Below are positions 1 to 64,000 of a stretch of 64,000 bases of DNA, in pieces. Below the pieces are notes generated by a model, which did no database searches, had not been told where the DNA came from, and worked only from the letters and a program-made list of their open reading frames with translations. The position numbers and the translations under genes are program-made. Source of the stretch: Desulfobulbaceae bacterium (lineage in GTDB: Bacteria > Desulfobacterota > Desulfobulbia > Desulfobulbales > Desulfocapsaceae); contig WSXV01000005.1 in NCBI GenBank assembly GCA_009773475.1, positions 1 to 64,000 of the forward strand. The letters are read 5' to 3'. Numbering within the stretch: position 1 is the first letter of the stretch; each line of letters opens with the position of its first letter.

Positions 1-1405
1 CACCTCGGAAATCTTCTCGATATCTTCCACGGTTGTTGAGGTTGTCACCTGCATCTCGTTGATCTGATTTTTAATATCCACAGTGGCTGCAGCGGTCTGC
101 CGGGCCAGTTCCTTGATCTCGTTGGCGACAACGGCAAATCCTTTCCCTGCCTCTCCGGCTCTCGCGGCTTCAATGGTTGCGTTTAAGGCAAGGAGATTGG
201 TTTGTGCTGAAATCTCGGTGATGGTTTCGGTAACCCGACCTATCTTCCGGGCTGATTCGCCGAGGATGGCCATTTTCTCGGAAGCGACCCGTGACTGGGT
301 GACTGCGCCCTCAGAGATAGATCGAGCTTGTTCGGCACTCTGAGCAATCTCGTTGACGGTGGATGTCATTTCCTCGGTGGCGGAGGCGACCATGTTGACG
401 TTGCATGAGGACTGCTCCATCGCCGCTGATACTGCATGAGGACTGCTCCATCGCCGCTGATACTGACTGGATATTGACGCTCATCTCTTCAGTGGCTGCC
501 GCCACTGAAGAGGATTGATCCGCAGTGTTCTGAGCAGCAGAGGATAACTGCCGGGAAACAGATGCTAAATCGTTAGAGGAGGAGGTGAGGCTGCCGGCAT
601 TTATGACGATATCCCTGATCATGGCGCCCAACTGTTCAACCATTAAATTAAGCGATTTGGCCATCACGCCGATTTCATCCTTCTGGTCGATGTCGATCTT
701 GGCGGTGAAGTCTCCACCGGCCATGGCCTCAGCCAGGGCAGAAGCCTTGCCCACAGGGCCAGTGATCGAACGGATGATCATGATCGACAGGAAAACGCTA
801 AGGATCAGGGCCATGGCCAGCAGGGCAGTGATGATAATCTTTCCGGTACCGCTGAGATTGGCTGCCTGCTTCCCGAGTTCATCAGCCATCTTTTTTTGCA
901 AGGCGACAAATTCATCGACGGCTTCCATATAGTTTTTCTGAGATGTTCGGACCTCGTGGAACAGTACTTTTTTGGCAGATTCTATCTGCTCTGCCTTAAT
1001 AAACTCCATGTACGCCACAGAGTCCTTGATGTAGATTATGCGAAGATCGATCACTTTCTTTAACAGCATGCCCTCATCGCTACCCTTGACGAGGACTTTG
1101 TCCAACTGTTCGAGAATGTCAGCGATTGCCTTGCGGGATTTGTCAATCCGCTGAAATTCCTCATTCTGAGCCTGCTTGTTTTCGTCGATGATAATATTGC
1201 GCAGTCCCCGGGCGATGATATTGAGGTTATCTTTGATGTGATGCCCCTGTTCAATCTGCACCATATTATCGGTGATAAGCAGATTAATCTCCCCATGCAG
1301 CGAGTTGATTAACTTCAGTGAATATCCTCCCACAATCAGCATCAACACCATGATGAGCCCAAACCCAAAGCTTAATCGCGAACCAATCTTAAAATTTTTC
1401 AGCAT
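1..1405 (-). pseudogene. methyl-accepting chemotaxis receptor, frameshifted, cut by window edge
   Basis: The protein starts at 1405, with an AGGAGA ribosome site just upstream. It has an N-terminal membrane segment, a helical ligand-binding region, a second membrane segment near 790-860, a HAMP domain and the beginning of the cytoplasmic signalling coiled coil. The frame breaks at a perfect 31-bp tandem duplication (403-464). On the far side, another frame continues the receptor, including the conserved hairpin tip region ([20 protein letters not shown]) at about 150-230. Removing one repeat copy restores one continuous frame. As written, translation ends at 311 after about 45 unrelated residues, so the receptor would lose its CheA/CheW-binding tip. 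The rest of the 3' end lies outside the window. The family assignment is certain. Whether the break is real or an assembly error cannot be told here. Confidence 0.85.
403..464. repeat. 31-bp perfect tandem duplication inside the receptor gene
   Basis: Unit 1 is 403-433 and unit 2 is 434-464, identical over all 31 bases. The unit begins gcatgaggactgctcc. Because 31 is not a multiple of three, it shifts the reading frame of the chemotaxis receptor on the minus strand. Confidence 0.95.
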
Positions 1406-1586
1406 TGATATTCTCCTTTGTGAACATTTATAATAGATAGCTCTATCGTCTTGGATCACAGTGCCGTTGTGCGTGAAATTATCCCATTCCGTCGTCTTTC
1501 CCTAGGTGGCTGCAGCCAGTCCGCAGGAGGCCAGGGGAAAAGGGATCGCTCTTTATTTCATCCTTTTTCCCTTGGCCGCACATTCA

Positions 1587-1781
1587 TTAATCTTCATCAA
1601 AATCATAATCTTCCATCATCCCATCGGCGGCGATGTTAAGAAAAACGCCCATGGAGTCGCTGAGGTTTTTCACGATCTGGCTGTAGGCTAGCTTATCCTC
1701 AACGGTTTTTGCCTTTGCCAGTGACTTGAGCGCCTCGTTTAATTGGGTGGACATGCCTTCCATAATTTCTTCCGTTGCCAT
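1587..1781 (-). CDS. small acidic helical protein, 64 aa, unknown
   Basis: The ATG at 1781 is preceded by AAGGAG at good spacing, so this is a likely real small gene. The protein is helical and acidic, ends in a D/E-rich tail (MMEDYDFDED), has no cysteine and no membrane segment. It lies 193 bases downstream of the cyclic-nucleotide/PATAN gene on the same strand and may be cotranscribed with it. I do not recognise the family. Its size and character would suit an adaptor or small regulatory partner, but that is a guess. Confidence 0.6.
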   Translation of the reverse strand: MATEEIMEGMSTQLNEALKSLAKAKTVEDKLAYSQIVKNLSDSMGVFLNIAADGMMEDYDFDED

Positions 1782-1974
1782 GGTGTTCTCCTTTGTTTGG
1801 TTGTGTGAGTGGAAAAATGAAGTGGGAAACTACCTGTTTTCTAATGATATTCTGTTTGTTACTCTGCGGTTGTGAACAACACTTGATGATTAATTTCATG
1901 TGATCACAATTCGTATTGGTTGTCAAATAAGGGTTGTCCACTGTAAAGGAAAAACTCGAAACGTGGGATGGACC

Positions 1975-3072
1975 TTAGTTGGCGTCTCGATTGCGGCCTT
2001 CATCCAGGCGGCGCATGCCTTCCATAAGCAGCTTCATAAAGTAGCCGACTTCCGGTGTTTCGAATTCCTCGGGGGGAATGCCGGGGGTGAAGCGGAAACG
2101 GCCTTCTGATTCCTTGAGGAGCTCATAAAAGGCGCCCTCGCCGCTGAAAGCGCCGTATTTTGCCTTGATCAAGCAGCCCTGGCGGAAGGAGAAACGGGCC
2201 GAGCCCTTGGAGAGTTCGGTGATGGTCAGGATGCCGGTCTTGAGGTTCATGTTGAGGATCTGGAACAGGGCCTCGGCCGGGATCTCGGCCAGGTTGCCAT
2301 TCATCCCCGAGGAGAGATCCTGGGCCCGGATCATATTGGATTTGCTCAGCCGTTTTGCCATCAGTCGGGTGAAATAGAGCTGGATAGCGGGGAACTGATC
2401 GAGAATCTTGAGGAAGTTTTTGCGGTCGATGGAGAGGATAGCCGTGGGCTCGCAGACCTGGATGGTGGCGCTGACCGGCTCGTTGCAGATCAGACTCATC
2501 TCGCCGAAGACGTCGCCTTGTTTAAGGGTGGAGATGGTTATCCCCACCTTGTTCAGCACATTGACGCTCCCTTTGGCGATGATAAAGAAACTGCCGCCCG
2601 GGTCTCCCTTGCGGATGACAATATCGCCAGCCTTGAATTTGTTAAGTTTGAAGTGCTGCACCACCTTGGAGATGTTCTGCTCGTCGATGTTTTTGAAGAA
2701 GGCGAAGCTGCTGAGCTGAGGCAGCATGGCGGTCAGCTCGGTGGCGTCGTCGTTAAAGTCCAGGCCTTCCATGGTGCTCTCGTTGGTATGCTCCAGCCGG
2801 AGCGAACCGGTGCAACCACTGCAGGAGATGATGCACACCGGGATCTTGTCGGCCCGTTCGTAGTGAATGAGGACCTTGGTCAGATCGCTGCTCAGAATCT
2901 TGCATTTTTCCTTCTCCAACGGCGAGGTGATGATCACCGTGCTGAACAGGGTGTTTTCCTCGCTGTTGGCCATGGAGATGGTGATCCCGGTGACACTGAA
3001 GGCATCTCCATAGCTGAAGAGGGGGCATCTATTATTTTCGGTGACCTTGAACAGGATTTTCGGGAAACTCAT
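1975..3072 (-). CDS. cyclic-nucleotide-binding and PATAN (DUF4388) domain protein
   Basis: This 365-residue soluble protein has three parts. Residues about 1-105 are an unassigned N-terminal region with a short Cys pair (CSGC) and other cysteines. Residues about 120-240 are a CRP-type cyclic-nucleotide-binding domain, with FKAGDIVIRKGDPG and GDVFGEMSLICNEPVSAT matching the beta roll and phosphate-binding cassette. Residues about 255-350 are a PATAN/DUF4388 domain (LFQILNMNLKTGILTI). It has no DNA-binding helix-turn-helix, so it is unlikely to be a CRP-type transcription factor. PATAN domains are known in bacterial two-component and polar-differentiation systems, so a signalling scaffold role is inferred. 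It stands alone upstream of the small acidic gene and diverges from nifH across a 476-base gap. Confidence 0.8.
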   Translation of the reverse strand: MSFPKILFKVTENNRCPLFSYGDAFSVTGITISMANSEENTLFSTVIITSPLEKEKCKILSSDLTKVLIHYERADKIPVCIISCSGCTGSLRLEHTNESTMEGLDFNDDATELTAMLPQLSSFAFFKNIDEQNISKVVQHFKLNKFKAGDIVIRKGDPGGSFFIIAKGSVNVLNKVGITISTLKQGDVFGEMSLICNEPVSATIQVCEPTAILSIDRKNFLKILDQFPAIQLYFTRLMAKRLSKSNMIRAQDLSSGMNGNLAEIPAEALFQILNMNLKTGILTITELSKGSARFSFRQGCLIKAKYGAFSGEGAFYELLKESEGRFRFTPGIPPEEFETPEVGYFMKLLMEGMRRLDEGRNRDAN

Positions 3073-3306
3073 GGCGCTTTGCCTGTGATGGAACGGGTGG
3101 ATTGGAGAGGTGTTGCACCCTCAGGATCTGATCTTTGCAAAGAGCAGAGATCGCACGAGGGAGAGCAGCGTTGGATATCTTTTTATGTACCAGTATGAGG
3201 GGTAATTCTCAAGAAGAATGGAGAGCGCCCAACCCGGAAGGCCCCCTTTTGTCACTGTTTCTCTTTCAGTCTGTTTTCCTACCAAATTGTCGAGTTTTCC
3301 TCAAAT

Positions 3307-3322
3307 TGTCATCTTCTGCACA
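3307..3322 (+). promoter_or_regulatory. NifA upstream activator site, TGT-N10-ACA
   Basis: The exact consensus TGT-N10-ACA occurs at 3307-3322, about 90 bases upstream of the -24 element at 3411, which is the usual distance. A second near match (TGT-N10-TCA) begins a few bases earlier, at about 3289-3304. The rest of the 3073-3548 gap shows no gene. A nifA gene is present in this window at 33570-35240. Confidence 0.7.
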
Positions 3323-3410
3323 AATTAGACATTTCCTCATTTTTGGGTCTTTTCGTCCTCTCAGTCTCTGAAACCCTTGTCCTGTAAGTATCCGCGCTTT
3401 TTTTATCTTT

Positions 3411-3426
3411 TGGCACAGCCTTTGTA
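3411..3426 (+). promoter_or_regulatory. sigma-54 promoter of the nifH operon
   Basis: TGGCACAGCCTTTGTA has the -24 GG and a -12 G exactly ten bases apart. The -12 dinucleotide is GT instead of the consensus GC. Transcription would start near 3437, giving a leader of about 110 bases before nifH. Confidence 0.65.
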
Positions 3427-3455
3427 GTAGAGCATACAAACAAGATTGGCATTGA

Positions 3456-4382
<927 letters not shown>

Positions 4383-4440
4383 CTGCAAACAAGTATTTGA
4401 TTTTCGAAGAAAACAACTAAAAATTAAAGGAGAGAAAAAT

Positions 4441-4797
4441 ATGTTGACCATGATAAGAGCAATCGTTCGACCGGAAAAAGCAGACAAGATCCTCTCGTCC
4501 CTTATGGATGCCGGGTTCCCTTCCGTCACGAAATATGCAGTTGCCGGCCGTGGCAAACAACGCGGTATCAAGATCGGCGATGTTACCTATGATGAGATTC
4601 CAAAGGTCATGCTGATGTGCGTGATCAACCCTGCGGACAAGGAATTTGTCCTCAATACGATTATGGGTGCCGCCAAGTCTGGAATTAAAGGGGCTTTTGG
4701 CGATGGCAAAATATTTGTCAGCGATGTGGAAGAGGCTTACACCATTAGCTCTGGTGTCAAGGAGACGGCATTTGAAACCGAGAGGGGGCCGGTATGA
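4441..4797 (+). CDS. nifI1: nitrogen regulatory PII-like protein NifI1
   Basis: This 118-residue GlnB-family protein is of the NifI1 (GlnBI) subgroup, which lies between nifH and nifD in archaea and in many anaerobic bacteria. Known NifI1/NifI2 complexes switch nitrogenase off after ammonium addition by binding the MoFe protein and are relieved by 2-oxoglutarate. The sequence shows the PII core (MIRAIVRPEKADKILSSLMD near the N-terminus, GDGKIFVS near the end). Its T-loop lacks the classical uridylylated tyrosine context. A strong ribosome site (AAAGGAGAG) precedes the ATG. Its stop overlaps the next start by four bases (ATGA). Confidence 0.95.
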   Translation: MLTMIRAIVRPEKADKILSSLMDAGFPSVTKYAVAGRGKQRGIKIGDVTYDEIPKVMLMCVINPADKEFVLNTIMGAAKSGIKGAFGDGKIFVSDVEEAYTISSGVKETAFETERGPV

Positions 4798-5168
4798 AAG
4801 AGGTGATCGCCATTGTGCGTATAAACATGATGAACCAGACCAAACAGGCCCTCACCGATGCTGGAATTGATGCTTTTTTTGCCCATGAGGCCCATGGCCG
4901 GGGCAAGGGGTTTGTCAATCTCCATGTTCTTGAGGGAGCGAATCAAGGCTATGAGGAGGCTGCGTCCATTTTGGGTGAAAAGGGCAAACTCTATGGCAAA
5001 CGGGTGGTGACGGTGGTGGTTAAGGATGAGCAAGTGCAGGATGTTGTGGCTGCCATCATCAGCGTGAATCAGAGCGGTAAGCCCGGTGACGGCAAGATCT
5101 TTATCCTGCCCCTGGCCGATGCGGTGCGGGTGCGTACGGGAGAGACGGGACAAAAAGCCATTATCTAA
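4794..5168 (+). CDS. nifI2: nitrogen regulatory PII-like protein NifI2
   Basis: This second PII-like subunit (124 residues) overlaps nifI1 by four bases, implying translational coupling and assembly as a pair. The PII fold is visible (VIAIVRINMMNQTKQALTDA at the start, GDGKIFILPLADAVRVRTGE at the end), with the longer T-loop region typical of NifI2. Together with NifI1 it should provide post-translational ammonium switch-off of nitrogenase, which fits the absence of the DraT/DraG system from this window. Confidence 0.95.
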   Translation: MKEVIAIVRINMMNQTKQALTDAGIDAFFAHEAHGRGKGFVNLHVLEGANQGYEEAASILGEKGKLYGKRVVTVVVKDEQVQDVVAAIISVNQSGKPGDGKIFILPLADAVRVRTGETGQKAII

Positions 5169-5180
5169 CCCGTTAAAAAA

Positions 5181-5319
5181 AACAAGGCCAGCTGTGTAGC
5201 GAGAACGGCTAAGGGGTTGGGAAGAAATTGGGATACAAGGTCAAGTTATTTCTTAACGGTTCTTAAGTTGCTGTCAATAAACAACAAGGCCATCTGAATA
5301 GTCAGAACGGTAGAAGGGG
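5181..5319 (+). repeat. two imperfect direct repeats in the nifI2-nifD gap
   Basis: The 224-base gap between nifI2 and nifD holds two related copies, from about 5181 and about 5283. Both begin AACAAGGCC, then diverge, then share AGAACGG and a purine-rich AAGGGG stretch. The copies are 102 bases apart. No promoter consensus is evident. They could be paired protein-binding or mRNA structural elements controlling nifD relative to the upstream genes. Confidence 0.5.
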
Positions 5320-5392
5320 CCGCTGCGAAAGAAATATTTTGAGCAACACACAGTCGAAGCGGTTCCTAATACGTACAATAAGGAGGAAGGAA

Positions 5393-7033
5393 ATGGCAAT
5401 ATCAACCCTGAAAAAAATAGCGCCGGATGATCCGGCTCATATCAAGGCCGAGCTGCTGGCCAAGTACCCGTCCAAGGTGGCCCGCAAGCGATCCAAGCAG
5501 ATTATGATCAATGAGGCCCTGGAGAATACTACGCCGGAGATTATGGCGAACGTCCGGACGACTCCCGGTATTATCACCATGCGTGGTTGTAGTTATGCCG
5601 GTTGTAAGGGCGTTATCATGGGGCCGACCCGCGATGTTGTCAACCTGGTGCACGGCCCTATCGGATGTAGCTTCTACGCCTGGTTGACACGTCGGAACCA
5701 GACCAATGCCGGGACTGATGGCGCCAACTATATAAACTACTGCTTCAGCACCGATATGCAGGATTCGGATATTATCTTTGGCGGGGAGAAAAAACTGGAG
5801 GCCGCTATCCAAGAAGCCTATGACCTTTTCCACCCTCGATCCATTGCCATTTTTGCGACCTGTCCCGTGGGTCTGATCGGTGATGATATTCATACCGTGG
5901 CCAGAAGGATGAAGGAAAAATTCGGTGACTGTAATGTTCTGGCCTTTTCCTGCGAAGGGTACAAGGGTGTGTCTCAGTCAGCTGGACATCATATTGCCAA
6001 TAATCAGATCTTCCGCCACATTGTGGGCGAGAATGATGAGGTCAAACCCGGCAAATACAAGATCAACCTGCTGGGTGAGTACAATATCGGTGGTGACGGG
6101 TTTGAGATTGACCGAATTCTTAAGAAGTGCGGGATCACCAATATCTCCACCTTCTCAGGAAACTCCACCTACGATCAGTTTGCCTCGTGTCATACCGCTG
6201 ATCTGAACGCGGTCATGTGTCACCGCTCGATCAACTACGTGGCCGATATGCTCGAGACTAAATACGGAATTCCCTGGGTGAAGGTGAATTTTATCGGCGC
6301 CGAGGCTACTGCCAAGTCATTGCGCAAGATTGCCGGTTATTTTGGCGAAAAGGAACTCATCGACCAGGTGGAAGCCGTCATTGCCGAGGAGATGCCTAAT
6401 GTTGAGACTGCCCTGGCTGATGTCCTGCCCCGTACTACGGGCAAGACGGCCATGATGTTTCTCGGCGGTTCGCGAGCCCATCATTATCAGGAGCTGTTTA
6501 AGGAAATGGGAATGAAGGTTATTGCCGCCGGTTACGAGTTTGCCCATCGCGATGACTATGAGGGACGGCATGTTATTCCGGATCTCAAGGTGGATGCTGA
6601 TAGTAGAAATATCGAGGAGATAGTGGTCTATCGCGACGAGGATAAGTTCAAGGCGCGCAAGACTGCGGAAGAGATGAAGGCGCTGGAAGACTCCGGGTAT
6701 AAGTTCAAGGAGTATGAAGGCATGGTTCCGGAAATGGAGAAAGGCACCCTGATTATTGATGATCTCAATCAGTATGAGGCGGAAAAGTTGGTGGAACTGA
6801 TGAAACCGGATCTCTTCTGCGGCGGAATTAAAGAGAAGTATTCCATTCAGAAGCTGGGTGTGCCCATGAAGCAGCTCCACAGCTATGACTCCGGCGGTCC
6901 TTATGCCGGGTTCAAGGGCGCGATTAATTTCTACTATGAGATTGACCGTCTGGTAAACAGCAGGGTCTGGAGCTATATGAAGGCCCCATGGCAGGATAAT
7001 CCCCAGCTTTCAGCTACATACGGCTGGGAATAA
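5393..7033 (+). CDS. nifD: nitrogenase MoFe protein alpha chain
   Basis: NifD carries the FeMo-cofactor and half of the P-cluster ligands. Seen in the 546 residues are P-cluster cysteines C66, C92 and C157, the cofactor ligand C276 (in CHRSINY) and the cofactor histidine H496 (in LHSYDSGG). At about 384-450 it has the extra segment found in group II/III alpha chains, which explains the length compared with about 490 residues in Azotobacter. The cofactor environment and the presence of nifE, nifN and nifV point to the molybdenum enzyme, not Vnf or Anf, and no vnfG/anfG gene is present. The start at 5393 has AGGAGG seven bases upstream; an in-frame TTG at 5339 was rejected. Confidence 0.97.
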   Translation: MAISTLKKIAPDDPAHIKAELLAKYPSKVARKRSKQIMINEALENTTPEIMANVRTTPGIITMRGCSYAGCKGVIMGPTRDVVNLVHGPIGCSFYAWLTRRNQTNAGTDGANYINYCFSTDMQDSDIIFGGEKKLEAAIQEAYDLFHPRSIAIFATCPVGLIGDDIHTVARRMKEKFGDCNVLAFSCEGYKGVSQSAGHHIANNQIFRHIVGENDEVKPGKYKINLLGEYNIGGDGFEIDRILKKCGITNISTFSGNSTYDQFASCHTADLNAVMCHRSINYVADMLETKYGIPWVKVNFIGAEATAKSLRKIAGYFGEKELIDQVEAVIAEEMPNVETALADVLPRTTGKTAMMFLGGSRAHHYQELFKEMGMKVIAAGYEFAHRDDYEGRHVIPDLKVDADSRNIEEIVVYRDEDKFKARKTAEEMKALEDSGYKFKEYEGMVPEMEKGTLIIDDLNQYEAEKLVELMKPDLFCGGIKEKYSIQKLGVPMKQLHSYDSGGPYAGFKGAINFYYEIDRLVNSRVWSYMKAPWQDNPQLSATYGWE

Positions 7034-7087
7034 GATGGCCTGGCCATCGTAGAAATCAATCTTTTTACGCAATTTTTGAGGTTTATC

Positions 7088-8461
7088 ATGCTATTACGAC
7101 ACACACCCAAAGAAATCACAGAGCGCAGCGCCTTGATGATCAATCCGGCCAAGACCTGCCAGCCCATTGGCGCCATGTATGCGGCACTGGGCATCCACGG
7201 CTGTCTGCCGCACAGTCACGGTTCCCAGGGCTGCTGCGCCTACCATCGCAGCGCCTTGACCCGGCATTATAAAGAACCGGTTTCCGCATCTACCAGCTCC
7301 TTCACGGAAGGTTCATCGGTGTTCGGTGGGCAGGCCAATATGCTTCAGGCCATTGAAAATATCTTCGCCGTCTATAACCCGGAGATCATTGCGTGCCATA
7401 CCACCTGTCTTTCTGAGACCATCGGGGATGATCTGAAACAGATCCGTAAAAAGGCCATTACCGAGGGCAAGATTCCTGAAGGCAAGTACATGATCAGCGC
7501 CTCGACGCCCAGTTATGTTGGTTCGCATGTCACCGGATTTTCCAATATGGTCAAGTCCATGGTCGGACTTGCTGAGCCCACCGGCAAGAAAAATGGCAAG
7601 GTCAATATTATCCCCGGCTGGGTTGAGCCGTCGGATATGGAGGAGATCAAACGCCTGACCAATATGATCGGGGTAAAGACCATTATGTTTCCGGATACCT
7701 CCGGGGTATTGAATGGCCCTCTGTCTGGTGAGTATAAGATGTATCCCGATGGCGGGGTAACCGTGGCGGAACTGCAGTCTACCGGCGATTCCATCGGCAC
7801 CCTGGCCTTAGGAGAATGGTGCTCTGCCGACGCCGCCCGTGAGCTTGATGTCAAGCACAAGGTGCCCTGCCAGATCCTTGATATGCCCTTTGGACTCAAG
7901 GCCACTGATCGGTTCATTGACGCCCTGCGTATCATTGCCGGGGTCACCGTTCCCGATGAGCTGTCCATGGAGCGTGGACAGCTGGTGGACATGATCTCCG
8001 ATATGCATCAGTATGTGTATCACAAGAAGGTGGCCCTGGTGGGCGACCCGGATCAGGTCATCGCCATGACTGAGTTCCTGGTTTCCATTGATATGTGTCC
8101 CGTTCATATTGTGACCGGTACTCCAGGCAAGGCCTTTGAGCGCCGGATCAAGGAGATTACCAAGGACATGCCCTTCCCGTGCAACGTCAAGGCCAAAGGC
8201 GACATGTTCCTGCTCCATCAGTGGATCAAGAACGAACCGGTGGATCTGATCATTGGTAACACCTATTGCAAGTATATCTCCCGTGATGAGGATATCCCAT
8301 TGGTTCGCTGGGGTTTCCCCATCCTCGATCGGCAGGGGCATCAGTATTTCCCGACGGTGGGATATAAGGGGGCCTTGCGGCTTCTGGAGAAGATTTTAAA
8401 TGTTATCCAGGATCGCAAGGATCGCGATGATCCGGAATCGAAGTTTGAACTTGTCCTGTAA
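7088..8461 (+). CDS. nifK: nitrogenase MoFe protein beta chain
   Basis: NifK pairs with NifD and supplies the other P-cluster ligands. C24, C49 and C107 occupy the ligand positions (KTCQP, SQGCC, TTCLSE). At 457 residues it has the short N-terminus typical of group II/III beta chains. It starts 54 bases after nifD; the ATG at 7088 is preceded by GAGG and is preferred over an in-frame TTG at 7076. It belongs to the nifHI1I2DK transcription unit. A strong GC-rich hairpin follows its stop codon. Confidence 0.97.
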   Translation: MLLRHTPKEITERSALMINPAKTCQPIGAMYAALGIHGCLPHSHGSQGCCAYHRSALTRHYKEPVSASTSSFTEGSSVFGGQANMLQAIENIFAVYNPEIIACHTTCLSETIGDDLKQIRKKAITEGKIPEGKYMISASTPSYVGSHVTGFSNMVKSMVGLAEPTGKKNGKVNIIPGWVEPSDMEEIKRLTNMIGVKTIMFPDTSGVLNGPLSGEYKMYPDGGVTVAELQSTGDSIGTLALGEWCSADAARELDVKHKVPCQILDMPFGLKATDRFIDALRIIAGVTVPDELSMERGQLVDMISDMHQYVYHKKVALVGDPDQVIAMTEFLVSIDMCPVHIVTGTPGKAFERRIKEITKDMPFPCNVKAKGDMFLLHQWIKNEPVDLIIGNTYCKYISRDEDIPLVRWGFPILDRQGHQYFPTVGYKGALRLLEKILNVIQDRKDRDDPESKFELVL

Positions 8462-8486
8462 GAATTATTGCAGGAAACCCGCTGCT

Positions 8487-8515
8487 CCCCTTCCCCGCCC
8501 ATGGCGGGGAAGGGG
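8487..8515 (+). promoter_or_regulatory. strong hairpin after nifK
   Basis: A perfect 13-bp inverted repeat (8487-8499 with 8503-8515, arm CCCCTTCCCCGCC) closes a 3-base loop. No run of T follows, so it is not a normal intrinsic terminator. It may stabilise the 3' end of nifHDK mRNA after processing, or lower expression of the downstream accessory genes. Confidence 0.7.
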
Positions 8516-8558
8516 CAGGGAGATGGATAGACCAAAAGCAGAGAAGATGTAAGAGAAT

Positions 8559-9842
8559 GTGGCCGGCGCTTTTTCTTTGCCGTTGTTTTGCACTGTGCAC
8601 CGTTCTCGTCTTGAGCCTGGGGTCTGTACACCTTATGTTTATCAACCATCAACTCCTGCAGATAAAATGACACCTCTTGCCACAACCAAATGTACCTGCT
8701 CTTCAACCCCCCATTCTCCGCAAGGACGATGGCTGGAATTGCCGGTGGCGTCGCGCGCCAATAATCGTATTCGATTTGCCGCAACCGGTGAGTCCCTCCA
8801 GGCCATGAGTCCCGTGGAGGCGCTGGCCTGGTTGGCTGAGACTGTTGACAAGGGGGCAGCCCTGGACGGAGTGACCCTTGCCGGGCCTGGTGATCCGCTG
8901 GCTGATCTCGGGCCGACCCTTGAAGTTCTGAGTCTGATTCGGGCAAAATATCCTGAAATGGAATTGGGGATAACCACCCTGGGGCTGGGGGCGGAACAGG
9001 CCGCCGAGGCGCTTCTCAAGGCCGGTGTCAGTCGGGTGACTCTTCTCGTGGATGGGATTGACCTGGATGTCATCCGCAAGCTGTATGCCTGGATTCGCCC
9101 AGGATACCGAACGGTTCCTCTGCCTGCTGCCACCGAAATGCTCCTCAGTGAGCAGGTCATGGCGATGAAGGCTTTTGTTGGCAACGGATGTAGTGTGGGG
9201 ATCAGAACCACCATTTACCCTGGCTATAATGACGCCCATGCCGAGGATATCGCTCGGATTATGGGGTCTCTGGGGGCGGAATTTATGGCCGTGGCCTCCT
9301 ATGTCCCGGTGGAAGGCGAAGAGGCCCTCCTTGAGCGCCCGACTCCGGAGATGATGGCGACGATTCATGCCCAGGTGTCAAAACATCTGCGCCTGATCGT
9401 GGTTCCGGAGACGATCACAGCGCATGCCCAAAACTGTTCCGAATGTGGCTGCCAGTCACCGGCTACGTTCCAGCCAAAACCCAGCACTGGACGCCCCAAT
9501 GTGGCGGTGGTCAGCTCTGGGGGGATGGAGGTCGATCTCCATCTTGGCCATGCCGCAAAGGCCTTGATTTATGGGCCCAGAGAGGATGGTCTTACCTGTC
9601 TGCTCGAGACCAGGAGCCTGCCGGAGCCGGGTTTTGGATCGGCCCGCTGGGAATTGTTGGCAGATATTCTGAAAGATTGTTTTGTCCTTCTGGCGGCCAG
9701 TGCGGGCGAGAGCCCTAAAAAGATTCTGGCCGATCGGGGAATCCGGGTTTTGATTACCGATGATGATATCGCCGGCATTGTCGATGTCCTCTATGGTGGG
9801 GGAAAGAAAGGGAGTCAGTGCCGCAAGGGAAAAGCTGCTTAA
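8559..9842 (+). CDS. NifB-like protein lacking the radical-SAM cysteines, fused to NifX domain
   Basis: The 427-residue protein aligns by eye with the true NifB at 25312 along its length: LPVA then the cluster site, AGPGDPLAD (NifB AGPGDPFAN), the central barrel, PGYNDAHAED (NifB SGVNDHHVEE) and a C-terminal NifX-type domain (about 313-415). At the radical-SAM site all three cysteines of CxxxCxxC are replaced (A67, I71, A74), so SAM chemistry through a normal cluster looks impossible. The NifB STNG segment reads TTLG. At the place of the NifB HCKRCRADA motif it keeps NCSECGC (C293, C296, C298), so it might still bind an Fe-S unit. The start is uncertain: GTG 8559 or ATG 8667, neither with a strong ribosome site. 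I infer a scaffold or carrier for cofactor precursors, expressed with the structural genes. Confidence 0.85.
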   Translation: MAGAFSLPLFCTVHRSRLEPGVCTPYVYQPSTPADKMTPLATTKCTCSSTPHSPQGRWLELPVASRANNRIRFAATGESLQAMSPVEALAWLAETVDKGAALDGVTLAGPGDPLADLGPTLEVLSLIRAKYPEMELGITTLGLGAEQAAEALLKAGVSRVTLLVDGIDLDVIRKLYAWIRPGYRTVPLPAATEMLLSEQVMAMKAFVGNGCSVGIRTTIYPGYNDAHAEDIARIMGSLGAEFMAVASYVPVEGEEALLERPTPEMMATIHAQVSKHLRLIVVPETITAHAQNCSECGCQSPATFQPKPSTGRPNVAVVSSGGMEVDLHLGHAAKALIYGPREDGLTCLLETRSLPEPGFGSARWELLADILKDCFVLLAASAGESPKKILADRGIRVLITDDDIAGIVDVLYGGGKKGSQCRKGKAA

Positions 9843-9883
9843 TCAACGTAATATTATAACATTTTGAAGTGAAAGGAGAAGAA

Positions 9884-10186
9884 ATGGCAATTCCAGAGCG
9901 ACTCATTCTTGTATGTCAGAGTTTTAGGGTGGCAGGCGATAAAAAGGGCATCTGTCATAAGCAGACCGATGGGTTTCTCCAGTATCTGGAAGAAGAGATC
10001 CTTGATCGTGGCCTTGATTGTCTTGTTGCCGCCACCACCTGTTTGAAACGATGCGATTCCGGGCCGATCCTGGTGGTTCAGCCGGATAACTTGTGGTTCA
10101 AAGGGGTGGATAGCCATGAGGCCATCGATGCAATTCTCGATGGCCTGGAAGATGGCGCCCCGCCAGCCGACTATCTGATAGACTGA
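9884..10186 (+). CDS. thioredoxin-like 2Fe-2S ferredoxin
   Basis: The 100-residue protein shows the cysteine pattern of the Clostridium pasteurianum-type 2Fe-2S ferredoxin: C11, C24, C53 and C57, followed by SGPILVVQPDNLWFKGV. That ferredoxin family has a thioredoxin fold, and the clostridial member is known to associate with the nitrogenase MoFe protein. A redox role next to nitrogenase is therefore plausible, though not necessarily as the main electron donor to NifH. The start at 9884 has AAAGGAG at good spacing. It lies 41 bases after the NifB-like gene and 16 before the acetyltransferase, so the three are probably cotranscribed. Confidence 0.85.
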   Translation: MAIPERLILVCQSFRVAGDKKGICHKQTDGFLQYLEEEILDRGLDCLVAATTCLKRCDSGPILVVQPDNLWFKGVDSHEAIDAILDGLEDGAPPADYLID

Positions 10187-10202
10187 TCACGGAACGATTG
10201 CC

Positions 10203-10664
10203 ATGGTCATCATTCGCCCGGCCCGACTTGCGGATATTGAAAGCCTGGTCGAGCTTTTGCAGATGCTCTTTGAGCTGGAGCAGGATTTTGAGGGCAACCC
10301 CTCTCGCCAGCAGCAAGGGCTGCGCATGATGCTGGACAACCCCAATGGCTGTGTGCTGGTGGCCCAGGGGGATGGGCAGGTGATTGGTATGTGTTCCGGC
10401 CAACTGCTGATTTCCACTGCAGAAGGCGGTCCTGCCCTATTGGTTGAAGATGTCGTTGTTTGTGAATCATGGCGTGGGCGCGGGGTTGGACGTCTGCTGA
10501 TGGAGGCGCTCAGTGCCTGGGCTAGAGATAAAAAGGTCAATCGTTTACAGCTTCTGGCCGATCGGAGCAACATGGCGGCGCTGGAATTTTACCGCTGTCT
10601 GGGCTGGCAGGGCACGGAGCTTATCTGCCTGCGCAGCTGTATTGGTGACGAGGCTTGCAGGTGA
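10203..10664 (+). CDS. GNAT-family N-acetyltransferase
   Basis: This 153-residue single-domain protein has the GNAT acetyl-CoA-binding motif (VVVCESWRGRGVGRLLMEAL, with the RGxGxG pattern) and the C-terminal NMAALEFYRCLGWQ element. The substrate is not predictable from sequence. Its position, tightly packed between the ferredoxin and an 80-residue unknown gene behind nifK, suggests a role connected with nitrogen fixation, for example modification of a nif protein. That is inference. Confidence 0.85.
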   Translation: MVIIRPARLADIESLVELLQMLFELEQDFEGNPSRQQQGLRMMLDNPNGCVLVAQGDGQVIGMCSGQLLISTAEGGPALLVEDVVVCESWRGRGVGRLLMEALSAWARDKKVNRLQLLADRSNMAALEFYRCLGWQGTELICLRSCIGDEACR

Positions 10665-10694
10665 ACATTTCAACACTTTACAATGGAGAATAAA

Positions 10695-10937
10695 ATGAAG
10701 GCAACCTGGGAAAAAATATTTGAATATGCCTCCATGCCGGTGCATGGCACGATGTCAAGGAAGTTGCGGAAAGGGCTCACCCTGCAAATTAATGATGGGA
10801 AGACGTATGATGCCGCCGTAATCTTTATGGGCGAGTTTGTCCGCATTTCAGAAGATAGCGCCGATGGCAAAAGCATCAATACCTATTATGACTGGGATGG
10901 AATTAAGATGATCAGCACCCAGAGTCAAAAGGAATAG
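10695..10937 (+). CDS. unknown 80-aa protein in nif accessory cluster
   Basis: It starts 30 bases after the acetyltransferase stop, at the ATG at 10695, which has GGAG six bases upstream; an ATG 12 bases earlier has no ribosome site. The protein has no cysteines and no membrane segment, and a pattern of short strands (LTLQINDGKTYDAAVIFMGE) suggesting a small beta-rich fold. I do not recognise it. Two inverted repeats follow in the gap to the HEPN-like gene. Confidence 0.65.
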   Translation: MKATWEKIFEYASMPVHGTMSRKLRKGLTLQINDGKTYDAAVIFMGEFVRISEDSADGKSINTYYDWDGIKMISTQSQKE

Positions 10938-10958
10938 ACCATTCCGTTTGACGGGAAG

Positions 10959-11040
10959 TCTCGCCACCAGGCGAGATGAGCAGATCGCAATTTTTATATA
11001 GACCACCCCATGCAGGACACGATGGCCTGAATGGGGTGGT
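10959..11040 (+). promoter_or_regulatory. pair of hairpins between accessory genes
   Basis: The first hairpin is TCTCGCC-ACCA-GGCGAGA (10959-10976), with a short TTTTTATATA stretch 14 bases on. The second is a perfect 10-bp inverted repeat, ACCACCCCAT at 11002-11011 with ATGGGGTGGT at 11031-11040. Either could end or attenuate transcription before the next gene. Neither is a textbook terminator. Confidence 0.5.
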
Positions 11041-11118
11041 GTTGTTTGAGGGTGTTGCAGTTGGGTGAAAACCCGCATGGGAAAGAACTTTGAGGAATAA
11101 ACGGCGGAGGCGCGCACT

Positions 11119-11520
11119 ATGGAACGTATACAGATCAGCGATTGGCGGAAGTATCTCAAGGAAGGCGAGCAGTACCTGGCCACCGCCATGGGCGCGGCGG
11201 AAAGACGCAGCGATGTTTTTACCCCGGAAATTTTATATAATATCACGGCAATGGCCATTGAAAAGCTGATCATGGGCTATCTCATGAGTCGGGGCGATCT
11301 GGCCGATAATCATACCATGGGGGATCTGCTGGACGCGGTGGAACGCAATGCCGGACCGCAGCCGGAACTGGCGGCCAAGCTGCGCTTTCTCGATGGGTAT
11401 CAGGAGATCTGTGATATTGATACCTTCCGGCATGATGCGCCCGATCCTTCTGATATCCCCGAGATCCTGGCCATCGGTCAGATGGTCAAGGGCTTTGTCG
11501 ATGAGCGGGTGAAGGTCTAA
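11119..11520 (+). CDS. HEPN-like helical protein
   Basis: The 133-residue protein is all-helical. Its middle (IEKLIMGYLMSRGDLADNHT, then MGDLLD) resembles the core of HEPN-domain proteins, where a large helical bundle precedes an N-H-T/D-L segment. The canonical catalytic RxxxxH of HEPN ribonucleases is not evident, so nuclease activity is not claimed. No nucleotidyltransferase (MNT) partner lies next to it, unlike typical HEPN/MNT toxin-antitoxin pairs. It is the last gene of the accessory run behind nifK and may belong to it despite the 181-base gap. Ribosome site GGCGGAGG precedes the ATG. Confidence 0.55.
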   Translation: MERIQISDWRKYLKEGEQYLATAMGAAERRSDVFTPEILYNITAMAIEKLIMGYLMSRGDLADNHTMGDLLDAVERNAGPQPELAAKLRFLDGYQEICDIDTFRHDAPDPSDIPEILAIGQMVKGFVDERVKV

Positions 11521-11750
11521 GATAGAGTAACATTCTTTTGTAAATTCAAGATTTCTTCGGTTTGTTCTTCGTGGCTGGTAGTCTTGCCAGATGGGAATAT
11601 ATAGGCCATATCCTTAGGGTGCTTGCAAGAAGTTGGTCGCAGTCTTGGTAATCCCATCTGTCAGCAGCACTGAACCTGTAATTGGCGATGATGAGAGAGT
11701 TGTACTTCTACGCCTCGCCTAAGGCGGGGCACCGGTAAAAGAGCTTGGTT

Positions 11751-11806
11751 ACTCCCCTTATGTGGTGTGGCCAATCAGTGACTGGAGCACGCCGCATAAG
11801 GGGAGT
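11751..11806. other. long inverted repeat in the 11521-12002 gap
   Basis: The 482-base gap contains no convincing gene. ACTCCCCTTATG (11751-11762) pairs perfectly with CATAAGGGGAGT (11795-11806), and G-U pairs extend the stem inward to about 17 bp. A GC-rich stem (GCCTCGCC/GGCGGGGC) lies just before it and further short complementary segments follow at 11850-11900. It may be a structured RNA or a decayed mobile element. I could not match it to a known RNA family. Confidence 0.55.
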
Positions 11807-12002
11807 TTACCCTTTTCAGGGTAGTGTCTTTGGGAACTTAGTCTCAGTCAGGTCGGAGAACAGACCGTGCTCATATCCATCCCTGCCGGAACGGGAGGAA
11901 AGTCTCTATCATTTAAATAAGCGGTGGTGTTACACGTTAAAAACAAACAGAAGTTACTTGCCGTCACAAAATAGCAGCTGGCGGGAGAAAGTGATCTCAC
12001 GA

Positions 12003-12674
12003 TCACAATAAGGGGCGAATCTGGCTCATAAACTCTGCTTCCAATTCCTTGTCGTTGATCTCATCGCAGAGCAGAGTGGCCAGGGCTGGCAGTTGCCGCT
12101 TTGACTTTGCCCCCTGCAGCGCCCAGATCTCAATGGTTTCTTTCATGATTTGCCCGGCAATTGGCCCAATGGCATAGGCCAGGGCGCCTTTGATTGCTAC
12201 CAAAACCGGGGCAAGTGCAGCATCAATCTCAGCCTCTCTGTGTTCTCGCACAGGTTCTGCAGAAGCTGCGGACATGGTTTGGGGTTGCATGGTTTCGGTC
12301 TGGGCAGGGGGTTGCGCTATGGCTGCTGGGGCCTTGTTGATTGCGTTCTGAATATCGCTGATTAACATGGAGATGGTCATGTTTATGAGGGACTTGTTGA
12401 CCTCAGGTTCACATACCATGACCAGAACTGCCCCCTCTGACAAGGGCTTGACAATAAGCAGTGATTCGTCGAATTTAAACTCAATGCTTGTTGGGTCCAG
12501 ATTGGTCATGGCTCCCATCTTGATGGAACGGGTAAGAAGGTTGCCCATGGTCATTATGGTGTCTGCCTTGAAACTCGGTGGCAGTTTTGCCGTCACTAAC
12601 TCTTGGTTGCCTGTGTAAACAAAACAGCCGAAAACTCCGGGAAGCATATTGATTTCTTTGAGGAGTGAATCCAT
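12003..12674 (-). CDS. roadblock/LC7-type domain protein
   Basis: The 223-residue protein begins with a roadblock/LC7-like domain (about 1-115: MLPGVFGCFVYTGNQELVTA, LLIVKPLSEGAVLVMV). A Pro/Ala-rich linker follows, then a helical C-terminal domain (about 150-223). Roadblock proteins in bacteria often partner small GTPases or two-component regulators. Here the gene is last after a histidine kinase and a response regulator that itself ends in a roadblock-like domain, so the two may form a heterodimer (inference). Confidence 0.7.
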   Translation of the reverse strand: MDSLLKEINMLPGVFGCFVYTGNQELVTAKLPPSFKADTIMTMGNLLTRSIKMGAMTNLDPTSIEFKFDESLLIVKPLSEGAVLVMVCEPEVNKSLINMTISMLISDIQNAINKAPAAIAQPPAQTETMQPQTMSAASAEPVREHREAEIDAALAPVLVAIKGALAYAIGPIAGQIMKETIEIWALQGAKSKRQLPALATLLCDEINDKELEAEFMSQIRPLL

Positions 12675-12809
12675 GGTGCATTTCCTTTTATAGTCTGTGT
12701 TTCAGCTTTTTATGAGCAGCTTGCGTTGAAGAAGGTAACGTATGAGTTTTTTTCAGGCCGTTAGCATAAAACAATCTTGCCCTTTTTAACATAGCAGGGA
12801 GTTTTCTGA

Positions 12810-14009
12810 TTATTGCAACCTGATCCTGCTGAGCACGGGGCGTAACCCGGCTGCGACTGGGCCGGGGGGTACAGTGGAGCTCATTTTCAGGCCGACCACA
12901 ATCTCTTTTCCGCTGAGAATAAGAAGATTGCTGCCACTACTCAGGGTGAGCATGGTGTATTGCTGTCCACCCATTCCCATTGACTCTTGAAGCTGCTGGC
13001 TGACAACAGAGATATAGGTGATGAAATTCGATATCTGGGCATCAGCTGTCTTCGCAGCATATACCAGATTCCCCTCTTTTGAGACGAGAATGGAATTGCT
13101 GATTTCAGGCATTGCGCTCAGCATGGTGATAAATTGCTGCAAGATTGGATTGGCTGTATGAGCCGACGATGTCGTGGTGGAAGAAGATGTTGTCAGTGCC
13201 TCAGCTGGTCGAGAGGAAGCGGGCGGGAGAGTCTTCTCATCCATTTGGAGGAAATGGTCAGAGCCCAGGTCCACGGAGCTCAGGTCGATGGAATCAAGAG
13301 AGTTGGCAGCAGTCTGGGGTGCCGAAGTGGTGGGTGATGCGTTTTGTTCATCTTGCCTTCTGCTCCCCTCCAGCAGAATAAATCCAAGAGATTTGTGGAT
13401 TTCTGGTTTTGTAATTGCGCAGGAGTTGTCCAGCACAATATCTACATTTTTCCAGCTGATGATGGTAAAGGCGGCATCTTCTCCAGAGAGGTCGTCAGTG
13501 TTGGCATCCAGGAGATCACCGTTTCTAAAATACAGAGTCCCCTGATGCTTTCCAGAGCGAACCGTGACGGTGCATGTTTTCTTGTCCAGTTGCAGCAATT
13601 GGAGCAATGAACTCAGAGAAACTCCAGTGATGAATCCTTTGGAGCGGCCTTCAAGTCCCTTCAGGATCTTGGAGACCAGTAAGTTGAAGTCAATAGGTTT
13701 TTCTATGTATTGTAATGCTTTGATTTTTTTTAGGTTTTCTTCAATATCCGGTGTGCCGAAGGCAGTCATGACAATGACGGGGATCTCAGGATGGTGGGAG
13801 CTGAGGTGGGCGACCAGTGCAAAGCCGTCCATCTTGGGCATTTTCAGGTCAGTAAGCACCAGATGGATCTCCTGCTTATCGAGGATGTCGACCGCCTGTT
13901 CGCCATTATGGGCGGTGATAATGCCAAATTGATCTTCGTAAGACTTAAATCCATCAATCAGGCTGAGCAAAAAACTTTCATCATCGTCAACAATAAGAAC
14001 GGTATTCAT
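12810..14009 (-). CDS. response regulator with PATAN and roadblock domains
   Basis: The 399-residue protein has three domains. Residues 1-120 are a receiver (VLIVDDDES acidic pocket, LVLTDLKMPKMDG with the phospho-accepting aspartate, VMTAFG, EKPID lysine). Residues about 128-230 are a PATAN/DUF4388 domain (SLSSLLQLLQLDKKTCTVTV). A Ser/Thr-rich linker leads to a C-terminal roadblock/LC7-like domain at about 295-395. No DNA-binding domain is present, so output is by protein contacts. The start at 14009 has GGGGAGTC upstream. The gene follows the histidine kinase by 181 bases on the same strand and is its probable target. Confidence 0.85.
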   Translation of the reverse strand: MNTVLIVDDDESFLLSLIDGFKSYEDQFGIITAHNGEQAVDILDKQEIHLVLTDLKMPKMDGFALVAHLSSHHPEIPVIVMTAFGTPDIEENLKKIKALQYIEKPIDFNLLVSKILKGLEGRSKGFITGVSLSSLLQLLQLDKKTCTVTVRSGKHQGTLYFRNGDLLDANTDDLSGEDAAFTIISWKNVDIVLDNSCAITKPEIHKSLGFILLEGSRRQDEQNASPTTSAPQTAANSLDSIDLSSVDLGSDHFLQMDEKTLPPASSRPAEALTTSSSTTTSSAHTANPILQQFITMLSAMPEISNSILVSKEGNLVYAAKTADAQISNFITYISVVSQQLQESMGMGGQQYTMLTLSSGSNLLILSGKEIVVGLKMSSTVPPGPVAAGLRPVLSRIRLQ

Positions 14010-14190
14010 AGTGACTCCCCTGCCGGCTTCTGCCGGATGATAAATGTGACAGTTCTTCAAGTGAATAGGAAAAGACAGTTCTCTTTCGTGGTAAACAGCT
14101 TATTTGAGGAGATTTTATTTGATGCTCTATGTAAATTGGGCTCATTTTCTTCTTCTACCATGCGTCGTTGGCTTGTGTCCAGAAAAACTG

Positions 14191-16455
14191 TCACGGGCCG
14201 GGGACAACAATAAGAACTGTGGTTCCCATGTTGTTTTTACTGCGGATATCGATGGAGCAATTCATTTTGGAGAGCATTTTTTTGACAATAACCAGGCCCA
14301 GTCCTGTCCCCTGTGGTTTTGTGGTATAAAAAGGCTTAAAAAGATTGGCCTGCTCATGGTCACTGATGCCGCAGCCATTGTCGCCAATAATGATATTGAT
14401 CTGGCCATTTTCTTGGTGGAGCATGGCCAGAGAAATATTTTTTTGTAAGGTTTCGGTAAGGGAATCGGCCGCATTGGCGATCAGGTTGAGCAGTACTTGC
14501 TGGAAAGCACGGGGGTCGATCATGCCGATGTGTGGTTCTGTAGGGATATTAGTGGTCAACTGGATCTCTTTTTGTTTGAGTTCTGTCGCGATCAGAGTAA
14601 GAAATTTGTTGAACAGCGCTGTCATGTCGGTTTTTTCGATGATTGGGCGTTCGAATGTGCTGAAATTTTTGAGTGTTTTGAGCAGATATTCAACGCGACC
14701 AATATCTGAAAGGCCACGATTGATAAAACGTTTGATATCGATTTTGTCATAAAGTTCGAGGTTGGAATCGAGAACCGAGAGAGAGACCTTGATCGAATTG
14801 ATCGGGTTGCCCAGTTCATGACGAATGCTGGAGAAAATAAATCCGATATTGTCCATGAGGTTTACGGCCTCGGCAATGGATTCCAATCGCTTCTTTTCTG
14901 TGATATTACGTTTGACGATCACCTGGTGGGTAACGCCTCCCGAGGGATTGAGGGCGGGTGAGATGAGCATTTCTTCTTCGTAGAGGGTGTGATCTTTGCG
15001 ATAATTGGCAAATTGTCCCTGCCATCTTTCTCCTTTCTCCATCGCCATTGTGAGCTCTTTCCAGGTACTGCTGTTTCTGACGTTTTCAGGATAGAGGGCT
15101 TTGATGGGTGTGTTGATGATTTCCGATTGTGCATAGCCGGTGATGTTTTCACAAGCAGGATTGGCGTAGAGAATGTGGCCTGCAGGATCGGTGACGAGAG
15201 TGCAGTCGCTTGATTGTTCTACAACGCTTGCAAGGCGGTCCCTTTCGGAGCAATCTTGTTGGTTGCGGATGGTCATGGCCAGGATGTTGGCAATTAATTT
15301 TAATCCCTGGATCTGTTGCTCGTTAAACGGAGTTGCTTTTGTCAGTCTATCCATGCCGATGATTCCCCAGAGCTCATTCTTTAATAAGATCGGGATATCG
15401 AGAAAGGCCTGAATTCCGAGTTCATTGAGCCCCTTTCGTTCCTGTTCTGAAATATGAGGGGACTGGCTGTTGATAATATGGCCGTCTTTTAGGAGGGCAA
15501 CGCAATCGGGGTTGTTAAAGACCCAGCTATGTTCAATGGTTGCCTGATATATTTTTTGCTGCCTGGCTGCTTGCCTGGCGTTATCTTCGGCTTCGACAAT
15601 GAAGATGCGGTCACTTTCCAGGGGTTGGCAAAGGGCGGCAAGCTTGCCGCTGAAACAGTTTTGCCAGCTGTTTTGGAGATGAGATTGGTCGGTGATGGTC
15701 AGAATGGTGTTCCATAGGGTCTCATTGTGGATCAGTTGGGACGTATTTTTTTGATCGGTGAATTTTTGTAATTGTTCCTTGAAGTGACTAAGGAAGTTGA
15801 GGGCTGAAGGATTTTGTGATCTTGCAAGGGAGTTCCTTTGGAGCCTGGTATCGAGCTTATGAGGTGGACGCTGGGTGTGGAGGCCTCTGCGGGTGGCTGT
15901 ACGGAGTGTTCTCGAATAAAAACAGATTAAGCTCACCTGCAATAATGTGAGTGCAAGCAGGCTATAGGCAAGGGGGCTCATGTAGGCAGGCGCCTTGAAA
16001 AAGAGGATGAAGAGTATGGGCGCAAGGCCAATGGCGAGAATACAATAAGCCATTACCGGCAGAGCTGCGAGGTAGGTACTGAAGAGGGCGCAGATACAAA
16101 AGAGAAAGAGGCTATGTATGGCATAGACCAGCAGGGTGCCGTTTGTGATAAGCAGAACGCTGCTTCCCCAACAGAGAGCCAGCAGCAGCGAGAGGAGACA
16201 CAACAGGCGACAGGTCTTGCTGATCTTCAGTGTTGGTACTTGACCGGCGTGAGCAATCAAGAAAATGGCATAAAGTGAAAGGCCGCTATAGCAGACGATT
16301 CCGAATAACAGAAGAGTTTTTGGAAGTGCTTCCCATAAAATGATCGTATCCATAAAGACAGCCGCGAGGGCTGCCAGCAGGATATGAGGACCATAAAGAT
16401 AAAGAGCTCGGAGGTCGTTTTGAAAAAAGCCGCTAGATCCGGAGATGGGTATCAT
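14191..16455 (-). CDS. membrane sensor histidine kinase with GAF and PAS domains
   Basis: The 754-residue kinase has an N-terminal membrane region of about six segments (residues 25-190), a GAF domain (about 260-395), a PAS domain with PAC tail (about 405-525), a dimerisation helix with the phospho-accepting histidine (SIRHELGNPINSIKVSL) and an HATPase domain (GDNGCGISDHE, PFYTTKPQGTGLGL). It probably senses a membrane or cytoplasmic small-molecule signal and passes phosphate to the PATAN response regulator downstream. The signal cannot be told from sequence. Confidence 0.88.
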   Translation of the reverse strand: MIPISGSSGFFQNDLRALYLYGPHILLAALAAVFMDTIILWEALPKTLLLFGIVCYSGLSLYAIFLIAHAGQVPTLKISKTCRLLCLLSLLLALCWGSSVLLITNGTLLVYAIHSLFLFCICALFSTYLAALPVMAYCILAIGLAPILFILFFKAPAYMSPLAYSLLALTLLQVSLICFYSRTLRTATRRGLHTQRPPHKLDTRLQRNSLARSQNPSALNFLSHFKEQLQKFTDQKNTSQLIHNETLWNTILTITDQSHLQNSWQNCFSGKLAALCQPLESDRIFIVEAEDNARQAARQQKIYQATIEHSWVFNNPDCVALLKDGHIINSQSPHISEQERKGLNELGIQAFLDIPILLKNELWGIIGMDRLTKATPFNEQQIQGLKLIANILAMTIRNQQDCSERDRLASVVEQSSDCTLVTDPAGHILYANPACENITGYAQSEIINTPIKALYPENVRNSSTWKELTMAMEKGERWQGQFANYRKDHTLYEEEMLISPALNPSGGVTHQVIVKRNITEKKRLESIAEAVNLMDNIGFIFSSIRHELGNPINSIKVSLSVLDSNLELYDKIDIKRFINRGLSDIGRVEYLLKTLKNFSTFERPIIEKTDMTALFNKFLTLIATELKQKEIQLTTNIPTEPHIGMIDPRAFQQVLLNLIANAADSLTETLQKNISLAMLHQENGQINIIIGDNGCGISDHEQANLFKPFYTTKPQGTGLGLVIVKKMLSKMNCSIDIRSKNNMGTTVLIVVPGP

Positions 16456-16571
16456 ATGCGTTTTGGGTGCAGGGGGAGAATACGAAAGTCCAATTCACGC
16501 TGAACCAAAACAACATTGGCAAGTTTCATCAATGTTGCTGCCTTGGTACGACGCACGAAGCAGTATGAGGT

Positions 16572-16832
16572 TCAACTTCTTCCGCAATCCGCCGGGTACC
16601 ATAGGTTCCTTGTTTTGAGCCTTGCCAGTTTTTTCTGAACTCTATCTTTCTGCTGAGTAGAGCGAGAAGCAATACTGTCACGTCCTGCTTCTGAGTCATG
16701 CTTCCATCGACCCAAAACGCTCACATTGATACCGAGATTACGGGGGAGTTTCATCTTATAACCCTGTTCAGTAATCAGCTTGACTGCCGAATCCTTGAAT
16801 TCCTTTGTGTAATCCTATCATTCCTTTGTCAT
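16572..16832 (-). pseudogene. IS3-family transposase OrfA remnant
   Basis: Read on the minus strand from the ATG at 16832, the frame gives a start followed at once by two stop codons. It then runs DYTKEFKDSAVKLITEQGY and KLPRNLGINVSVLGRWKHD, the helix-turn-helix of IS3-family OrfA proteins. No OrfB follows. It is a decayed element, in the same gap as an unrelated transposase tail on the other strand. Confidence 0.85.
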
Positions 16833-16898
16833 TGAATATCTTCTGATGGGGGGCTAATCCACTCTTAAAAAAGTGTCCATTTGTTTCATACAATTTAA

Positions 16899-17051
16899 CT
16901 TTCCAGTGGCGCGGTAGAGGTTCTGAATCTCAAGGCAAAACTCACTTTGAGAAAAGCCTATGGATTCAGAACCATCAAGTACCTTGAAATCGCCTTGTAT
17001 CATTCACGTGGCAAGTTGCCAGAACCTGAACACGATCACAGATTTTGTTGA
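16899..17051 (+). pseudogene. transposase C-terminal remnant, ISL3-like
   Basis: The plus-strand frame between a stop at 16896 and a stop at 17049 encodes a transposase tail (LRKAYGFRTIKYLEIALYH, then GKLPEPEHDHRFC). This pattern is known from the C-terminus of ISL3-type transposases. The rest of the gene is missing, so only about 50 codons survive. Confidence 0.65.
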
Positions 17052-17074
17052 CAAGCCATTTATGTCAGAATCGT

Positions 17075-17115
17075 CCCATTTTTGCCCTCCGATAGAAATG
17101 GTGGGCAAAAATGGG
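17075..17115. repeat. 13-bp inverted repeat beside the transposase remnant
   Basis: CCCATTTTTGCCC (17075-17087) pairs perfectly with GGGCAAAAATGGG (17103-17115). It sits 23 bases after the transposase stop and may mark an element end, or act as a terminator for the gene ending at 17166 on the other strand. Confidence 0.6.
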
Positions 17116-17165
17116 TGTTCATCGGGAATTGCTGGTTGCTCCGGACCTTGCTCAGACTCTTAGTC

Positions 17166-18506
17166 TTACTTATGCTTGAGCAATCTGTCCATTGCAAGTT
17201 TCAGGCTGGTCTGCATCCGCTTAATGGCTTTGGAGAGTGCGCCAATCTCATCCTGGGAAGAGGTGTCAATTATGATGGTATCATCGCCCATGCTTATCTT
17301 CTCGGCGGCATTGGTCAGCGCGATAATCGGGTCGGTAATTTTTCTTGCCATAACAATCCATACCCCGAGAGCAGCGACAAGAGAAATAAGCAGCACCGCA
17401 AACAAAATAAGAGCGTTTTGCTTGGCGGTGCTTTTAACTTTCATGGCAGGCTCCAGGATTTCATCCTGAGCGGTTCCCACGCCGATAATCCAGTCCCATG
17501 GTGCGAAATACATGAACCGTGCCACCTTGATTCGGGTCTCATTCTCGCCCGGATTAATCCACGGATAATGGTGCTCGCCGATTTCACCCGGCTTGAGGGC
17601 CAGTGCTTTTTTCACCATCTCCTGAATATAAAAATTCCCTTTTTCGTCTTGCAAAGCAGAGATATCTTCGCCGTCGCGTGTACCTTTTTTCGATATCACG
17701 TACGATCCTTTGCTATCAAGGACCCACCCGTAACCGGTTTTACCCACCACAATCTCCATGATAGTCTCTCGGAGACTCTTGACGCTTTCTATAGGAATGC
17801 CCACATAGAGCATACCAATTATTTTTCCGGTGACGTCCTTTAAGGGTTTATAGGAAGTAATATACCAATTATTCACCACATAGGCCCTGCCGGTAAACGA
17901 CTCGCCCTTCGTGATCGCGGCAACAACCGGGTTGGGCTTGCCGTCCTGGTTAGTGACTGGAAGGAAGGTGCCTATTGCTCTGGTCCCATCCTTTTTGATG
18001 ACATTTGTGGCAACGCGCAGCATGTCTCCGGTAGCATTGATCCGCTGGAAGATGGTACAGGTTACCCCGACGGTTTCCCGAACCTTATCAACCACGGGAA
18101 CCGGAATCTTTGGGTCACTCACCTGCCCCAGCAAGGAACTGCCGATTTTCATGCGGGGCAGCTCGACTGTTGAGGTGGCGAGAGAGAATTGGTTCGTTGC
18201 AATCCAGCTCGCAGTCCATTCTTCCAAAGAAAAACCACCCTCCTGGGCAGCGATCTCGCGAGCGACATTCAAAGCACTTTCAATATTCTTTTCGTTGACC
18301 TCTTGGTGCGATTTAACCAAGCCGTACATCGATTTGGCGAGTTGATCGAGATTGGCGAAGGCCTGCTTGTTGGTCTCTTCGATGGTGAAGTTGAGAGTAG
18401 ATTTGTTCTGGATAAAGGTGATGGCTGCGACGATAATCTGCGGTAGAACAACCAGGAGACACCCGATGAAAACAAGTTTAAACTGCAGTTTCATTGATCC
18501 GAACAT
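17166..18506 (-). CDS. double-Cache sensor with HAMP domain, no output domain
   Basis: The 446-residue protein has a membrane segment at 10-30, a large periplasmic Cache 3/Cache 2-type sensing region (about 35-355), a second membrane segment (ILFAVLLISLVAALGVWIVM, about 368-390) and a HAMP domain with a short coiled tail ending LKLAMDRLLKHK. There is no chemotaxis signalling domain, kinase or cyclase. Length and clean ending suggest this is the natural form, so it should signal through a partner protein. AAGGAG eight bases upstream supports the start at 18506. Confidence 0.85.
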   Translation of the reverse strand: MFGSMKLQFKLVFIGCLLVVLPQIIVAAITFIQNKSTLNFTIEETNKQAFANLDQLAKSMYGLVKSHQEVNEKNIESALNVAREIAAQEGGFSLEEWTASWIATNQFSLATSTVELPRMKIGSSLLGQVSDPKIPVPVVDKVRETVGVTCTIFQRINATGDMLRVATNVIKKDGTRAIGTFLPVTNQDGKPNPVVAAITKGESFTGRAYVVNNWYITSYKPLKDVTGKIIGMLYVGIPIESVKSLRETIMEIVVGKTGYGWVLDSKGSYVISKKGTRDGEDISALQDEKGNFYIQEMVKKALALKPGEIGEHHYPWINPGENETRIKVARFMYFAPWDWIIGVGTAQDEILEPAMKVKSTAKQNALILFAVLLISLVAALGVWIVMARKITDPIIALTNAAEKISMGDDTIIIDTSSQDEIGALSKAIKRMQTSLKLAMDRLLKHK

Positions 18507-18964
18507 ACGCCATAACTCCTTCTTAAAAAGATGATGGTAAAAAGCGATGAGCTGTTACTTTCAAAAGTTGTCGGCAGGCTCCTCCTAGTATATGAAATTG
18601 AGTTTTGCCATATAGTTGCGGCTTATGTCAAATGTTAATTACTTTGTCCGGTTTTTTCTCGCGCCGTGCTAAGGCGCTGTATTTTCAGCGAGTGCGAATC
18701 CCGCCCGGCAACTTTCGTTCTCACTGGTAGTAACTGGAGCAGTTGTGGAGATAACGATTCAGCTGAATCCTCCGGTGTAGATGGCCTTTAGGGGTTCGGC
18801 GACCAAGCAGCCGTAATGTAATGTGAACACTGAGCAGGCCTTGCAAAGATTGATTCGGAAGCCGATCCGCTGATAATAAGGGGAAGGCAGCAGGCCCATG
18901 CGCATCGAAGCTGCAACGCCAACAAAGGAGCGACTTGAGCTCCGGTCGTTTGCCGGGCACTCTC
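18507..18964. other. 458-base gap without a convincing gene
   Basis: The stretch holds a GC-rich segment at about 18660-18715 whose end (GCGAATCCCGCCCGGCAAC) resembles the 3' arm of a tRNA, but no matching 5' half is found. No open frame here has a ribosome site or a recognisable product. Confidence 0.5.
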
Positions 18965-19717
18965 TTAAATGCTGACGGAATGAAATTGCAGAAAATTCTT
19001 CATCAGCATGGTGCCTCCGCCCTGGGAGACAATTGCCTTGATTTTTCCCGGCTGCAGAACATGCGCCCCGCTGAACTGGGTGATTCGAGTGCCTGCAAAG
19101 GCCTCCGGACAGAGCGGGGTTGAGGGTCCCAGTAAAACAGCGGCGCGGCTGTTTTGCATGGCGGCAAGGAGGGCGTCAATGGTCTTGTTGATGATGCTGG
19201 TGGCGGTGATGATGGCAACATCGCACCGAGCTAGGGCGCTGAAGTCCTGTCGGGTGTTAAGAATGCCAAGGTTGCCTGGTTTGCCGGGATCAAGCTCGAT
19301 GATTTCAAGGCGGCAGCCGGTCTTTTTAATGCGTTGCTCAATCGGGGCAAAATGGCCGATCATCACCACATGTTCGCCGGCTTGCAGTTTCAGCAGGGAG
19401 ATTGCCTCGTCATCGACAAAATTGCGGCTGACCTTGCTGTTCAGGGCATTGAAGGTGGCCAGGCCAACGGCCCGTTCCAGCATGGTGTCACTGTTCAGCC
19501 AGGACAGGGATTCTTTGGCGGCAAGCCCCAGCAGGCCGCCGGCATGGCTGAGATGGGTGCAAGAGCCGGTCGGACTGCGGCTGGGCGTCCAGGCCACTCC
19601 CATGCCGCCGTTATCGAGCTCGACACAGCTGTATCCCAGTCCAATCCGCACGTCACTGATAGTCGAGTCCCCGCACAGTGGTTCGGCAAATCCTGTCAAC
19701 TTTTCTGCAATATTCAT
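18965..19717 (-). CDS. DUF4213/DUF364 putative metal-chelation protein
   Basis: This 250-residue soluble protein has an N-terminal DUF4213 part (VRIGLGYSCVELDNGGMGVA) and a C-terminal Rossmann-like DUF364 part (VVMIGHFAPIEQRIKKTGCR, SATSIINKTIDALLA-type segments, LLGPSTPLCPEAF). Members are annotated as putative heavy-metal chelation proteins and often lie near metal-transport genes. Proven function is lacking. Its closeness to nitrogenase genes could hint at Mo or Fe handling, but no transporter is adjacent. A good ribosome site (AAGGGAT) precedes the ATG. Confidence 0.8.
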   Translation of the reverse strand: MNIAEKLTGFAEPLCGDSTISDVRIGLGYSCVELDNGGMGVAWTPSRSPTGSCTHLSHAGGLLGLAAKESLSWLNSDTMLERAVGLATFNALNSKVSRNFVDDEAISLLKLQAGEHVVMIGHFAPIEQRIKKTGCRLEIIELDPGKPGNLGILNTRQDFSALARCDVAIITATSIINKTIDALLAAMQNSRAAVLLGPSTPLCPEAFAGTRITQFSGAHVLQPGKIKAIVSQGGGTMLMKNFLQFHSVSI

Positions 19718-19879
19718 TGGTTATCCCTTTCTGATTTTCAAACTCCGAACGTACTTCCTGGAATTATTGTCTCAAAATACCCGCAATGCGGCATAGGAAG
19801 AGCTGTTCTTCTCGACCGGAATGGAGGGGATTATCTCACACGATGGGTCTTTGCTCTCCATGGTTTCAACGGGCCACTC

Positions 19880-21025
19880 TCATTTAGATTCGCCGTGGAT
19901 CAGGTCAATGATGGTGATTTCCGGCGGTGCCAGAAGGCGAATGGGCGGCCCCCAGGTTCCGGTGCCGCGACTAACATAGAGAAGGCCGTTGTCCAGTCTG
20001 GTGAGATGACCGGCCTTTTGGGGATACGCAAGCCAGGTGAACAGGTTGAAGGGGAAAATCTGGCCCTTGTGGGTGTGGCCGGAAAGCTGGAGGTCAAAAT
20101 GGCCGAGACTCTGCGGATTAATATCAGGACGGTGCTTGAGAAGAACCGTGAAGGTGTCTGAGGGCTGGGCAAGAAGAATGTCTCGCTCTCTGGATTGAAC
20201 CGCCCCTGGGCTCCGGCCATTCAGGGCGTGGTCATCCACTCCGACAAAGTTAATCCCGCCCGTGCTTATACCTTGCTGACGGAGAACGGTGAAACCGGAT
20301 TGTCTGGTGAAATCCAGGGCATTCTGCAGACCGGCATAGAACTCATGGTTACCGGTGATGGCGAACTTGCCAAGAGCTGGGGTGAGTGCTGCCAGCAATG
20401 TGGCCTCTCTGGTAAGGTGGTTAAGTTGGCCGTCCACCAGGTCGCCGGTGGACACCAGGATGTCAGGATGAGCTTCCTCGATTTTGGCAAGAATGCGTTT
20501 GAGTCGCCCTTCCCGGATAATGAGTCCAAGGTGTACGTCAGATATCTGGACAATCCGGATTCTGCAGGGGTTGGCAGGAATTTTAGGGCTGGAGATTTCC
20601 ACCTGCTCGAGGCGAATGTCGGCCGCTTCGAACAGTCCGTAGCCGTACAATGCCAGTACCAGCACTATCTGCATTGTCATCAGCGGTCGGGGCGAGATCC
20701 AAACTCGGGCAGGCCGCGCCAGGGCCATTGTTTCCGCCTTCAAGATCATCCAGCGGATGATATCCACCGCGCTTGTCAGGACCACAAAAAGAAAGAGTAG
20801 GCCCATCCAGGTGTAACCGGCATAGGACAGAACTCTGGCTCCGGTTTCAACCCCCCTTTGCTCGGCGAGCCGGACCAAAAGGGGCGTCGCGACCATAACT
20901 GCCATAAAGAGGATGATGCCGATGTGCCCCCTTCTTCCAAAGGGAAAAACCTTTTTGATTTTATGAAAGGCGTAAGCGTGGGCGAGGGAATAGATGGTCA
21001 GGTAAATGAGGAGGAATCGGATCAT
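19880..21025 (-). CDS. membrane-anchored metallophosphoesterase
   Basis: The 381-residue protein has four predicted membrane segments in residues 1-140. A calcineurin-like phosphoesterase domain follows with the ordered metal motifs QISDVHLG, STGDLVDG, ITGNHEF and LSGHTHKGQ. It resembles the YkuE/YaeI group, some of which act on lipid-linked phosphates such as UDP-diacylglucosamine. The substrate here is unknown. The PsiE gene lies upstream on the same strand, 104 bases away. Confidence 0.85.
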   Translation of the reverse strand: MIRFLLIYLTIYSLAHAYAFHKIKKVFPFGRRGHIGIILFMAVMVATPLLVRLAEQRGVETGARVLSYAGYTWMGLLFLFVVLTSAVDIIRWMILKAETMALARPARVWISPRPLMTMQIVLVLALYGYGLFEAADIRLEQVEISSPKIPANPCRIRIVQISDVHLGLIIREGRLKRILAKIEEAHPDILVSTGDLVDGQLNHLTREATLLAALTPALGKFAITGNHEFYAGLQNALDFTRQSGFTVLRQQGISTGGINFVGVDDHALNGRSPGAVQSRERDILLAQPSDTFTVLLKHRPDINPQSLGHFDLQLSGHTHKGQIFPFNLFTWLAYPQKAGHLTRLDNGLLYVSRGTGTWGPPIRLLAPPEITIIDLIHGESK

Positions 21026-21129
21026 ATCTCTTTCCGCGGTCTTGATTTACTTGCTTCTGGTTCCACTGAGTTTAACAATGAGGGTGAAACTCCTGCTGTG
21101 CCCTGCGCTGCTGGCAGCGCCATGTGTTT

Positions 21130-21591
21130 TCAGGGGAGGGGTTCTTTTTCCAGCGGGCGCGTGTCGTTCGTGTCCAGAGTCATCTTTTTCCGATGGCTGA
21201 ACCGAATCAGGAAGTAGCTGACGGCCAGCGCAAAAACCATGGCGGCAATGCTTAGAAGGCTTCCTGCAGAAAGCTCTTTTGGATCCAGGGTGATGATCTT
21301 TCGGGTTATCGCGATCATGGCCACCGAGACGACGATCTCCAGATGGAAATCCCGGTGGGTAATGTAGGTGGTGACGGAGTGCAGCAGCTCAATGCCGATC
21401 ATCACCAGCAGAATCATACCGAGAATCTCCATTAACTCGTGTGTCTCCAGCAAGAAGAAGGGCGGGGTGAGTACAGAGTTCCCGATGACCCAGACGACGT
21501 GGACGGTGGCAAGGAGTGTGACGATAGCCAGAAGAAACAGCAAGATATGATTTATGATTTTTTCAAATTTATGGACGTAAGTGATGATCAA
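21130..21591 (-). CDS. PsiE-family membrane protein
   Basis: This 153-residue protein has four membrane segments and the PsiE-family pattern (ETHELMEILGMILLVMIGIE, HRDFHLEIVVSVAMIAITRK). PsiE proteins are phosphate-starvation-inducible membrane proteins of unknown function. The start is a TTG at 21591 with GGAGGA upstream, which decides the start. The metallophosphoesterase follows, so the pair could be a small phosphate-related unit. Confidence 0.8.
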   Translation of the reverse strand: MIITYVHKFEKIINHILLFLLAIVTLLATVHVVWVIGNSVLTPPFFLLETHELMEILGMILLVMIGIELLHSVTTYITHRDFHLEIVVSVAMIAITRKIITLDPKELSAGSLLSIAAMVFALAVSYFLIRFSHRKKMTLDTNDTRPLEKEPLP

Positions 21592-22034
21592 GGGGTGTTC
21601 CTCCTGTTTGATGTGGTCTGGTACGTTACGGCGTTTTTTTATGGTAGCCAGAGGCAGGGGCTAATTCATCCATGATGCCATTTTTGATTGAAGATGTAAA
21701 CCGGCGAGAACGCTGAGTCAAGGCTGCTTGATGGCTTAGGGCTGGCAGCAAAAATGCTTCCACGCCCATGAGATTGGTAAAACAGGATATGAAAATCCCT
21801 GCCAGACTTCGAAGCCCGTATGGTACGGAATGTCCTGCCATCCGTCAAGGTTGTATTCCCATTTTTGGTGTTTTCATCTTCCTGGGTCTGGATGGATAAG
21901 TTTTGCAAGGCAAGCGAATTAATACCTGCAAGGAGGTGATGTAATTGTTTTTTAGTGTAGAACATTCCCAGTTTTATCATTCTCCCGGAATTTCGTATCG
22001 ATTCATTAACAATTAAGAAGAGGTGCTTCCATTT

Positions 22035-22050
22035 TGTAACCTTTTATTCA
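22035..22050 (+). promoter_or_regulatory. near-consensus NifA site upstream of nifE
   Basis: TGT-N10-TCA has one mismatch to TGT-N10-ACA and lies 91 bases before the -24 element at 22141, the expected distance. The rest of the 21592-22294 gap shows no supported gene. Confidence 0.4.
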
Positions 22051-22140
22051 ATTTGGGTGCTTTAGGGGCCGCTTTACAGCTTACTGATGAAACCCAATCA
22101 ACTATTTGAAATATATTGAAAAGTATAGAAAATAATTCAC

Positions 22141-22156
22141 TGGCATTGTTCTTGCT
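22141..22156 (+). promoter_or_regulatory. sigma-54 promoter of nifE-nifN-nifB
   Basis: TGGCATTGTTCTTGCT matches the sigma-54 consensus with GG and GC exactly ten bases apart. Transcription would start near 22167, 128 bases before nifE. Confidence 0.8.
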
Positions 22157-22294
22157 TCTATTGCTGTAACCAGCATGGCCCATACCCGACTACGAAAGAG
22201 AAAGATGGTTTGGTGCTTGTGCTGCGCGGGGCGGGTTTATCGATCAACTTACAGAAGCCCCATCACACCTTTGGAAGAAAGAAGGAGACCAACC

Positions 22295-23623
22295 ATGGAA
22301 GGAATGCTTGCAGATCGACAGGATCAGGTTCATCGTACCGGTGAACAGCCTTTTACCCTGGTGTGTAATAAAGACAGTCTGGCCGGGGCGGTGAGTCAGC
22401 GGGCTTGCGTCTTCTGCGGATCGCGGGTGGTGCTCTATCCCATTGCCGATGCCCTGCATCTGGTGCATGGACCCATTGGCTGCGCGGTGTACACCTGGGA
22501 TATCCGGGGGTCCCTTTCCTCCGGCTCCGAGCTTTTCCGGCTTTCTTTTTCCACCGATCTGCAGGAGATTGACGTCATCTTCGGTGGTGAGGAAAAACTC
22601 TATCGGGCCCTGATTGAACTGATTGATCGCCACAGTCCCAAGGCGGCCTTTATCTATTCCACCTGTATTGTCGGGATTATCGGCGATGACCTGGAGGCGG
22701 TTTGCCGGCGGGTGGAGGCGGAGAAGGGGATTCCGGTGATCCCGGTGATGTCGGAGGGGTTCAAGGGCAACAAGCGGGCCGGGTACACCGCCGCCTGCAA
22801 TGCCATGGCCCGGCTTATCGGCACCGGTGATACTGCCGGCATCTCGCCCTATTCGATCAATATCCTGGGGGATTTTAATCTTGCCGGGGAGATCTGGATT
22901 ATCCGTAAATACTTCGAGCGGATGGGCGTGGAGGTGGTGGCCAATATCACCGGCGACGGCAGGGTTGATGATCTAAAACGGGCCCACGGGGCCGCCCTCA
23001 ATGTAGTTCAGTGTTCCGGTTCCACCATGGATCTGGCAAAGATCATGGAAGAGAAATACAACATTCCTTCCATTCGGGTCTCCTATTTCGGAGTCGATGA
23101 TATGGCTCAGTCCCTCTATGACGTGGCCAATCACTTTGGCGACAAGGAGATGCTGGAGAAAACAAAAAAGATTGTCCAGGAAGAATTGACCCGGATCATG
23201 CCGCAGTTGCAGATCTATAAAAAAGCCCTGGCCGGCAAGAAAGCCGCCATCTATGTGGGCGGCTCGTTCAAAGCCTTTTCCCTGGTCAAGGCCTTTCGCC
23301 TGATTGATATGCAGGTGGTGATGGTGGGGTCGCAGACCGGAACCGAGCAGGAGTACCGGGAGCTTGCCGAGATCACCGATCCCGGCACGATCATCGTGGA
23401 TGATACCAATCCCCTTGAGTTGAGTTCATTTCTTGAGGAGAAAGAGGTTGATATCCTGGTGGGCGGGGTGAAGGAACGACCCATTGCCTACAAGCTCGGG
23501 GTCGCCTTCTGTGATCATAACCATGAGCGCAAAGAGGCCCTGGCCGGTTTTGAGGGGATGCTCAACTTTGCCAGGGAGGTCTATTCCTCGGTGATGAGTC
23601 CGGTGTGGCGGATCAAGAAATAG
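22295..23623 (+). CDS. nifE: FeMo-cofactor scaffold protein NifE
   Basis: NifE with NifN forms the NifEN scaffold on which the NifB product matures into FeMo-cofactor. The 442 residues show the NifD-like core with cluster cysteines (RACVFCGSR, GPIGCAVY, YSTCIVGIIGDD) and the cofactor-site cysteine in VVQCSGST. It lacks the histidine cofactor ligand context of NifD, which supports NifE and not a second NifD. The start at 22295 has GAAGGAG six bases upstream. It is first in nifENB, behind the sigma-54 promoter at 22141. Confidence 0.95.
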   Translation: MEGMLADRQDQVHRTGEQPFTLVCNKDSLAGAVSQRACVFCGSRVVLYPIADALHLVHGPIGCAVYTWDIRGSLSSGSELFRLSFSTDLQEIDVIFGGEEKLYRALIELIDRHSPKAAFIYSTCIVGIIGDDLEAVCRRVEAEKGIPVIPVMSEGFKGNKRAGYTAACNAMARLIGTGDTAGISPYSINILGDFNLAGEIWIIRKYFERMGVEVVANITGDGRVDDLKRAHGAALNVVQCSGSTMDLAKIMEEKYNIPSIRVSYFGVDDMAQSLYDVANHFGDKEMLEKTKKIVQEELTRIMPQLQIYKKALAGKKAAIYVGGSFKAFSLVKAFRLIDMQVVMVGSQTGTEQEYRELAEITDPGTIIVDDTNPLELSSFLEEKEVDILVGGVKERPIAYKLGVAFCDHNHERKEALAGFEGMLNFAREVYSSVMSPVWRIKK

Positions 23624-23722
23624 AGGGCAGGGGTTGGAGCCGGGTTGGGGAAATCCTTCATCCCCTGGTTGAGAACAGGTACCACAACGCAAGTTTTTTA
23701 ATCGTTTCCAATGGAGATTGCC

Positions 23723-25078
23723 ATGTCCAAGAAAGCACCGAATTATATCTCCACCACCAACGCCTGCAAGCTGTGCACTCCGCTTGGGGCCTGTCTGGCC
23801 TTCAAGGGGATCGAGGGCGCTGTTCCCTATCTGCATGGATCCCAGGGCTGTGCCACCTATATGCGACGGTATATCATCAGCCATTATAACGAGCCCATTG
23901 ATATTGCCTCCTCGTCGCTTTCAGAGAAGAATGCCATCTATGGAGGCGGCCCTAATCTCAAGCTGGGGTTGGTGAATGTAACCCAGAAGTATCAGCCGAA
24001 ACTGATCGGCATCGCCACCACCTGCCTCACTGAGACCATCGGCGACGATGTGGGCCGCTATCTCAACGAATTTATGCGAGAGACCGAAGGCACCATGCCG
24101 ATCATGGTGCGGGTCTCCACGCCCAGCTACAACGGCACCCATATGGAGGGATTCCATGCCGCCGTCACATCGGTGGTGGATCAGCTGGCAGAAGGCGGGG
24201 AGACTATGGCCGGCAATATCAACCTGCTGCCCGGCTTTATCTCGCCGGCGGACAAACGCTACCTCTCTGAAATCCTCAATGATTTTAAATTGGACTCAAC
24301 GATCCTGCCCGACCTCTCCGACACCATGGATGGCCCGGCGGGCACGAGCTACAAGGAAATTCAGCCGGGCGGCACGCCCATCGCTTCCATCACCAGCATG
24401 GGCCGAGCGACTGCGACCATTGAATTTGGGCGCACAATCGGCGAGAAGAGCGGCGGGGCGGTGCTTGCCAATAAATACGGGGTGAAGCGCATCGTCCTTG
24501 GCACTCCCATCGGCATTGCCGAAACGGATGCCTTCTTTGCCGCCTTGAGCAGTCTCAGCGGCAACCCTGTGCCCCAGAAGCATGCCATGGAGCGGGGTCG
24601 GCTGTTGGACAGTTATATCGACTGTCATAAGTATGTTTTTGGTAAAAAGGCCATTATTTATGGGGAAGAGGATCAGGTGGTGGGACTAACCGCCTTCCTC
24701 GCCGAGATCGGGATCGTGCCCGTGCTCTGTGCCTCCGGGGGTAAGAGCGGCAAGCTGGCGGCGGCGATCCGGGACGTGACCGGTGATATTCTGGCCGAGC
24801 AGCCGCAGGTCTTTGAGGGCATGGATTTTTTTGATATCAGCGAGATGGCCGAAGGGCTGGCCCCGGATCTGCTGGTGGGGCATTCCAAGGGGTACCCCCT
24901 GGCCCGGAAGATGATTATTCCTCTGATCCGGGTGGGGTTTCCCATCCATGACCGGATGGGTGGGCAGCGGATCCTCCACCTTGGCTATCGTGGTGCTCAG
25001 GCTCTTTTTGATCAGGTGGTCAATGCCATCCTGGCCAAGAAGCAGGATGACTCTTCGGTGGGTTACAGTTATATGTAG
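23723..25078 (+). CDS. nifN: FeMo-cofactor scaffold protein NifN
   Basis: This 451-residue NifK-like partner of NifE has NACKLCTPLGAC and HGSQGCATYMRRY near the N-terminus and TTCLTETIGDD further on. It is the second half of the NifEN scaffold. The ATG at 23723 is chosen because TGGAG lies seven bases upstream; an ATG 12 bases earlier lacks a ribosome site. It is not fused to NifB, unlike in some relatives, and is separated from it by a 233-base gap that contains a palindromic repeat. Confidence 0.95.
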   Translation: MSKKAPNYISTTNACKLCTPLGACLAFKGIEGAVPYLHGSQGCATYMRRYIISHYNEPIDIASSSLSEKNAIYGGGPNLKLGLVNVTQKYQPKLIGIATTCLTETIGDDVGRYLNEFMRETEGTMPIMVRVSTPSYNGTHMEGFHAAVTSVVDQLAEGGETMAGNINLLPGFISPADKRYLSEILNDFKLDSTILPDLSDTMDGPAGTSYKEIQPGGTPIASITSMGRATATIEFGRTIGEKSGGAVLANKYGVKRIVLGTPIGIAETDAFFAALSSLSGNPVPQKHAMERGRLLDSYIDCHKYVFGKKAIIYGEEDQVVGLTAFLAEIGIVPVLCASGGKSGKLAAAIRDVTGDILAEQPQVFEGMDFFDISEMAEGLAPDLLVGHSKGYPLARKMIIPLIRVGFPIHDRMGGQRILHLGYRGAQALFDQVVNAILAKKQDDSSVGYSYM

Positions 25079-25114
25079 TTTTTTAGGCTGAAGGTTGAAG
25101 GCTGGAGATTGAAA

Positions 25115-25203
25115 GTAGGATGGGCAAAGGCCGACAGGCCGTGCCCATCAATCTCTTGGATGGGTGCAAACATGATGGGCACGCTTCGCTTTGCCCATCC
25201 TAC
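25115..25203. repeat. nested palindromic repeat (MITE-like) between nifN and nifB
   Basis: The outer arms are perfect 15-mers, GTAGGATGGGCAAAG (25115-25129) and its complement (25189-25203). Inside are perfect 11-bp arms, CGTGCCCATCA (25140-25150) with its complement (25173-25183). The 89-base element has no coding content. The GATGGGCA-type core is a sort of repeat seen scattered in many bacterial genomes. In RNA it would form a long hairpin within the nifENB transcript. Confidence 0.8.
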
Positions 25204-25311
25204 GGTAGAAAATAGAATACGAAGACCTAAGGGCGGAAGGCGGAGACAGGAGTTTTTTGCTTCAGTCTTCAGCCTGTTTCTCAAAAATAAATATGCGACA
25301 AGGAGCATATC

Positions 25312-26577
25312 ATGGCCATAGATTATACTCGGCATCCCTGTTTCAATCCCAAAGTACAGGGCCAGTTCGGCAGAGTCCATCTGCCTGTGGCTCCAAAATG
25401 CAACATCAAATGCAACTATTGCAACCGCAAGTATGACTGTGTCAACGAGTCCCGGCCAGGGGTCACCTCCACCATTCTTTCGCCGGAGCAGGCCCTGGTC
25501 TATATGGAAAAGGTGCTCATCGCCGAGCCGCGCATCAGTGTGGCAGGCATTGCCGGCCCTGGCGATCCTTTCGCCAACCCCGATGAGACCCTTGGCACCA
25601 TGCAGCTGTTGCGCAAAAACTATCCGGATCTGATTCTCTGTCTGTCCACCAATGGTATGGGCTTATACCCCTATATCGATGAGGTGGCCGAGATTGGAGT
25701 ATCCCATGTGACCGTGACCGTGAACGGTATTGATCCTCAGATCACCAAGAATATTTATAGCTGGGTCTCGGATGGGAAGATTGTCTATCAAGGGGTGCAG
25801 GCGGCCGAGCTGTTGCTTGCCCGGCAGTTGAGGGCCATTGAAAAGCTTAAAAAATGCGGGGTGACGGTCAAGGTGAATTTTATCGTGGTGTCGGGAGTGA
25901 ACGATCACCATGTGGAAGAGACGGCCCAGTTTATGGCCGGGATGGGAGTGGATCTCTTCAACTGCATGGCCTTGTTGCCAACGGAAGACACCCTGTTTGC
26001 CAATGTCGTTGAGCCTGATAAAGAGACCATGGCCCGTCTGCGGGGAGCAGGGGAAAAGTATCTGCCGCAGATGCGTCACTGTAAGCGTTGCCGTGCCGAT
26101 GCGGTGGGGCTCCTCGGAGCTGATCGCTCCGGTGAGATGGCCGGCTGCCTGAACGCCTGCGCCTCCTTGCCGGTCCGTCCGGCCAACGAGCGTCCCTATG
26201 TGGCTGTGGCCAGCATGGAAGGGATGCTTGTGAACCAGCATCTGGGCGAGACCACCCGTTTTATGATCTGGGAAAAGGTCGACGACACCTTCCGGATGGT
26301 TGAAGAACGCCCTGCGCCCATGCCTGGCAGCGGAATCGGCCGGTGGCAGGCCCTGACCCGCGTGCTCTCTGACTGCCGGGCCGTTCTGGCCAGTGATATG
26401 GGCGATAGCCCCCGGGAGATCCTGCAAAAACAGGGGATAGAGCCAATCTGCATGTCAGGTCTTATTGAAATGGGGCTCAAGGCGATTTACAGCGGCGAAG
26501 GCCTTTCCAAGCTGAAACGACGGGAAAAAAAGGCCTGCGGGACTCATTGCCAGGGAACCGGGACCGGATGTGGTTGA
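25312..26577 (+). CDS. nifB: FeMo-cofactor biosynthesis radical-SAM protein NifB with NifX domain
   Basis: NifB builds the 8Fe-9S-C precursor of FeMo-cofactor using SAM. The 421 residues have the radical-SAM motif C30-x3-C34-x2-C37 (KCNIKCNYC), AGPGDPFAN, LCLSTNG and RHCKRCRADAVG with its cluster cysteines. A C-terminal NifX-like domain follows (about 295-400), a common arrangement outside the Azotobacter type. The tail is Cys-rich (CGTHCQGTGTGCG). AAGGAG precedes the ATG. It is the intact counterpart of the cysteine-less copy at 8559, which makes that one more striking. Confidence 0.96.
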   Translation: MAIDYTRHPCFNPKVQGQFGRVHLPVAPKCNIKCNYCNRKYDCVNESRPGVTSTILSPEQALVYMEKVLIAEPRISVAGIAGPGDPFANPDETLGTMQLLRKNYPDLILCLSTNGMGLYPYIDEVAEIGVSHVTVTVNGIDPQITKNIYSWVSDGKIVYQGVQAAELLLARQLRAIEKLKKCGVTVKVNFIVVSGVNDHHVEETAQFMAGMGVDLFNCMALLPTEDTLFANVVEPDKETMARLRGAGEKYLPQMRHCKRCRADAVGLLGADRSGEMAGCLNACASLPVRPANERPYVAVASMEGMLVNQHLGETTRFMIWEKVDDTFRMVEERPAPMPGSGIGRWQALTRVLSDCRAVLASDMGDSPREILQKQGIEPICMSGLIEMGLKAIYSGEGLSKLKRREKKACGTHCQGTGTGCG

Positions 26578-26692
26578 GATTTGGCCCCTTGTGATGGTTG
26601 ATATTGGTGGTTGTCTGATCTGAAAAGGAGTTGTGTGGCGGCGATTTTATGGCTATCGCTGCCATTTTTAACAAAATAATAGGGTACCGCCT

Positions 26693-26740
26693 CGGCTGTC
26701 TTTGCCTTCTCCCAAGTCCGGCAAGGGCAGCCGTTTTTTT
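26693..26740 (+). terminator. intrinsic terminator after nifB
   Basis: CGGCTGTCTTTGCC (26693-26706) pairs with GGCAAGGGCAGCCG (26720-26733), with two G-U pairs, followed by seven T. It lies 115 bases after nifB and should end the nifENB transcript. The rest of the 26578-27003 gap shows nothing I can name. Confidence 0.85.
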
Positions 26741-27003
26741 GGTATTCAAAGAGGAATGTCCTTGGCTTAAAATAAATAGAAAATGGACTTTATGTCACCT
26801 CTGTTTCAGACGGGTGATGTTCAGTCCGCATTAGATACAGCAATGGCCAGTATTTTGCAGTTTGGGGTAAGCAGGTGGGAGCGATTTTGGGGGGGGGACT
26901 CCTGCCTGTTTACTTCCATTCTAAATCAAGCGTGAGCGTTCTCGGCTGCATTGCGTTCCTCCTCACCGTACTCCCTGTACAGGTGTCGTTGCTTCCTGTC
27001 TGT

Positions 27004-29730
27004 CTATTTTCCACCCACTTGTTCTTTTACTAACCGTTCGAAGGCATGGGTATGTTCTACGTCCAGAAAGGTTTTGGCATCAAGACGTCCGAAGATGTCG
27101 AGGAGGGGCGCGACCAGCCCGGTCCACCCTGTCTGGTGGCTGGCCCCGAGTCCGGCTCCATTGTCGCCGTGAAAATACTCATAGAACAGGATTAAATCCC
27201 GCCAGTGCGGATCTTTCTGAAACTTGGCGGCCCCTCCATAGACCGGCCGCTGTCCATCGGCATTGCGCAGAAACGTGCCTGTCAGCCGGCGGCTGATCTC
27301 ATGCGCCACCTCAAACAGGTTCATGACCTGGCCGGATCCGGTCGGACACTCCACCTTGAACTCGTCGCCGTAGAAATTGTAAAGATTCATCAGGGCGCGG
27401 ATGATCAGCGCATTGACCGGCATCCATACCGGTCCCCGCCAGTTGGAGTTGCCGCCGAACATCCCGGTGTTTGATTCGGCGGGCAGGTACTGTACCTTAT
27501 ACTCCTCATGCCCCACCTGGAACAGGAAAGGGTGGTCCAGGTGATAGCGCGAGAGCGAGCGTATGCCATGTGGACTCAGGAATTCCTTCTCATCCAGCAT
27601 ATAGCCAAGTACCCGCTCCAGTTTTTTCCGGTTGAGGATGGACAGCAGCCGCCGTCCTTTGTAGCCGATAAACCCTTCATCGGTGGGAGCCACATGGGAA
27701 ACCAGCTCGGGATGGCGTTTCTTGAACAGGGCGACCATTTCCTTCAGCTTCGGATAGCGGGTCACGGCGTCTGCCTCAAATACCGTGGAGGCACAGAGCG
27801 GTAGTAAACCCACCAGCGACCGGACTTTCAATCGTAATGCCTGACCGTCCGGCAGCCGCAGCAGGTCGTAGAAGAACCCGTCTTCTTCGTCCCACATCTC
27901 GTCGTGATGTTCGCCGATGCGGTCCATGGCGTAGGCGATCCACATGAAGTGCTGGATGAATTTAAAGGCGATCTCTTCGTAGATGGGGTCGTATTCACAC
28001 AGGATCAGCGCCATCTCCAGCATGTTCTGGCAATAAAAGGCCATCCAGGCTGTCCCGTCCGCCTGTTCCAGCGAGCCGCCCGTGGGAAGCTTTGCGCTGC
28101 GGTCGAAGACGCCAATGTTGTCCAACCCGAGAAAGCCGCCGGCAAAGACATTGCGTCCGGCAGGGTCCTTGCGGTTCACCCACCAGTTGAAGTTCAGCAT
28201 CAAGCCCTGAAAGGACCGTTCCAGAAAACGCAGGTCGGCCCGTCCCAGGCTTCGTTCGTATCTGTACAGCCAGAGCGTGGCCCAGGCATGGACCGGCGGG
28301 TTGACGTCGCTGAAGTTCCACTCGTAGGCAGGAATCTGACCGTTGGGATGGAAATAAAGATTACGCAACATCAGCAGGAGCTGCTCCTTGGCGAAATCAA
28401 AATCCACCAGAGACAGGGCAATCGTGTGGAAGGCCAGATCCCAGGCCGCATACCAGGGGTACTCCCACTTGTCGGGCATGGAAATGACGTCGGCGTTGAG
28501 CATGTGGAACCACTCTGTATTGCGTACCCCCTTTCGGGCGGATTCGAGCATGGGGTGGCTTTTATGCTCCATCAGCCACTGCTCCAGGTCGAAGTGGTAG
28601 AATTGTTTGCCCCATAGCATCCCAGCCATCGCCTGGCGATGGACATGGCGCTCGTCTTCATTGAGGGACTGCGGGGTAATCCTCTGATAGAATTCGTCCG
28701 CATCGTCTATCCGCCCGTTGAAGATCCGTTCGAAGCTGTTAGACGCCTTCTCTGTCGCAGCGGCCGCAAGTCGCAGCCGGACCGTCCGGCTGCCGCCGCC
28801 ATCCACGTCGAGCATAAAGTGGGCTGCAGCCTTTGTTCCCACCTTATCGGGATTCACTGCCGCACCTTGTCCCGAGATGAGAGCGGCATGGAAGCCATCC
28901 TTGACGTAAGGCGAAGCGTTGGGCTGTCCCCAGAGTAGCAGGGTATTGGACTCGTTCTCAGTGAACAGCAACTCTGGAGAGCCGTCGCAATAAAGCCGGT
29001 ACTCACCCAGTTCATGATGCGAGGCAAGAATGACGCCCGGCGACGTTTCTCGCAGAGATGGCTTGGGAGTGTCATCTCCCCACGACCAGGTATTGCGGAA
29101 CCAGAGCGTCGGCAGCAGGTGAAGCCGCGCCGTTTGCGGGCCGCGATTGTGCACGGTGATCCGGATGAGCACATCCTCCGGACCCTCTTTGGCATATTCT
29201 ACGAACACGTCAAAGTAGCGATCGTCGTCGAACACACCTGTGTCGAGCAGTTCGTACTCAAACTCTTCCCGCGACCTTGTCCGGTTTTTTTCGATCAGAT
29301 CCTGATAGGGGAATTCCCGTTGGGGATACTTGTAAAGATACTTCATGTAGGAATGGGTGGGGGTGCTGTCGAGGTAGAAGTAGTACTCCTTCACATCCTC
29401 ACCATGGTTGCCCTGGCTGTTGGTCAAACCGAACATCCGCTCCTTGAGAATGGGGTCCCGCTCATTCCACAACGCGAGAGCAAAGCACAGACGCTGCTTG
29501 TCGTCACAAATGCCTCCCAGTCCGTCTTCACCCCACCGGTAAGCCCGTGAGCGCGCCTGGTCGTGGGTGAAATAGTCCCAGGCGTTGCCATCCTCGCTGT
29601 AGTCTTCACGCACCGTACCCCATTGCCGCTCGCTGAGATAAGGCCCCCATTTTTTCCAGGGGACTGCCGCCTCACGCGCCTCGTTCAATCGCTTTTGCTC
29701 GGTGACGTCGATGGTTTTTGGCTTTGCCAT
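27004..29730 (-). CDS. glucosidase, MGH1-like/GH63-type glycoside hydrolase
   Basis: This 908-residue cytoplasmic protein has no signal peptide. It belongs to the large GH63/MGH1-like glucosidase group: the N-terminal region with [20 protein letters not shown] and DALARSRAY-type motifs, then an (alpha/alpha) barrel ([78 protein letters not shown]). Substrates of bacterial members include alpha-glucosides and glycerate glycosides, so a role in compatible-solute or storage-sugar turnover is possible. It stands alone, with GGAG before its ATG. Confidence 0.85.
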
Positions 29731-30015
29731 GGTCTCAGCTCCTTTATGCCCTTAAATTGGGCATGATTTCCGCAATAATACGAATCGTAGTCAGTGCTGG
29801 GTCTGTTTCCTTGAGAGGGGTACTCTGTTGCTTATAATAAAAAGTATATCGAAATGAAGGGCGCTTTTCCAGGGTTGGGAAAGAATAATTTCAGGGGGAA
29901 AGAGAGTGATTCGGAGAGATCTGGAGAATGGCGATCGGAGTGGAGGGATGGGGTGACGATGGTTGACTCGTTATAAAAAATCGAGGGCGGCCCGGTGATT
30001 GGCGGGGGCTCTTTG

Positions 30016-30696
30016 CTATTTCTTGGCAGATTCGCTGTGCAGCGAGACCAGACGTGCAATCAGGATGGCCGGATAGAGGGTGCCGACCACGCCTTCGAGG
30101 GTGACCAGTGATCTCGCCACAGGATGCACTGCGGTCACATCTCCAAAGCCCACGGTGGTGAGGGTGACGAGACTGAAGTACATAAAAATCCCAGAGAGGT
30201 TTTGTCCCTGATCCAACAGGGCGGTATTCAGGGTAAAGGCCTCGGGAACAAGGTCGTGGGTCAGGCGATATGCTGCGGCAAAGAAGTAGCCAAGCAGTAA
30301 ATAGGCGGCCACCGAACCACGCACCCGGTGCCCTGAAACCGGGCCTTCTTTGTAGACATTGTGCAGCACAACGGTGGTGAGGGCGGTGGCAAAACAGAGG
30401 GTGAGCACGCTGTCCGCGATATGGAGCCAAGGGGAGGGCGCAGTCAGCACCAGCCAGCGGGCAACCATGGCAACGACGACGAACCCTGAGGCAATCCAAC
30501 GGCTGAGTCGGTCATGGGTTAAGGTCAGCACCCCGGAAAGCAGGAAAAGCGAACCCACAAGCCCGTTCAGCATATACAGGTAGAATTGACCGCCTGTCGT
30601 CAGCGGAGCGATGACGAAGATTTGCAGAACGAGAAGTACCAGAAAGACACTCAGGCTTTTTTCCTCTGTCCAGAAAGAGAGCATGCGATGCGTCAT
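30016..30696 (-). CDS. two-pore-helix-type potassium channel protein
   Basis: The protein has about six membrane segments and the K+ selectivity filter TVGFGD in LVTLTTVGFGDVTAV, followed by a final segment and a short tail. It lacks a RCK/TrkA_N nucleotide-binding domain. I place the start at the ATG at 30696 (226 residues); the frame stays open to 30795, but that would run into a palindromic repeat and has no ribosome site. It probably mediates passive K+ flux across the inner membrane. Confidence 0.75.
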   Translation of the reverse strand: MTHRMLSFWTEEKSLSVFLVLLVLQIFVIAPLTTGGQFYLYMLNGLVGSLFLLSGVLTLTHDRLSRWIASGFVVVAMVARWLVLTAPSPWLHIADSVLTLCFATALTTVVLHNVYKEGPVSGHRVRGSVAAYLLLGYFFAAAYRLTHDLVPEAFTLNTALLDQGQNLSGIFMYFSLVTLTTVGFGDVTAVHPVARSLVTLEGVVGTLYPAILIARLVSLHSESAKK

Positions 30697-30788
30697 ATAA
30701 CTCTGGGGTTTGAGATGAATTATCTGAACGAGCCTGTCGGAGTCTTGCGCATTCGCTTCCCTGCAAAATGTGGATTTATGTCCCCGCG

Positions 30789-30871
30789 CCGTCATTCCCG
30801 CGCAGACGGGAATCTATACCACACTGAATTTACCACACTGGATTCCCGATAAAAGCACTCGGGAATGACGG
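30789..30871. repeat. palindromic repeat with CGTCATTCCCG ends
   Basis: CCGTCATTCCCG (30789-30800) pairs perfectly with CGGGAATGACGG (30860-30871). The interior has related shorter pieces (CGGGAATC, GATTCCCG). It is an intergenic MITE-like repeat of a type widespread in Proteobacteria. Confidence 0.75.
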
Positions 30872-30975
30872 TGTGGTTATAAACGAGTGTGCGAGACTCC
30901 GAGAGCCTCTGAAAAGATATGGTTTGATCGCCACTCTGAAGGAGTTCTTACCGTCCAAGGGCGATGGTCGTTTTA

Positions 30976-32106
30976 TCATCGAGTGGTCAACTTCACCAGC
31001 TCTGGATTGCTGAGGCCCTGGGCGGGCAGGTCGGGCATGGTGCGCAGGTGCTCGGTGAGAGCGTCCGCCATGCTGTCATCAACCGGATGGCCAAGGGCGG
31101 CGAGGTGGTTGACAAGGGCCCGTTTGCCGCTCTTAGAGCCAAAGAGCAGGGCCCGGGTGGCCCCGACCTTGTCCGGCGGATAGGGCTCGTAGGTGTCGGG
31201 GTTGACGGTCAGGCCATGCAGGTGCAGGCCGGTTTCACAGGTGAAGATGGCCGAGCCGACGATGGGATGATTGCCGGCGATGGTGAGCCCTGCTGCCTTG
31301 CTGATGGTCTGGCAGAGCCTGGAGAGAAGGCTGATCTGATAATGTTCTTTTCCTTTCTGCAGGCAGAGAAAGGCCGCGGCCTCTTCCAGGCGGCAGTTGC
31401 CGGCCCGCTCTCCCAGGCCAAGGACGGTGGCGTCAATGGTCGATGCCCCGGCATCGAGGGCGGCAATGGCGTTGGCGGTGGCCATGCCGAAATCATTGTG
31501 GGTGTGAACGCCGCAGGGAAGTCCTGACTGCCGGCGGATCATCTGGACTAGCGAGGTGATGGAGGCCGGAGAGGCAATTCCCACGGTGTCGGCCAGCCGC
31601 AGGCGCTGCACGCCGCAGCCGGCTGCTGTATTGGCCAGCTGGCAGAGGAAGGCGGGATCGGCCCGGGTGGCGTCTTCCAGTCCCAGGGAGAGAAAGGGAA
31701 TCCCGGCACCCCTGGCCATCGCCACGGCGGTTTGCAGGGTGTCCAGGATCCATGTGCGGTTTTTGCGCAGACGTTCGCTGATGTGTAGATCGGAGGCCGG
31801 GATTGACAGCGAGAGGACGTCGGGCCGACAGCTGGCGGCAAAGGCGATATCCTCCTCAAGACACCGGCACCACAGTCCCAACTGCTGCTGCGTTCCTGAT
31901 TTCGCAATGATGTCACGAGCCAGGGTGAAAAGCTCCGGCAGATGGTCGTTTTTTTCGGAGGCGATTCCCAGCTCAATCTCTTCTATCCCTACCTGGCAGA
32001 GCTGCTCAATGATGGCAGAGCGATCTCCCTGGCTGAAACGAACTCCCGGCGTCTGTTCGCCTTCGCGAAGGGTGGAGTCGATGATGATGGAGGTATGGGT
32101 GGTCAT
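30976..32106 (-). CDS. nifV: homocitrate synthase
   Basis: NifV condenses acetyl-CoA with 2-oxoglutarate to give homocitrate, the organic ligand of FeMo-cofactor. The 376 residues show the DRE-TIM metallolyase motifs: DSTLREGEQTPGV at the start, GVHTHNDFGMATANAIAA for metal binding, and GLGERAGNCRLEEA. The absence of a leucine-type regulatory domain and the nif context separate it from isopropylmalate synthase. It is third in a minus-strand run nifA - unknown - nifV, 47 bases after the unknown gene. Confidence 0.93.
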   Translation of the reverse strand: MTTHTSIIIDSTLREGEQTPGVRFSQGDRSAIIEQLCQVGIEEIELGIASEKNDHLPELFTLARDIIAKSGTQQQLGLWCRCLEEDIAFAASCRPDVLSLSIPASDLHISERLRKNRTWILDTLQTAVAMARGAGIPFLSLGLEDATRADPAFLCQLANTAAGCGVQRLRLADTVGIASPASITSLVQMIRRQSGLPCGVHTHNDFGMATANAIAALDAGASTIDATVLGLGERAGNCRLEEAAAFLCLQKGKEHYQISLLSRLCQTISKAAGLTIAGNHPIVGSAIFTCETGLHLHGLTVNPDTYEPYPPDKVGATRALLFGSKSGKRALVNHLAALGHPVDDSMADALTEHLRTMPDLPAQGLSNPELVKLTTR

Positions 32107-32153
32107 GGCCGTTTATGAAGCAAAAAGAGTCCAGGTTGTTGAGTTATGACGGC

Positions 32154-33464
32154 TTAGTTGTGTTCGATCTGTCGACGGAACGAGTTAATCTGGGCGGTGC
32201 GGATGGCGTCCATCTGCAGATGATAGATGTCGCCTGGAAAAAGAAATTCGGCAACGCCGGTGTCAAAAATACGCTTGACCTCATACTCATCATGGGCCAC
32301 ATCGCGCTGGTAGATATAGTTGAGATAAGAACGGTTGGTGTGGATGATGAATTCCACCCGCATCCCGCCCAACCTTGCGAAAAATTTCAACATCGGGGTC
32401 TTACCGGAACTGCCCATGGAGGTCCCTGCGTACTCGCCGCCAGTGAGGGTGTCGGAGATATCCTCAAGGGTCATGAACGAACCGGCCTGGACGGTGCTGC
32501 GGGTCAGGTGCCGGATAAAGCATTTCACATCGCTCACCGAGTTGACCACGGCCATCAGCCCCAGCTCATCATCAACTGCCGTGGCTGGATTCTTTTCGTT
32601 CTTGCGGAGCAGTTTAAGCACCTTTGCAGACGGCGGCTTTTTGCGGATGGTGACATAGATCGGGATCTCCCGGCCCTGGTTGCTGAAGCTGCGGCGCTTG
32701 ATCAGGGTCAGCTTTTCGCCGGGCGCAAGTGTTACTGCCCGGGCCTGGTCTTCGGAGAGGACGCGTACCTCCTGGCAACTGAAATCCTCGGGATTGTGGC
32801 GACTGTGCAGGTAGCGAATCTGGAGGTCGCCGATCTTGAGGCTGGGGCTCCAGACGTGGGCGTTCAGAAAACGGAGGAAATCGGAAAACTTGGTCTCAAT
32901 ATCGGTCTCCCGTTCCCGCTGGTCAATGGAACCGGCCAGATTCATCAAGACCAGCTTGCGTTTGGCCTCAAAGCGGGCCTTGCGATGAAAGCGCTCGTCA
33001 AAGATGATGAGCAGCAAGGCCACCGGATCATGGGTGGTTTCAATCTCATTGGTAGTCTCGATATGAGAGCGATAGGGGGCCAGCACCTTGGCGCGCAGGG
33101 AGTTCACCACATCGTCGGCGGTGCGGGCATAGTCGTGCAGGTAGCGGCCAACGTCATGGCTGACCCCGTTTAAGGCGAACATTTTCCCCAGCAGGTTGTG
33201 ACAGCGAAGGGTGGTTTCTGCGCGTAATGTCCGGTCTTGGATCAGAAGCAGGATCTCATCAAAGGAGCTGATTCCCAGAAAATCAAAGATCTGACCGCGC
33301 ACGGCCCGATATTTGGTCTTCAATAACTGATTTCGGTGCAGCGTTCGCACCCAGGCTTTGGCTTCCCGAGAAAAGGGATGGGCAACGGGAGGCAGGTCAT
33401 TGACCGCAAAGGGGCCATTCTGAAGCATGGAGGTGAAGATTGATTTTTCGTCCAGGAGATTCAT
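32154..33464 (-). CDS. unknown 436-aa protein between nifA and nifV; possible RelA/SpoT-like fold
   Basis: I do not recognise this soluble protein. Residues about 1-220 are helical (FDEILLLIQDRTLRAETTLR). The C-terminal half has IRKKPPSAKVLKLLRK, VDDELGLMAVVNSVSDVKCF and RVEFIIHT, in the order and spacing of the RelA/SpoT synthetase core (RxKxxxS, DxxGxR, ExQxRT). Key catalytic residues differ, so if related it is probably inactive or altered. A GTG start at 33488 is possible; the ATG at 33464 with GGAA upstream is preferred. Its place in a likely operon with nifA and nifV suggests a role in controlling or supporting nitrogen fixation. Confidence 0.6.
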   Translation of the reverse strand: MNLLDEKSIFTSMLQNGPFAVNDLPPVAHPFSREAKAWVRTLHRNQLLKTKYRAVRGQIFDFLGISSFDEILLLIQDRTLRAETTLRCHNLLGKMFALNGVSHDVGRYLHDYARTADDVVNSLRAKVLAPYRSHIETTNEIETTHDPVALLLIIFDERFHRKARFEAKRKLVLMNLAGSIDQRERETDIETKFSDFLRFLNAHVWSPSLKIGDLQIRYLHSRHNPEDFSCQEVRVLSEDQARAVTLAPGEKLTLIKRRSFSNQGREIPIYVTIRKKPPSAKVLKLLRKNEKNPATAVDDELGLMAVVNSVSDVKCFIRHLTRSTVQAGSFMTLEDISDTLTGGEYAGTSMGSSGKTPMLKFFARLGGMRVEFIIHTNRSYLNYIYQRDVAHDEYEVKRIFDTGVAEFLFPGDIYHLQMDAIRTAQINSFRRQIEHN

Positions 33465-33569
33465 GGGGATTCCGGTTTTTCTTGGCACGTCTGTTGAGGG
33501 GTGCTTGCAGCGATATGAATACGATAAAGGGTATATTACGCATAACTTGTCTGCCTGCCAAATCTTTTT

Positions 33570-35240
33570 TTATCTTTCGCTCCAACTGGTCAGGGAAAAA
33601 TCCGGTCGGTGCAGATTAAATTTTTTGATTCGATACCCGATCTGGCGCAGGGTCAATCCCAGTTCCCGGGCAGCTCGGGCCTGAACCCAGCCATTCCTGA
33701 TCAGGGCCGCTTCGATCTCGGCCCGTTCCAGTTCCTCGAGAGAGTGGGGGCTGCGCGGGGCTGAGTCTCGGGTCGGGGCGGGTAGATGGCCGGATGTGTC
33801 GCTGTATCGGTCGTGGTCGGAGTGAGATTTCCTGAAAGAACCATTTGACGAGATCGCCTGCGTCCCTGGATCAGTCATCTCTTTGGGGAGATCGCTTGCA
33901 TACAGAATGCTCTTGTCGGTCAATATAACCAGACGTTCGATGAGATTCTGCAACTCCCGGACATTTCCCGGCCAGTTGTAGTGCATCAGGAAATCGAGCA
34001 CTTCCTGGGATAATTCCACATTTTTGTCATTGCGTTCATTGCTCGCGCAGAGGAAATGGTTGAGCAGAATCGGAATGTCGCTCTTACGTTCCCGCAGCGG
34101 CGGTAGATGAAAAGGCAGGACATTCAGCCGGTAATAGAGATCGTTGCGGAAGGTCCCGGAGGCAACAGCGTCGCCAAGATTGATATTGGTCGCGGCGATG
34201 ATGCGCACATCGACTTTCAGTGTCCGGGTGCCGCCCAGCCGTTCGAACTGCTGCTCCTGTAAAACGCGAAGAAGCTTTGCCTGGAGCAAAAGCGGCAGCT
34301 CGCCGATTTCGTCGAGAAAAATGGTGCCGCCATCCGCCAGCTCAAAGCGTCCGGCACGAATGGCTGTGGCCCCGGTGAATGCGCCCTTCTCGTGCCCGAA
34401 AAGCTCGCTCTCGAGAAGGTTTTCCGGCAGGGCGGCGCAGTTGATTTTGACAAAGTTTTTTTCCTTCCGCGGGCTGGCCTCATGGATGGCTCGGGCCACC
34501 AGCTCTTTGCCGGTTCCGGATTCACCAAGGAGCAGGGCCGTTGCCCGGCTGGGCGCCACCTTCTCGATGGTGGTGAAGACCTCCTGCATGGAGCGGGACT
34601 GGCCGATGATATAATGCCGGTTAAATCGTCCGTGCAGCTCGGCTTTGAGCGAGCGGTTCTCTTCCACCAGCATTTTTTCCTTATGGTCGATGGCCTGGTG
34701 CAGGGCGAGGAACTGGCCGATGAGGGTTGCCAGCACACTGAGAAAACTGACGTCTTCCTTGAAGGAAACCTCCGGTCCGAAGAGACGGTCGACGGTGAGC
34801 ACCCCCACGGCCTTCTGGGCGAGCAGGACAGGGACTCCGATAAAGGAGAGCTGTTCCTTGTTGATGGTGGTCCGGGCGCCGGTCCGATTGAGAAACAGGG
34901 GCTCACTATTGATGTCCGGGACAATGCAAGGTGAGCCGGACTGAAAGATCTGGCCGCAAATTCCCTCGGTGAGACCGTAGATCCCCCGCTGTTCCTCTTC
35001 AAAGGTCAACCCGTAAGCTGCCCTGATCTCGAGACGCTGTTTGTGCTGGTCGAGAAGCACGAGGGTGGCCCGATCCATGCGTAGGATGTCATGGAGAATC
35101 TGTAAAATTCTGGCCAGGGCGGTATCGAGATGGACGGCGTCGCCAATGAGCTGGCAGATCTCCGATAAGGCCTGCATTTTTAAGGCCTCCAGCGGGGGGG
35201 AGGATTCGCCGGTATTGGTTGAGACTAAAGATGGATCCAT
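33570..35240 (-). CDS. nifA: NifA, sigma-54-dependent activator of nif genes
   Basis: The 556-residue regulator has an N-terminal GAF domain (about 30-180), a AAA+ domain (about 215-450) with Walker A GESGTGKE, the sigma-54 loop GAFTGA and Walker [10 protein letters not shown], and a C-terminal Fis-type helix-turn-helix ([20 protein letters not shown]). The linker before the helix-turn-helix has no cysteine cluster, so the oxygen-sensing type known from rhizobia is not indicated. No nifL is near. AGGGAG precedes the ATG. It should activate the sigma-54 promoters at 3411, 22141 and its own at 35300. Confidence 0.92.
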
Positions 35241-35299
35241 GATTGCTCCCTGATTTCATCGATTAGATGTGTTTTTGTCTGGATATCTCAAAGATACTA

Positions 35300-35315
35300 A
35301 GCAAGAAATATGCCA
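35300..35315 (-). promoter_or_regulatory. sigma-54 promoter of nifA
   Basis: On the minus strand TGGCATATTTCTTGCT has GG and GC ten bases apart, 60 bases upstream of nifA. This suggests nifA transcription itself needs a sigma-54 activator, possibly NifA or an NtrC. No TGT-N10-ACA site was found upstream. Confidence 0.75.
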
Positions 35316-35534
35316 TGGCGATAAATCCTGCTATTTTATTGCGTTAGGGAGACTGTGCGTATTTATTGTTTTACAATTATGAAATATTTTGAAAAAATGC
35401 GTTCAATTTTGATATTTCTGAAGGATCTTTTGCGCGGACGGATGTGGGAGGAGAGTGCTGGATGATCTTTGAAGACAGTTTATGGGTCGGGGGTGGCGCT
35501 TGCGCTGCCAAAAAAAATATTTTCACCTATCCTC

Positions 35535-35575
35535 TTGACCGAACTAAAGCATATGTTATATTTTAGATATAACAT
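35535..35575 (+). promoter_or_regulatory. chr operon promoter with palindromic operator
   Basis: TTGACC (35535-35540) and TATATT (35557-35562), 16 bases apart, form a sigma-70-type promoter. A palindrome, ATGTTATA (35553-35560) with TATAACAT (35568-35575), overlaps the -10, a classic repressor position. ChrB, encoded just downstream, is the likely binder, by analogy with ChrB regulators of chromate resistance. Confidence 0.65.
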
Positions 35576-35596
35576 TAACAATAAAAAAGGATTGTC

Positions 35597-36577
35597 ATGG
35601 ACTGGTTGCTTCTCATTCATCAAATTCCTGCAAAACCCACTTACTTTCGGGCCAAGATCTGGCGGCGACTCCAGCAGATCGGGGCGGTTCCGGTTAAGCA
35701 GGCGGCATATGCCATGCCCCGGAATGACCAGGCCTATGAGGACCTGACCTGGATCGCCAAAGAGATTATTCAAGGTGGTGGTGAGGCCATTCTTCTGGAG
35801 GCCCGGTTTTGTGAGGGGCTGGATGATGCTCAGGTGATCAGTCTGTTTTGTGAGGTGAGGAAGCGTGACTATGATCGTGTAGCTACGGAACTTGCTGAGT
35901 TACAGAGTCAATGCCGTCTCAGCGAATCTGGATTAAGTTCAAGTTTTTTTGAATACAAGACGGGGTTGGCAAAATTGCGCAAGAGTTTTGCCGGGATCGC
36001 AGCCATCGATTTCTTTTCCGTTCCAGAACGGGGCAAGGTTGAGGCGGCGCTGACCGATATGGAGACCATCCTCCAGCAGAAAAATATCATGCCTTCCGCC
36101 GAACCAGGGATCGAGAAAAACAGGGAAAGAATGACGGGCAAGACCTGGGTCACCAGGGCCAATGTTTATGTGGACCGCATGGCCAGCGCCTGGTTGATTC
36201 AGCGCTATATCGCTCCTGACGCTGCTTTCAAGTTCGTCCGCACCTCAAATTATGCCCCCGGCAAGGATGAGATTCGCTTTGACATGCCTGCTGCAGAATA
36301 TACCCACGAAGGGGATCTTTGTACCTTTGAGGTGCTGGCCAGGCACTTTGGCGCCAATGAGCCAGATCTGGAGCAGATTGCCGGAATCATTCATGATATC
36401 GACCTGAAAGATGATGCCTTCAATCTTCCGGAGTCCGACGGGATTCATGCCCTTTTTGACGGCATTGTCGCCGGCAGCGACGATGATCTGGTAAGGATTC
36501 AGCAAACCGGCATTGTCCTTGATGGCTTGCTGGCCTTTTTCAAAGCGAGAAAGAGCCGTGCATCGATCGCAGGTTGA
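35597..36577 (+). CDS. chrB: chromate resistance protein ChrB
   Basis: The 326-residue protein has the ChrB N-terminal region (LLLIHQIPAKPTYFRAKIWR) and the C-terminal ChrB domain (VTRANVYVDRMASAWLIQRY, IDPDAAFKFV-like and HDIDLKDD segments). ChrB is required with ChrA for full chromate resistance in several bacteria and has been proposed as a chromate-sensing regulator. It is the first of five genes in one direction (chrB, unknown, rhodanese, MFS, chrA), behind a palindrome-bearing promoter. AAGG lies upstream of the ATG. Confidence 0.9.
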   Translation: MDWLLLIHQIPAKPTYFRAKIWRRLQQIGAVPVKQAAYAMPRNDQAYEDLTWIAKEIIQGGGEAILLEARFCEGLDDAQVISLFCEVRKRDYDRVATELAELQSQCRLSESGLSSSFFEYKTGLAKLRKSFAGIAAIDFFSVPERGKVEAALTDMETILQQKNIMPSAEPGIEKNRERMTGKTWVTRANVYVDRMASAWLIQRYIAPDAAFKFVRTSNYAPGKDEIRFDMPAAEYTHEGDLCTFEVLARHFGANEPDLEQIAGIIHDIDLKDDAFNLPESDGIHALFDGIVAGSDDDLVRIQQTGIVLDGLLAFFKARKSRASIAG

Positions 36578-36723
36578 TCGGTTAGCAAGCATTGGCTCCA
36601 ATCAGCGGAAATGCACTTCCGCTTTTTTTACCGGTAGTATTGAAAAACATATGCCATAATAAGACAGTGTCATATGTTGCTCATAGCCCCTCTGTCTTGA
36701 ACAACCATACAAGGAGAATCATC

Positions 36724-37008
36724 ATGCCACCAACAGTGAAACATTATGCCACCAGCATGGAGCGAACCGGAAAAGATTATGCCGACCTGCACAACTGGAT
36801 TGACGACGCCGAGAAAAAGTATGAGCGGCACGATTTTAAGAAAATCTGGACCTATGGGCCGGAGATCAAGGCCAAATTCGGCGAGGAAGGCGTTGCTGAG
36901 TATATCGAACATCTACGCGAAGATATTGAATTCAAGATCGGTAAATTAGTCCCAGAACAGAAAGAGATTCTGCGGGATGCCTTTATTTATTTTGGATTTT
37001 CGGCCTAA
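36724..37008 (+). CDS. unknown 94-aa protein in chromate operon
   Basis: The ATG at 36724 is preceded by AAGGAG. The protein is charged and helical with many aromatic residues, no cysteines and no membrane segment (YADLHNWIDDAEKKYERHDF). Its place between chrB and a rhodanese gene in a tight operon suggests an accessory role in chromate or redox stress. I do not recognise the family. Confidence 0.7.
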   Translation: MPPTVKHYATSMERTGKDYADLHNWIDDAEKKYERHDFKKIWTYGPEIKAKFGEEGVAEYIEHLREDIEFKIGKLVPEQKEILRDAFIYFGFSA

Positions 37009-37077
37009 TCCATCTTTGACAGGCGTGGTGTGCCCCCTGCACCCTGTCTGAATTTTTCTTTTAACGGAGGACACCTA

Positions 37078-37392
37078 ATGACTACGCAACCCACCATTGA
37101 TGTCAAACAACTCAAGAGTCAGATTGCTCAAGGCGGCATTACCCTTCTCGATGTGCGGCGCAAAGCCGATTACGAGGCTGCTCCGGCCACCATCCCCGGC
37201 GCGGTCTGGCGAGATCCGGAGCAGGTTGACCAGTGGCGTTCAGAGCTCAGCGGCGCAACCGTTCTCTATTGTGTGCGCGGCGGCTCGGTAAGCCAGTCCG
37301 TCTGCAAGCAGCTCAGTGAGGCCGGCGTTTCAGCCAGCTATCTTGACGGCGGTCTGGCGGCCTGGACCGATCATGGAGAACCTGTCAAATAA
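37078..37392 (+). CDS. rhodanese-like sulfurtransferase
   Basis: This 104-residue single-domain rhodanese has LLDVRRKADYEAA and the active-site loop VLYCVRGGSVSQ, with the catalytic cysteine, followed by YLDGGLAAW. It may handle persulfide sulfur or bind oxyanions such as chromate or arsenate. Rhodaneses are frequent in oxyanion-resistance operons. GGAGG precedes the ATG, and the MFS gene starts 11 bases after its stop. Confidence 0.9.
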   Translation: MTTQPTIDVKQLKSQIAQGGITLLDVRRKADYEAAPATIPGAVWRDPEQVDQWRSELSGATVLYCVRGGSVSQSVCKQLSEAGVSASYLDGGLAAWTDHGEPVK

Positions 37393-37403
37393 AGGAGCAG
37401 GGA

Positions 37404-38696
37404 ATGTCTCTTAGGAAAACAGAGGCCGACACTCCCATAAGGCCTGCCGAGTCGCCAAAAAAAATAAAATATGAAGCATATACGATGAAATTCCTCTCAC
37501 CCTTTACCGCACTCTGCACCGTCGGCTTCTTTGCCAAATTCTCCTACGCCCTGGCGAGGAGCCCGGTGCTGCCGCTCTTTGCCCTCTATCTCGGGGCCGG
37601 TTCCGAGGCCATCGGTTTTGCAGTCGGCATTTCCACCGTCACCGGCATTTTTTTCAAGATGCCAGCCGGGGCCCTGTCTGATGTGATCGGCCGCAAACGC
37701 ACCATGCTTATCGGATTGGTGATTTTTGCGGTCATGCCTTTTGCCTATCTTTTTATCGACAACTATCAGGCCCTGGTAATTGTCCGCTTTGTCCATGGAC
37801 TGGCCACGGCCATCTACGGGCCGGTGTCCATGGCCGTGGTCGCCGATGTGGCAGGCGGGCGCAAGGGGGAGCTGCTGTCCTGGTTTTCGTCGGTGACCAT
37901 CATCGGTAACCTGCTGGGCGCCCCTTTGGGCGGCCTGATCCTCAACAACTCCCATGGGACTGGTGGGCCCACCATCGGAGCCTTTCACACCGCCTATCTG
38001 GTGAGCGGCTTTGCCGGAGTCATGGCGCTGACCCTGGCCCTCGGTGTTCTCAAGGGGGATGGACAGCGAGAAAAACACAACAGTCTGGGCGAGGCCTTCA
38101 CCCGCTTCATCTCCGGGATCAAAGAGGTGGCCAGTGACAAACGGGTGGTGATTACCTCCAACATGGAAGGATTGCAGAACATGACCGTGGGGGCGCTGGA
38201 GGCCTTCCTGCCTATTTATGCGGTGACCGTGGCAGGCCTGAGCACATTTCAGGCAGGGATGCTCTGGGGAGTTCAGGTGGTGGCCACCATCATTTCCAAA
38301 CCGATCATGGGCAAAGTCTCAGACCGCTATGGCCGCAAGCCGCTGATCACTGTTGGGTTGATCCTGTGTGCCGTCTCCTTTGCGGTCATTCCTCTGCTCA
38401 CAGACTTTTATCTCCTCAGTCTGGCGGCCCTGGTCTTCGGCCTGGGCGAGGCCCTGGAAACCTCGTCAACGGCGGCGCTGATCATCGATCTGTGCAAGGA
38501 GAAACACTTCGGCGCAGCCATGGGCACCTTTGGCACCATCTTTGATGTGGGGCACGCCGCCGGTCCCATCCTGGCAGGATTTCTGATAGCCCAACTGGGG
38601 TATCAATATTCGTTCTGGATCATGGCAGCTATGCTTCTGATCGCCATTCCGGTTTTCACCGCAACCGTGAACATTGACAAAGAAGTTCAAGCATGA
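37404..38696 (+). CDS. MFS transporter
   Basis: The 430-residue protein has about twelve membrane segments and the MFS motif between segments 2 and 3 (GALSDVIGRKRTMLIG), repeated in the second half (GKVSDRYGRKPLITVG). It resembles drug/metabolite efflux MFS proteins. Its place before chrA suggests export of a product of chromate stress, or sulfate/oxyanion-related export, but the substrate is unknown. AAAGGAG precedes the start. Confidence 0.88.
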   Translation: MSLRKTEADTPIRPAESPKKIKYEAYTMKFLSPFTALCTVGFFAKFSYALARSPVLPLFALYLGAGSEAIGFAVGISTVTGIFFKMPAGALSDVIGRKRTMLIGLVIFAVMPFAYLFIDNYQALVIVRFVHGLATAIYGPVSMAVVADVAGGRKGELLSWFSSVTIIGNLLGAPLGGLILNNSHGTGGPTIGAFHTAYLVSGFAGVMALTLALGVLKGDGQREKHNSLGEAFTRFISGIKEVASDKRVVITSNMEGLQNMTVGALEAFLPIYAVTVAGLSTFQAGMLWGVQVVATIISKPIMGKVSDRYGRKPLITVGLILCAVSFAVIPLLTDFYLLSLAALVFGLGEALETSSTAALIIDLCKEKHFGAAMGTFGTIFDVGHAAGPILAGFLIAQLGYQYSFWIMAAMLLIAIPVFTATVNIDKEVQA

Positions 38697-38773
38697 CACG
38701 ATTATGACGATCTCATCGTACATCTCCATCTAACTGTTTTTTATTTCAAAACTTTCTTGCAGGAGATCTTCCC

Positions 38774-40120
38774 ATGAACAACATCCCCCAGACTGCCCCG
38801 CCCCACCCCACCTACAGGGAGGCCTTTTTTTACTGGTTGAAGCTGGGTTTCATCAGCTTTGGCGGCCCTGCCGGCCAGATTTCCATGATGCATCAGGAGC
38901 TGGTTGAAAAACGCCGCTGGATCTCTGAACATCGTTTCCTGCACGCGCTCAACTACTGCATGCTGCTGCCGGGTCCGGAGGCCATCCAGCTGGCTATTTA
39001 CATCAGTTGGATCATGCACGGCGTGGTGGGAGCAATTGTGGCAGGCATCCTGTTCTTTATGCCATCGTTTTTGTTGCTGTCGATGCTGGCCAGCATTTAT
39101 CTGGAGTGGGGCGATATTCCTCTGGTGCAGGGACTCTTCTACGGCATCAAGCCGGCGGTGGTGGCGGTGGTGCTGTTTGCGGCGTGGCGTATCGGTTCGC
39201 GGGCATTGAAGAATAAAGTGCTGTGGGGCATGGCGGCAGCGGCCTTCATCGCCATTTTCGTCTTTGGCATCGGCTTTCCGTGGATTGTGCTCGTCGCTGC
39301 CATTCTCGGGTCAATCGGCGGCAAGCTGATGCCTGAGAAATTCAAAAGCGGCGGCGGGCATGGCGCGTCCAGCAAGGTCTATGGCCCGGCGGTAATTGAC
39401 GATGACACCCCGACTCCGGCCCATGCCCGGTTTTCATGGTCCAAATTGGGGCTGACTGTGGTGGGAGTCGTGGCGGTTTGGCTGACAGGGATGCTTGCTG
39501 TACGTGGCGAACAGGCCCTGCTTGATATGGGTGTTTTCTTCAGCAAGGCGGCCTTCCTGACCATTGGCGGGGCTTATGCGGTACTTCCCTATGTCTATCA
39601 GGGCGGGGTGGAACAGTTTGGCTGGCTGACCGGAGCCCAGATGATGGATGGACTGGCCCTGGGCGAGACCACACCGGGGCCGCTGATCATGATTGTGACC
39701 TGGGTTGGATATATGGGTGGTGTTGCCAAAGAGATTTTTGTTAGTCCAGTGGCTTCCGGTCTGGCAGGGGCCGCGACGGCAACTTTCTTCACCTTTCTGC
39801 CCTCTTTCCTGTTTATCCTGGTGGGTGGTCCGGTGGTGGAGGCAACACGCAACGAGCTGAAATTCACCGTGCCACTGACCGGCGTGACGGCTGCGGTGGT
39901 GGGTGTCATTCTCAATCTGGCAGTGTTCTTTGCCTGGCACACCTTTTGGCCGCAAGGCACAGCTTCGACCCCATTTGCCGCGCCCTTTCAATGGTTTCCG
40001 GTACTTGTCGCCATTGGCGCCTTCATTGCCTTGTGGAGATACAAGAGAGACATCATGAGAGTAATCGGGGTTTGCGCCGTAGTTGGGTTGGCCTATACCT
40101 ATACCTTGCACCTGATGTAA
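38774..40120 (+). CDS. chrA: chromate efflux transporter ChrA
   Basis: This 448-residue membrane protein of the CHR family is the long, bidomain form made of two homologous halves. The N-half has FISFGGPAGQISMMHQELVE and LLPGPEAIQLAIYI; the C-half has FLTIGGAYAVLPYV and GLALGETTPGPLIM. ChrA exports chromate driven by the membrane potential. AGGAG lies before the ATG. It closes the chrB-to-chrA operon and is followed by two strong hairpins. Confidence 0.93.
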   Translation: MNNIPQTAPPHPTYREAFFYWLKLGFISFGGPAGQISMMHQELVEKRRWISEHRFLHALNYCMLLPGPEAIQLAIYISWIMHGVVGAIVAGILFFMPSFLLLSMLASIYLEWGDIPLVQGLFYGIKPAVVAVVLFAAWRIGSRALKNKVLWGMAAAAFIAIFVFGIGFPWIVLVAAILGSIGGKLMPEKFKSGGGHGASSKVYGPAVIDDDTPTPAHARFSWSKLGLTVVGVVAVWLTGMLAVRGEQALLDMGVFFSKAAFLTIGGAYAVLPYVYQGGVEQFGWLTGAQMMDGLALGETTPGPLIMIVTWVGYMGGVAKEIFVSPVASGLAGAATATFFTFLPSFLFILVGGPVVEATRNELKFTVPLTGVTAAVVGVILNLAVFFAWHTFWPQGTASTPFAAPFQWFPVLVAIGAFIALWRYKRDIMRVIGVCAVVGLAYTYTLHLM

Positions 40121-40155
40121 TCGTATAATTTTTTCCAACCCCGATAAACGGGATA

Positions 40156-40273
40156 AGTGACTTTGGCAGATTATTTCCTTGAAAAAAACAAGAAAAAAAT
40201 CTGTAAGTCACTCATACAATTCAATGCTTCATGGGCCCTGGGTGAGATTCAAGGAGAGAAGTCACCCAGGGCC
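40156..40273 (+). other. two strong hairpins after chrA
   Basis: Hairpin 1 pairs AGTGACTT (40156-40163) with AAGTCACT (40205-40212) and, inside, CAGATT (40167-40172) with AATCTG (40198-40203). Hairpin 2 pairs GGCCCTGGGTGA (40234-40245) with TCACCCAGGGCC (40262-40273). They lie in the 399-base gap before the next gene. Either may end chr transcription, though no T-run follows. The remainder of the gap shows nothing. Confidence 0.7.
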
Positions 40274-40519
40274 TGAGCATCTTGATCCATCCCGTCCCCA
40301 TGAGCAGCCTGCAACTTCTGTGGCTGGAAAACTTTAGGTTGTTTGGCCGCAGTACAGCCACCGCTTCTTCCATCTCTTTTCATGTCGTCAAGACAGAATC
40401 AGTCTGAAACTTTCCGTAGTTCTGTCCGCATCCCACTCTTTTTCCTTCCATCCAAACACAATTATAATCAGATGAACATCATACCCTAACAAATACCGGG
40501 TAATGGTGAGGGTGCGTTG

Positions 40520-42229
40520 ATGGCTTTGCCATTACAATCCATTCATTTCAATATTACCGGTTTCGGCATCGCCATAATGATTCTACCCGCTTCACCCAAC
40601 CGTATCTCTGTATCGACCATTTTTCCCTGGATTGCCGGGCCGCTCTTTTTTGGCCTTCTGGCTTTGATCCTGGGCCAGGATGCCAACTGGGATCTGCGCA
40701 ACTATCACCTCTATAACCCCTTTGCCTGGCTTCACGATCGCATTGAATTTGATATGGTGCCAGCTCAGGTGGCCAATTTCTATAATCCCCTTCTGCACAT
40801 CCCCTTTTATTGGGCGGTGATATCTCTCCCGCCAATGCTCACCGGTTTTTTGCTCGGGGCAGTGCAGGGTTTGAATTTCCCCATCCTGGTTTCCATCGCC
40901 AATTGTGTTATGGGTGAAGAGCGGGAACGACCGGTCTGGCACTCGTATCTGGCGGGGTTGATTGGTCTGTTGGGGGCAGGAACCCTGGCCGAGCTGGGCA
41001 CGACCTTTGGCGACAACCTGATCAGTATCCCCCTGCTTTTGAGTCTGTGGATACTCCTGGCTGGTTATCAGCGCCTCCTGCATGACAGGTCCATACCAAC
41101 CTTGCTGATTGTGGCCGGAGCCGGACTGCTTGCCGGACTGGCTCCGGGGCTAAAGCAGCCTTCCGCGGTCTTTGCCGTGGGTTGGTGTGCAGCCTTTCTG
41201 GTGTTTCCCACTCATATTAGATGGCGTATCACGCTGGCCTTCTGCTTCGGGGTCGGGGTCCTGATGGGGATTGCGATTACCGGCGGCTTCTGGATGCATG
41301 AGTTGTGGATTCATTATGGCAATCCCTTATTTCCCTATTTCAATGATTTCTTCCGATCCCCCATGGGAGCCGTTGCCCACTATCGCGATACTCATTTTCT
41401 GCCGTCAAGCCTGTGGGAGTCTATATTCCTCCCCTTTCTGCTCATCATCAATCCCTATCGGGTGGGAGAAATAGCGTTTCGGGACCTGCGCTTTATCCTG
41501 CTTATTGCCGCCATGACGCTGTCTTTTATCTTCATCCTGCGACAATCACGGAAGTACGATCCATATACATTCATTCATCAGAAGGGATTTTTCCTGCTGG
41601 TGGCTATCGTCATATCCTATCTGGTGTGGCTCAAGCTTTTCGCCATTTATCGCTATCTCCTCCCCCTGGAGATGCTGGCTCCATTGGCGATCTGGTTTCT
41701 GATAGATCGATTCCCGCTAAGGATTTCCTCGCGACAGGCAATCATTGTCACCTCCATGATTCTGTGGGCTTTCACCCTCAAGCCCGGCAACTGGGGGCGG
41801 GTGCCCTGGGGTTCTGACTATTTCGGCATCCAACCGCCACGTCTCACTGATCCAGCCAACACCATGGTCATCATGACCGGCGTCGAGCCATATTCCTACA
41901 TGATTCCCTTTTTTCCGGAACCGGTGCGCTTTATCCGTATTGAGAGCTATTTTACCGGTCCTTCGGAATCTCCCAATGGCTTTGACCGACGGATGCAGGA
42001 ACTCATCGCCGGGCATCAGGGGCCGCTTTACATCATGTATCGATCCAGCGAAGCCCAATCCAGTAAAATTGCCCTCCACCATTTCAATCTGGAGATCAGG
42101 CAGGAGCAGTGTCAACAGATGAACCCCGACATTGAAAACCAATCCTTCGACCCTTTTTATTTCTGTGCGGTCTCACCCGTGAGCGCTATTGCAACGACCC
42201 ATACTCGAAACGAGAGGAATAGCAAATGA
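40520..42229 (+). CDS. multi-spanning membrane protein, possible GT-C glycosyltransferase
   Basis: The 569-residue protein has about ten to twelve membrane segments and a C-terminal soluble part. Near the start, after the first segment, is an acidic loop (LGQDANWDLRNYHLYNPFA) like the first external loop of GT-C-type glycosyltransferases that use polyprenyl-phosphate sugars. No exact family is recognised. Its stop overlaps the start of a family 2 glycosyltransferase by four bases, so the two are coupled and probably act in the same polysaccharide or glycolipid pathway. Confidence 0.65.
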   Translation: MALPLQSIHFNITGFGIAIMILPASPNRISVSTIFPWIAGPLFFGLLALILGQDANWDLRNYHLYNPFAWLHDRIEFDMVPAQVANFYNPLLHIPFYWAVISLPPMLTGFLLGAVQGLNFPILVSIANCVMGEERERPVWHSYLAGLIGLLGAGTLAELGTTFGDNLISIPLLLSLWILLAGYQRLLHDRSIPTLLIVAGAGLLAGLAPGLKQPSAVFAVGWCAAFLVFPTHIRWRITLAFCFGVGVLMGIAITGGFWMHELWIHYGNPLFPYFNDFFRSPMGAVAHYRDTHFLPSSLWESIFLPFLLIINPYRVGEIAFRDLRFILLIAAMTLSFIFILRQSRKYDPYTFIHQKGFFLLVAIVISYLVWLKLFAIYRYLLPLEMLAPLAIWFLIDRFPLRISSRQAIIVTSMILWAFTLKPGNWGRVPWGSDYFGIQPPRLTDPANTMVIMTGVEPYSYMIPFFPEPVRFIRIESYFTGPSESPNGFDRRMQELIAGHQGPLYIMYRSSEAQSSKIALHHFNLEIRQEQCQQMNPDIENQSFDPFYFCAVSPVSAIATTHTRNERNSK

Positions 42230-43257
42230 CCCATCCCAGTCCCCAGCCCTTTTCCCAACAGATTGCAGTTTTGATTCCCTGTTATAATGAAGAAAAGACC
42301 GTGGCCCAGGTGGTGCGTGATTTCCGGGCCATTCTACCCATGGCGATGATCTATGTCTATGATAATAACTCAACAGATCAGACCACTGCCAAGGCAAAAG
42401 AGGCGGGCGCCATCGTCTGCAGTGAAAAATACCAGGGCAAGGGGAATGTCATGCGGCGGATGTTTTCGGACATTGACGCTGACGTCTATGTTCTGGTGGA
42501 TGGCGATAACACCTACCATGCGGCCAGTGCCCCGGAGATGATTGACAAGCTATTGAGCGAGCGCCTGGATATGGTGGTGGGCACTCGTCTGACAGCCCAT
42601 GAGGGCGACGACTCCTTTCGACGTGGGCATCAATTTGGAAATCATCTCCTGACCGGCTTTATGTCCCTGATTTTTGGCCGCCAGCTCACCGACATGCTCT
42701 CCGGCTACCGGGTCATGTCACGCCGCTTTGTCAAGTCCTTTCCGGCCCTGTCCCAGGGCTTTGAGACCGAGACCGAGCTCACCATCCATGCCCTGGAGCT
42801 GAAGATGCCCATTGCCGAAATAGTTACCCCCTATGGCTCACGACCGGAAGGCTCGGAAAGCAAACTCAGCACCTACCGTGATGGCTGCCGGATTCTGCTT
42901 ACCATCATCGCCCTGTTCAAAAAGGAGCGGCCGCTCACCTTTTTCACTATCCTTTTCTGCCTGCTGGCCACCCTTTCCATAGGACTTGCGACGCCGGTTC
43001 TCTTTACCTATGCTCAGACCGGACTGGTGCCCCGTTTCCCCACTGCCATCCTCGCCACCGGGATTATGCTTCTGGCCTGCCTCAGCTTAACCTGCGGCCT
43101 GATTCTTGACACCGTCACCCATGGCCGTCGTGAGCTGAAACGATTGCGCTACCTCGCCATCGCTGCCCCTGAAGCAGGTGGTGGGGGCGAACGGATTTAC
43201 TGTGCGGAAGGTGAGTCCCATCTGTTCCAGCAGATGCATGCCGGCAGTTCAAAATAA
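42226..43257 (+). CDS. family 2 glycosyltransferase with membrane tail
   Basis: The 343-residue protein begins with a GT-A domain (VLIPCYNEEKTVAQVV, YVYDNNSTDQT, LVDGDNTYHA with the DxD-type metal site) typical of polyprenyl-phosphate sugar synthases and related GT2 enzymes. Two membrane segments follow at about 240-295. It likely loads a sugar on a lipid carrier for the neighbouring membrane proteins. It overlaps the previous gene by four bases (ATGA). Confidence 0.88.
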   Translation: MTHPSPQPFSQQIAVLIPCYNEEKTVAQVVRDFRAILPMAMIYVYDNNSTDQTTAKAKEAGAIVCSEKYQGKGNVMRRMFSDIDADVYVLVDGDNTYHAASAPEMIDKLLSERLDMVVGTRLTAHEGDDSFRRGHQFGNHLLTGFMSLIFGRQLTDMLSGYRVMSRRFVKSFPALSQGFETETELTIHALELKMPIAEIVTPYGSRPEGSESKLSTYRDGCRILLTIIALFKKERPLTFFTILFCLLATLSIGLATPVLFTYAQTGLVPRFPTAILATGIMLLACLSLTCGLILDTVTHGRRELKRLRYLAIAAPEAGGGGERIYCAEGESHLFQQMHAGSSK

Positions 43258-43309
43258 GCTCTTTCCTTTACAATCTGTTTGCCTTTGCAATTTACTCCCC
43301 ATGTGACGT

Positions 43310-44764
43310 ATGGGCACAAGAACCCATTTTATGTTAAAACCATTGAATTCTCCTTGCCTTGCACCTTCCCGCTTTCCCACTTTGAGATCAGGCAGTGCCT
43401 GGACACTCTCCATTGTCGTGAGCGTTGCCGTCTTCCTGGCTCCGGCCCTGTGGAATGGTTTTGCCATTATCTTCTTTGACACCGGCGGCTACGTAGGGCG
43501 GGTGCTGGATATGACCCTGGCTCCAGGGCGCTCGCTGTTCTATGGGCTTTTTCTGTGGGCCGCTTCATTGGGGTGGTGGTCGTTCTGGGGGCCGATTCTG
43601 GTTCAGTCGCTGGGCGCTGTGTGGGTAATCCACCGTATCCTTCGTTGCCATGGCCTGCCATCCGGCCCGCTGGCCACCGCGCTCTATTGTGGAGCCCTTG
43701 GGTTCCTGACGAGTATCTCCTGGTACACCAGTCAGTTGATGCCCGATATCCTGGTTCCTTTAGTGACGCTCTCATTGTGGCTTTTGGCTGTTGATTGGAA
43801 AAAGCTCTCCTGGCTGAACCGTTTTGGACTTGTGGCGCTTTGCCTGTTGGGATTGATGTCGCACATGTCCTGTCTGGCTCTGGCCATTGGGCTGGTTGTT
43901 GCCCTTGTTTGTATTTGGTGGGTGGCGAAAAGGTTGAAATGGCCATGGACTATCTCCATTCTTCCTCCGGCCGCAGTGGTGCTGGGGAGTCTGCTGCTCA
44001 TGCCTTTTTTGCATCTGGTTCTGGTGGGGCAGGGAGGATTTACCCCCGGTGGCCCGGTCTTTGTTTTTGGTCGTCTGGTTCAGGATGGAATTGCTCAGCG
44101 CTGGTTGGCTGAGCATTGTCCGGCCCCCGGCATAAAACTCTGTGAGCTGCAGGCCCGCATTCCCCATACAGCAGATGATTTTCTCTGGCGTGATGATTCA
44201 CCATTTCATGATATCGGAGGCTGGAGTGGAGAGGGAGATGACGAGATAAAGTTTCTGGTGAGCGCGAGTATCAAGGCTTATCCTTATACCTTTATCTGGA
44301 CATCTTTGCGGGCCACGGCAGAACAGATGGTAATTGTGGACACCGGCGATGGACTGGATGAGTTCCATGCAGCGGCACGGGGGATTTTTGTGGATTTGAA
44401 CTCCCGGACTCGAGCGTCCTTTAACGCTGCCCGCCAGCAGCAGGGACAGATTACCCAGCCGCTTTTTGATGGCTTGAACTTGATTCACAAACCCATCGCC
44501 CATCTGTCAATGCTGGGCCTGCTGATTATCATGGGCTGGGGCCTGTATAAAAAAAGGTATGACTTTACCGCTCTGGCCTTATTCACCTTCCTCGCCCTCC
44601 TGGGTAACGCCTTTATCTGCGGCGCCCTGTCCAATCCCCATGATCGCTATCAAAGCCGCCTGGTCTGGATTGCCACTCTGGTGTGTGGTATGGCCATAAG
44701 CTGTCAATGGCGGGGGCGAAAGATCTCGGCTGTTGGCCAGTTACAAGAGCATCCCCACAGATAA
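43310..44764 (+). CDS. multi-spanning membrane protein of unknown function
   Basis: The 484-residue protein has about ten membrane segments with one large soluble loop at about 250-360. It has an acidic residue after the first segment (FDTGGYVGRV), again reminiscent of GT-C-like enzymes, but no family is recognised. It follows the glycosyltransferase by 52 bases. No clear ribosome site supports the start; an ATG at 43331 is an alternative. Confidence 0.6.
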   Translation: MGTRTHFMLKPLNSPCLAPSRFPTLRSGSAWTLSIVVSVAVFLAPALWNGFAIIFFDTGGYVGRVLDMTLAPGRSLFYGLFLWAASLGWWSFWGPILVQSLGAVWVIHRILRCHGLPSGPLATALYCGALGFLTSISWYTSQLMPDILVPLVTLSLWLLAVDWKKLSWLNRFGLVALCLLGLMSHMSCLALAIGLVVALVCIWWVAKRLKWPWTISILPPAAVVLGSLLLMPFLHLVLVGQGGFTPGGPVFVFGRLVQDGIAQRWLAEHCPAPGIKLCELQARIPHTADDFLWRDDSPFHDIGGWSGEGDDEIKFLVSASIKAYPYTFIWTSLRATAEQMVIVDTGDGLDEFHAAARGIFVDLNSRTRASFNAARQQQGQITQPLFDGLNLIHKPIAHLSMLGLLIIMGWGLYKKRYDFTALALFTFLALLGNAFICGALSNPHDRYQSRLVWIATLVCGMAISCQWRGRKISAVGQLQEHPHR

Positions 44765-44842
44765 GCGCCAGGGAATTGATACCGGTTACGCCCTCCTGGA
44801 TAAAAATAATCCACTGTTATAGCGCAAGATGACCACGCAGAT

Positions 44843-46432
44843 TCATTGGGTGAGGGTTTCAGAATTTGTTGCTTTATAGGTGCTATCCAGGACCGCGATC
44901 AGATGTTGGCGCTGTCTGGGGCTCATTTCGTTGAGGGCCAGATGGGCGTTATTTTGTTTATGGCCAAACACCACCACCGTCTCCCATAATTCTCTGGAAG
45001 GAGAAGGTGGTTCCAGCCCGATTTCGTGATCGAAATAGTGTTGCTGGCGGAGTGCCGTGGCCTTGGGCAGGGCGATGGTATAAATAGCATCCGGGTTAAT
45101 ATCTTTTGGACCCTCATAGACAAAATCAGCGAGGATCTCCTGGATATGCAGGAGATCGGTGCCCGTTATCGGGACCAGATAGAGACTGCTGAGCCCTGGG
45201 CTTGCGGCCGGTTGACGTTCCACCGGGAAGCTGTCGAGAATATCCTGCCAGCTTATCCAGCCAGGGCTTATTTCCTTGCCATTTGGATGGGGCTTGACAA
45301 AGGCGGCATCGCATCCAAGGGTGGCGATGGCAGCTCGGGCGGCGATCTGGGCCATCTCTTGTGGACCCTGAAGAGTGGTGATTCTGGCAAAATTATTTTG
45401 GATTTCTCCCCAATACGGGCTGATGATGCGGCGTATCTCCTCGTCGGTTGCCATGTTTGCCGCCATTCCCCCCTCCCGGTTTGCAGCCAGGATAAACCGG
45501 CTGCTTTTAATCTGTTTTGTGACCAGGTCGTAGTCCAGATCAAAGCGGGCGACACTCTCGGCATGGGAGCCGGGGTGGATGATAATCGTGCTGCCGACTC
45601 GCTGTGGTTCGGTCATGGCGGTATGAGTATGTCCGCCCAGGATGATGTCAATCCCCTGTTGCTCGCCTGCCAGTCGGATATCGTCATGGATGCCCAGATG
45701 GCTGATAAGGACAAGCAGATCCACATCTTGTCGGTGTCGGGCGACGACTTCCTTGATCAGAGGGGCAAAATCAAAGTCAGATTGCAACTCCGGATGTTCT
45801 TTATAGTATGGGCCGGAGTATTGTTCATCGGTCTCCATCCAAGGTTGAGAGACTAGCCCGAAGAAGCCGATCTTGACGCATCCCACCGTCAGTTCCGCAT
45901 AATCCACCCAGCCGGGCTGCTGCTTTTCATTCATTTCTTCTGAGGGCATTAACGTTGTGTTGGTGGCCAGCACGACTCCATGCGGGTCTTGACTGAATTG
46001 CAGTAACTCGTCCAGGCCCCAGGCAAAATCGTGGTTGCCAAGGGTGCGAAGGTCGTAGTGCATGGCCTGGGTTACCAGGCGAGTGGCGCGTCCTTGAGAG
46101 AGCTCTTCGGCCAGGGACCCCTTCTCGTAATCGTCCCCAGCGTTGGTGAAGATGGTATAAGGATTTTCTTTTTGAACTTGATCGGCAAAGCCCCGAATGC
46201 GCGCCATGGGGCTTGAACCTTCAGCATCCGGGTTGTAGTTAGCGTGGGTATCGGAAACATGGACAAAGGAGATTGTTTGAGAGCCGGCACTCATCTCACA
46301 GCTTGGCCAGCGGTGAGTCAGATCGGCGGCCCTGCCTAAGTGAACCGTCCAAAACAGGCTGACGAATACCAGGCAAAAGAGAGAACAAGACAAAGGACAA
46401 AGAGGCTGGTTGCGTACAGGAGCTGTTTTCAT
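44843..46432 (-). CDS. secreted 5'-nucleotidase/metallophosphatase, UshA-like
   Basis: The roughly 529-residue protein has a signal-peptide-like N-terminus and the metallophosphatase motifs SFVHVSDTHANYN, FTNAGDDYEKG, LGNHDFAWG, LISHLGIHDD and LGGHTHTAM. A C-terminal 5'-nucleotidase domain follows (about 340-520). It should hydrolyse nucleotides or related phosphate esters in the periplasm. I prefer the ATG at 46432 (GGTGG upstream) over an upstream TTG at 46489. Confidence 0.85.
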   Translation of the reverse strand: MKTAPVRNQPLCPLSCSLFCLVFVSLFWTVHLGRAADLTHRWPSCEMSAGSQTISFVHVSDTHANYNPDAEGSSPMARIRGFADQVQKENPYTIFTNAGDDYEKGSLAEELSQGRATRLVTQAMHYDLRTLGNHDFAWGLDELLQFSQDPHGVVLATNTTLMPSEEMNEKQQPGWVDYAELTVGCVKIGFFGLVSQPWMETDEQYSGPYYKEHPELQSDFDFAPLIKEVVARHRQDVDLLVLISHLGIHDDIRLAGEQQGIDIILGGHTHTAMTEPQRVGSTIIIHPGSHAESVARFDLDYDLVTKQIKSSRFILAANREGGMAANMATDEEIRRIISPYWGEIQNNFARITTLQGPQEMAQIAARAAIATLGCDAAFVKPHPNGKEISPGWISWQDILDSFPVERQPAASPGLSSLYLVPITGTDLLHIQEILADFVYEGPKDINPDAIYTIALPKATALRQQHYFDHEIGLEPPSPSRELWETVVVFGHKQNNAHLALNEMSPRQRQHLIAVLDSTYKATNSETLTQ

Positions 46433-46811
46433 CAAAGCCACCAAAAAATAGGGATGGGATAAGAGGCATCGCGTGAACTGCCTTAGCAAACATCCTGATT
46501 ATGGCGTATGATTGTTAGCTTGTGGTTAAATAAGTGTTAGATTTTAATATGTTAGCTTTTTGTTTGGATAGCTTTTGCTGGTGTACGAATGTGCCGGGGG
46601 AAGGATGGATGGCGTGGCCGTCCCCGAAGAAAGACATTTCTTTTCACTTGCGGGGAGCTAGCGACGAGCGTGGTATGGTTTGGGGAGGTCGGTGGGGCTT
46701 GCAATCCCCTCAGCGAAGAATTGCAAAGGGTGGATGATACCGATAAGGCCTTTAATGAGCTTTGGTTTTAAGCGACTGATTTTGATGCAAGGCGAACGCT
46801 AAAAGAGCCGT
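46433..46811. other. gap without a supported gene
   Basis: Nothing recognisable lies here apart from the 5' leader of the nucleotidase gene. Short open frames on the plus strand have no ribosome site and no known pattern. Confidence 0.5.
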
Positions 46812-47486
46812 TTACATCGGGCTGCCGGTATGAATAAACTGCCCCAGGCCAATGGTATAAAGCAGACATCCATACAGGGCATGTTCCAGAGAGACGACAA
46901 GGATGGATCGGGAGTGTTGATAGGTGATGGCAAAGAGATAACCACCAAGCAGCGTGAGAAGCACGGCTGGAATATTGCCGTATATGATGTGGGCGAAACC
47001 AAAGGTTACAGCGCTGACAATGGGCATCGTGTGCTTGCCGGGAAAAAGAGAATGGTAGCGGCGAAAGAAAAAGGCCCGATAAAATAACTCTTGGGGATAT
47101 ACGGCGAACAGGGGATAAAAAATGATGATTGCCAGCCAGAGGGCGGTCTTGTGGCGGGGGTAGTCAAAGAGTGCTTCTGGTTTCGTCAGGGCAATGGTGG
47201 TTATGGCAATCAGGCTGATGGCGAGAAATGGAAGCAGGATGCGTTTGCTGTACTTTCGCAGACTAAAAAAACCACCGAAGGATTTTCGTGAAAAACCTTT
47301 GTCCCGAAGGAGGTAGAAGGCGGCAAAGAGGGCGCCGGCTATGATGAAGGGGAAAGGATGGGTTCCTCGGATGCTGAGCGTAAAAAGGATGGGCAAGACG
47401 AAAAAGATGCAGACGAACTCTGAACCCAGCAATATTTTTTGTATCTTATCAGATGCATTGGTAGCGGCAACACTCACAGGGAACAT
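46812..47486 (-). CDS. CPBP-family intramembrane protease homologue
   Basis: This 224-residue protein has six to eight membrane segments. The CPBP motifs are present in modified form: motif 1 reads PQELFYRAFFFRR, where the first glutamate of EExxxR is glutamine, motif 2 is FGFAHIIYG and the last is SLEHALYG. CPBP members include Rce1-type proteases and putative bacteriocin-immunity proteins. The catalytic glutamate and both histidines remain, so activity is possible. Confidence 0.8.
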   Translation of the reverse strand: MFPVSVAATNASDKIQKILLGSEFVCIFFVLPILFTLSIRGTHPFPFIIAGALFAAFYLLRDKGFSRKSFGGFFSLRKYSKRILLPFLAISLIAITTIALTKPEALFDYPRHKTALWLAIIIFYPLFAVYPQELFYRAFFFRRYHSLFPGKHTMPIVSAVTFGFAHIIYGNIPAVLLTLLGGYLFAITYQHSRSILVVSLEHALYGCLLYTIGLGQFIHTGSPM

Positions 47487-47981
47487 ATCAAGCCTCGTAA
47501 ATTATATAGTTGCTTCTATTATCATGGCTTAATGTGATGCTGTCAACTGGAATGTTACGAAATCGCTAGGATTTGGTTATTGAATGATGAGGACGCATTG
47601 AAGAAATGAGGATTTTTCCTTACCCCTCTCCCTAAGAGACAAACAGAGGAACGATCTCTCAAGCCTCCATTATCGTTATTTCTCGAATTGAAGCGCCATG
47701 CGGGACAAACTGTTCAAGTAAATGACACGACTCATGTGACCAACAATCTGCTCGGATTAACGCCAGTAGTCATCTCGGTGCAGGCTTGGCAGCAGAGTCC
47801 CGTTGTGGTGATCAATGGATCAGTTTTTATGGGAAGTTCACGCAGGAGGCGATGTAAACAGAACATGTCCCTTGTTTGTATAACGGAAAAATAACTCCAT
47901 TCGAATCTCTTCCAAATGCAAGGAGCCTAAGTTTGTTTTTCATAAACGCATAATCAAAAAATCAATTTATGGAGAACCGTC
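47487..47981. other. gap without a supported gene
   Basis: This 495-base stretch shows no frame with a ribosome site and no repeat I can name. It ends with the ribosome site of the Cys-rich small gene. Confidence 0.5.
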
Positions 47982-48212
47982 ATGCCCTGTACATATCTTT
48001 GTTGTTACACCCCTGCCTACAATACCTGGTCAGTGGCCAGTTGTTCGTTCAACGAAACACCATATGTCCCCAGTGTCCAGGAGATCGAAAATTACTGCAA
48101 GTCTGGCAGGCATGGGAATTGTCCATTATTATTTCAATCTCTTCCTCCTCTGAGTGACAATTATTTATGGCCGGAGTTGGAGGAGGTCATGGCTTTGGCT
48201 CGTTGTCGTTAG
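47982..48212 (+). CDS. Cys-rich 76-aa protein
   Basis: GGAG precedes the ATG at 47982. The protein has a spaced cysteine pattern (MPCTYLCCYTPAYN, SCSFNE, YCKSGRHGNCPLL), like small Cys-rich proteins often found beside signalling genes of Desulfobacterota. The spacing suggests zinc or Fe-S binding. It sits 97 bases before the EAL/GGDEF gene on the same strand. No function is known to me. Confidence 0.6.
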   Translation: MPCTYLCCYTPAYNTWSVASCSFNETPYVPSVQEIENYCKSGRHGNCPLLFQSLPPLSDNYLWPELEEVMALARCR

Positions 48213-48309
48213 GAAAGAGCCAAGGGCTTAATGTCTGTTTTTTGGGACCGTGCTCAGTCTCTCTGTGTCGTTGAAAGTCTAATGATTTAATATTCAAGGG
48301 GTTTAATCG

Positions 48310-50181
48310 ATGTTTATAGAACCAGTCATGTTTGAGAAGAATCTGCAGACAAGGGTGACACGGGAGCTGTTGCTTCATCTTTTGGATACCAACAGCCTTT
48401 CCTCCTGGTTCCAGCCGATATTTTCCCGCCAGAATGGTGAGATTTACGGCTATGAGGCCTTAACCAGGATTCGGGATGGCGCTCCGCATTTTGATATCTC
48501 TAAATTGTTTTCCAAGGCCCAGACTGAAGGCATGATTGCTTCTCTTGATATGCAGTGCCGTGAAAACGCCTTTTGCCGGGCATCAGAACTGGGGCTTCTG
48601 CAAAAAAACGCGTACCTCTTTGTGAATATCTGCCCCGATACCCTTATCCATCCTGATCACCGGGGAGGGATCACCGATCGTCTGGCCGAAGACTGCGGAA
48701 TTCCTAAAGAACGGATAGTCTTGGAGGTCACTGAGCAGGAGGCCATCAAAAACTATGCACTTTTCCAGCAGTCAATTGAACATTATCGCAAGCGTGGCTA
48801 CAAAATTGCCATTGATGATTTCGGTGTCGGGTATGGCGGTCTGAAAATGCTGTCCATTGTTCAGCCTGATTATGTCAAGATTGATCGTCATTTTATTGAT
48901 GAGCTCGATCGTTACCACTTTAAATATAATTTAGTGGATGCCATGGCCACAGTCTGCCATAAGCTTGGCATCATGGTGATCGCCGAGGGAATTGAGCGGC
49001 AGGAGGAGTTGGAGATCGTTACCCGCTTTGGTATCGATCTGTTTCAGGGCTATTATCTTGAGCGTCCTGGTCCAGGGTTGTCGGATAGATGTGTCGAAAT
49101 TCCAGGCAAACGGAATGATGTGTATGATTGCGTTGATTCTCTGGTTTCCCCATGCGTGATCGGCAGTATCTGCAAGTTTGTGGAGCCTCTTTCCCCTGTA
49201 GACTCTGTGATGGCGGCGTTTAAGCGTTTTCACAGCAATATTAATCTGCAGGGAATCCCTGTGGTTGCGGAAGAGAGGGTTATGGGCATGTTGCCCCGTA
49301 TGCGTTTTCTGGAGCAGCATATGATCGGGCCGCATGGCTTTGGTTATGCCCTTTCCCAACACCGGCTGCTCAAGGATGTTCTGGAGCCTGAGTACCTGCT
49401 GGTAGAGGCCACGACCCCGGTTGAAGAAGTGGTTCGGCTGATTCAGGGGCGACGCGGGGTCGCCTTGTATGATGATCTCTGTGTGAGCAGAAATGGCAAA
49501 TATCAGGGTTCTGTTGCCATCCACGACTTACTCGATGCCATCACCCAGAAAAGCATCCAGTTGGCCAGAGGGGCGAGTCCTCTCACCGGTCTACCCGGCA
49601 ATGAGTTTATCCAACGCACAGTGGTCAGCCTTATTGAGCAACGGGTGACATTTGATGTGTGCTATGTGGATATCGATGATTTCAAGCCCTACAACGATTA
49701 CTACGGTTTTGAAAAAGGTGACAAGGTTATCAAAGAAATCGCCAAACTCATTACGGACGTGGTGTTGCCGGCCGGTCAAGTCGACCCGTTTCGTTTCGTT
49801 GGCCATATCGGCGGCGATGATTTTATTGTCATCAGTCGTCCGCATTTGTCGGCACAGCTCTGTCAGCAGATTATTGATGGACTGCAACGATTACTGCCTG
49901 AATTTCATGGGGAACAGGAATTTGTGAATGGGTGTTACAGCGCCACAGACCGGCAAGGTCAGCTCCGTTCATTTTCTCTGCTTTCTTTGTCAATCGGGAT
50001 TGTCAGCACGGAAGATTGCACTGTCAGCTCCTACGGTGAGCTGGCTTTTCTGGCCACAGGAGTCAAACGGGCGGCCAAAAAAGAAAAAGGCTCGGCCATC
50101 GTCAGCAACAGACGCAGTGTAGCACAATCAAAGTTGCCCGGTGAAACGGTTGACGGTTGTCAGCCATCTGCTGAATTATAG
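48310..50181 (+). CDS. cyclic-di-GMP protein with EAL, CBS-like and GGDEF domains
   Basis: The 623-residue cytoplasmic protein has an N-terminal EAL domain (about 20-265) with [38 protein letters not shown] and AEGIE, so phosphodiesterase residues look intact. A middle region (about 285-410) resembles a CBS pair. The C-terminal GGDEF domain has [16 protein letters not shown] and the site written GGDDF, where the usual E is D. The likely role is c-di-GMP turnover or sensing controlled by the CBS part. The following chemotaxis receptor begins 85 bases later. Confidence 0.88.
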
Positions 50182-50266
50182 ATGTAAACAAGGTTTGTTA
50201 TTTATTGGTCGCAAGAACTGGGAAAAGAATGCCCCGGAGATTGTGATTATTTCATGGAGAGAGGAT

Positions 50267-52363
50267 ATGCAGGGCGGTATTGGAAGAAAATTGGTGCTAT
50301 CATTTATTGGAATTGCCCTGATAGGTTTGATCACAGGCATCTTTGGCTACTATGGGGTTTTTCTCAGTCAAAAAGCTGTCCATGAAATTGGCAGTGTCCG
50401 TCTGCCAGGCGTGGAAAATCTGTTGGTCATTGCCCGGGAAGCGGAAAACATTCGCGGCAACCTGATTACCCTCAGTCTTGCCGGGCTGGATGAGACCACC
50501 CGTAGTCGTCAATATGCCGATATCCAGGTAGCTCGAGAACGTTACCAGGCTGCCTGGATTCTCTATGAATCTCTGCCGCAAACCGACGAAGAGGCAAGTC
50601 TCTGGAAGGAATTTGTTCCGGCATGGGCTGCCTGGCAACAGGCAAATAATCAATATCTTGAGTTGAATCAACACATTGATGACAATGGTATTGCTGATCC
50701 TGAACAGCTTGGCCGTCTGTTTGAGCAATTCACCAAAGATCATTATGTGTTGGTGCAGCGTGTTGTGGAAATGCTTCTCCTTAATTCTCCAACATTTGAT
50801 GGAGGTGAAGATGCCGCAACCTGTAATATCGGACGGTGGATGGCTACTTTCACATCAAAAAATCCAGACCTGATCAAGGCCTTGGATAGACTCAAGTCGC
50901 ATCATGTTCGGTTTCATGATCTTGTCCATACGATCAAACAGCTGCAGAGTGAGGGCAAGCGTGAAGAGGCTGTGGCGCTTTATCAAAAAGATATGGTTCA
51001 TCTTATGCAGGAGAATATTTTCATAAATCTCAAGACCATGCTTTTTATTGCCAAAGATTCCATCACATTAGCCAGTCATGGTAAAGAATTGCTGCTTGGC
51101 GTCTCAAAAGAGCGTCAGGATACAGCGCTTACCTTGCTTGAAAAGATTGTGCATCACAACCAGGATGTCGCGGCAGAAGTTTCTAAACAGGCGAATAAAC
51201 AAACGACGCTCTTTAAAATGCTGACAATGATTGCCGTTTCCTTGGGTGTGGTTTTATCGGTTGTTGTCGGCATCTTCAGCAGTCGGAGTATTGCCCGTCC
51301 ATTACGACGAATTGCTTCCCATCTTCAAATCATGGCTCAAGGTGATTTCTCGACAGAGGTAAACGAGAAGGATTGCCGGCGAGCTGATGAAATCGGCGAT
51401 CTTTCTCAAGCCGCTGAGGCCTTGACAGGTAGTATCTGTGCTATCATCGGCAATATTCATAATGGCATTGGAACGCTTACCTCTTCCTCCTCTGGTTTGG
51501 CGGTTGTTTCTGATCAGATAAAATCAAGTGTGCTGAATATGTCTGGCCGGACAATAAGTGTAGCTGCGGCCGCAGAAGAGTCAAGCGTCAATGCCAACTC
51601 GGTAGCCGCTGGTATGGAGCAGGCAACAGCGAATCTTTCCAACGTGGCCACAGCCACTGAACAAATGAGCGCCACAATCTCTGAAATTGCCCGTAACGCT
51701 GAGCACGTTCGGTCCATCAGTAATGAGGCATCACGACAGGCGGACGCCGTCACCGCCATGATGCAACTTCTGGGCAATGCCGCCCAGGAGATTGGCCAAG
51801 TCACCGAGACGATAATGACGATCTCCGGGCAGACAAATCTGTTGGCCTTGAATGCCACGATTGAGGCCGCGCGTGCCGGAGACGCCGGCAAGGGATTTGC
51901 AGTGGTGGCAGGTGAGATCAAAGAGCTGGCCCGTAAGACAGCAGACGCTACCAAAGATATTCGTGAGCGAATTAATGCCATTCAGTCTTCGACCAAGACC
52001 GCCATGGGCGATATCGGTCGGATTGCCGGGGTAATCAAGACCGTCAATGAAATCGTTCCGCAGATGGCCGCGGCCATAGAAGAACAATCCGTGGTGACAC
52101 GCAATGTGGCAGCCAATATTGCCCAAGTAACCACAGGTATTTCGGAAAGTAACGTACAGGTCATGCAGACAACGGTGGTGTCCGCCGATATTGCCACTGA
52201 CATCGCCACGATCAGCGAGACCGTAGCTGGTATCCAAGCCGAGAGTGACCAGGTTCAACAAAGCGCCACAGGGATGTTGACCCTTGCAGGACAACTGACG
52301 GTAATGGTCGCAGATTTTAAGATGTGCAAAGGAAAGACTGTCGCGCTGGCTTCTACATTCTAG
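50267..52363 (+). CDS. methyl-accepting chemotaxis protein
   Basis: The 698-residue receptor has a membrane segment at 10-30, a long helical periplasmic sensing region, a second segment near 320-345, HAMP and a complete signalling domain with [20 protein letters not shown]. In the sensing region, [10 protein letters not shown] followed by spaced histidines ([10 protein letters not shown]) resembles the zinc-binding CZB motif. The start at 50267 (GAGAGGAT upstream) is chosen over longer frames that overlap the previous gene. It is the intact relative of the broken receptor at 1-1405. Confidence 0.9.
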
Positions 52364-52884
52364 GAATACGGCGAATAATCATGATAAATTTTAGGTTTCT
52401 GTGCGCCTACTCCTTTGCGGCCATTCTAGTCTAAAAAGATTTTTATCTCTTTCCCTGGTTGCCATGTTTTTTTTCTTGGGCGAAGCCCTGGTGATCTCCT
52501 CCCCTGCTGCCTTCATCATTGGTCTATGTAAGGTCAAATCACTTAGTGTGAGAGAGGTTTTACATATACAAAAGAAGATTTATAAAATATTGACATAAAT
52601 TATTTTCTATACAATCAATATGTTGATAAAAGTATGCTAAATAATGTTGAACCAAATTTCATTTGCTTCAACATTATTGTTGGATATGGCCATGACGCTA
52701 ACTGCGATTAATATGGTGCTCAACAAATAGTTCTTCATGCTATTTCATTCTCTTTCCGACAGGATTACCCCATTGGCATTCGAATCATGGGTTTTATTTG
52801 AGCAGATGATGCCGCAATTACCCTAGTACAGTGAACATTTCAACGACCATGCACAGGCATCCGTCAATCTCATTCCGCATCCTC
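52364..52884. other. 521-base gap without a supported gene
   Basis: This AT-rich stretch has only short frames without ribosome sites. I see no promoter consensus worth naming and no clear repeat. Confidence 0.5.
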
Positions 52885-53940
52885 CTATTTCAGAGATTCG
52901 GTAAAAAAAGAGGTAAGCTTATCAAAGGGGATGAAATTCAATCGGTCATACAGGTCCACATGCCCGGCGCCTGGAACGATGTAGAGTTCCTTCGGGTTGG
53001 CTGCTAACTTGTAGGCGTCTTCGCTAAACTCGCTGGAATGCGCCTTTTCACCAGCGATGAAGAGCATAGGGCGAGGAGAAATAGTTTCAATGTCATTGAA
53101 CGGGTAAAAGTTCATGAATTTGACATTGCTGGTCAGCGTTGGGTGGGTTGTCAGTTCCGGTGATGAACCTTTGGGCGTGTATTCACCTCTCGATGTGCGG
53201 TAGAAGTCATAAAATTCACGCTGAATGGGATGAGTGTTTTCGTTCAGTTCATGATCTGTCCCACTGGTGTATTTGGTTTCACCGCCAGTGAACTCCACAT
53301 AGCGTTGCTCCGCGGCCTCTGCGATAATTTTCTGTCTCTGAGCCAAGGTCAAAGAATGTCTGAGCGCGTTACGGTTAGCTGCGCCCATATCGTACATACT
53401 GACGGTGGCAATGGCTTTCATGCGCGGGTCTATCTTAGCGGCACTGATAACAAAGCTCCCACTCCCACAAATCCCAAGAACACCGATCCGCTTCCTGTCA
53501 ACAAAGGGTTGGGTACCCAAGAAATCGACCGCAGCGCTTAAATCCTCGGCATACATATCCGGTGAAACAGCATTGCGGGGCTGGCCCTCACTCTCCCCCC
53601 AGAACGACAAATCCAACGACAAGGTCACAAATCCCCGTTCAGCCATTTTTGTGGCATACAGATTCGCACTCTGTTCCTTTACGGCACCCATCGGGTGCCC
53701 GACAATGATCGCGGGATTTTTGGTGTTTTTATTGAGATCCTTGGGCGTGAAAAGATTCCCCACAACTTTCATGTTGTATTGATTTTTAAACGTAACCTTT
53801 TGCATGGTTACCTCCGTGCTCTTGTAAAAATTACCAGCTCCATTGGACATGTCTTGAGCCAAAGCCGGGGCGCCGATGATGGACAGCATGCCCAAAACGA
53901 TGGCCAGCATGCCTAAATGTCTCAAATTGTGCATCTTCAT
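52885..53940 (-). CDS. secreted alpha/beta hydrolase, dienelactone-hydrolase-like
   Basis: The 351-residue protein has a signal peptide ending APALAQ. The fold is alpha/beta hydrolase: [11 protein letters not shown] oxyanion region, nucleophile elbow GICGSG with cysteine in place of serine, and the late histidine in GAGHVDLYD. Cys nucleophiles are known in dienelactone hydrolases. It overlaps the cupin gene by four bases and belongs to the yqhD-like cluster, so it may act on reactive carbonyl compounds, which is inference. Confidence 0.82.
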
Positions 53941-54368
53941 TTCTCCTCCATGGTATTATGTGAGGTTCCGTATTGTTCATCACTGACCTTTTCCAGCCAA
54001 TCGACAGCCAAACCGTCGAGCTCTTCCTGGATGGCGATATGTGTCATGGCCGTGTTGTGGGCGATGGATGCTCCATGCCAGCGTTTCTTGCCCGGCGTAA
54101 ACCAGACCGCATCTCCATGACGGATTTCCTTGATGGGGCCGCCTTCGCGCTGAACCCTGCCGAACCCTGCGGTAACAATCAGGGTCTGGCCCAGAGGATG
54201 AGCGTGCCAGGCGGTACGGGCTCCCGGTTCAAATGTGACACTGGCCCCCGTCACACGAGATGGGGCGTTGGCCTTGAGAAACAGTGGGGCAATACGCACT
54301 GTTCCGGAAAACAAATCAGACGGTCCCTTGATGGATGCCTGCGATCCGTTTCGTGTAATGATGGTCAT
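53937..54368 (-). CDS. cupin, (R)-mandelonitrile-lyase-like
   Basis: This 143-residue single cupin domain has the metal-site motif [16 protein letters not shown] and the second motif [10 protein letters not shown], then KRWHGAS and MTHIAIQE. These match the small cupins annotated as (R)-mandelonitrile lyase or quercetin-dioxygenase-like. Such genes often travel with yqhD-like alcohol dehydrogenases and AraC regulators. The reaction here is unknown. Confidence 0.85.
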
Positions 54369-54400
54369 AGAATTTTTCTCCTATTAGCTGGATAATCTCT

Positions 54401-54967
54401 TTATGCAATCCTCTTAATGACTTTTGCGGGCACTCCTGCGACGATACAATTTACGGGAACGTTTTTGGTCACGACGGCACCGGCAGCGATGATCGCATTC
54501 TCCCCAACCGTTACTCCGGGGAGGACCGTCGCATTGGCGCCAATCCAGACGTTTTTCCCGAGAACGATGGGCGAGGGATAGGTTATATGCCGTTTTTCTG
54601 GAGCAATTCCGTGATTCAACGTACACAGGACAACATTCTGGCCGATTTGTGTTCCGTCGCCGATGACGATTCCGCCACGATCCTGAAAGGTGCAACCGGT
54701 GTTGAAGAAAATATTTTTCCCTATGGTGATGTTCTTGCCGAAGTCCGTATAGAAAGGTGGAAACATAAAAAAAGATGCATCAATGTCTTTCCCTGTTAAA
54801 CGGGAGAACAGTGCGCGAACCTCTTCCGGTTCGTGGTACGATCCGTTCAACTCCGCCGTAATGCGCATTGCTTCGTTACTGTACTGGACTAAAAAGGTAT
54901 GCGCCTCTGTCCCTCCTGTAATCGCTTTGCCTTGCTCGACCAGTTCCATAAATTCATTTGTGTTCAT
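54401..54967 (-). CDS. sugar O-acetyltransferase, maltose/galactoside type
   Basis: The 188-residue left-handed beta-helix enzyme has an N-terminal Mac domain ([20 protein letters not shown]) and hexapeptide repeats with the catalytic histidine in [12 protein letters not shown], then [20 protein letters not shown]. It transfers acetyl from acetyl-CoA to sugars. It is third in the hydrolase-cupin-acetyltransferase-dehydrogenase run, all on the minus strand. Confidence 0.88.
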
Positions 54968-55012
54968 AATGTATCCAGCCCTCCCTATGCGCGGTCGCCA
55001 AGCGAAGGCCCG

Positions 55013-56200
55013 TCATAAGGCGGCCTTGAGCACCGCAATAATATTCGCCTCGGTCATGGGCGGACGTCCGGGTAGGTTGCCGTTCCCGTCGTGGATGATA
55101 CGAAGGGTATCCTGGGCGTAGCGGGTGATCATGGTATCATCGATATGCAGCTCGGATAGACGCGTGGGGCAACCAATACCCTTGAGAAAGGCCTCAAACC
55201 GATCAATACCCTGAAGGGCGCAATCCAGGTCATGGGGACCAGTGGCCTTGAGGCCGAAAATCCGTTCGGCAAACTGCACGAACTTTTGCGGCCGGTGGTC
55301 GGCGGCAAAACGCATCCAGGAAGGATTGATCACTGCCAGGCCAGCCGCGTGGGTGATGTCGTGATAGGCGGACAGGGTATGCTCGATCATGTGCACAGGG
55401 TAGCCCCCATTGGTGCCCGCGTTCACCCAGCCGTTGAGGGCGACAATGGATGCCCATTGCACCTGGGTCCGTGCCTCCAGATCATTGCCATCGGCAATGG
55501 CTTTGGGCCCCCACTCCATGGCCGTGAGGATGACGCCTTCAGCAAACCGGTCCTGAATGGGGGTGCCGTCAACGCCGTTGAAATACCCTTCGGTCACATG
55601 GGTGATCAGGTCACACACCCCATAGGCGGTCTGATCCTTCGGAACGCTCATCGTGAGTTCGGGGTCCACCAACGCAACTCTGGGATAGAGACATTCGGCC
55701 TGTACAAAGGATTTCTCTTTGGACTCCTCGTTGGAGATAACCGCCCCCATATTCATCTCGGAACCGGTGGCCGCCAAGGTCGGCACGGTGATGATGGGAA
55801 GTGCGTGGGTTGGGATATACGGATCGGGCTGACCGTGGTAGATCATGTCCCATGGATCGCCGTCATAATAAAATGCGGCGGCCATGACTTTGGATGCATC
55901 CATAACGCTGCCGCCTCCCAGGGCGATGATCACATCGCAGTGTTCGTTCCGCGCGATCTGGGCGCCGCGTCTGACGGTGGTGATTCTTGGGTTGGGCTCG
56001 ACGCCGGAGCACTCTGCCACAGAAACATTGGCGTTCTTCAGACTCGCCACAACCCGGTCGAATGTTCCGTTCCGCTTGACGCTGCCCCCGCCGGTGACAA
56101 TCAATGCTTTTTTACCATGCTTGCTGACCACTTCACCGATACGCGAAAGGGTACCTGCCCCAAAGATAAGATGGGTGGGATTGTGAAATTCAAAGTTCAT
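55013..56200 (-). CDS. iron-containing alcohol dehydrogenase, YqhD/butanol-dehydrogenase type
   Basis: The 395-residue enzyme has the nucleotide loop GGGSVMDASKVMAAA and metal ligands in GVCDLITHVTEG and PVHMIEHTLSAYHDITHAAG. It should reduce aldehydes to alcohols with NADPH or NADH. Like E. coli yqhD, which detoxifies aldehydes, it is divergent from an AraC-type regulator (here at 56381). AGGAGG lies just before the ATG. Confidence 0.88.
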   Translation of the reverse strand: MNFEFHNPTHLIFGAGTLSRIGEVVSKHGKKALIVTGGGSVKRNGTFDRVVASLKNANVSVAECSGVEPNPRITTVRRGAQIARNEHCDVIIALGGGSVMDASKVMAAAFYYDGDPWDMIYHGQPDPYIPTHALPIITVPTLAATGSEMNMGAVISNEESKEKSFVQAECLYPRVALVDPELTMSVPKDQTAYGVCDLITHVTEGYFNGVDGTPIQDRFAEGVILTAMEWGPKAIADGNDLEARTQVQWASIVALNGWVNAGTNGGYPVHMIEHTLSAYHDITHAAGLAVINPSWMRFAADHRPQKFVQFAERIFGLKATGPHDLDCALQGIDRFEAFLKGIGCPTRLSELHIDDTMITRYAQDTLRIIHDGNGNLPGRPPMTEANIIAVLKAAL

Positions 56201-56380
56201 GAGAAACCTCCTTGTCTTGAGTTGTTGATTGTTTCTCTGTAAATTTAATACCCAGTAAACTGATTTGGAATACCTGTTCCTCTCTAAATCTTGCCTATTT
56301 CTGCTTATATATTGATTTTACGGCGCATCATTGCTAGCTATGTTGTCTAAATATGGCATTCGGAACAAGGGGGATTTTAC

Positions 56381-57265
56381 ATGTCAAAGATGGCTGAACT
56401 GTTACAAAACTTTCCGGAAATTGATAACGGACCTTCTGTGTCCCGGCTTAAAGGGGTGCTTTTATTTAAGGAAACGTGCCATATTCCCAGAAAACCAATG
56501 GTTTATGATCCTGGCATTTGTATCGTTGTTCAAGGTCACAAGATCGGCTATCTGGGCGACCAGAAGTTTCGATATGATGCAAACCATTATCTGGTGACCT
56601 CGGTAACCATGCCGTTCGAATGCGAGACCTTTGCCACCCCTGCGGAACCATTACGGGGTCTCTACATAGATATTGATATGGGCCAGTTGCATGACCTGGT
56701 CGGCCGAATTGATCCACAAACAGGAGTTGGCACTGGTGGAGAACGGATATTGCCTCGCGGGATCGGCCCGGCCATCATGGATGAGGAGATGTTGGATGCA
56801 ACGACGAGGCTGGTCAAATGTTTGCGATCAGAGACAGAAGCACAAATTTTAGGGCCTGGCATAGTGCGGGAAATTCTTTATCGGGCTTTTTGCGGTACCC
56901 AGGCACCCGTGCTCTATTCGCTGGTCATGCATAGTGGCACGTTTTCCCAGGTAGCACGCGTCTTAAAGATCATGCAAAGCGACTATGCAGGAAAACTCGA
57001 CGTGGAACATTTGGCCAGCCTGGCTCATTTGAGCGTCTCTGCGTTCCATCGGGCCTTTAAAGAGATTACGTCTGATTCTCCCATGCAGTATTTGAAGAAA
57101 ATCAGGTTGATGAAAGCAAAAGATTTAATGATGCAGGAAAGTTTCAAAGCCAACCTTGCTGCTGACAAGGTGGGATATGAGAGCGCATCTCAGTTCAGTC
57201 GTGAATTCAAGCGTTATTTTGGGCAAAGCCCTGCCGAGATGATGCGAGAATCGCGTGCTGCATGA
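56381..57265 (+). CDS. AraC-family regulator, YqhC-like
   Basis: The 294-residue protein has an AraC N-terminal sensing domain (about 30-170, FKETCHIPRKPMVYDPGICI) and two helix-turn-helix motifs at the C-terminus (LASLAHLSVSAFHRAFKEIT and YESASQFSREFKRYFGQSP). It is divergent from the alcohol dehydrogenase across a 180-base gap and probably activates it in response to aldehydes, by analogy with YqhC/YqhD. GGGGGA precedes the ATG. Confidence 0.88.
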   Translation: MSKMAELLQNFPEIDNGPSVSRLKGVLLFKETCHIPRKPMVYDPGICIVVQGHKIGYLGDQKFRYDANHYLVTSVTMPFECETFATPAEPLRGLYIDIDMGQLHDLVGRIDPQTGVGTGGERILPRGIGPAIMDEEMLDATTRLVKCLRSETEAQILGPGIVREILYRAFCGTQAPVLYSLVMHSGTFSQVARVLKIMQSDYAGKLDVEHLASLAHLSVSAFHRAFKEITSDSPMQYLKKIRLMKAKDLMMQESFKANLAADKVGYESASQFSREFKRYFGQSPAEMMRESRAA

Positions 57266-57374
57266 AATGTTTTGCCTCAGTCGGAATTGGACTTTCACGC
57301 CGTTTGCTCTAAGGGTGTACGATGTTCTCCTGAACTCATAATTTCAGGGAATAATTTTTGCCGTTTTGGTATTT

Positions 57375-57540
57375 TCAGTTCTCTGGCTCCTCAAGCTTTT
57401 TATTTCGCTCTTTGAATATTTCCTGATCTCTGCCGTGCATCTTGTCTGCTGGAGTGACATGGTGAATGGCCCTGTGCAGCCTGACGGTGTAATGATGCAC
57501 AATGTGGTTGTTCAAGGAAATGAGCTGTGATCTCGGCGGT
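57375..57540 (-). pseudogene. IS3-family transposase OrfB C-terminal remnant
   Basis: Read on the minus strand, the frame ending at a TGA (57377-57375) gives LISLNNHIVHHYTVRLHRAI, then HHVTPADKMHGRDQEIF and a charged tail. This is the end of an IS3-family OrfB (the 'ERLHSALGYVTPAD' region). No upstream part of the gene survives. It borders the aldehyde-stress island, a possible trace of transfer. Confidence 0.75.
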
Positions 57541-57555
57541 GGAATTCATTATCGG

Positions 57556-57585
57556 TTGCGTAAAAGGCTGTCGTACGGGTATAAT
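57556..57585 (+). promoter_or_regulatory. sigma-70-type promoter of efp-epmA
   Basis: TTGCGT (57556-57561) and TATAAT (57580-57585) are 18 bases apart, about 90 bases upstream of efp. Confidence 0.6.
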
Positions 57586-57675
57586 CTCCCGCTTATGCGA
57601 TTTTAGTGTTATGGATTTGTTTTTTAATGTCAATTCAATGTCTCAAGCTCAAGGGCGGGACTCAAGGAGAAGAGA

Positions 57676-58239
57676 ATGTACACTGCGGCAGATTTACGCA
57701 AAGGATTGAAGGTGCAGATTGATGGGGCTCCTTTTATAGTCATTGATTTTGAGTTTTCCAAGCCGGGAAAGGGCCAGGCCCTCTATCGGTGCAAGATGCG
57801 CAATATGATCACCGGCAACCAGCTGGTCCAGACCTATCGCTCCAATGACAAGTTTGACAAGCCGGAGCTGGAAGAGCGGAAGATGCAGTATCTCTACTGT
57901 CAGGAATCTGAGTATCATTTCATGGATACCCAGAATTTTGAACAGATTGTTATTGAGAAAGAACATCTGGGCGACAACGTCAATTACATGATCGATAATA
58001 TGGAAATGGAGGTGCTTTTCTTTCAAGACCGGCCCATCGATGTGAGCATGCCCATGTTTGTCAATCTGCTTGTTATCAGGGCTGATCCCTGGGCCAAGGG
58101 TGACACCTCCGGTTCCGACAGCAAGCCGGTGACTGTGGAGACGGGATATGTTCTACAGGTTCCTCCATTTGTCGAAGAAAATGACAAAATCCAGATTGAC
58201 ACCCGTACTGGTGCCTATGTCACCAGAGTAAAAGAGTAA
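57676..58239 (+). CDS. efp: translation elongation factor P
   Basis: EF-P binds stalled ribosomes at proline runs and promotes peptide bond formation. The 187-residue, three-domain protein has the modified loop KPGKGQALYR with K32 as the expected lysylation site, consistent with an epmA gene five bases downstream. AAGGAGA precedes the ATG. Confidence 0.96.
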   Translation: MYTAADLRKGLKVQIDGAPFIVIDFEFSKPGKGQALYRCKMRNMITGNQLVQTYRSNDKFDKPELEERKMQYLYCQESEYHFMDTQNFEQIVIEKEHLGDNVNYMIDNMEMEVLFFQDRPIDVSMPMFVNLLVIRADPWAKGDTSGSDSKPVTVETGYVLQVPPFVEENDKIQIDTRTGAYVTRVKE

Positions 58240-58244
58240 TTTTT

Positions 58245-59189
58245 ATGCTTGATGTTCAGGGGCTGCGCTTTCGCGCAGCCTTTTTTCATTCCCTCCGTTC
58301 ATTTTTCATCGCTCAGCAGTTCCTCGAGGTCGATACCCCCATCCGTCAGCCCCTGCTCCTTCCCGAGGCAAATATTCAGCCTTTGACTTCAGAAGATTCT
58401 TACCTGCAAGCCTCCCCTGAGCTTTGCATGAAGCGCCTGCTCGCCTTGGGCTGCGACAGGATCTTTCAGCTCTGCAACTGTTTCCGTAAGGGGGAGCGGG
58501 GGCGGCTGCATCTGGAGGAGTTCACCATGCTGGAGTGGTATCGCGCCGGGGCCGGCTATGAAGATCTGATGGATGATTGTGAGCAGCTGGTGAGCTTCCT
58601 GCTGGTCGAGCTTGGCGGGATGGAAGGCTGTGTTGTGGGCGGCAATGGGAGCAGGGATAGTCTGCGGCCAGGCGGCAGCGACCGGATCATAGCCACGCAG
58701 CCCCACTGGGAGCGGCTGTCGGTGCAGGCCGCTTTTGCCCGTTTCAGTCCGGTGTCCCTGGAGCAGGCCCTGGCCAGTGATACCTTCGACGAGGTGTTGG
58801 TCGAATATGTTGAACCGCATCTGGGGCTGGAGCGACCGCTGTTCCTCTATGATTATCCGGTGGCTTTAGGCTCGCTGGCCCGGCGAAAGGATAGATCTCC
58901 TCACCTGGTCGAACGTTTTGAGCTCTATATCAATGGCATAGAGCTTGCCAACGGATTTTCCGAACTCACCGATGTGGATGAGCAGCGCCAGCGTTTTACG
59001 GAGGAGCTGCGTCTGATGGAAAAGGGAGGACGGCAACCTATGCCGATGCCCGAGCGTTTCCTTGAGGATCTGGCCCATCTTGATCAGGCGGCCGGTATTG
59101 CCCTTGGTGTGGATCGTCTGCTTATGCTGTTGATGGGGAAAAGGTGTGTTGGCGAGGTGGTCTCCTTTGCCCCTGATGATTTAGCCTGA
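58245..59189 (+). CDS. epmA: EF-P beta-lysylation protein EpmA (GenX/PoxA)
   Basis: The 314-residue protein is a paralogue of the lysyl-tRNA synthetase catalytic domain without the anticodon-binding domain. It has class II motifs: the motif 2 region (IFQLCNCFRKGERGRLHLEE FTML, in two parts) and motif 3 (GIALGVDRLLMLLMG). It attaches beta-lysine to EF-P. It follows efp by five bases, so the modifier and its substrate are cotranscribed. The lysine 2,3-aminomutase EpmB is not in the window. Confidence 0.93.
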   Translation: MLDVQGLRFRAAFFHSLRSFFIAQQFLEVDTPIRQPLLLPEANIQPLTSEDSYLQASPELCMKRLLALGCDRIFQLCNCFRKGERGRLHLEEFTMLEWYRAGAGYEDLMDDCEQLVSFLLVELGGMEGCVVGGNGSRDSLRPGGSDRIIATQPHWERLSVQAAFARFSPVSLEQALASDTFDEVLVEYVEPHLGLERPLFLYDYPVALGSLARRKDRSPHLVERFELYINGIELANGFSELTDVDEQRQRFTEELRLMEKGGRQPMPMPERFLEDLAHLDQAAGIALGVDRLLMLLMGKRCVGEVVSFAPDDLA

Positions 59190-59203
59190 TTGCGTTTCTC
59201 TTA

Positions 59204-60358
59204 TTATCTGTTCTCTGCAAGGAGGAGTCCCTGGCCGCTACTCTGGCCAGCAACCCCTTTATGGAGGACAATCTGCTGTCCATCCGCCCGTCCCTGCTCA
59301 TAGGTCTCCCTGTAGATGAAGGTTTTTCCCCCTGAGCGTCTGCGTAAGCGGGGAAAACGCAAGCCGACAAACTGGTCCAAGGCCGCGTCTTCCGCTCGGA
59401 TCAGGATGGCGATGGCGGTGGGGTGGGCTTGCCTTGGCGCCATTGTTGGCCTCGGTGGATTTGCTGCCTCCGTTAATTCCTTCTGGGCCTTAAGTTTGTC
59501 GTAAAATCCCTGGAGCAGCCCAAGATAATAACTGTTTCGGACCCTGAGCCCTTTGCCGTTGATCCTGCTTCTATTCTGTTGCCACAGGGAGGCAAGCTGG
59601 CCGGCGAGAAAGGAGTAGCAGTATTCAGCGACGGTGACATTTTCTTCCCGTCCGAAAATCTCAATGGTCTTGACCTGGGCATTACGCAGGGGATCGTAAA
59701 GACTGGAGGTGACCACCTTCACATAGAAAAACTGGAGGAGGATGACACAGATCTTGCGCTGCCAGCTTTCAAGGCGCTGGGAGCGGGTATGAATGATCAG
59801 AGACGCGAAGTCTGATTGTGCATCTTCCTGGAGCTGCTGCAGGTTGTGGCGGGTCATCAACTGGCTCGCCTTTTCCATGGCCAGGGCTGCTTCGTGCTCA
59901 TTGGCAGAGGTCGCCAGGGCCAGGAGTTTGCCGATCCGGCTGATAAACCGCCGTCCTTTCTCGGTCTGGGCATTCCCGGAAGGGGCAGATGTCGCCGGTC
60001 CCGGAAGATCGGAAGACGCATGCCGATAGGAAGCAGGCAGGCCAAGGAGCTGGCAGGCGCGCTGGAAGACCGGGCCATGGTCTGAGCTGGTATCGTGAAA
60101 GAGCTCGGAGCAGATCTGGTGCGCCATCTCGTGTTTGAGGATCAGGCAGGTGACATCCCAGGAACAGCGGGTAATCAGGTGGGCGCTGATGCGGATGGTC
60201 CGGAGTGTCGCCTGCCAGGAACCATACTGCTTTAAAGTCTCGCTGATCTCAAAGATCGGGGCTTCAAGTGCCAGTCCATACTGCGATTGGATGTCTTCAA
60301 ACTCGGCCAGTAATTGCCGGGCCCAGAGCTGGTGATAGGGTGAGAAATCCGTTGTCAT
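59204..60358 (-). CDS. SprT-like metalloprotease domain with DUF2786
   Basis: The 384-residue protein has an N-terminal SprT-like zinc-protease region (about 1-115) with the HExxH site in LKHEMAHQICSELFHD and the later HGPVFQRACQLLG. A DUF2786 region follows (about 135-185: ISRIGKLLALATSANEHEA) and a C-terminal helical part. It stands convergent to epmA with a 14-base gap. The function is unknown; SprT-like proteins elsewhere act in protein-DNA crosslink repair. Confidence 0.82.
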   Translation of the reverse strand: MTTDFSPYHQLWARQLLAEFEDIQSQYGLALEAPIFEISETLKQYGSWQATLRTIRISAHLITRCSWDVTCLILKHEMAHQICSELFHDTSSDHGPVFQRACQLLGLPASYRHASSDLPGPATSAPSGNAQTEKGRRFISRIGKLLALATSANEHEAALAMEKASQLMTRHNLQQLQEDAQSDFASLIIHTRSQRLESWQRKICVILLQFFYVKVVTSSLYDPLRNAQVKTIEIFGREENVTVAEYCYSFLAGQLASLWQQNRSRINGKGLRVRNSYYLGLLQGFYDKLKAQKELTEAANPPRPTMAPRQAHPTAIAILIRAEDAALDQFVGLRFPRLRRRSGGKTFIYRETYEQGRADGQQIVLHKGVAGQSSGQGLLLAENR

Positions 60359-60378
60359 TTGTCTTTTGCAGTAAGTCC

Positions 60379-60789
60379 TTAGGGTATTCTTTTACGCAGG
60401 GCCTTGATATCGCCCCGCTGTTTTTTGATGTCCATTCGTTTCTGTCTGGCGATTTTTCCAGGCTTGGTAGGGCGCCGGTTTCTGGGGACGACCATGGCGG
60501 CCGCGATCATCTGATAGAGCCTATTCAGGGCCTCGGCCTTGTTTTTTTCCTGGGTCCGGTGTTCTTGCGCCTTGATGATGACTATCCCTTCTCGGGTTAC
60601 CCGCTGCTCACTGAGGGCCAGCAGGCGCTGTTTGCAGGTGTCGGGCAGGGAGGATTGGGTGATGTCGAAACGAAGGTGGACGGCGCTTGCGACCTTGTTG
60701 ACATTTTGCCCGCCGGATCCGCTTGCTCGAATAAAATTGATCTCGATTTCATCTTCGGGAATGGTTAGGGTGTCGGTTATTCTGAGCAT
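60379..60789 (-). CDS. arfB: alternative ribosome-rescue factor ArfB
   Basis: The 136-residue protein has the release-factor GGQ motif in FIRASGSGGQNVNKV and the basic C-terminal tail (KPGKIARQKRMDIKKQRGDI) that enters the empty mRNA channel. It hydrolyses peptidyl-tRNA on stalled ribosomes. It is upstream of the SprT-like gene on the same strand by 20 bases. Confidence 0.93.
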   Translation of the reverse strand: MLRITDTLTIPEDEIEINFIRASGSGGQNVNKVASAVHLRFDITQSSLPDTCKQRLLALSEQRVTREGIVIIKAQEHRTQEKNKAEALNRLYQMIAAAMVVPRNRRPTKPGKIARQKRMDIKKQRGDIKALRKRIP

Positions 60790-60881
60790 GGCTGTCTTTT
60801 TTAAGGTTTATTAACGATAACGGTCTTGTAAGTCTATTGAGTCTGGTTATCTTTCTTCCTCCAATGGTAAACGATCTTATC

Positions 60882-61403
60882 ATGTCTGCACGAAAAATGA
60901 ATCTGGTTTTGATCGGGATGGCCGGTGCCGGGAAAAGCACGGTTGGTCCCCTGCTCGCTGAGAAATTGTCCTACGGCTTTGTCGATGTTGATGCATTGAT
61001 TGAGGCTGATCAGCAGCAGTCTCTCCAGGAGCTTGTCGATCAGCATGGGGCGGGTTGGTTCCGTCGGTTGGAGGAGACGATTCTGCTTGGTCTTGATCTG
61101 CGTCGCCATGTGATTGCCACTGGCGGCAGTGCTGTCTACGGCCCGGCCGGCATGGAGCATCTGCAGAAGAGCGGGGTGGTGGTATTTCTCGATGTGCCCT
61201 TCGTGGTTCTTGAAGCCAGGGTGGGAGATGGGGCGACCAGAGGTCTGGCGCGGGAAGAGGGACAGAGTTTTGCCCATCTTTTTGCTGAACGCCAGCCCCT
61301 GTATTGCCGGTATGCTGACCTGAGTATCAGATGTGACGGGCAAAGCCCGGCGCAGATCTGTGAAACGATTATTCCTGAAGTCATGGATATGCTGGAGCGA
61401 TGA
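60882..61403 (+). CDS. aroK: shikimate kinase
   Basis: The roughly 173-residue P-loop kinase has GMAGAGKSTVG, the substrate-binding aspartate in FVDVDALIE, the FRRLEE segment and ATGGSAVYGP, where the third glycine of the usual GGG is serine. The lid region is RGLAREEG. It should phosphorylate shikimate for aromatic amino-acid synthesis. The variant glycine leaves a homologous kinase possible. The start could be 60882 or 60897; neither has a clear ribosome site. Confidence 0.8.
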   Translation: MSARKMNLVLIGMAGAGKSTVGPLLAEKLSYGFVDVDALIEADQQQSLQELVDQHGAGWFRRLEETILLGLDLRRHVIATGGSAVYGPAGMEHLQKSGVVVFLDVPFVVLEARVGDGATRGLAREEGQSFAHLFAERQPLYCRYADLSIRCDGQSPAQICETIIPEVMDMLER

Positions 61404-61510
61404 TGGACGCCCTGATCATCTGAGACCTTTACGGTTATTGGCTGAACAGGGAAATTAGAAAATGGCCTTCGGGTCTTTAACTTGACGATTGCAATGAGGA
61501 GAGTGTGGTT

Positions 61511-61939
61511 ATGGCACAGGCAAAAAAAGGAAGTAAGGTGAAGGTGAAGTACACGGGCAGATTGGCGGATGGAACGGTATTTGATTCGTCCGATGGACGC
61601 CCACCTTTGGAGGTGGTGCTTGGCGCCGGAGAGGTGATTCCCGGTTTTGACGAGGCCCTCTTCGGGATGAGCCCAGGCGAGAAGAAGACGGTGGCCATTC
61701 CGGTGGAGAAGGCCTATGGTGTCCATAATCCCAATATGGTGATGGAAGTTCCGGTGGAACATGTGCCTGCCGATTTTACCCCCGAGCTTGGTCAGAGGCT
61801 GGAAGTGGGAGGAGCCAATGGTGAGTTGATGGTGGTTATGGTCAGGGAGATCACTGATACCCATGTCTACCTTGATGCTAATCCTCCCCTGGCTGGCCAG
61901 GAGCTGGTCTTTGATCTGGAGTTAGTGGAGATTTCCTGA
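61511..61939 (+). CDS. slyD: FKBP-type peptidyl-prolyl isomerase, SlyD-like
   Basis: The 142-residue protein has an FKBP core (VKVKYTGRLADGTVFDSSDG) interrupted by an IF insert (about 70-125), ending MGLDANPPLAG-type sequence (VYLDANPPLAGQELVFDLEL). It lacks the His/Cys-rich metal-binding tail of E. coli SlyD. It is a cytoplasmic folding catalyst. AGGAG upstream supports the ATG at 61511. Confidence 0.88.
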   Translation: MAQAKKGSKVKVKYTGRLADGTVFDSSDGRPPLEVVLGAGEVIPGFDEALFGMSPGEKKTVAIPVEKAYGVHNPNMVMEVPVEHVPADFTPELGQRLEVGGANGELMVVMVREITDTHVYLDANPPLAGQELVFDLELVEIS

Positions 61940-61990
61940 GATTTGGAGCAATGCATAACGTGCCCATGACTCATTGGCATGTCGGATGAA

Positions 61991-62082
61991 ACGGGATTGA
62001 GGGAAAGACGGTTCCCCCGGCTGTGAACCCAGGAAAGGACACCAGGATGAGATTGCATCAATCCCGTGTCCTTTGCACCGTC
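61991..62082 (+). other. interleaved inverted repeats, possible structured RNA
   Basis: ACGGGATTGA (61991-62000) pairs with TCAATCCCGT (62058-62067). AAAGGACAC (62034-62042) pairs with GTGTCCTTT (62066-62074). GACGGT (62007-62012) pairs with ACCGTC (62077-62082). GGTTC (62010-62014) can also close on GAACC (62025-62029). The arms interleave, so they give either a pseudoknot or alternative states, just upstream of the methyltransferase gene. It matches no riboswitch consensus I know. Confidence 0.55.
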
Positions 62083-62134
62083 CTTCTCTTTACCTGAGAG
62101 CACTACTTTTGTTCATTTGAAAGGGAAACCATTG

Positions 62135-63067
62135 ATGAAAAAGTTACTGACCAAAATGCTCATCTGTCCTGCCTGTCTCCCCCGTGAGTTTCCACTGGAG
62201 ATCTTGGGGGTAGATCACGAAGAGGAAGACGATATTGTCACCGGCACCCTGATTTGCCGCCACTGTGGGCGCCGTTTTTCCATTGATGACGGGATCGCCT
62301 TTCTTGACCTGGAGCGGCAGGAACAGCCCAACAGGTATGAGCAGGAGGAGGTCGTTTCTTCTTATTTGTGGAGCCATTACGGGGATCTACTCGGGGATGA
62401 ACAGGCTACTGATGCCTACCTGCGCTGGGCCGGACTCATGCAACAGCATACCGGATTGGCCCTGGATCTGGGGGGGGCGGTTGGTCGGTTTACCTTTGAG
62501 ATGAGTGGTAAATGTGACTTTGTCGTTGGCCTGGACAAGTCACGGGCCTTTATCAAAGCCGCCCGCCAGTTCATGCGGCAGGGGGAGCTGCGTTTTACCC
62601 TCAAGGACGAAGGCCTGCTCGGACGGGAGGTGATCATTCGCTGTCCGCCGCACTGGCAGCGGGAACGAGTGGAGTTTATCGTCGCCGATGCCCAGCGTCT
62701 CCCCTTTGCCACCCAGGCCGCAACCTCCCTTGCCTCTCTCAATCTGGTGGATAAGGTGCCCCAACCCTATATCCATCTTGCCGAGATGAACCGGGTCGCC
62801 GGTCAGGCTGGAAGCCAGCTGCTACTCTCCGATCCTTTCTCCTGGTCCACCGAGGCGGCAGAAGTGGATCAGTGGCTGGGGGGGCGCCCTGATGGCCCAT
62901 TTCCGGGCAAGGGTTTGGAGAATATCAAGGGCATCCTGGGAAAAGACATGGACGGGAGACTTGCGGGCTGGCAGGTGACCGATCAGGATCATATCTGGTG
63001 GAAGATTCGCAGCCACAGCAATCATTATGAGCTGATCCGCAGCTGCTTTATCAAGGCCGTTCGCTGA
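62135..63067 (+). CDS. SAM-dependent methyltransferase with N-terminal zinc ribbon
   Basis: The 310-residue protein begins with a Trm112-like zinc ribbon (ICPAC, then ICRHCGRRF) and continues with a class I methyltransferase (ALDLGGAVGRFTFEMS for SAM binding, VEFIVADAQRLPF). Such fusions occur in methyltransferases of unknown substrate. The start at 62135 is supported by AAGGGA upstream. The structured intergenic region precedes it. Confidence 0.82.
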   Translation: MKKLLTKMLICPACLPREFPLEILGVDHEEEDDIVTGTLICRHCGRRFSIDDGIAFLDLERQEQPNRYEQEEVVSSYLWSHYGDLLGDEQATDAYLRWAGLMQQHTGLALDLGGAVGRFTFEMSGKCDFVVGLDKSRAFIKAARQFMRQGELRFTLKDEGLLGREVIIRCPPHWQRERVEFIVADAQRLPFATQAATSLASLNLVDKVPQPYIHLAEMNRVAGQAGSQLLLSDPFSWSTEAAEVDQWLGGRPDGPFPGKGLENIKGILGKDMDGRLAGWQVTDQDHIWWKIRSHSNHYELIRSCFIKAVR

Positions 63068-63249
63068 GGGTTTGTCCACAAAATAACATGAATATCCGGC
63101 ATCGCATCTTCCGGCCATCTTTTGCTGCGGCTCAATCACAAAATTTTCGCTGTAGCCTTGCTACGCCTGCGGTTTTGTTCAAGCGCCGCAACCAAATCCG
63201 ACCAAAAATCTGAGCGCAATCTTGTCCATGTTCTTTGTGGACAGACCCT
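63068..63249. repeat. imperfect terminal-inverted-repeat element
   Basis: AGGGTTTGTCCACAAAATAA and following bases (63068-63091) match the complement of 63227-63249 with few differences. The roughly 180-base element has no coding frame and begins at the methyltransferase stop. It looks like a MITE. Confidence 0.7.
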
Positions 63250-63263
63250 AACTCGAGGTTCCA

Positions 63264-64000
63264 ATGAAGAATGATACCGTCTGTCGAATGTGTTCCTCCT
63301 GCTGTCCGGTGGAGGTGGAGGTTGTTGCCGGAAGGCTGGTGTCTGCCCGGCGTAAATCCTTTGTCGCTGAGGACAAGCGAAGCCCGTGCCGCAAGCTTGC
63401 GGCTGTTGTCGACATTGTCTATTCCGAGCAGCGGCTGACAACGCCGTTGGTCAGGGAGAAGGGCGGTGACCTTCGCCCGGCGACCTGGGATGAGGCCTTA
63501 AACCGGATAGCGGCGCGCTTCCAGCAGTATAAAGCTCAAGGGATGCCGCAGGCGGTGGGCTGGCTGCGGGGCATGGCCGCCGACTGGGGAACTCCTTGGG
63601 ATTATGCCAGCCGCTTGATGAACTGTTATGGTTCTCCCAACACCATCGGCAATGGCTCCATCTGCTTTGTTGCCCGCGAGATGGCCCACACCTATACCTA
63701 CGGAGCCATGGCCTTTGCCGAGGCGGCCAAGGCCAAATGTATCCTGGTCTGGGGCAAGCATGATGCCGATACCACCCTGGGCGCTGCCGATGCCATTAAC
63801 CATGCGGTCAGTCAGGGCGCCAAACTCATTGTGGTGGACCCGATCCAGACGCCTTTGGCGAAACGGGCGGATATCTGGCTGCAAATCAAGCCCGGTCATG
63901 ATGGCTTGCTGGCCATGGCCATGATCAATGAGATTATCAGCTCCGATCTCTATGACCATGAGTTTGTCGAGAATTTTACCGTTGGGTTTGATCAGCTAAG
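63264..64000 (+). CDS. molybdopterin oxidoreductase, N-terminal part
   Basis: The visible 245 residues show an N-terminal 4Fe-4S motif (CRMCSSCCPVEVEV, with a later Cys in SPCRK) and the beginning of the Mo-bis-MGD domain (GDLRPATWDEALNRIA, GNGSICFVAREMAH, ILVWGKHDADTT). This is the DMSO-reductase superfamily. No TAT signal is seen, which suggests a cytoplasmic enzyme. The subtype cannot be told without the rest. The gene runs off the window. Confidence 0.88.
   Translation, partial: MKNDTVCRMCSSCCPVEVEVVAGRLVSARRKSFVAEDKRSPCRKLAAVVDIVYSEQRLTTPLVREKGGDLRPATWDEALNRIAARFQQYKAQGMPQAVGWLRGMAADWGTPWDYASRLMNCYGSPNTIGNGSICFVAREMAHTYTYGAMAFAEAAKAKCILVWGKHDADTTLGAADAINHAVSQGAKLIVVDPIQTPLAKRADIWLQIKPGHDGLLAMAMINEIISSDLYDHEFVENFTVGFDQL

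Follow-up and report, generated by a model that had tools for sequence, protein, structure and literature searches.

The gene nifY comes after nifHDKT in nitrogenase clusters. NafY and NifY are described as binding the cofactor-free MoFe protein, from which they are released upon cofactor insertion, and NifX and NafY as carrying NifB-co and FeMo-co (PMC13128457, PMC6016461). How these cofactors pass among NifB, NifEN and NifDK is an active question, and a structure of the NifEN–NifX hand-over, in which H35 of NifX ligates NifB-co, appeared in 2026 (PMC13128457). According to the same paper, NifY is without the cofactor histidine, and deletion of NifX alone leaves diazotrophic growth of A. vinelandii unaffected (PMC13128457). 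As for NifB, its ligand positions have been described for the proteins MaNifB, MtNifB and MthNifB (PMC6053413, PMC7145814, PMC9692996), and these are the positions we compare below.

The subject of this article is a cysteine-less paralogue of NifB, which we call Bx. A survey of 2017 by Arragain et al. had come across ‘NifB’ sequences of a similar sort. It left out 28% of 390 NifB sequences, most of them without Cx3Cx2C and all with a NifX domain, and its authors took the excluded ones as probably mis-annotated NifX (PMC5715403). These sequences resemble Bx in being annotated NifB, in having a NifX domain and in lacking Cx3Cx2C; in the parts of the survey that we draw on, however, they are not described as a conserved barrel-containing family, and they may include members of Bx (PMC5715403). 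Nor did we find such a family, barrel-containing and Cys-less, described in the portion of the open-access literature that we covered. The first-pass annotation of this DNA had proposed Bx as the best candidate for an undescribed nif component. Within that literature this holds for the family, but the existence of Cys-less ‘NifB’ had been noticed.

The window is the whole stretch of DNA analysed, 64,000 nucleotides from a genome of 3.03 Mb (26 contigs, 91% complete); its features are collected in Table 1. Bx lies in an open reading frame at 8559-9842 (+) that is present and intact, as first annotated. We prefer ATG 8667 as its start; judged by sequence, GTG 8559 (a 427-aa reading) is less likely. 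The ATG is better because a methionine stands at the same point in seven alignment rows (the window and close relatives), and because the equivalent of 8559-8666 contains an in-frame stop in three of four translated relatives (L004 and L005, two close relatives of the window, and L008, one further relative; not L035). This start leaves 205 bases after the end of nifK. The N-terminal part of Bx is NifB-like by profile, and its barrel matches structures 7bi7, 7jma, 7jmb and 6y1x by sequence. In Pfam, Radical_SAM falls just under threshold (28.9 bits, cut-off 29.5) and Nitro_FeMo-Co, the NifX domain (PF02579), passes (26.8 bits, cut-off 26.3); at E 0.001 Pfam finds nothing besides these two, and no sterile-alpha-motif domain, and PHROGs gives no match to Bx. 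On the NCBIfam nifB model TIGR01290 (cut-off 343.65) Bx scores 111 bits and the frame at 25312 scores 386. With every cysteine motif present, the latter is the true nifB it had been taken for. The two window proteins are 28.7% identical. A search of their genome with the Bx protein (E 0.001) hits two places only, Bx itself and nifB at 25312; two further NifX-domain (PF02579) frames, of 165 and 133 aa, lie on other contigs, away from nif.

Table 1. Features of the Bx locus and its surroundings, in window positions
Feature	Position	Strand	Basis or remark
nifH	3492..4382	+	NCBIfam
nifI1 + nifI2 (PII-type), ORFs 4441-4797 and 4794-5168	4441..5168	+	by place, against the pair of genes annotated P-II on the Nitratidesulfovibrio RCH1 plasmid
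nifD	5339..7033	+	NCBIfam
nifK	7076..8461	+	NCBIfam
Perfect 13-bp hairpin with 3-nt loop, between nifK and Bx	8487..8515	+	one place in own genome
Bx	8667..9842	+	391 aa; NifB-like barrel ~23-243, NifX-like domain ~276-377
RANNRIRFA, replacing NifB KCNIKCNYC at the radical-SAM cluster site	8754..8780	+	alignment
GPGD, residues 73-76, kept from NifB	8883..8894	+	alignment
CSECGC linker cysteines, residues 257-262, lineage-specific	9435..9452	+	alignment
NifX-like domain of Bx	9492..9797	+	Pfam, profile search
His292 codon, aligned with NifX H35 (NifB-co ligand)	9540..9542	+	alignment to 9ian chain E, 1p90
[2Fe-2S] ferredoxin, C. pasteurianum / Shethna I kind, probably starting at ATG 9884	9869..10186	+	sub-cut-off NF041612, NF041613
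GNAT acetyltransferase	10203..10664	+	Pfam; same order in relatives
nifE	22175..23623	+	NCBIfam
nifN	23711..25078	+	best match NifEN model; nifN 288.6 bits (cut-off 326.8)
True nifB, all cysteine motifs	25312..26577	+	NCBIfam, alignment
nifV-like homocitrate synthase	30979..32106	-	TIGR02660 337.6 bits, under cut-off 462.9

Bx shares with NifB the order of its domains, a barrel (by sequence), GPGD and a NifX-like domain. What sets it apart is that NifB has Cx3Cx2C, ExRP, TxTxN, Cx2CRxDAxG and HPC, and that Bx scores far under the nifB model cut-off. We aligned 57 NifB rows with 103 of Bx (107 found, 102 after removal of duplicates in the central stretch, plus the window; near-copies remain among the 103). 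All 57 NifB rows have cysteines at C30, C34, C37, C43, C110, C257 and C260; at the same places cysteine occurs in 0, 0, 7, 0, 7, 1 and 3 of the Bx rows. The radical-SAM triad is gone altogether from 96 of the 103 and reduced to one cysteine, always the third, in the other 7; none has two or more, and CxxxCxxC occurs nowhere in any of them. The first-pass reading, which relatives retaining the three cysteines would have refuted, thus withstands that test in the rows aligned. In the window the three are replaced just as had been reported (A67, I71 and A74 of the 427-aa reading, which are A31, I35 and A38 of the 391-aa protein). The loss of the triad is, on these alignments, not chance.

The ligands of the K clusters have fared little better. 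The K1 histidine, which is His43 of MaNifB (PMC7145814), is a histidine in 16/103 Bx rows against 57/57 for NifB, and a glutamate in the window. Of the HPC motif, a K ligand, the His column is H in 2/103; its Cys column is C in 54/103, at a point where the leader aligns with some uncertainty. The ExRP loop is missing, with E46, R48 and P49 gapped in 102/103 rows and the switch cysteine C43 in none. TxTxN has gone too: the middle T column reads L in 66 rows and Q in 19, and the N column D in 76, E in 15 and N in 9. Cx2CRxDAxG, which supplies K2 ligands, has its two cysteines in 1/103 and 3/103. Having lost the radical-SAM ligands and nearly all those of K1 and K2, Bx cannot make NifB-co by the known reaction.

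Could Bx be an enzyme all the same, built around another metal site made from new cysteines? The first-pass annotation had pointed to CSECGC, and it is indeed there, in the linker, at the place of HCKRCRADA in NifB. But CSxCGC occurs in just 3 of 103 Bx rows, those of the window and of the two relatives closest to it, and 29 rows have no linker cysteine at all, so we rejected it as a family-wide new cluster site. A second candidate, a CX0-2C pair within the 40 residues before the LPVA motif, is found in 34/103 rows (part of this stretch may lie ahead of the real start codon) and was likewise rejected as a family trait; 33/103 have no cysteine anywhere in those 40 residues. We regard a new metal site as highly improbable.

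A simpler thought is that Bx is a decaying, functionless copy of nifB, since its catalytic residues are gone and the gene is missing in some relatives. We rejected it. Among 12 near relatives dN/dS is 0.10-0.26 (Nei-Gojobori; the 53 of 66 pairs with dS at most 1.5), the aligned proteins are without internal stops (the ‘*’ in three rows lies past the C terminus), and the gene keeps its place across families. The selection result contradicts this explanation, and we give it next to no credence.

What has been kept is as telling as what has been lost. The first-pass reading that the window protein retains AGPGDP, barrel and NifX domain was borne out. Across the family the G, P, G and D columns of AGPGD hold these residues in 102, 102, 103 and 99 of 103 rows, with the leading A varying, and W142, R144, Q163 and N188 join GPGD as the near-invariant residues of the barrel. 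In the NifX domain H292, R316, R327, W328, D337 and C338 are present in all or nearly all rows. His292 is there in 103/103 Bx and 57/57 NifB rows. Profile search with the NifX domain aligns it with H35 of NifX (9ian chain E, counted from an alignment start at 21) and with a histidine of 1p90 (E 7.4e-4 and 5.1e-5), the latter presumably the NafY core (its record is titled hypothetical protein). Bx has signatures of its own in this region, YGPR-x-DGL and, just after, a basic GGGKK. Of the positions conserved only in Bx, 20 lie from residue 245 on and 7 in the barrel.

The weight of constraint differs between the two proteins. For the 23 loci with both genes on one stretch, mean pairwise identity in NifB is 0.641 for the barrel and 0.576 for the NifX domain; in Bx it is 0.389 and 0.578. 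Taking NifB, the barrel is better conserved than the NifX domain in 92.1% of 253 genome pairs; taking Bx, this is so in 0.4%. Positions conserved in at least 95% of rows number 50/221 in the barrel and 17/101 in the NifX domain of NifB, against 13/210 and 29/102 in Bx. dN is lower in the NifX domain than in the barrel in 53/53 Bx pairs. All these pair figures, dN/dS included, are descriptive, since pairs are not independent. The Bx barrel is still under purifying selection.

Two further readings of the protein can be weighed here. A ligand sensor or regulator, whose barrel mouth would bind SAM, homocitrate, molybdate or another anion and signal to nitrogenase or its assembly, would make sense of the nearly invariant GPGD and the basic RIRF at the cluster loop (R34 in 91/103, R36 in 86/103). 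A barrel identity of 39% between relatives against 64% in NifB, and one relative that does without the barrel (see below), make it very unlikely to our minds. A cofactor store or trap for surplus NifB-co or FeMo-co, for example during NifI switch-off and with no defined acceptor, would suit the NifX domain with its histidine, the Bx-specific GGGKK and the co-located nifI1 and nifI2; the purifying selection on a second domain suggests a partner instead, and we think a store distinctly unlikely.

Bx is a family, and many sulfate-reducer-type bacteria have it behind their nitrogenase genes. In the window’s order, Desulfobulbales, 131 of 193 genomes have a Bx protein match, and 117 of these, as read from the listed scores, are Bx carriers; the other 14 have a NifB-level or weaker match only (G004, G009, G010, G025, G028, G046, G057, G060, G068, G071, G080, G102, G117 and G181). 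Searches genome by genome were made within the phylum, where 113/395 match at 1e-20, among them 8 Bx genomes of the order and 9 outside it. The nine belong to three families (G463, G243, G381, G501, G358 and G206 to one, G231 and G478 to a second, G543 to a third), and their Bx proteins are likewise without the radical-SAM triad. A contig scan with exact-peptide patterns of the window protein gave 11 loci, titled Desulfobulbaceae, Desulfocapsa, Desulfobacterales or Deltaproteobacteria; the nearest relatives by sequence are in records titled Desulfobulbaceae and Desulfocapsa (89% identity). Seven nif loci of the order are without Bx behind nifK (L179, L181, L182, L183, L207, L208, L213), and L179 is Bx-free, yet another genome of the same genus has Bx. 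The gene is thus neither universal nor essential.

Plasmids gave 223 matching records, all under 60% identity (34.2% in the first row). The three best are D. vulgaris plasmids; in the two that we examined the match is nifB, and there is no Bx behind nifK. Most of the 27 further rows among the best 30 of 223 are annotated nifB. On the Nitratidesulfovibrio vulgaris RCH1 plasmid (L177 10001-11476) the match to nifB is split in two, and the PLSDB gene table, which is incomplete, lists only a NifX-domain CDS there; the DP4 plasmid of D. vulgaris has one long CDS, and there nifB adjoins a gene (L178 10817-12100) whose annotation is antiviral reverse transcriptase Drt2.

The surroundings of Bx are very regular, the typical layout being nifH-nifI1-nifI2-nifD-nifK-Bx-ferredoxin-GNAT. 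We looked at 96 loci, from 88 of the 117 Bx genomes (those fetched with flanks) and 8 genomes outside the order, each with about 8 kb either side of Bx, less at contig ends; the window’s own locus is additional. Where there was room to see, nifK lies directly upstream in 88/94, the ferredoxin directly downstream in 91/93 (it is farther off in L104 and L155), and the GNAT gene within 3.5 kb in 65/77. The hairpin between nifK and Bx may separate the mRNA levels of the two genes. Five loci (L124, L129, L134, L135, L139) have the Bx-ferredoxin-GNAT block with no adjoining nifK, the latter lying elsewhere in the genome; in L113 a distance of 5 kb separates Bx from the nifK upstream. The ferredoxin gene is single copy in each of ten genomes searched, these six included. 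Since the block can stand apart from nifHDK, Bx, ferredoxin and GNAT may be one functional module. In 41 nif loci picked for the absence of Bx, the seven of the order among them, the ferredoxin is the next marker after nifK in 20 and GNAT is downstream in 6. Bx therefore looks like an accessory gene inserted into, or lost from, a common layout, and the GNAT is not strictly tied to it.

Some neighbors deserve a mention in their own right. For the GNAT at 10203-10664 and its relatives, nitrogenase or its regulators are possible targets. The DNA that separates the two nif blocks holds a DUF364/DUF4213 putative heavy-metal chelation protein (18968-19717, minus strand) and, at 12813-16455 (minus strand), a response regulator with DUF4388 and a PAS/GAF histidine kinase, the kinase having a sub-cut-off NifL match across its PAS domain.

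One might expect a pseudoenzyme to work on its parent, tuning, stabilising or unloading NifB, with its own NifX domain receiving NifB-co. The two have the same fold by sequence, NifB shares 22 of the 31 barrel positions with a conservation of 85% or more in Bx, and at least two matches are found in 113/117 Bx genomes of the order, the second presumably NifB. Bx, however, keeps company with nifHDK and the ferredoxin, nifB being within the fetched stretch in only 24/96 loci, and the barrel, through which one would expect the two to pair, is the less constrained domain. We consider a partner of NifB unlikely, and a form of the gene with no barrel counts against it too.

That form is in G102 (L180 5387-5821), where a 145-codon frame (stop to stop) between nifK and the ferredoxin encodes only a short leader and the NifX domain, in which the histidine is kept. 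It comes from a single genome (85% complete, 90 contigs), the frame is open and an assembly error is possible; taken at face value it points to the NifX domain as the important part. Two genomes of the order also have a short stand-alone NifX-domain ORF close to nifB (L153 15389-15748, L159 9061-9495), and there are further short NifX-domain matches in L168, L206 and L216. On origins, a tree against NifB (a quick method, with 59/103 Bx and 48/57 NifB rows chosen by an identity filter) divides the two along a single branch (length 0.95, full SH-aLRT support). L158 and L165 have very long Bx branches, and the NifB of G231 groups with that of a D. vulgaris plasmid. The split fits a single origin of Bx by duplication; the tree is unrooted and gives no direction.

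What, then, does Bx do? It fits neither the definition of NifB nor the domain make-up of NafY, and by inference it works like NifX and NafY. NafY is, like Bx, a two-domain protein with a C-terminal NifX-like domain and a cofactor histidine, although its N-terminal domain, as described, is a sterile-alpha-motif where Bx has the NifB barrel. NifX has the domain with the aligned histidine and is small and barrel-less (158 aa in 9ian), in contrast to Bx; at the Bx site G102 offers a natural form with no barrel. nifY, too, sits behind nifK. Our favored explanation, which we believe has somewhat the better chance of being right, is that Bx is a selected, non-catalytic nitrogenase-assembly protein from a NifB–NifX ancestor that carries cofactor or precursor and may act at NifDK. 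The barrel, having lost the radical-SAM and most K1 and K2 ligands, would be retired from catalysis, and the NifX-like domain with its invariant histidine would now be the more constrained part. Beside the direct results (ligand loss, conservation, selection, synteny, domain constraint and histidine alignment), we infer that Bx would bind NifB-co or finished FeMo-co, then carry or buffer it. The retired barrel would be a second domain giving partner specificity, as the N-terminal domain of NafY does for apo-NifDK. Such a carrier is favored over a NifB partner or a regulator by the way constraint has shifted onto the NifX domain. Against our reading speaks a barrel that is still selected and keeps GPGD, W142, R144, Q163 and N188, more than a scaffold alone should need.

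Delivery at NifDK would be the less secure step. It is suggested by the position of Bx, behind nifK and beside the ferredoxin gene. The clostridial homologue of this ferredoxin, that of C. pasteurianum, is described as interacting with the MoFe protein, and for the Azotobacter homologue the account in the same source is of MoFe binding not found (PMC8561814). The link to nifK is weakened by the five Bx-ferredoxin blocks without nifK and the sixth with nifK 5 kb off. The carrier could also be redundant, given that NifB has the same NifX-like domain and that the genome has two more NifX-domain ORFs. A bolder version, which we put forward tentatively and with less expectation of its being right, is that Bx is a third kind of carrier, in which a disarmed radical-SAM barrel docks a NifX-type domain to NifDK with a dedicated [2Fe-2S] ferredoxin, widespread and overlooked in the phylum.

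Bx is probably an overlooked helper of nitrogenase assembly. There is a practical side to this: counts of nifB made by homology are at risk, the best NifB-like match to Bx in 117 of 131 genomes of the order being a protein incapable of NifB chemistry. For nitrogenase engineering Bx is a candidate accessory factor. Much of the work on cofactor transfer drawn on here concerns Azotobacter, and Bx would give a different solution in another phylum. It would be a natural separation of the catalysis of NifB from its carrier domain.
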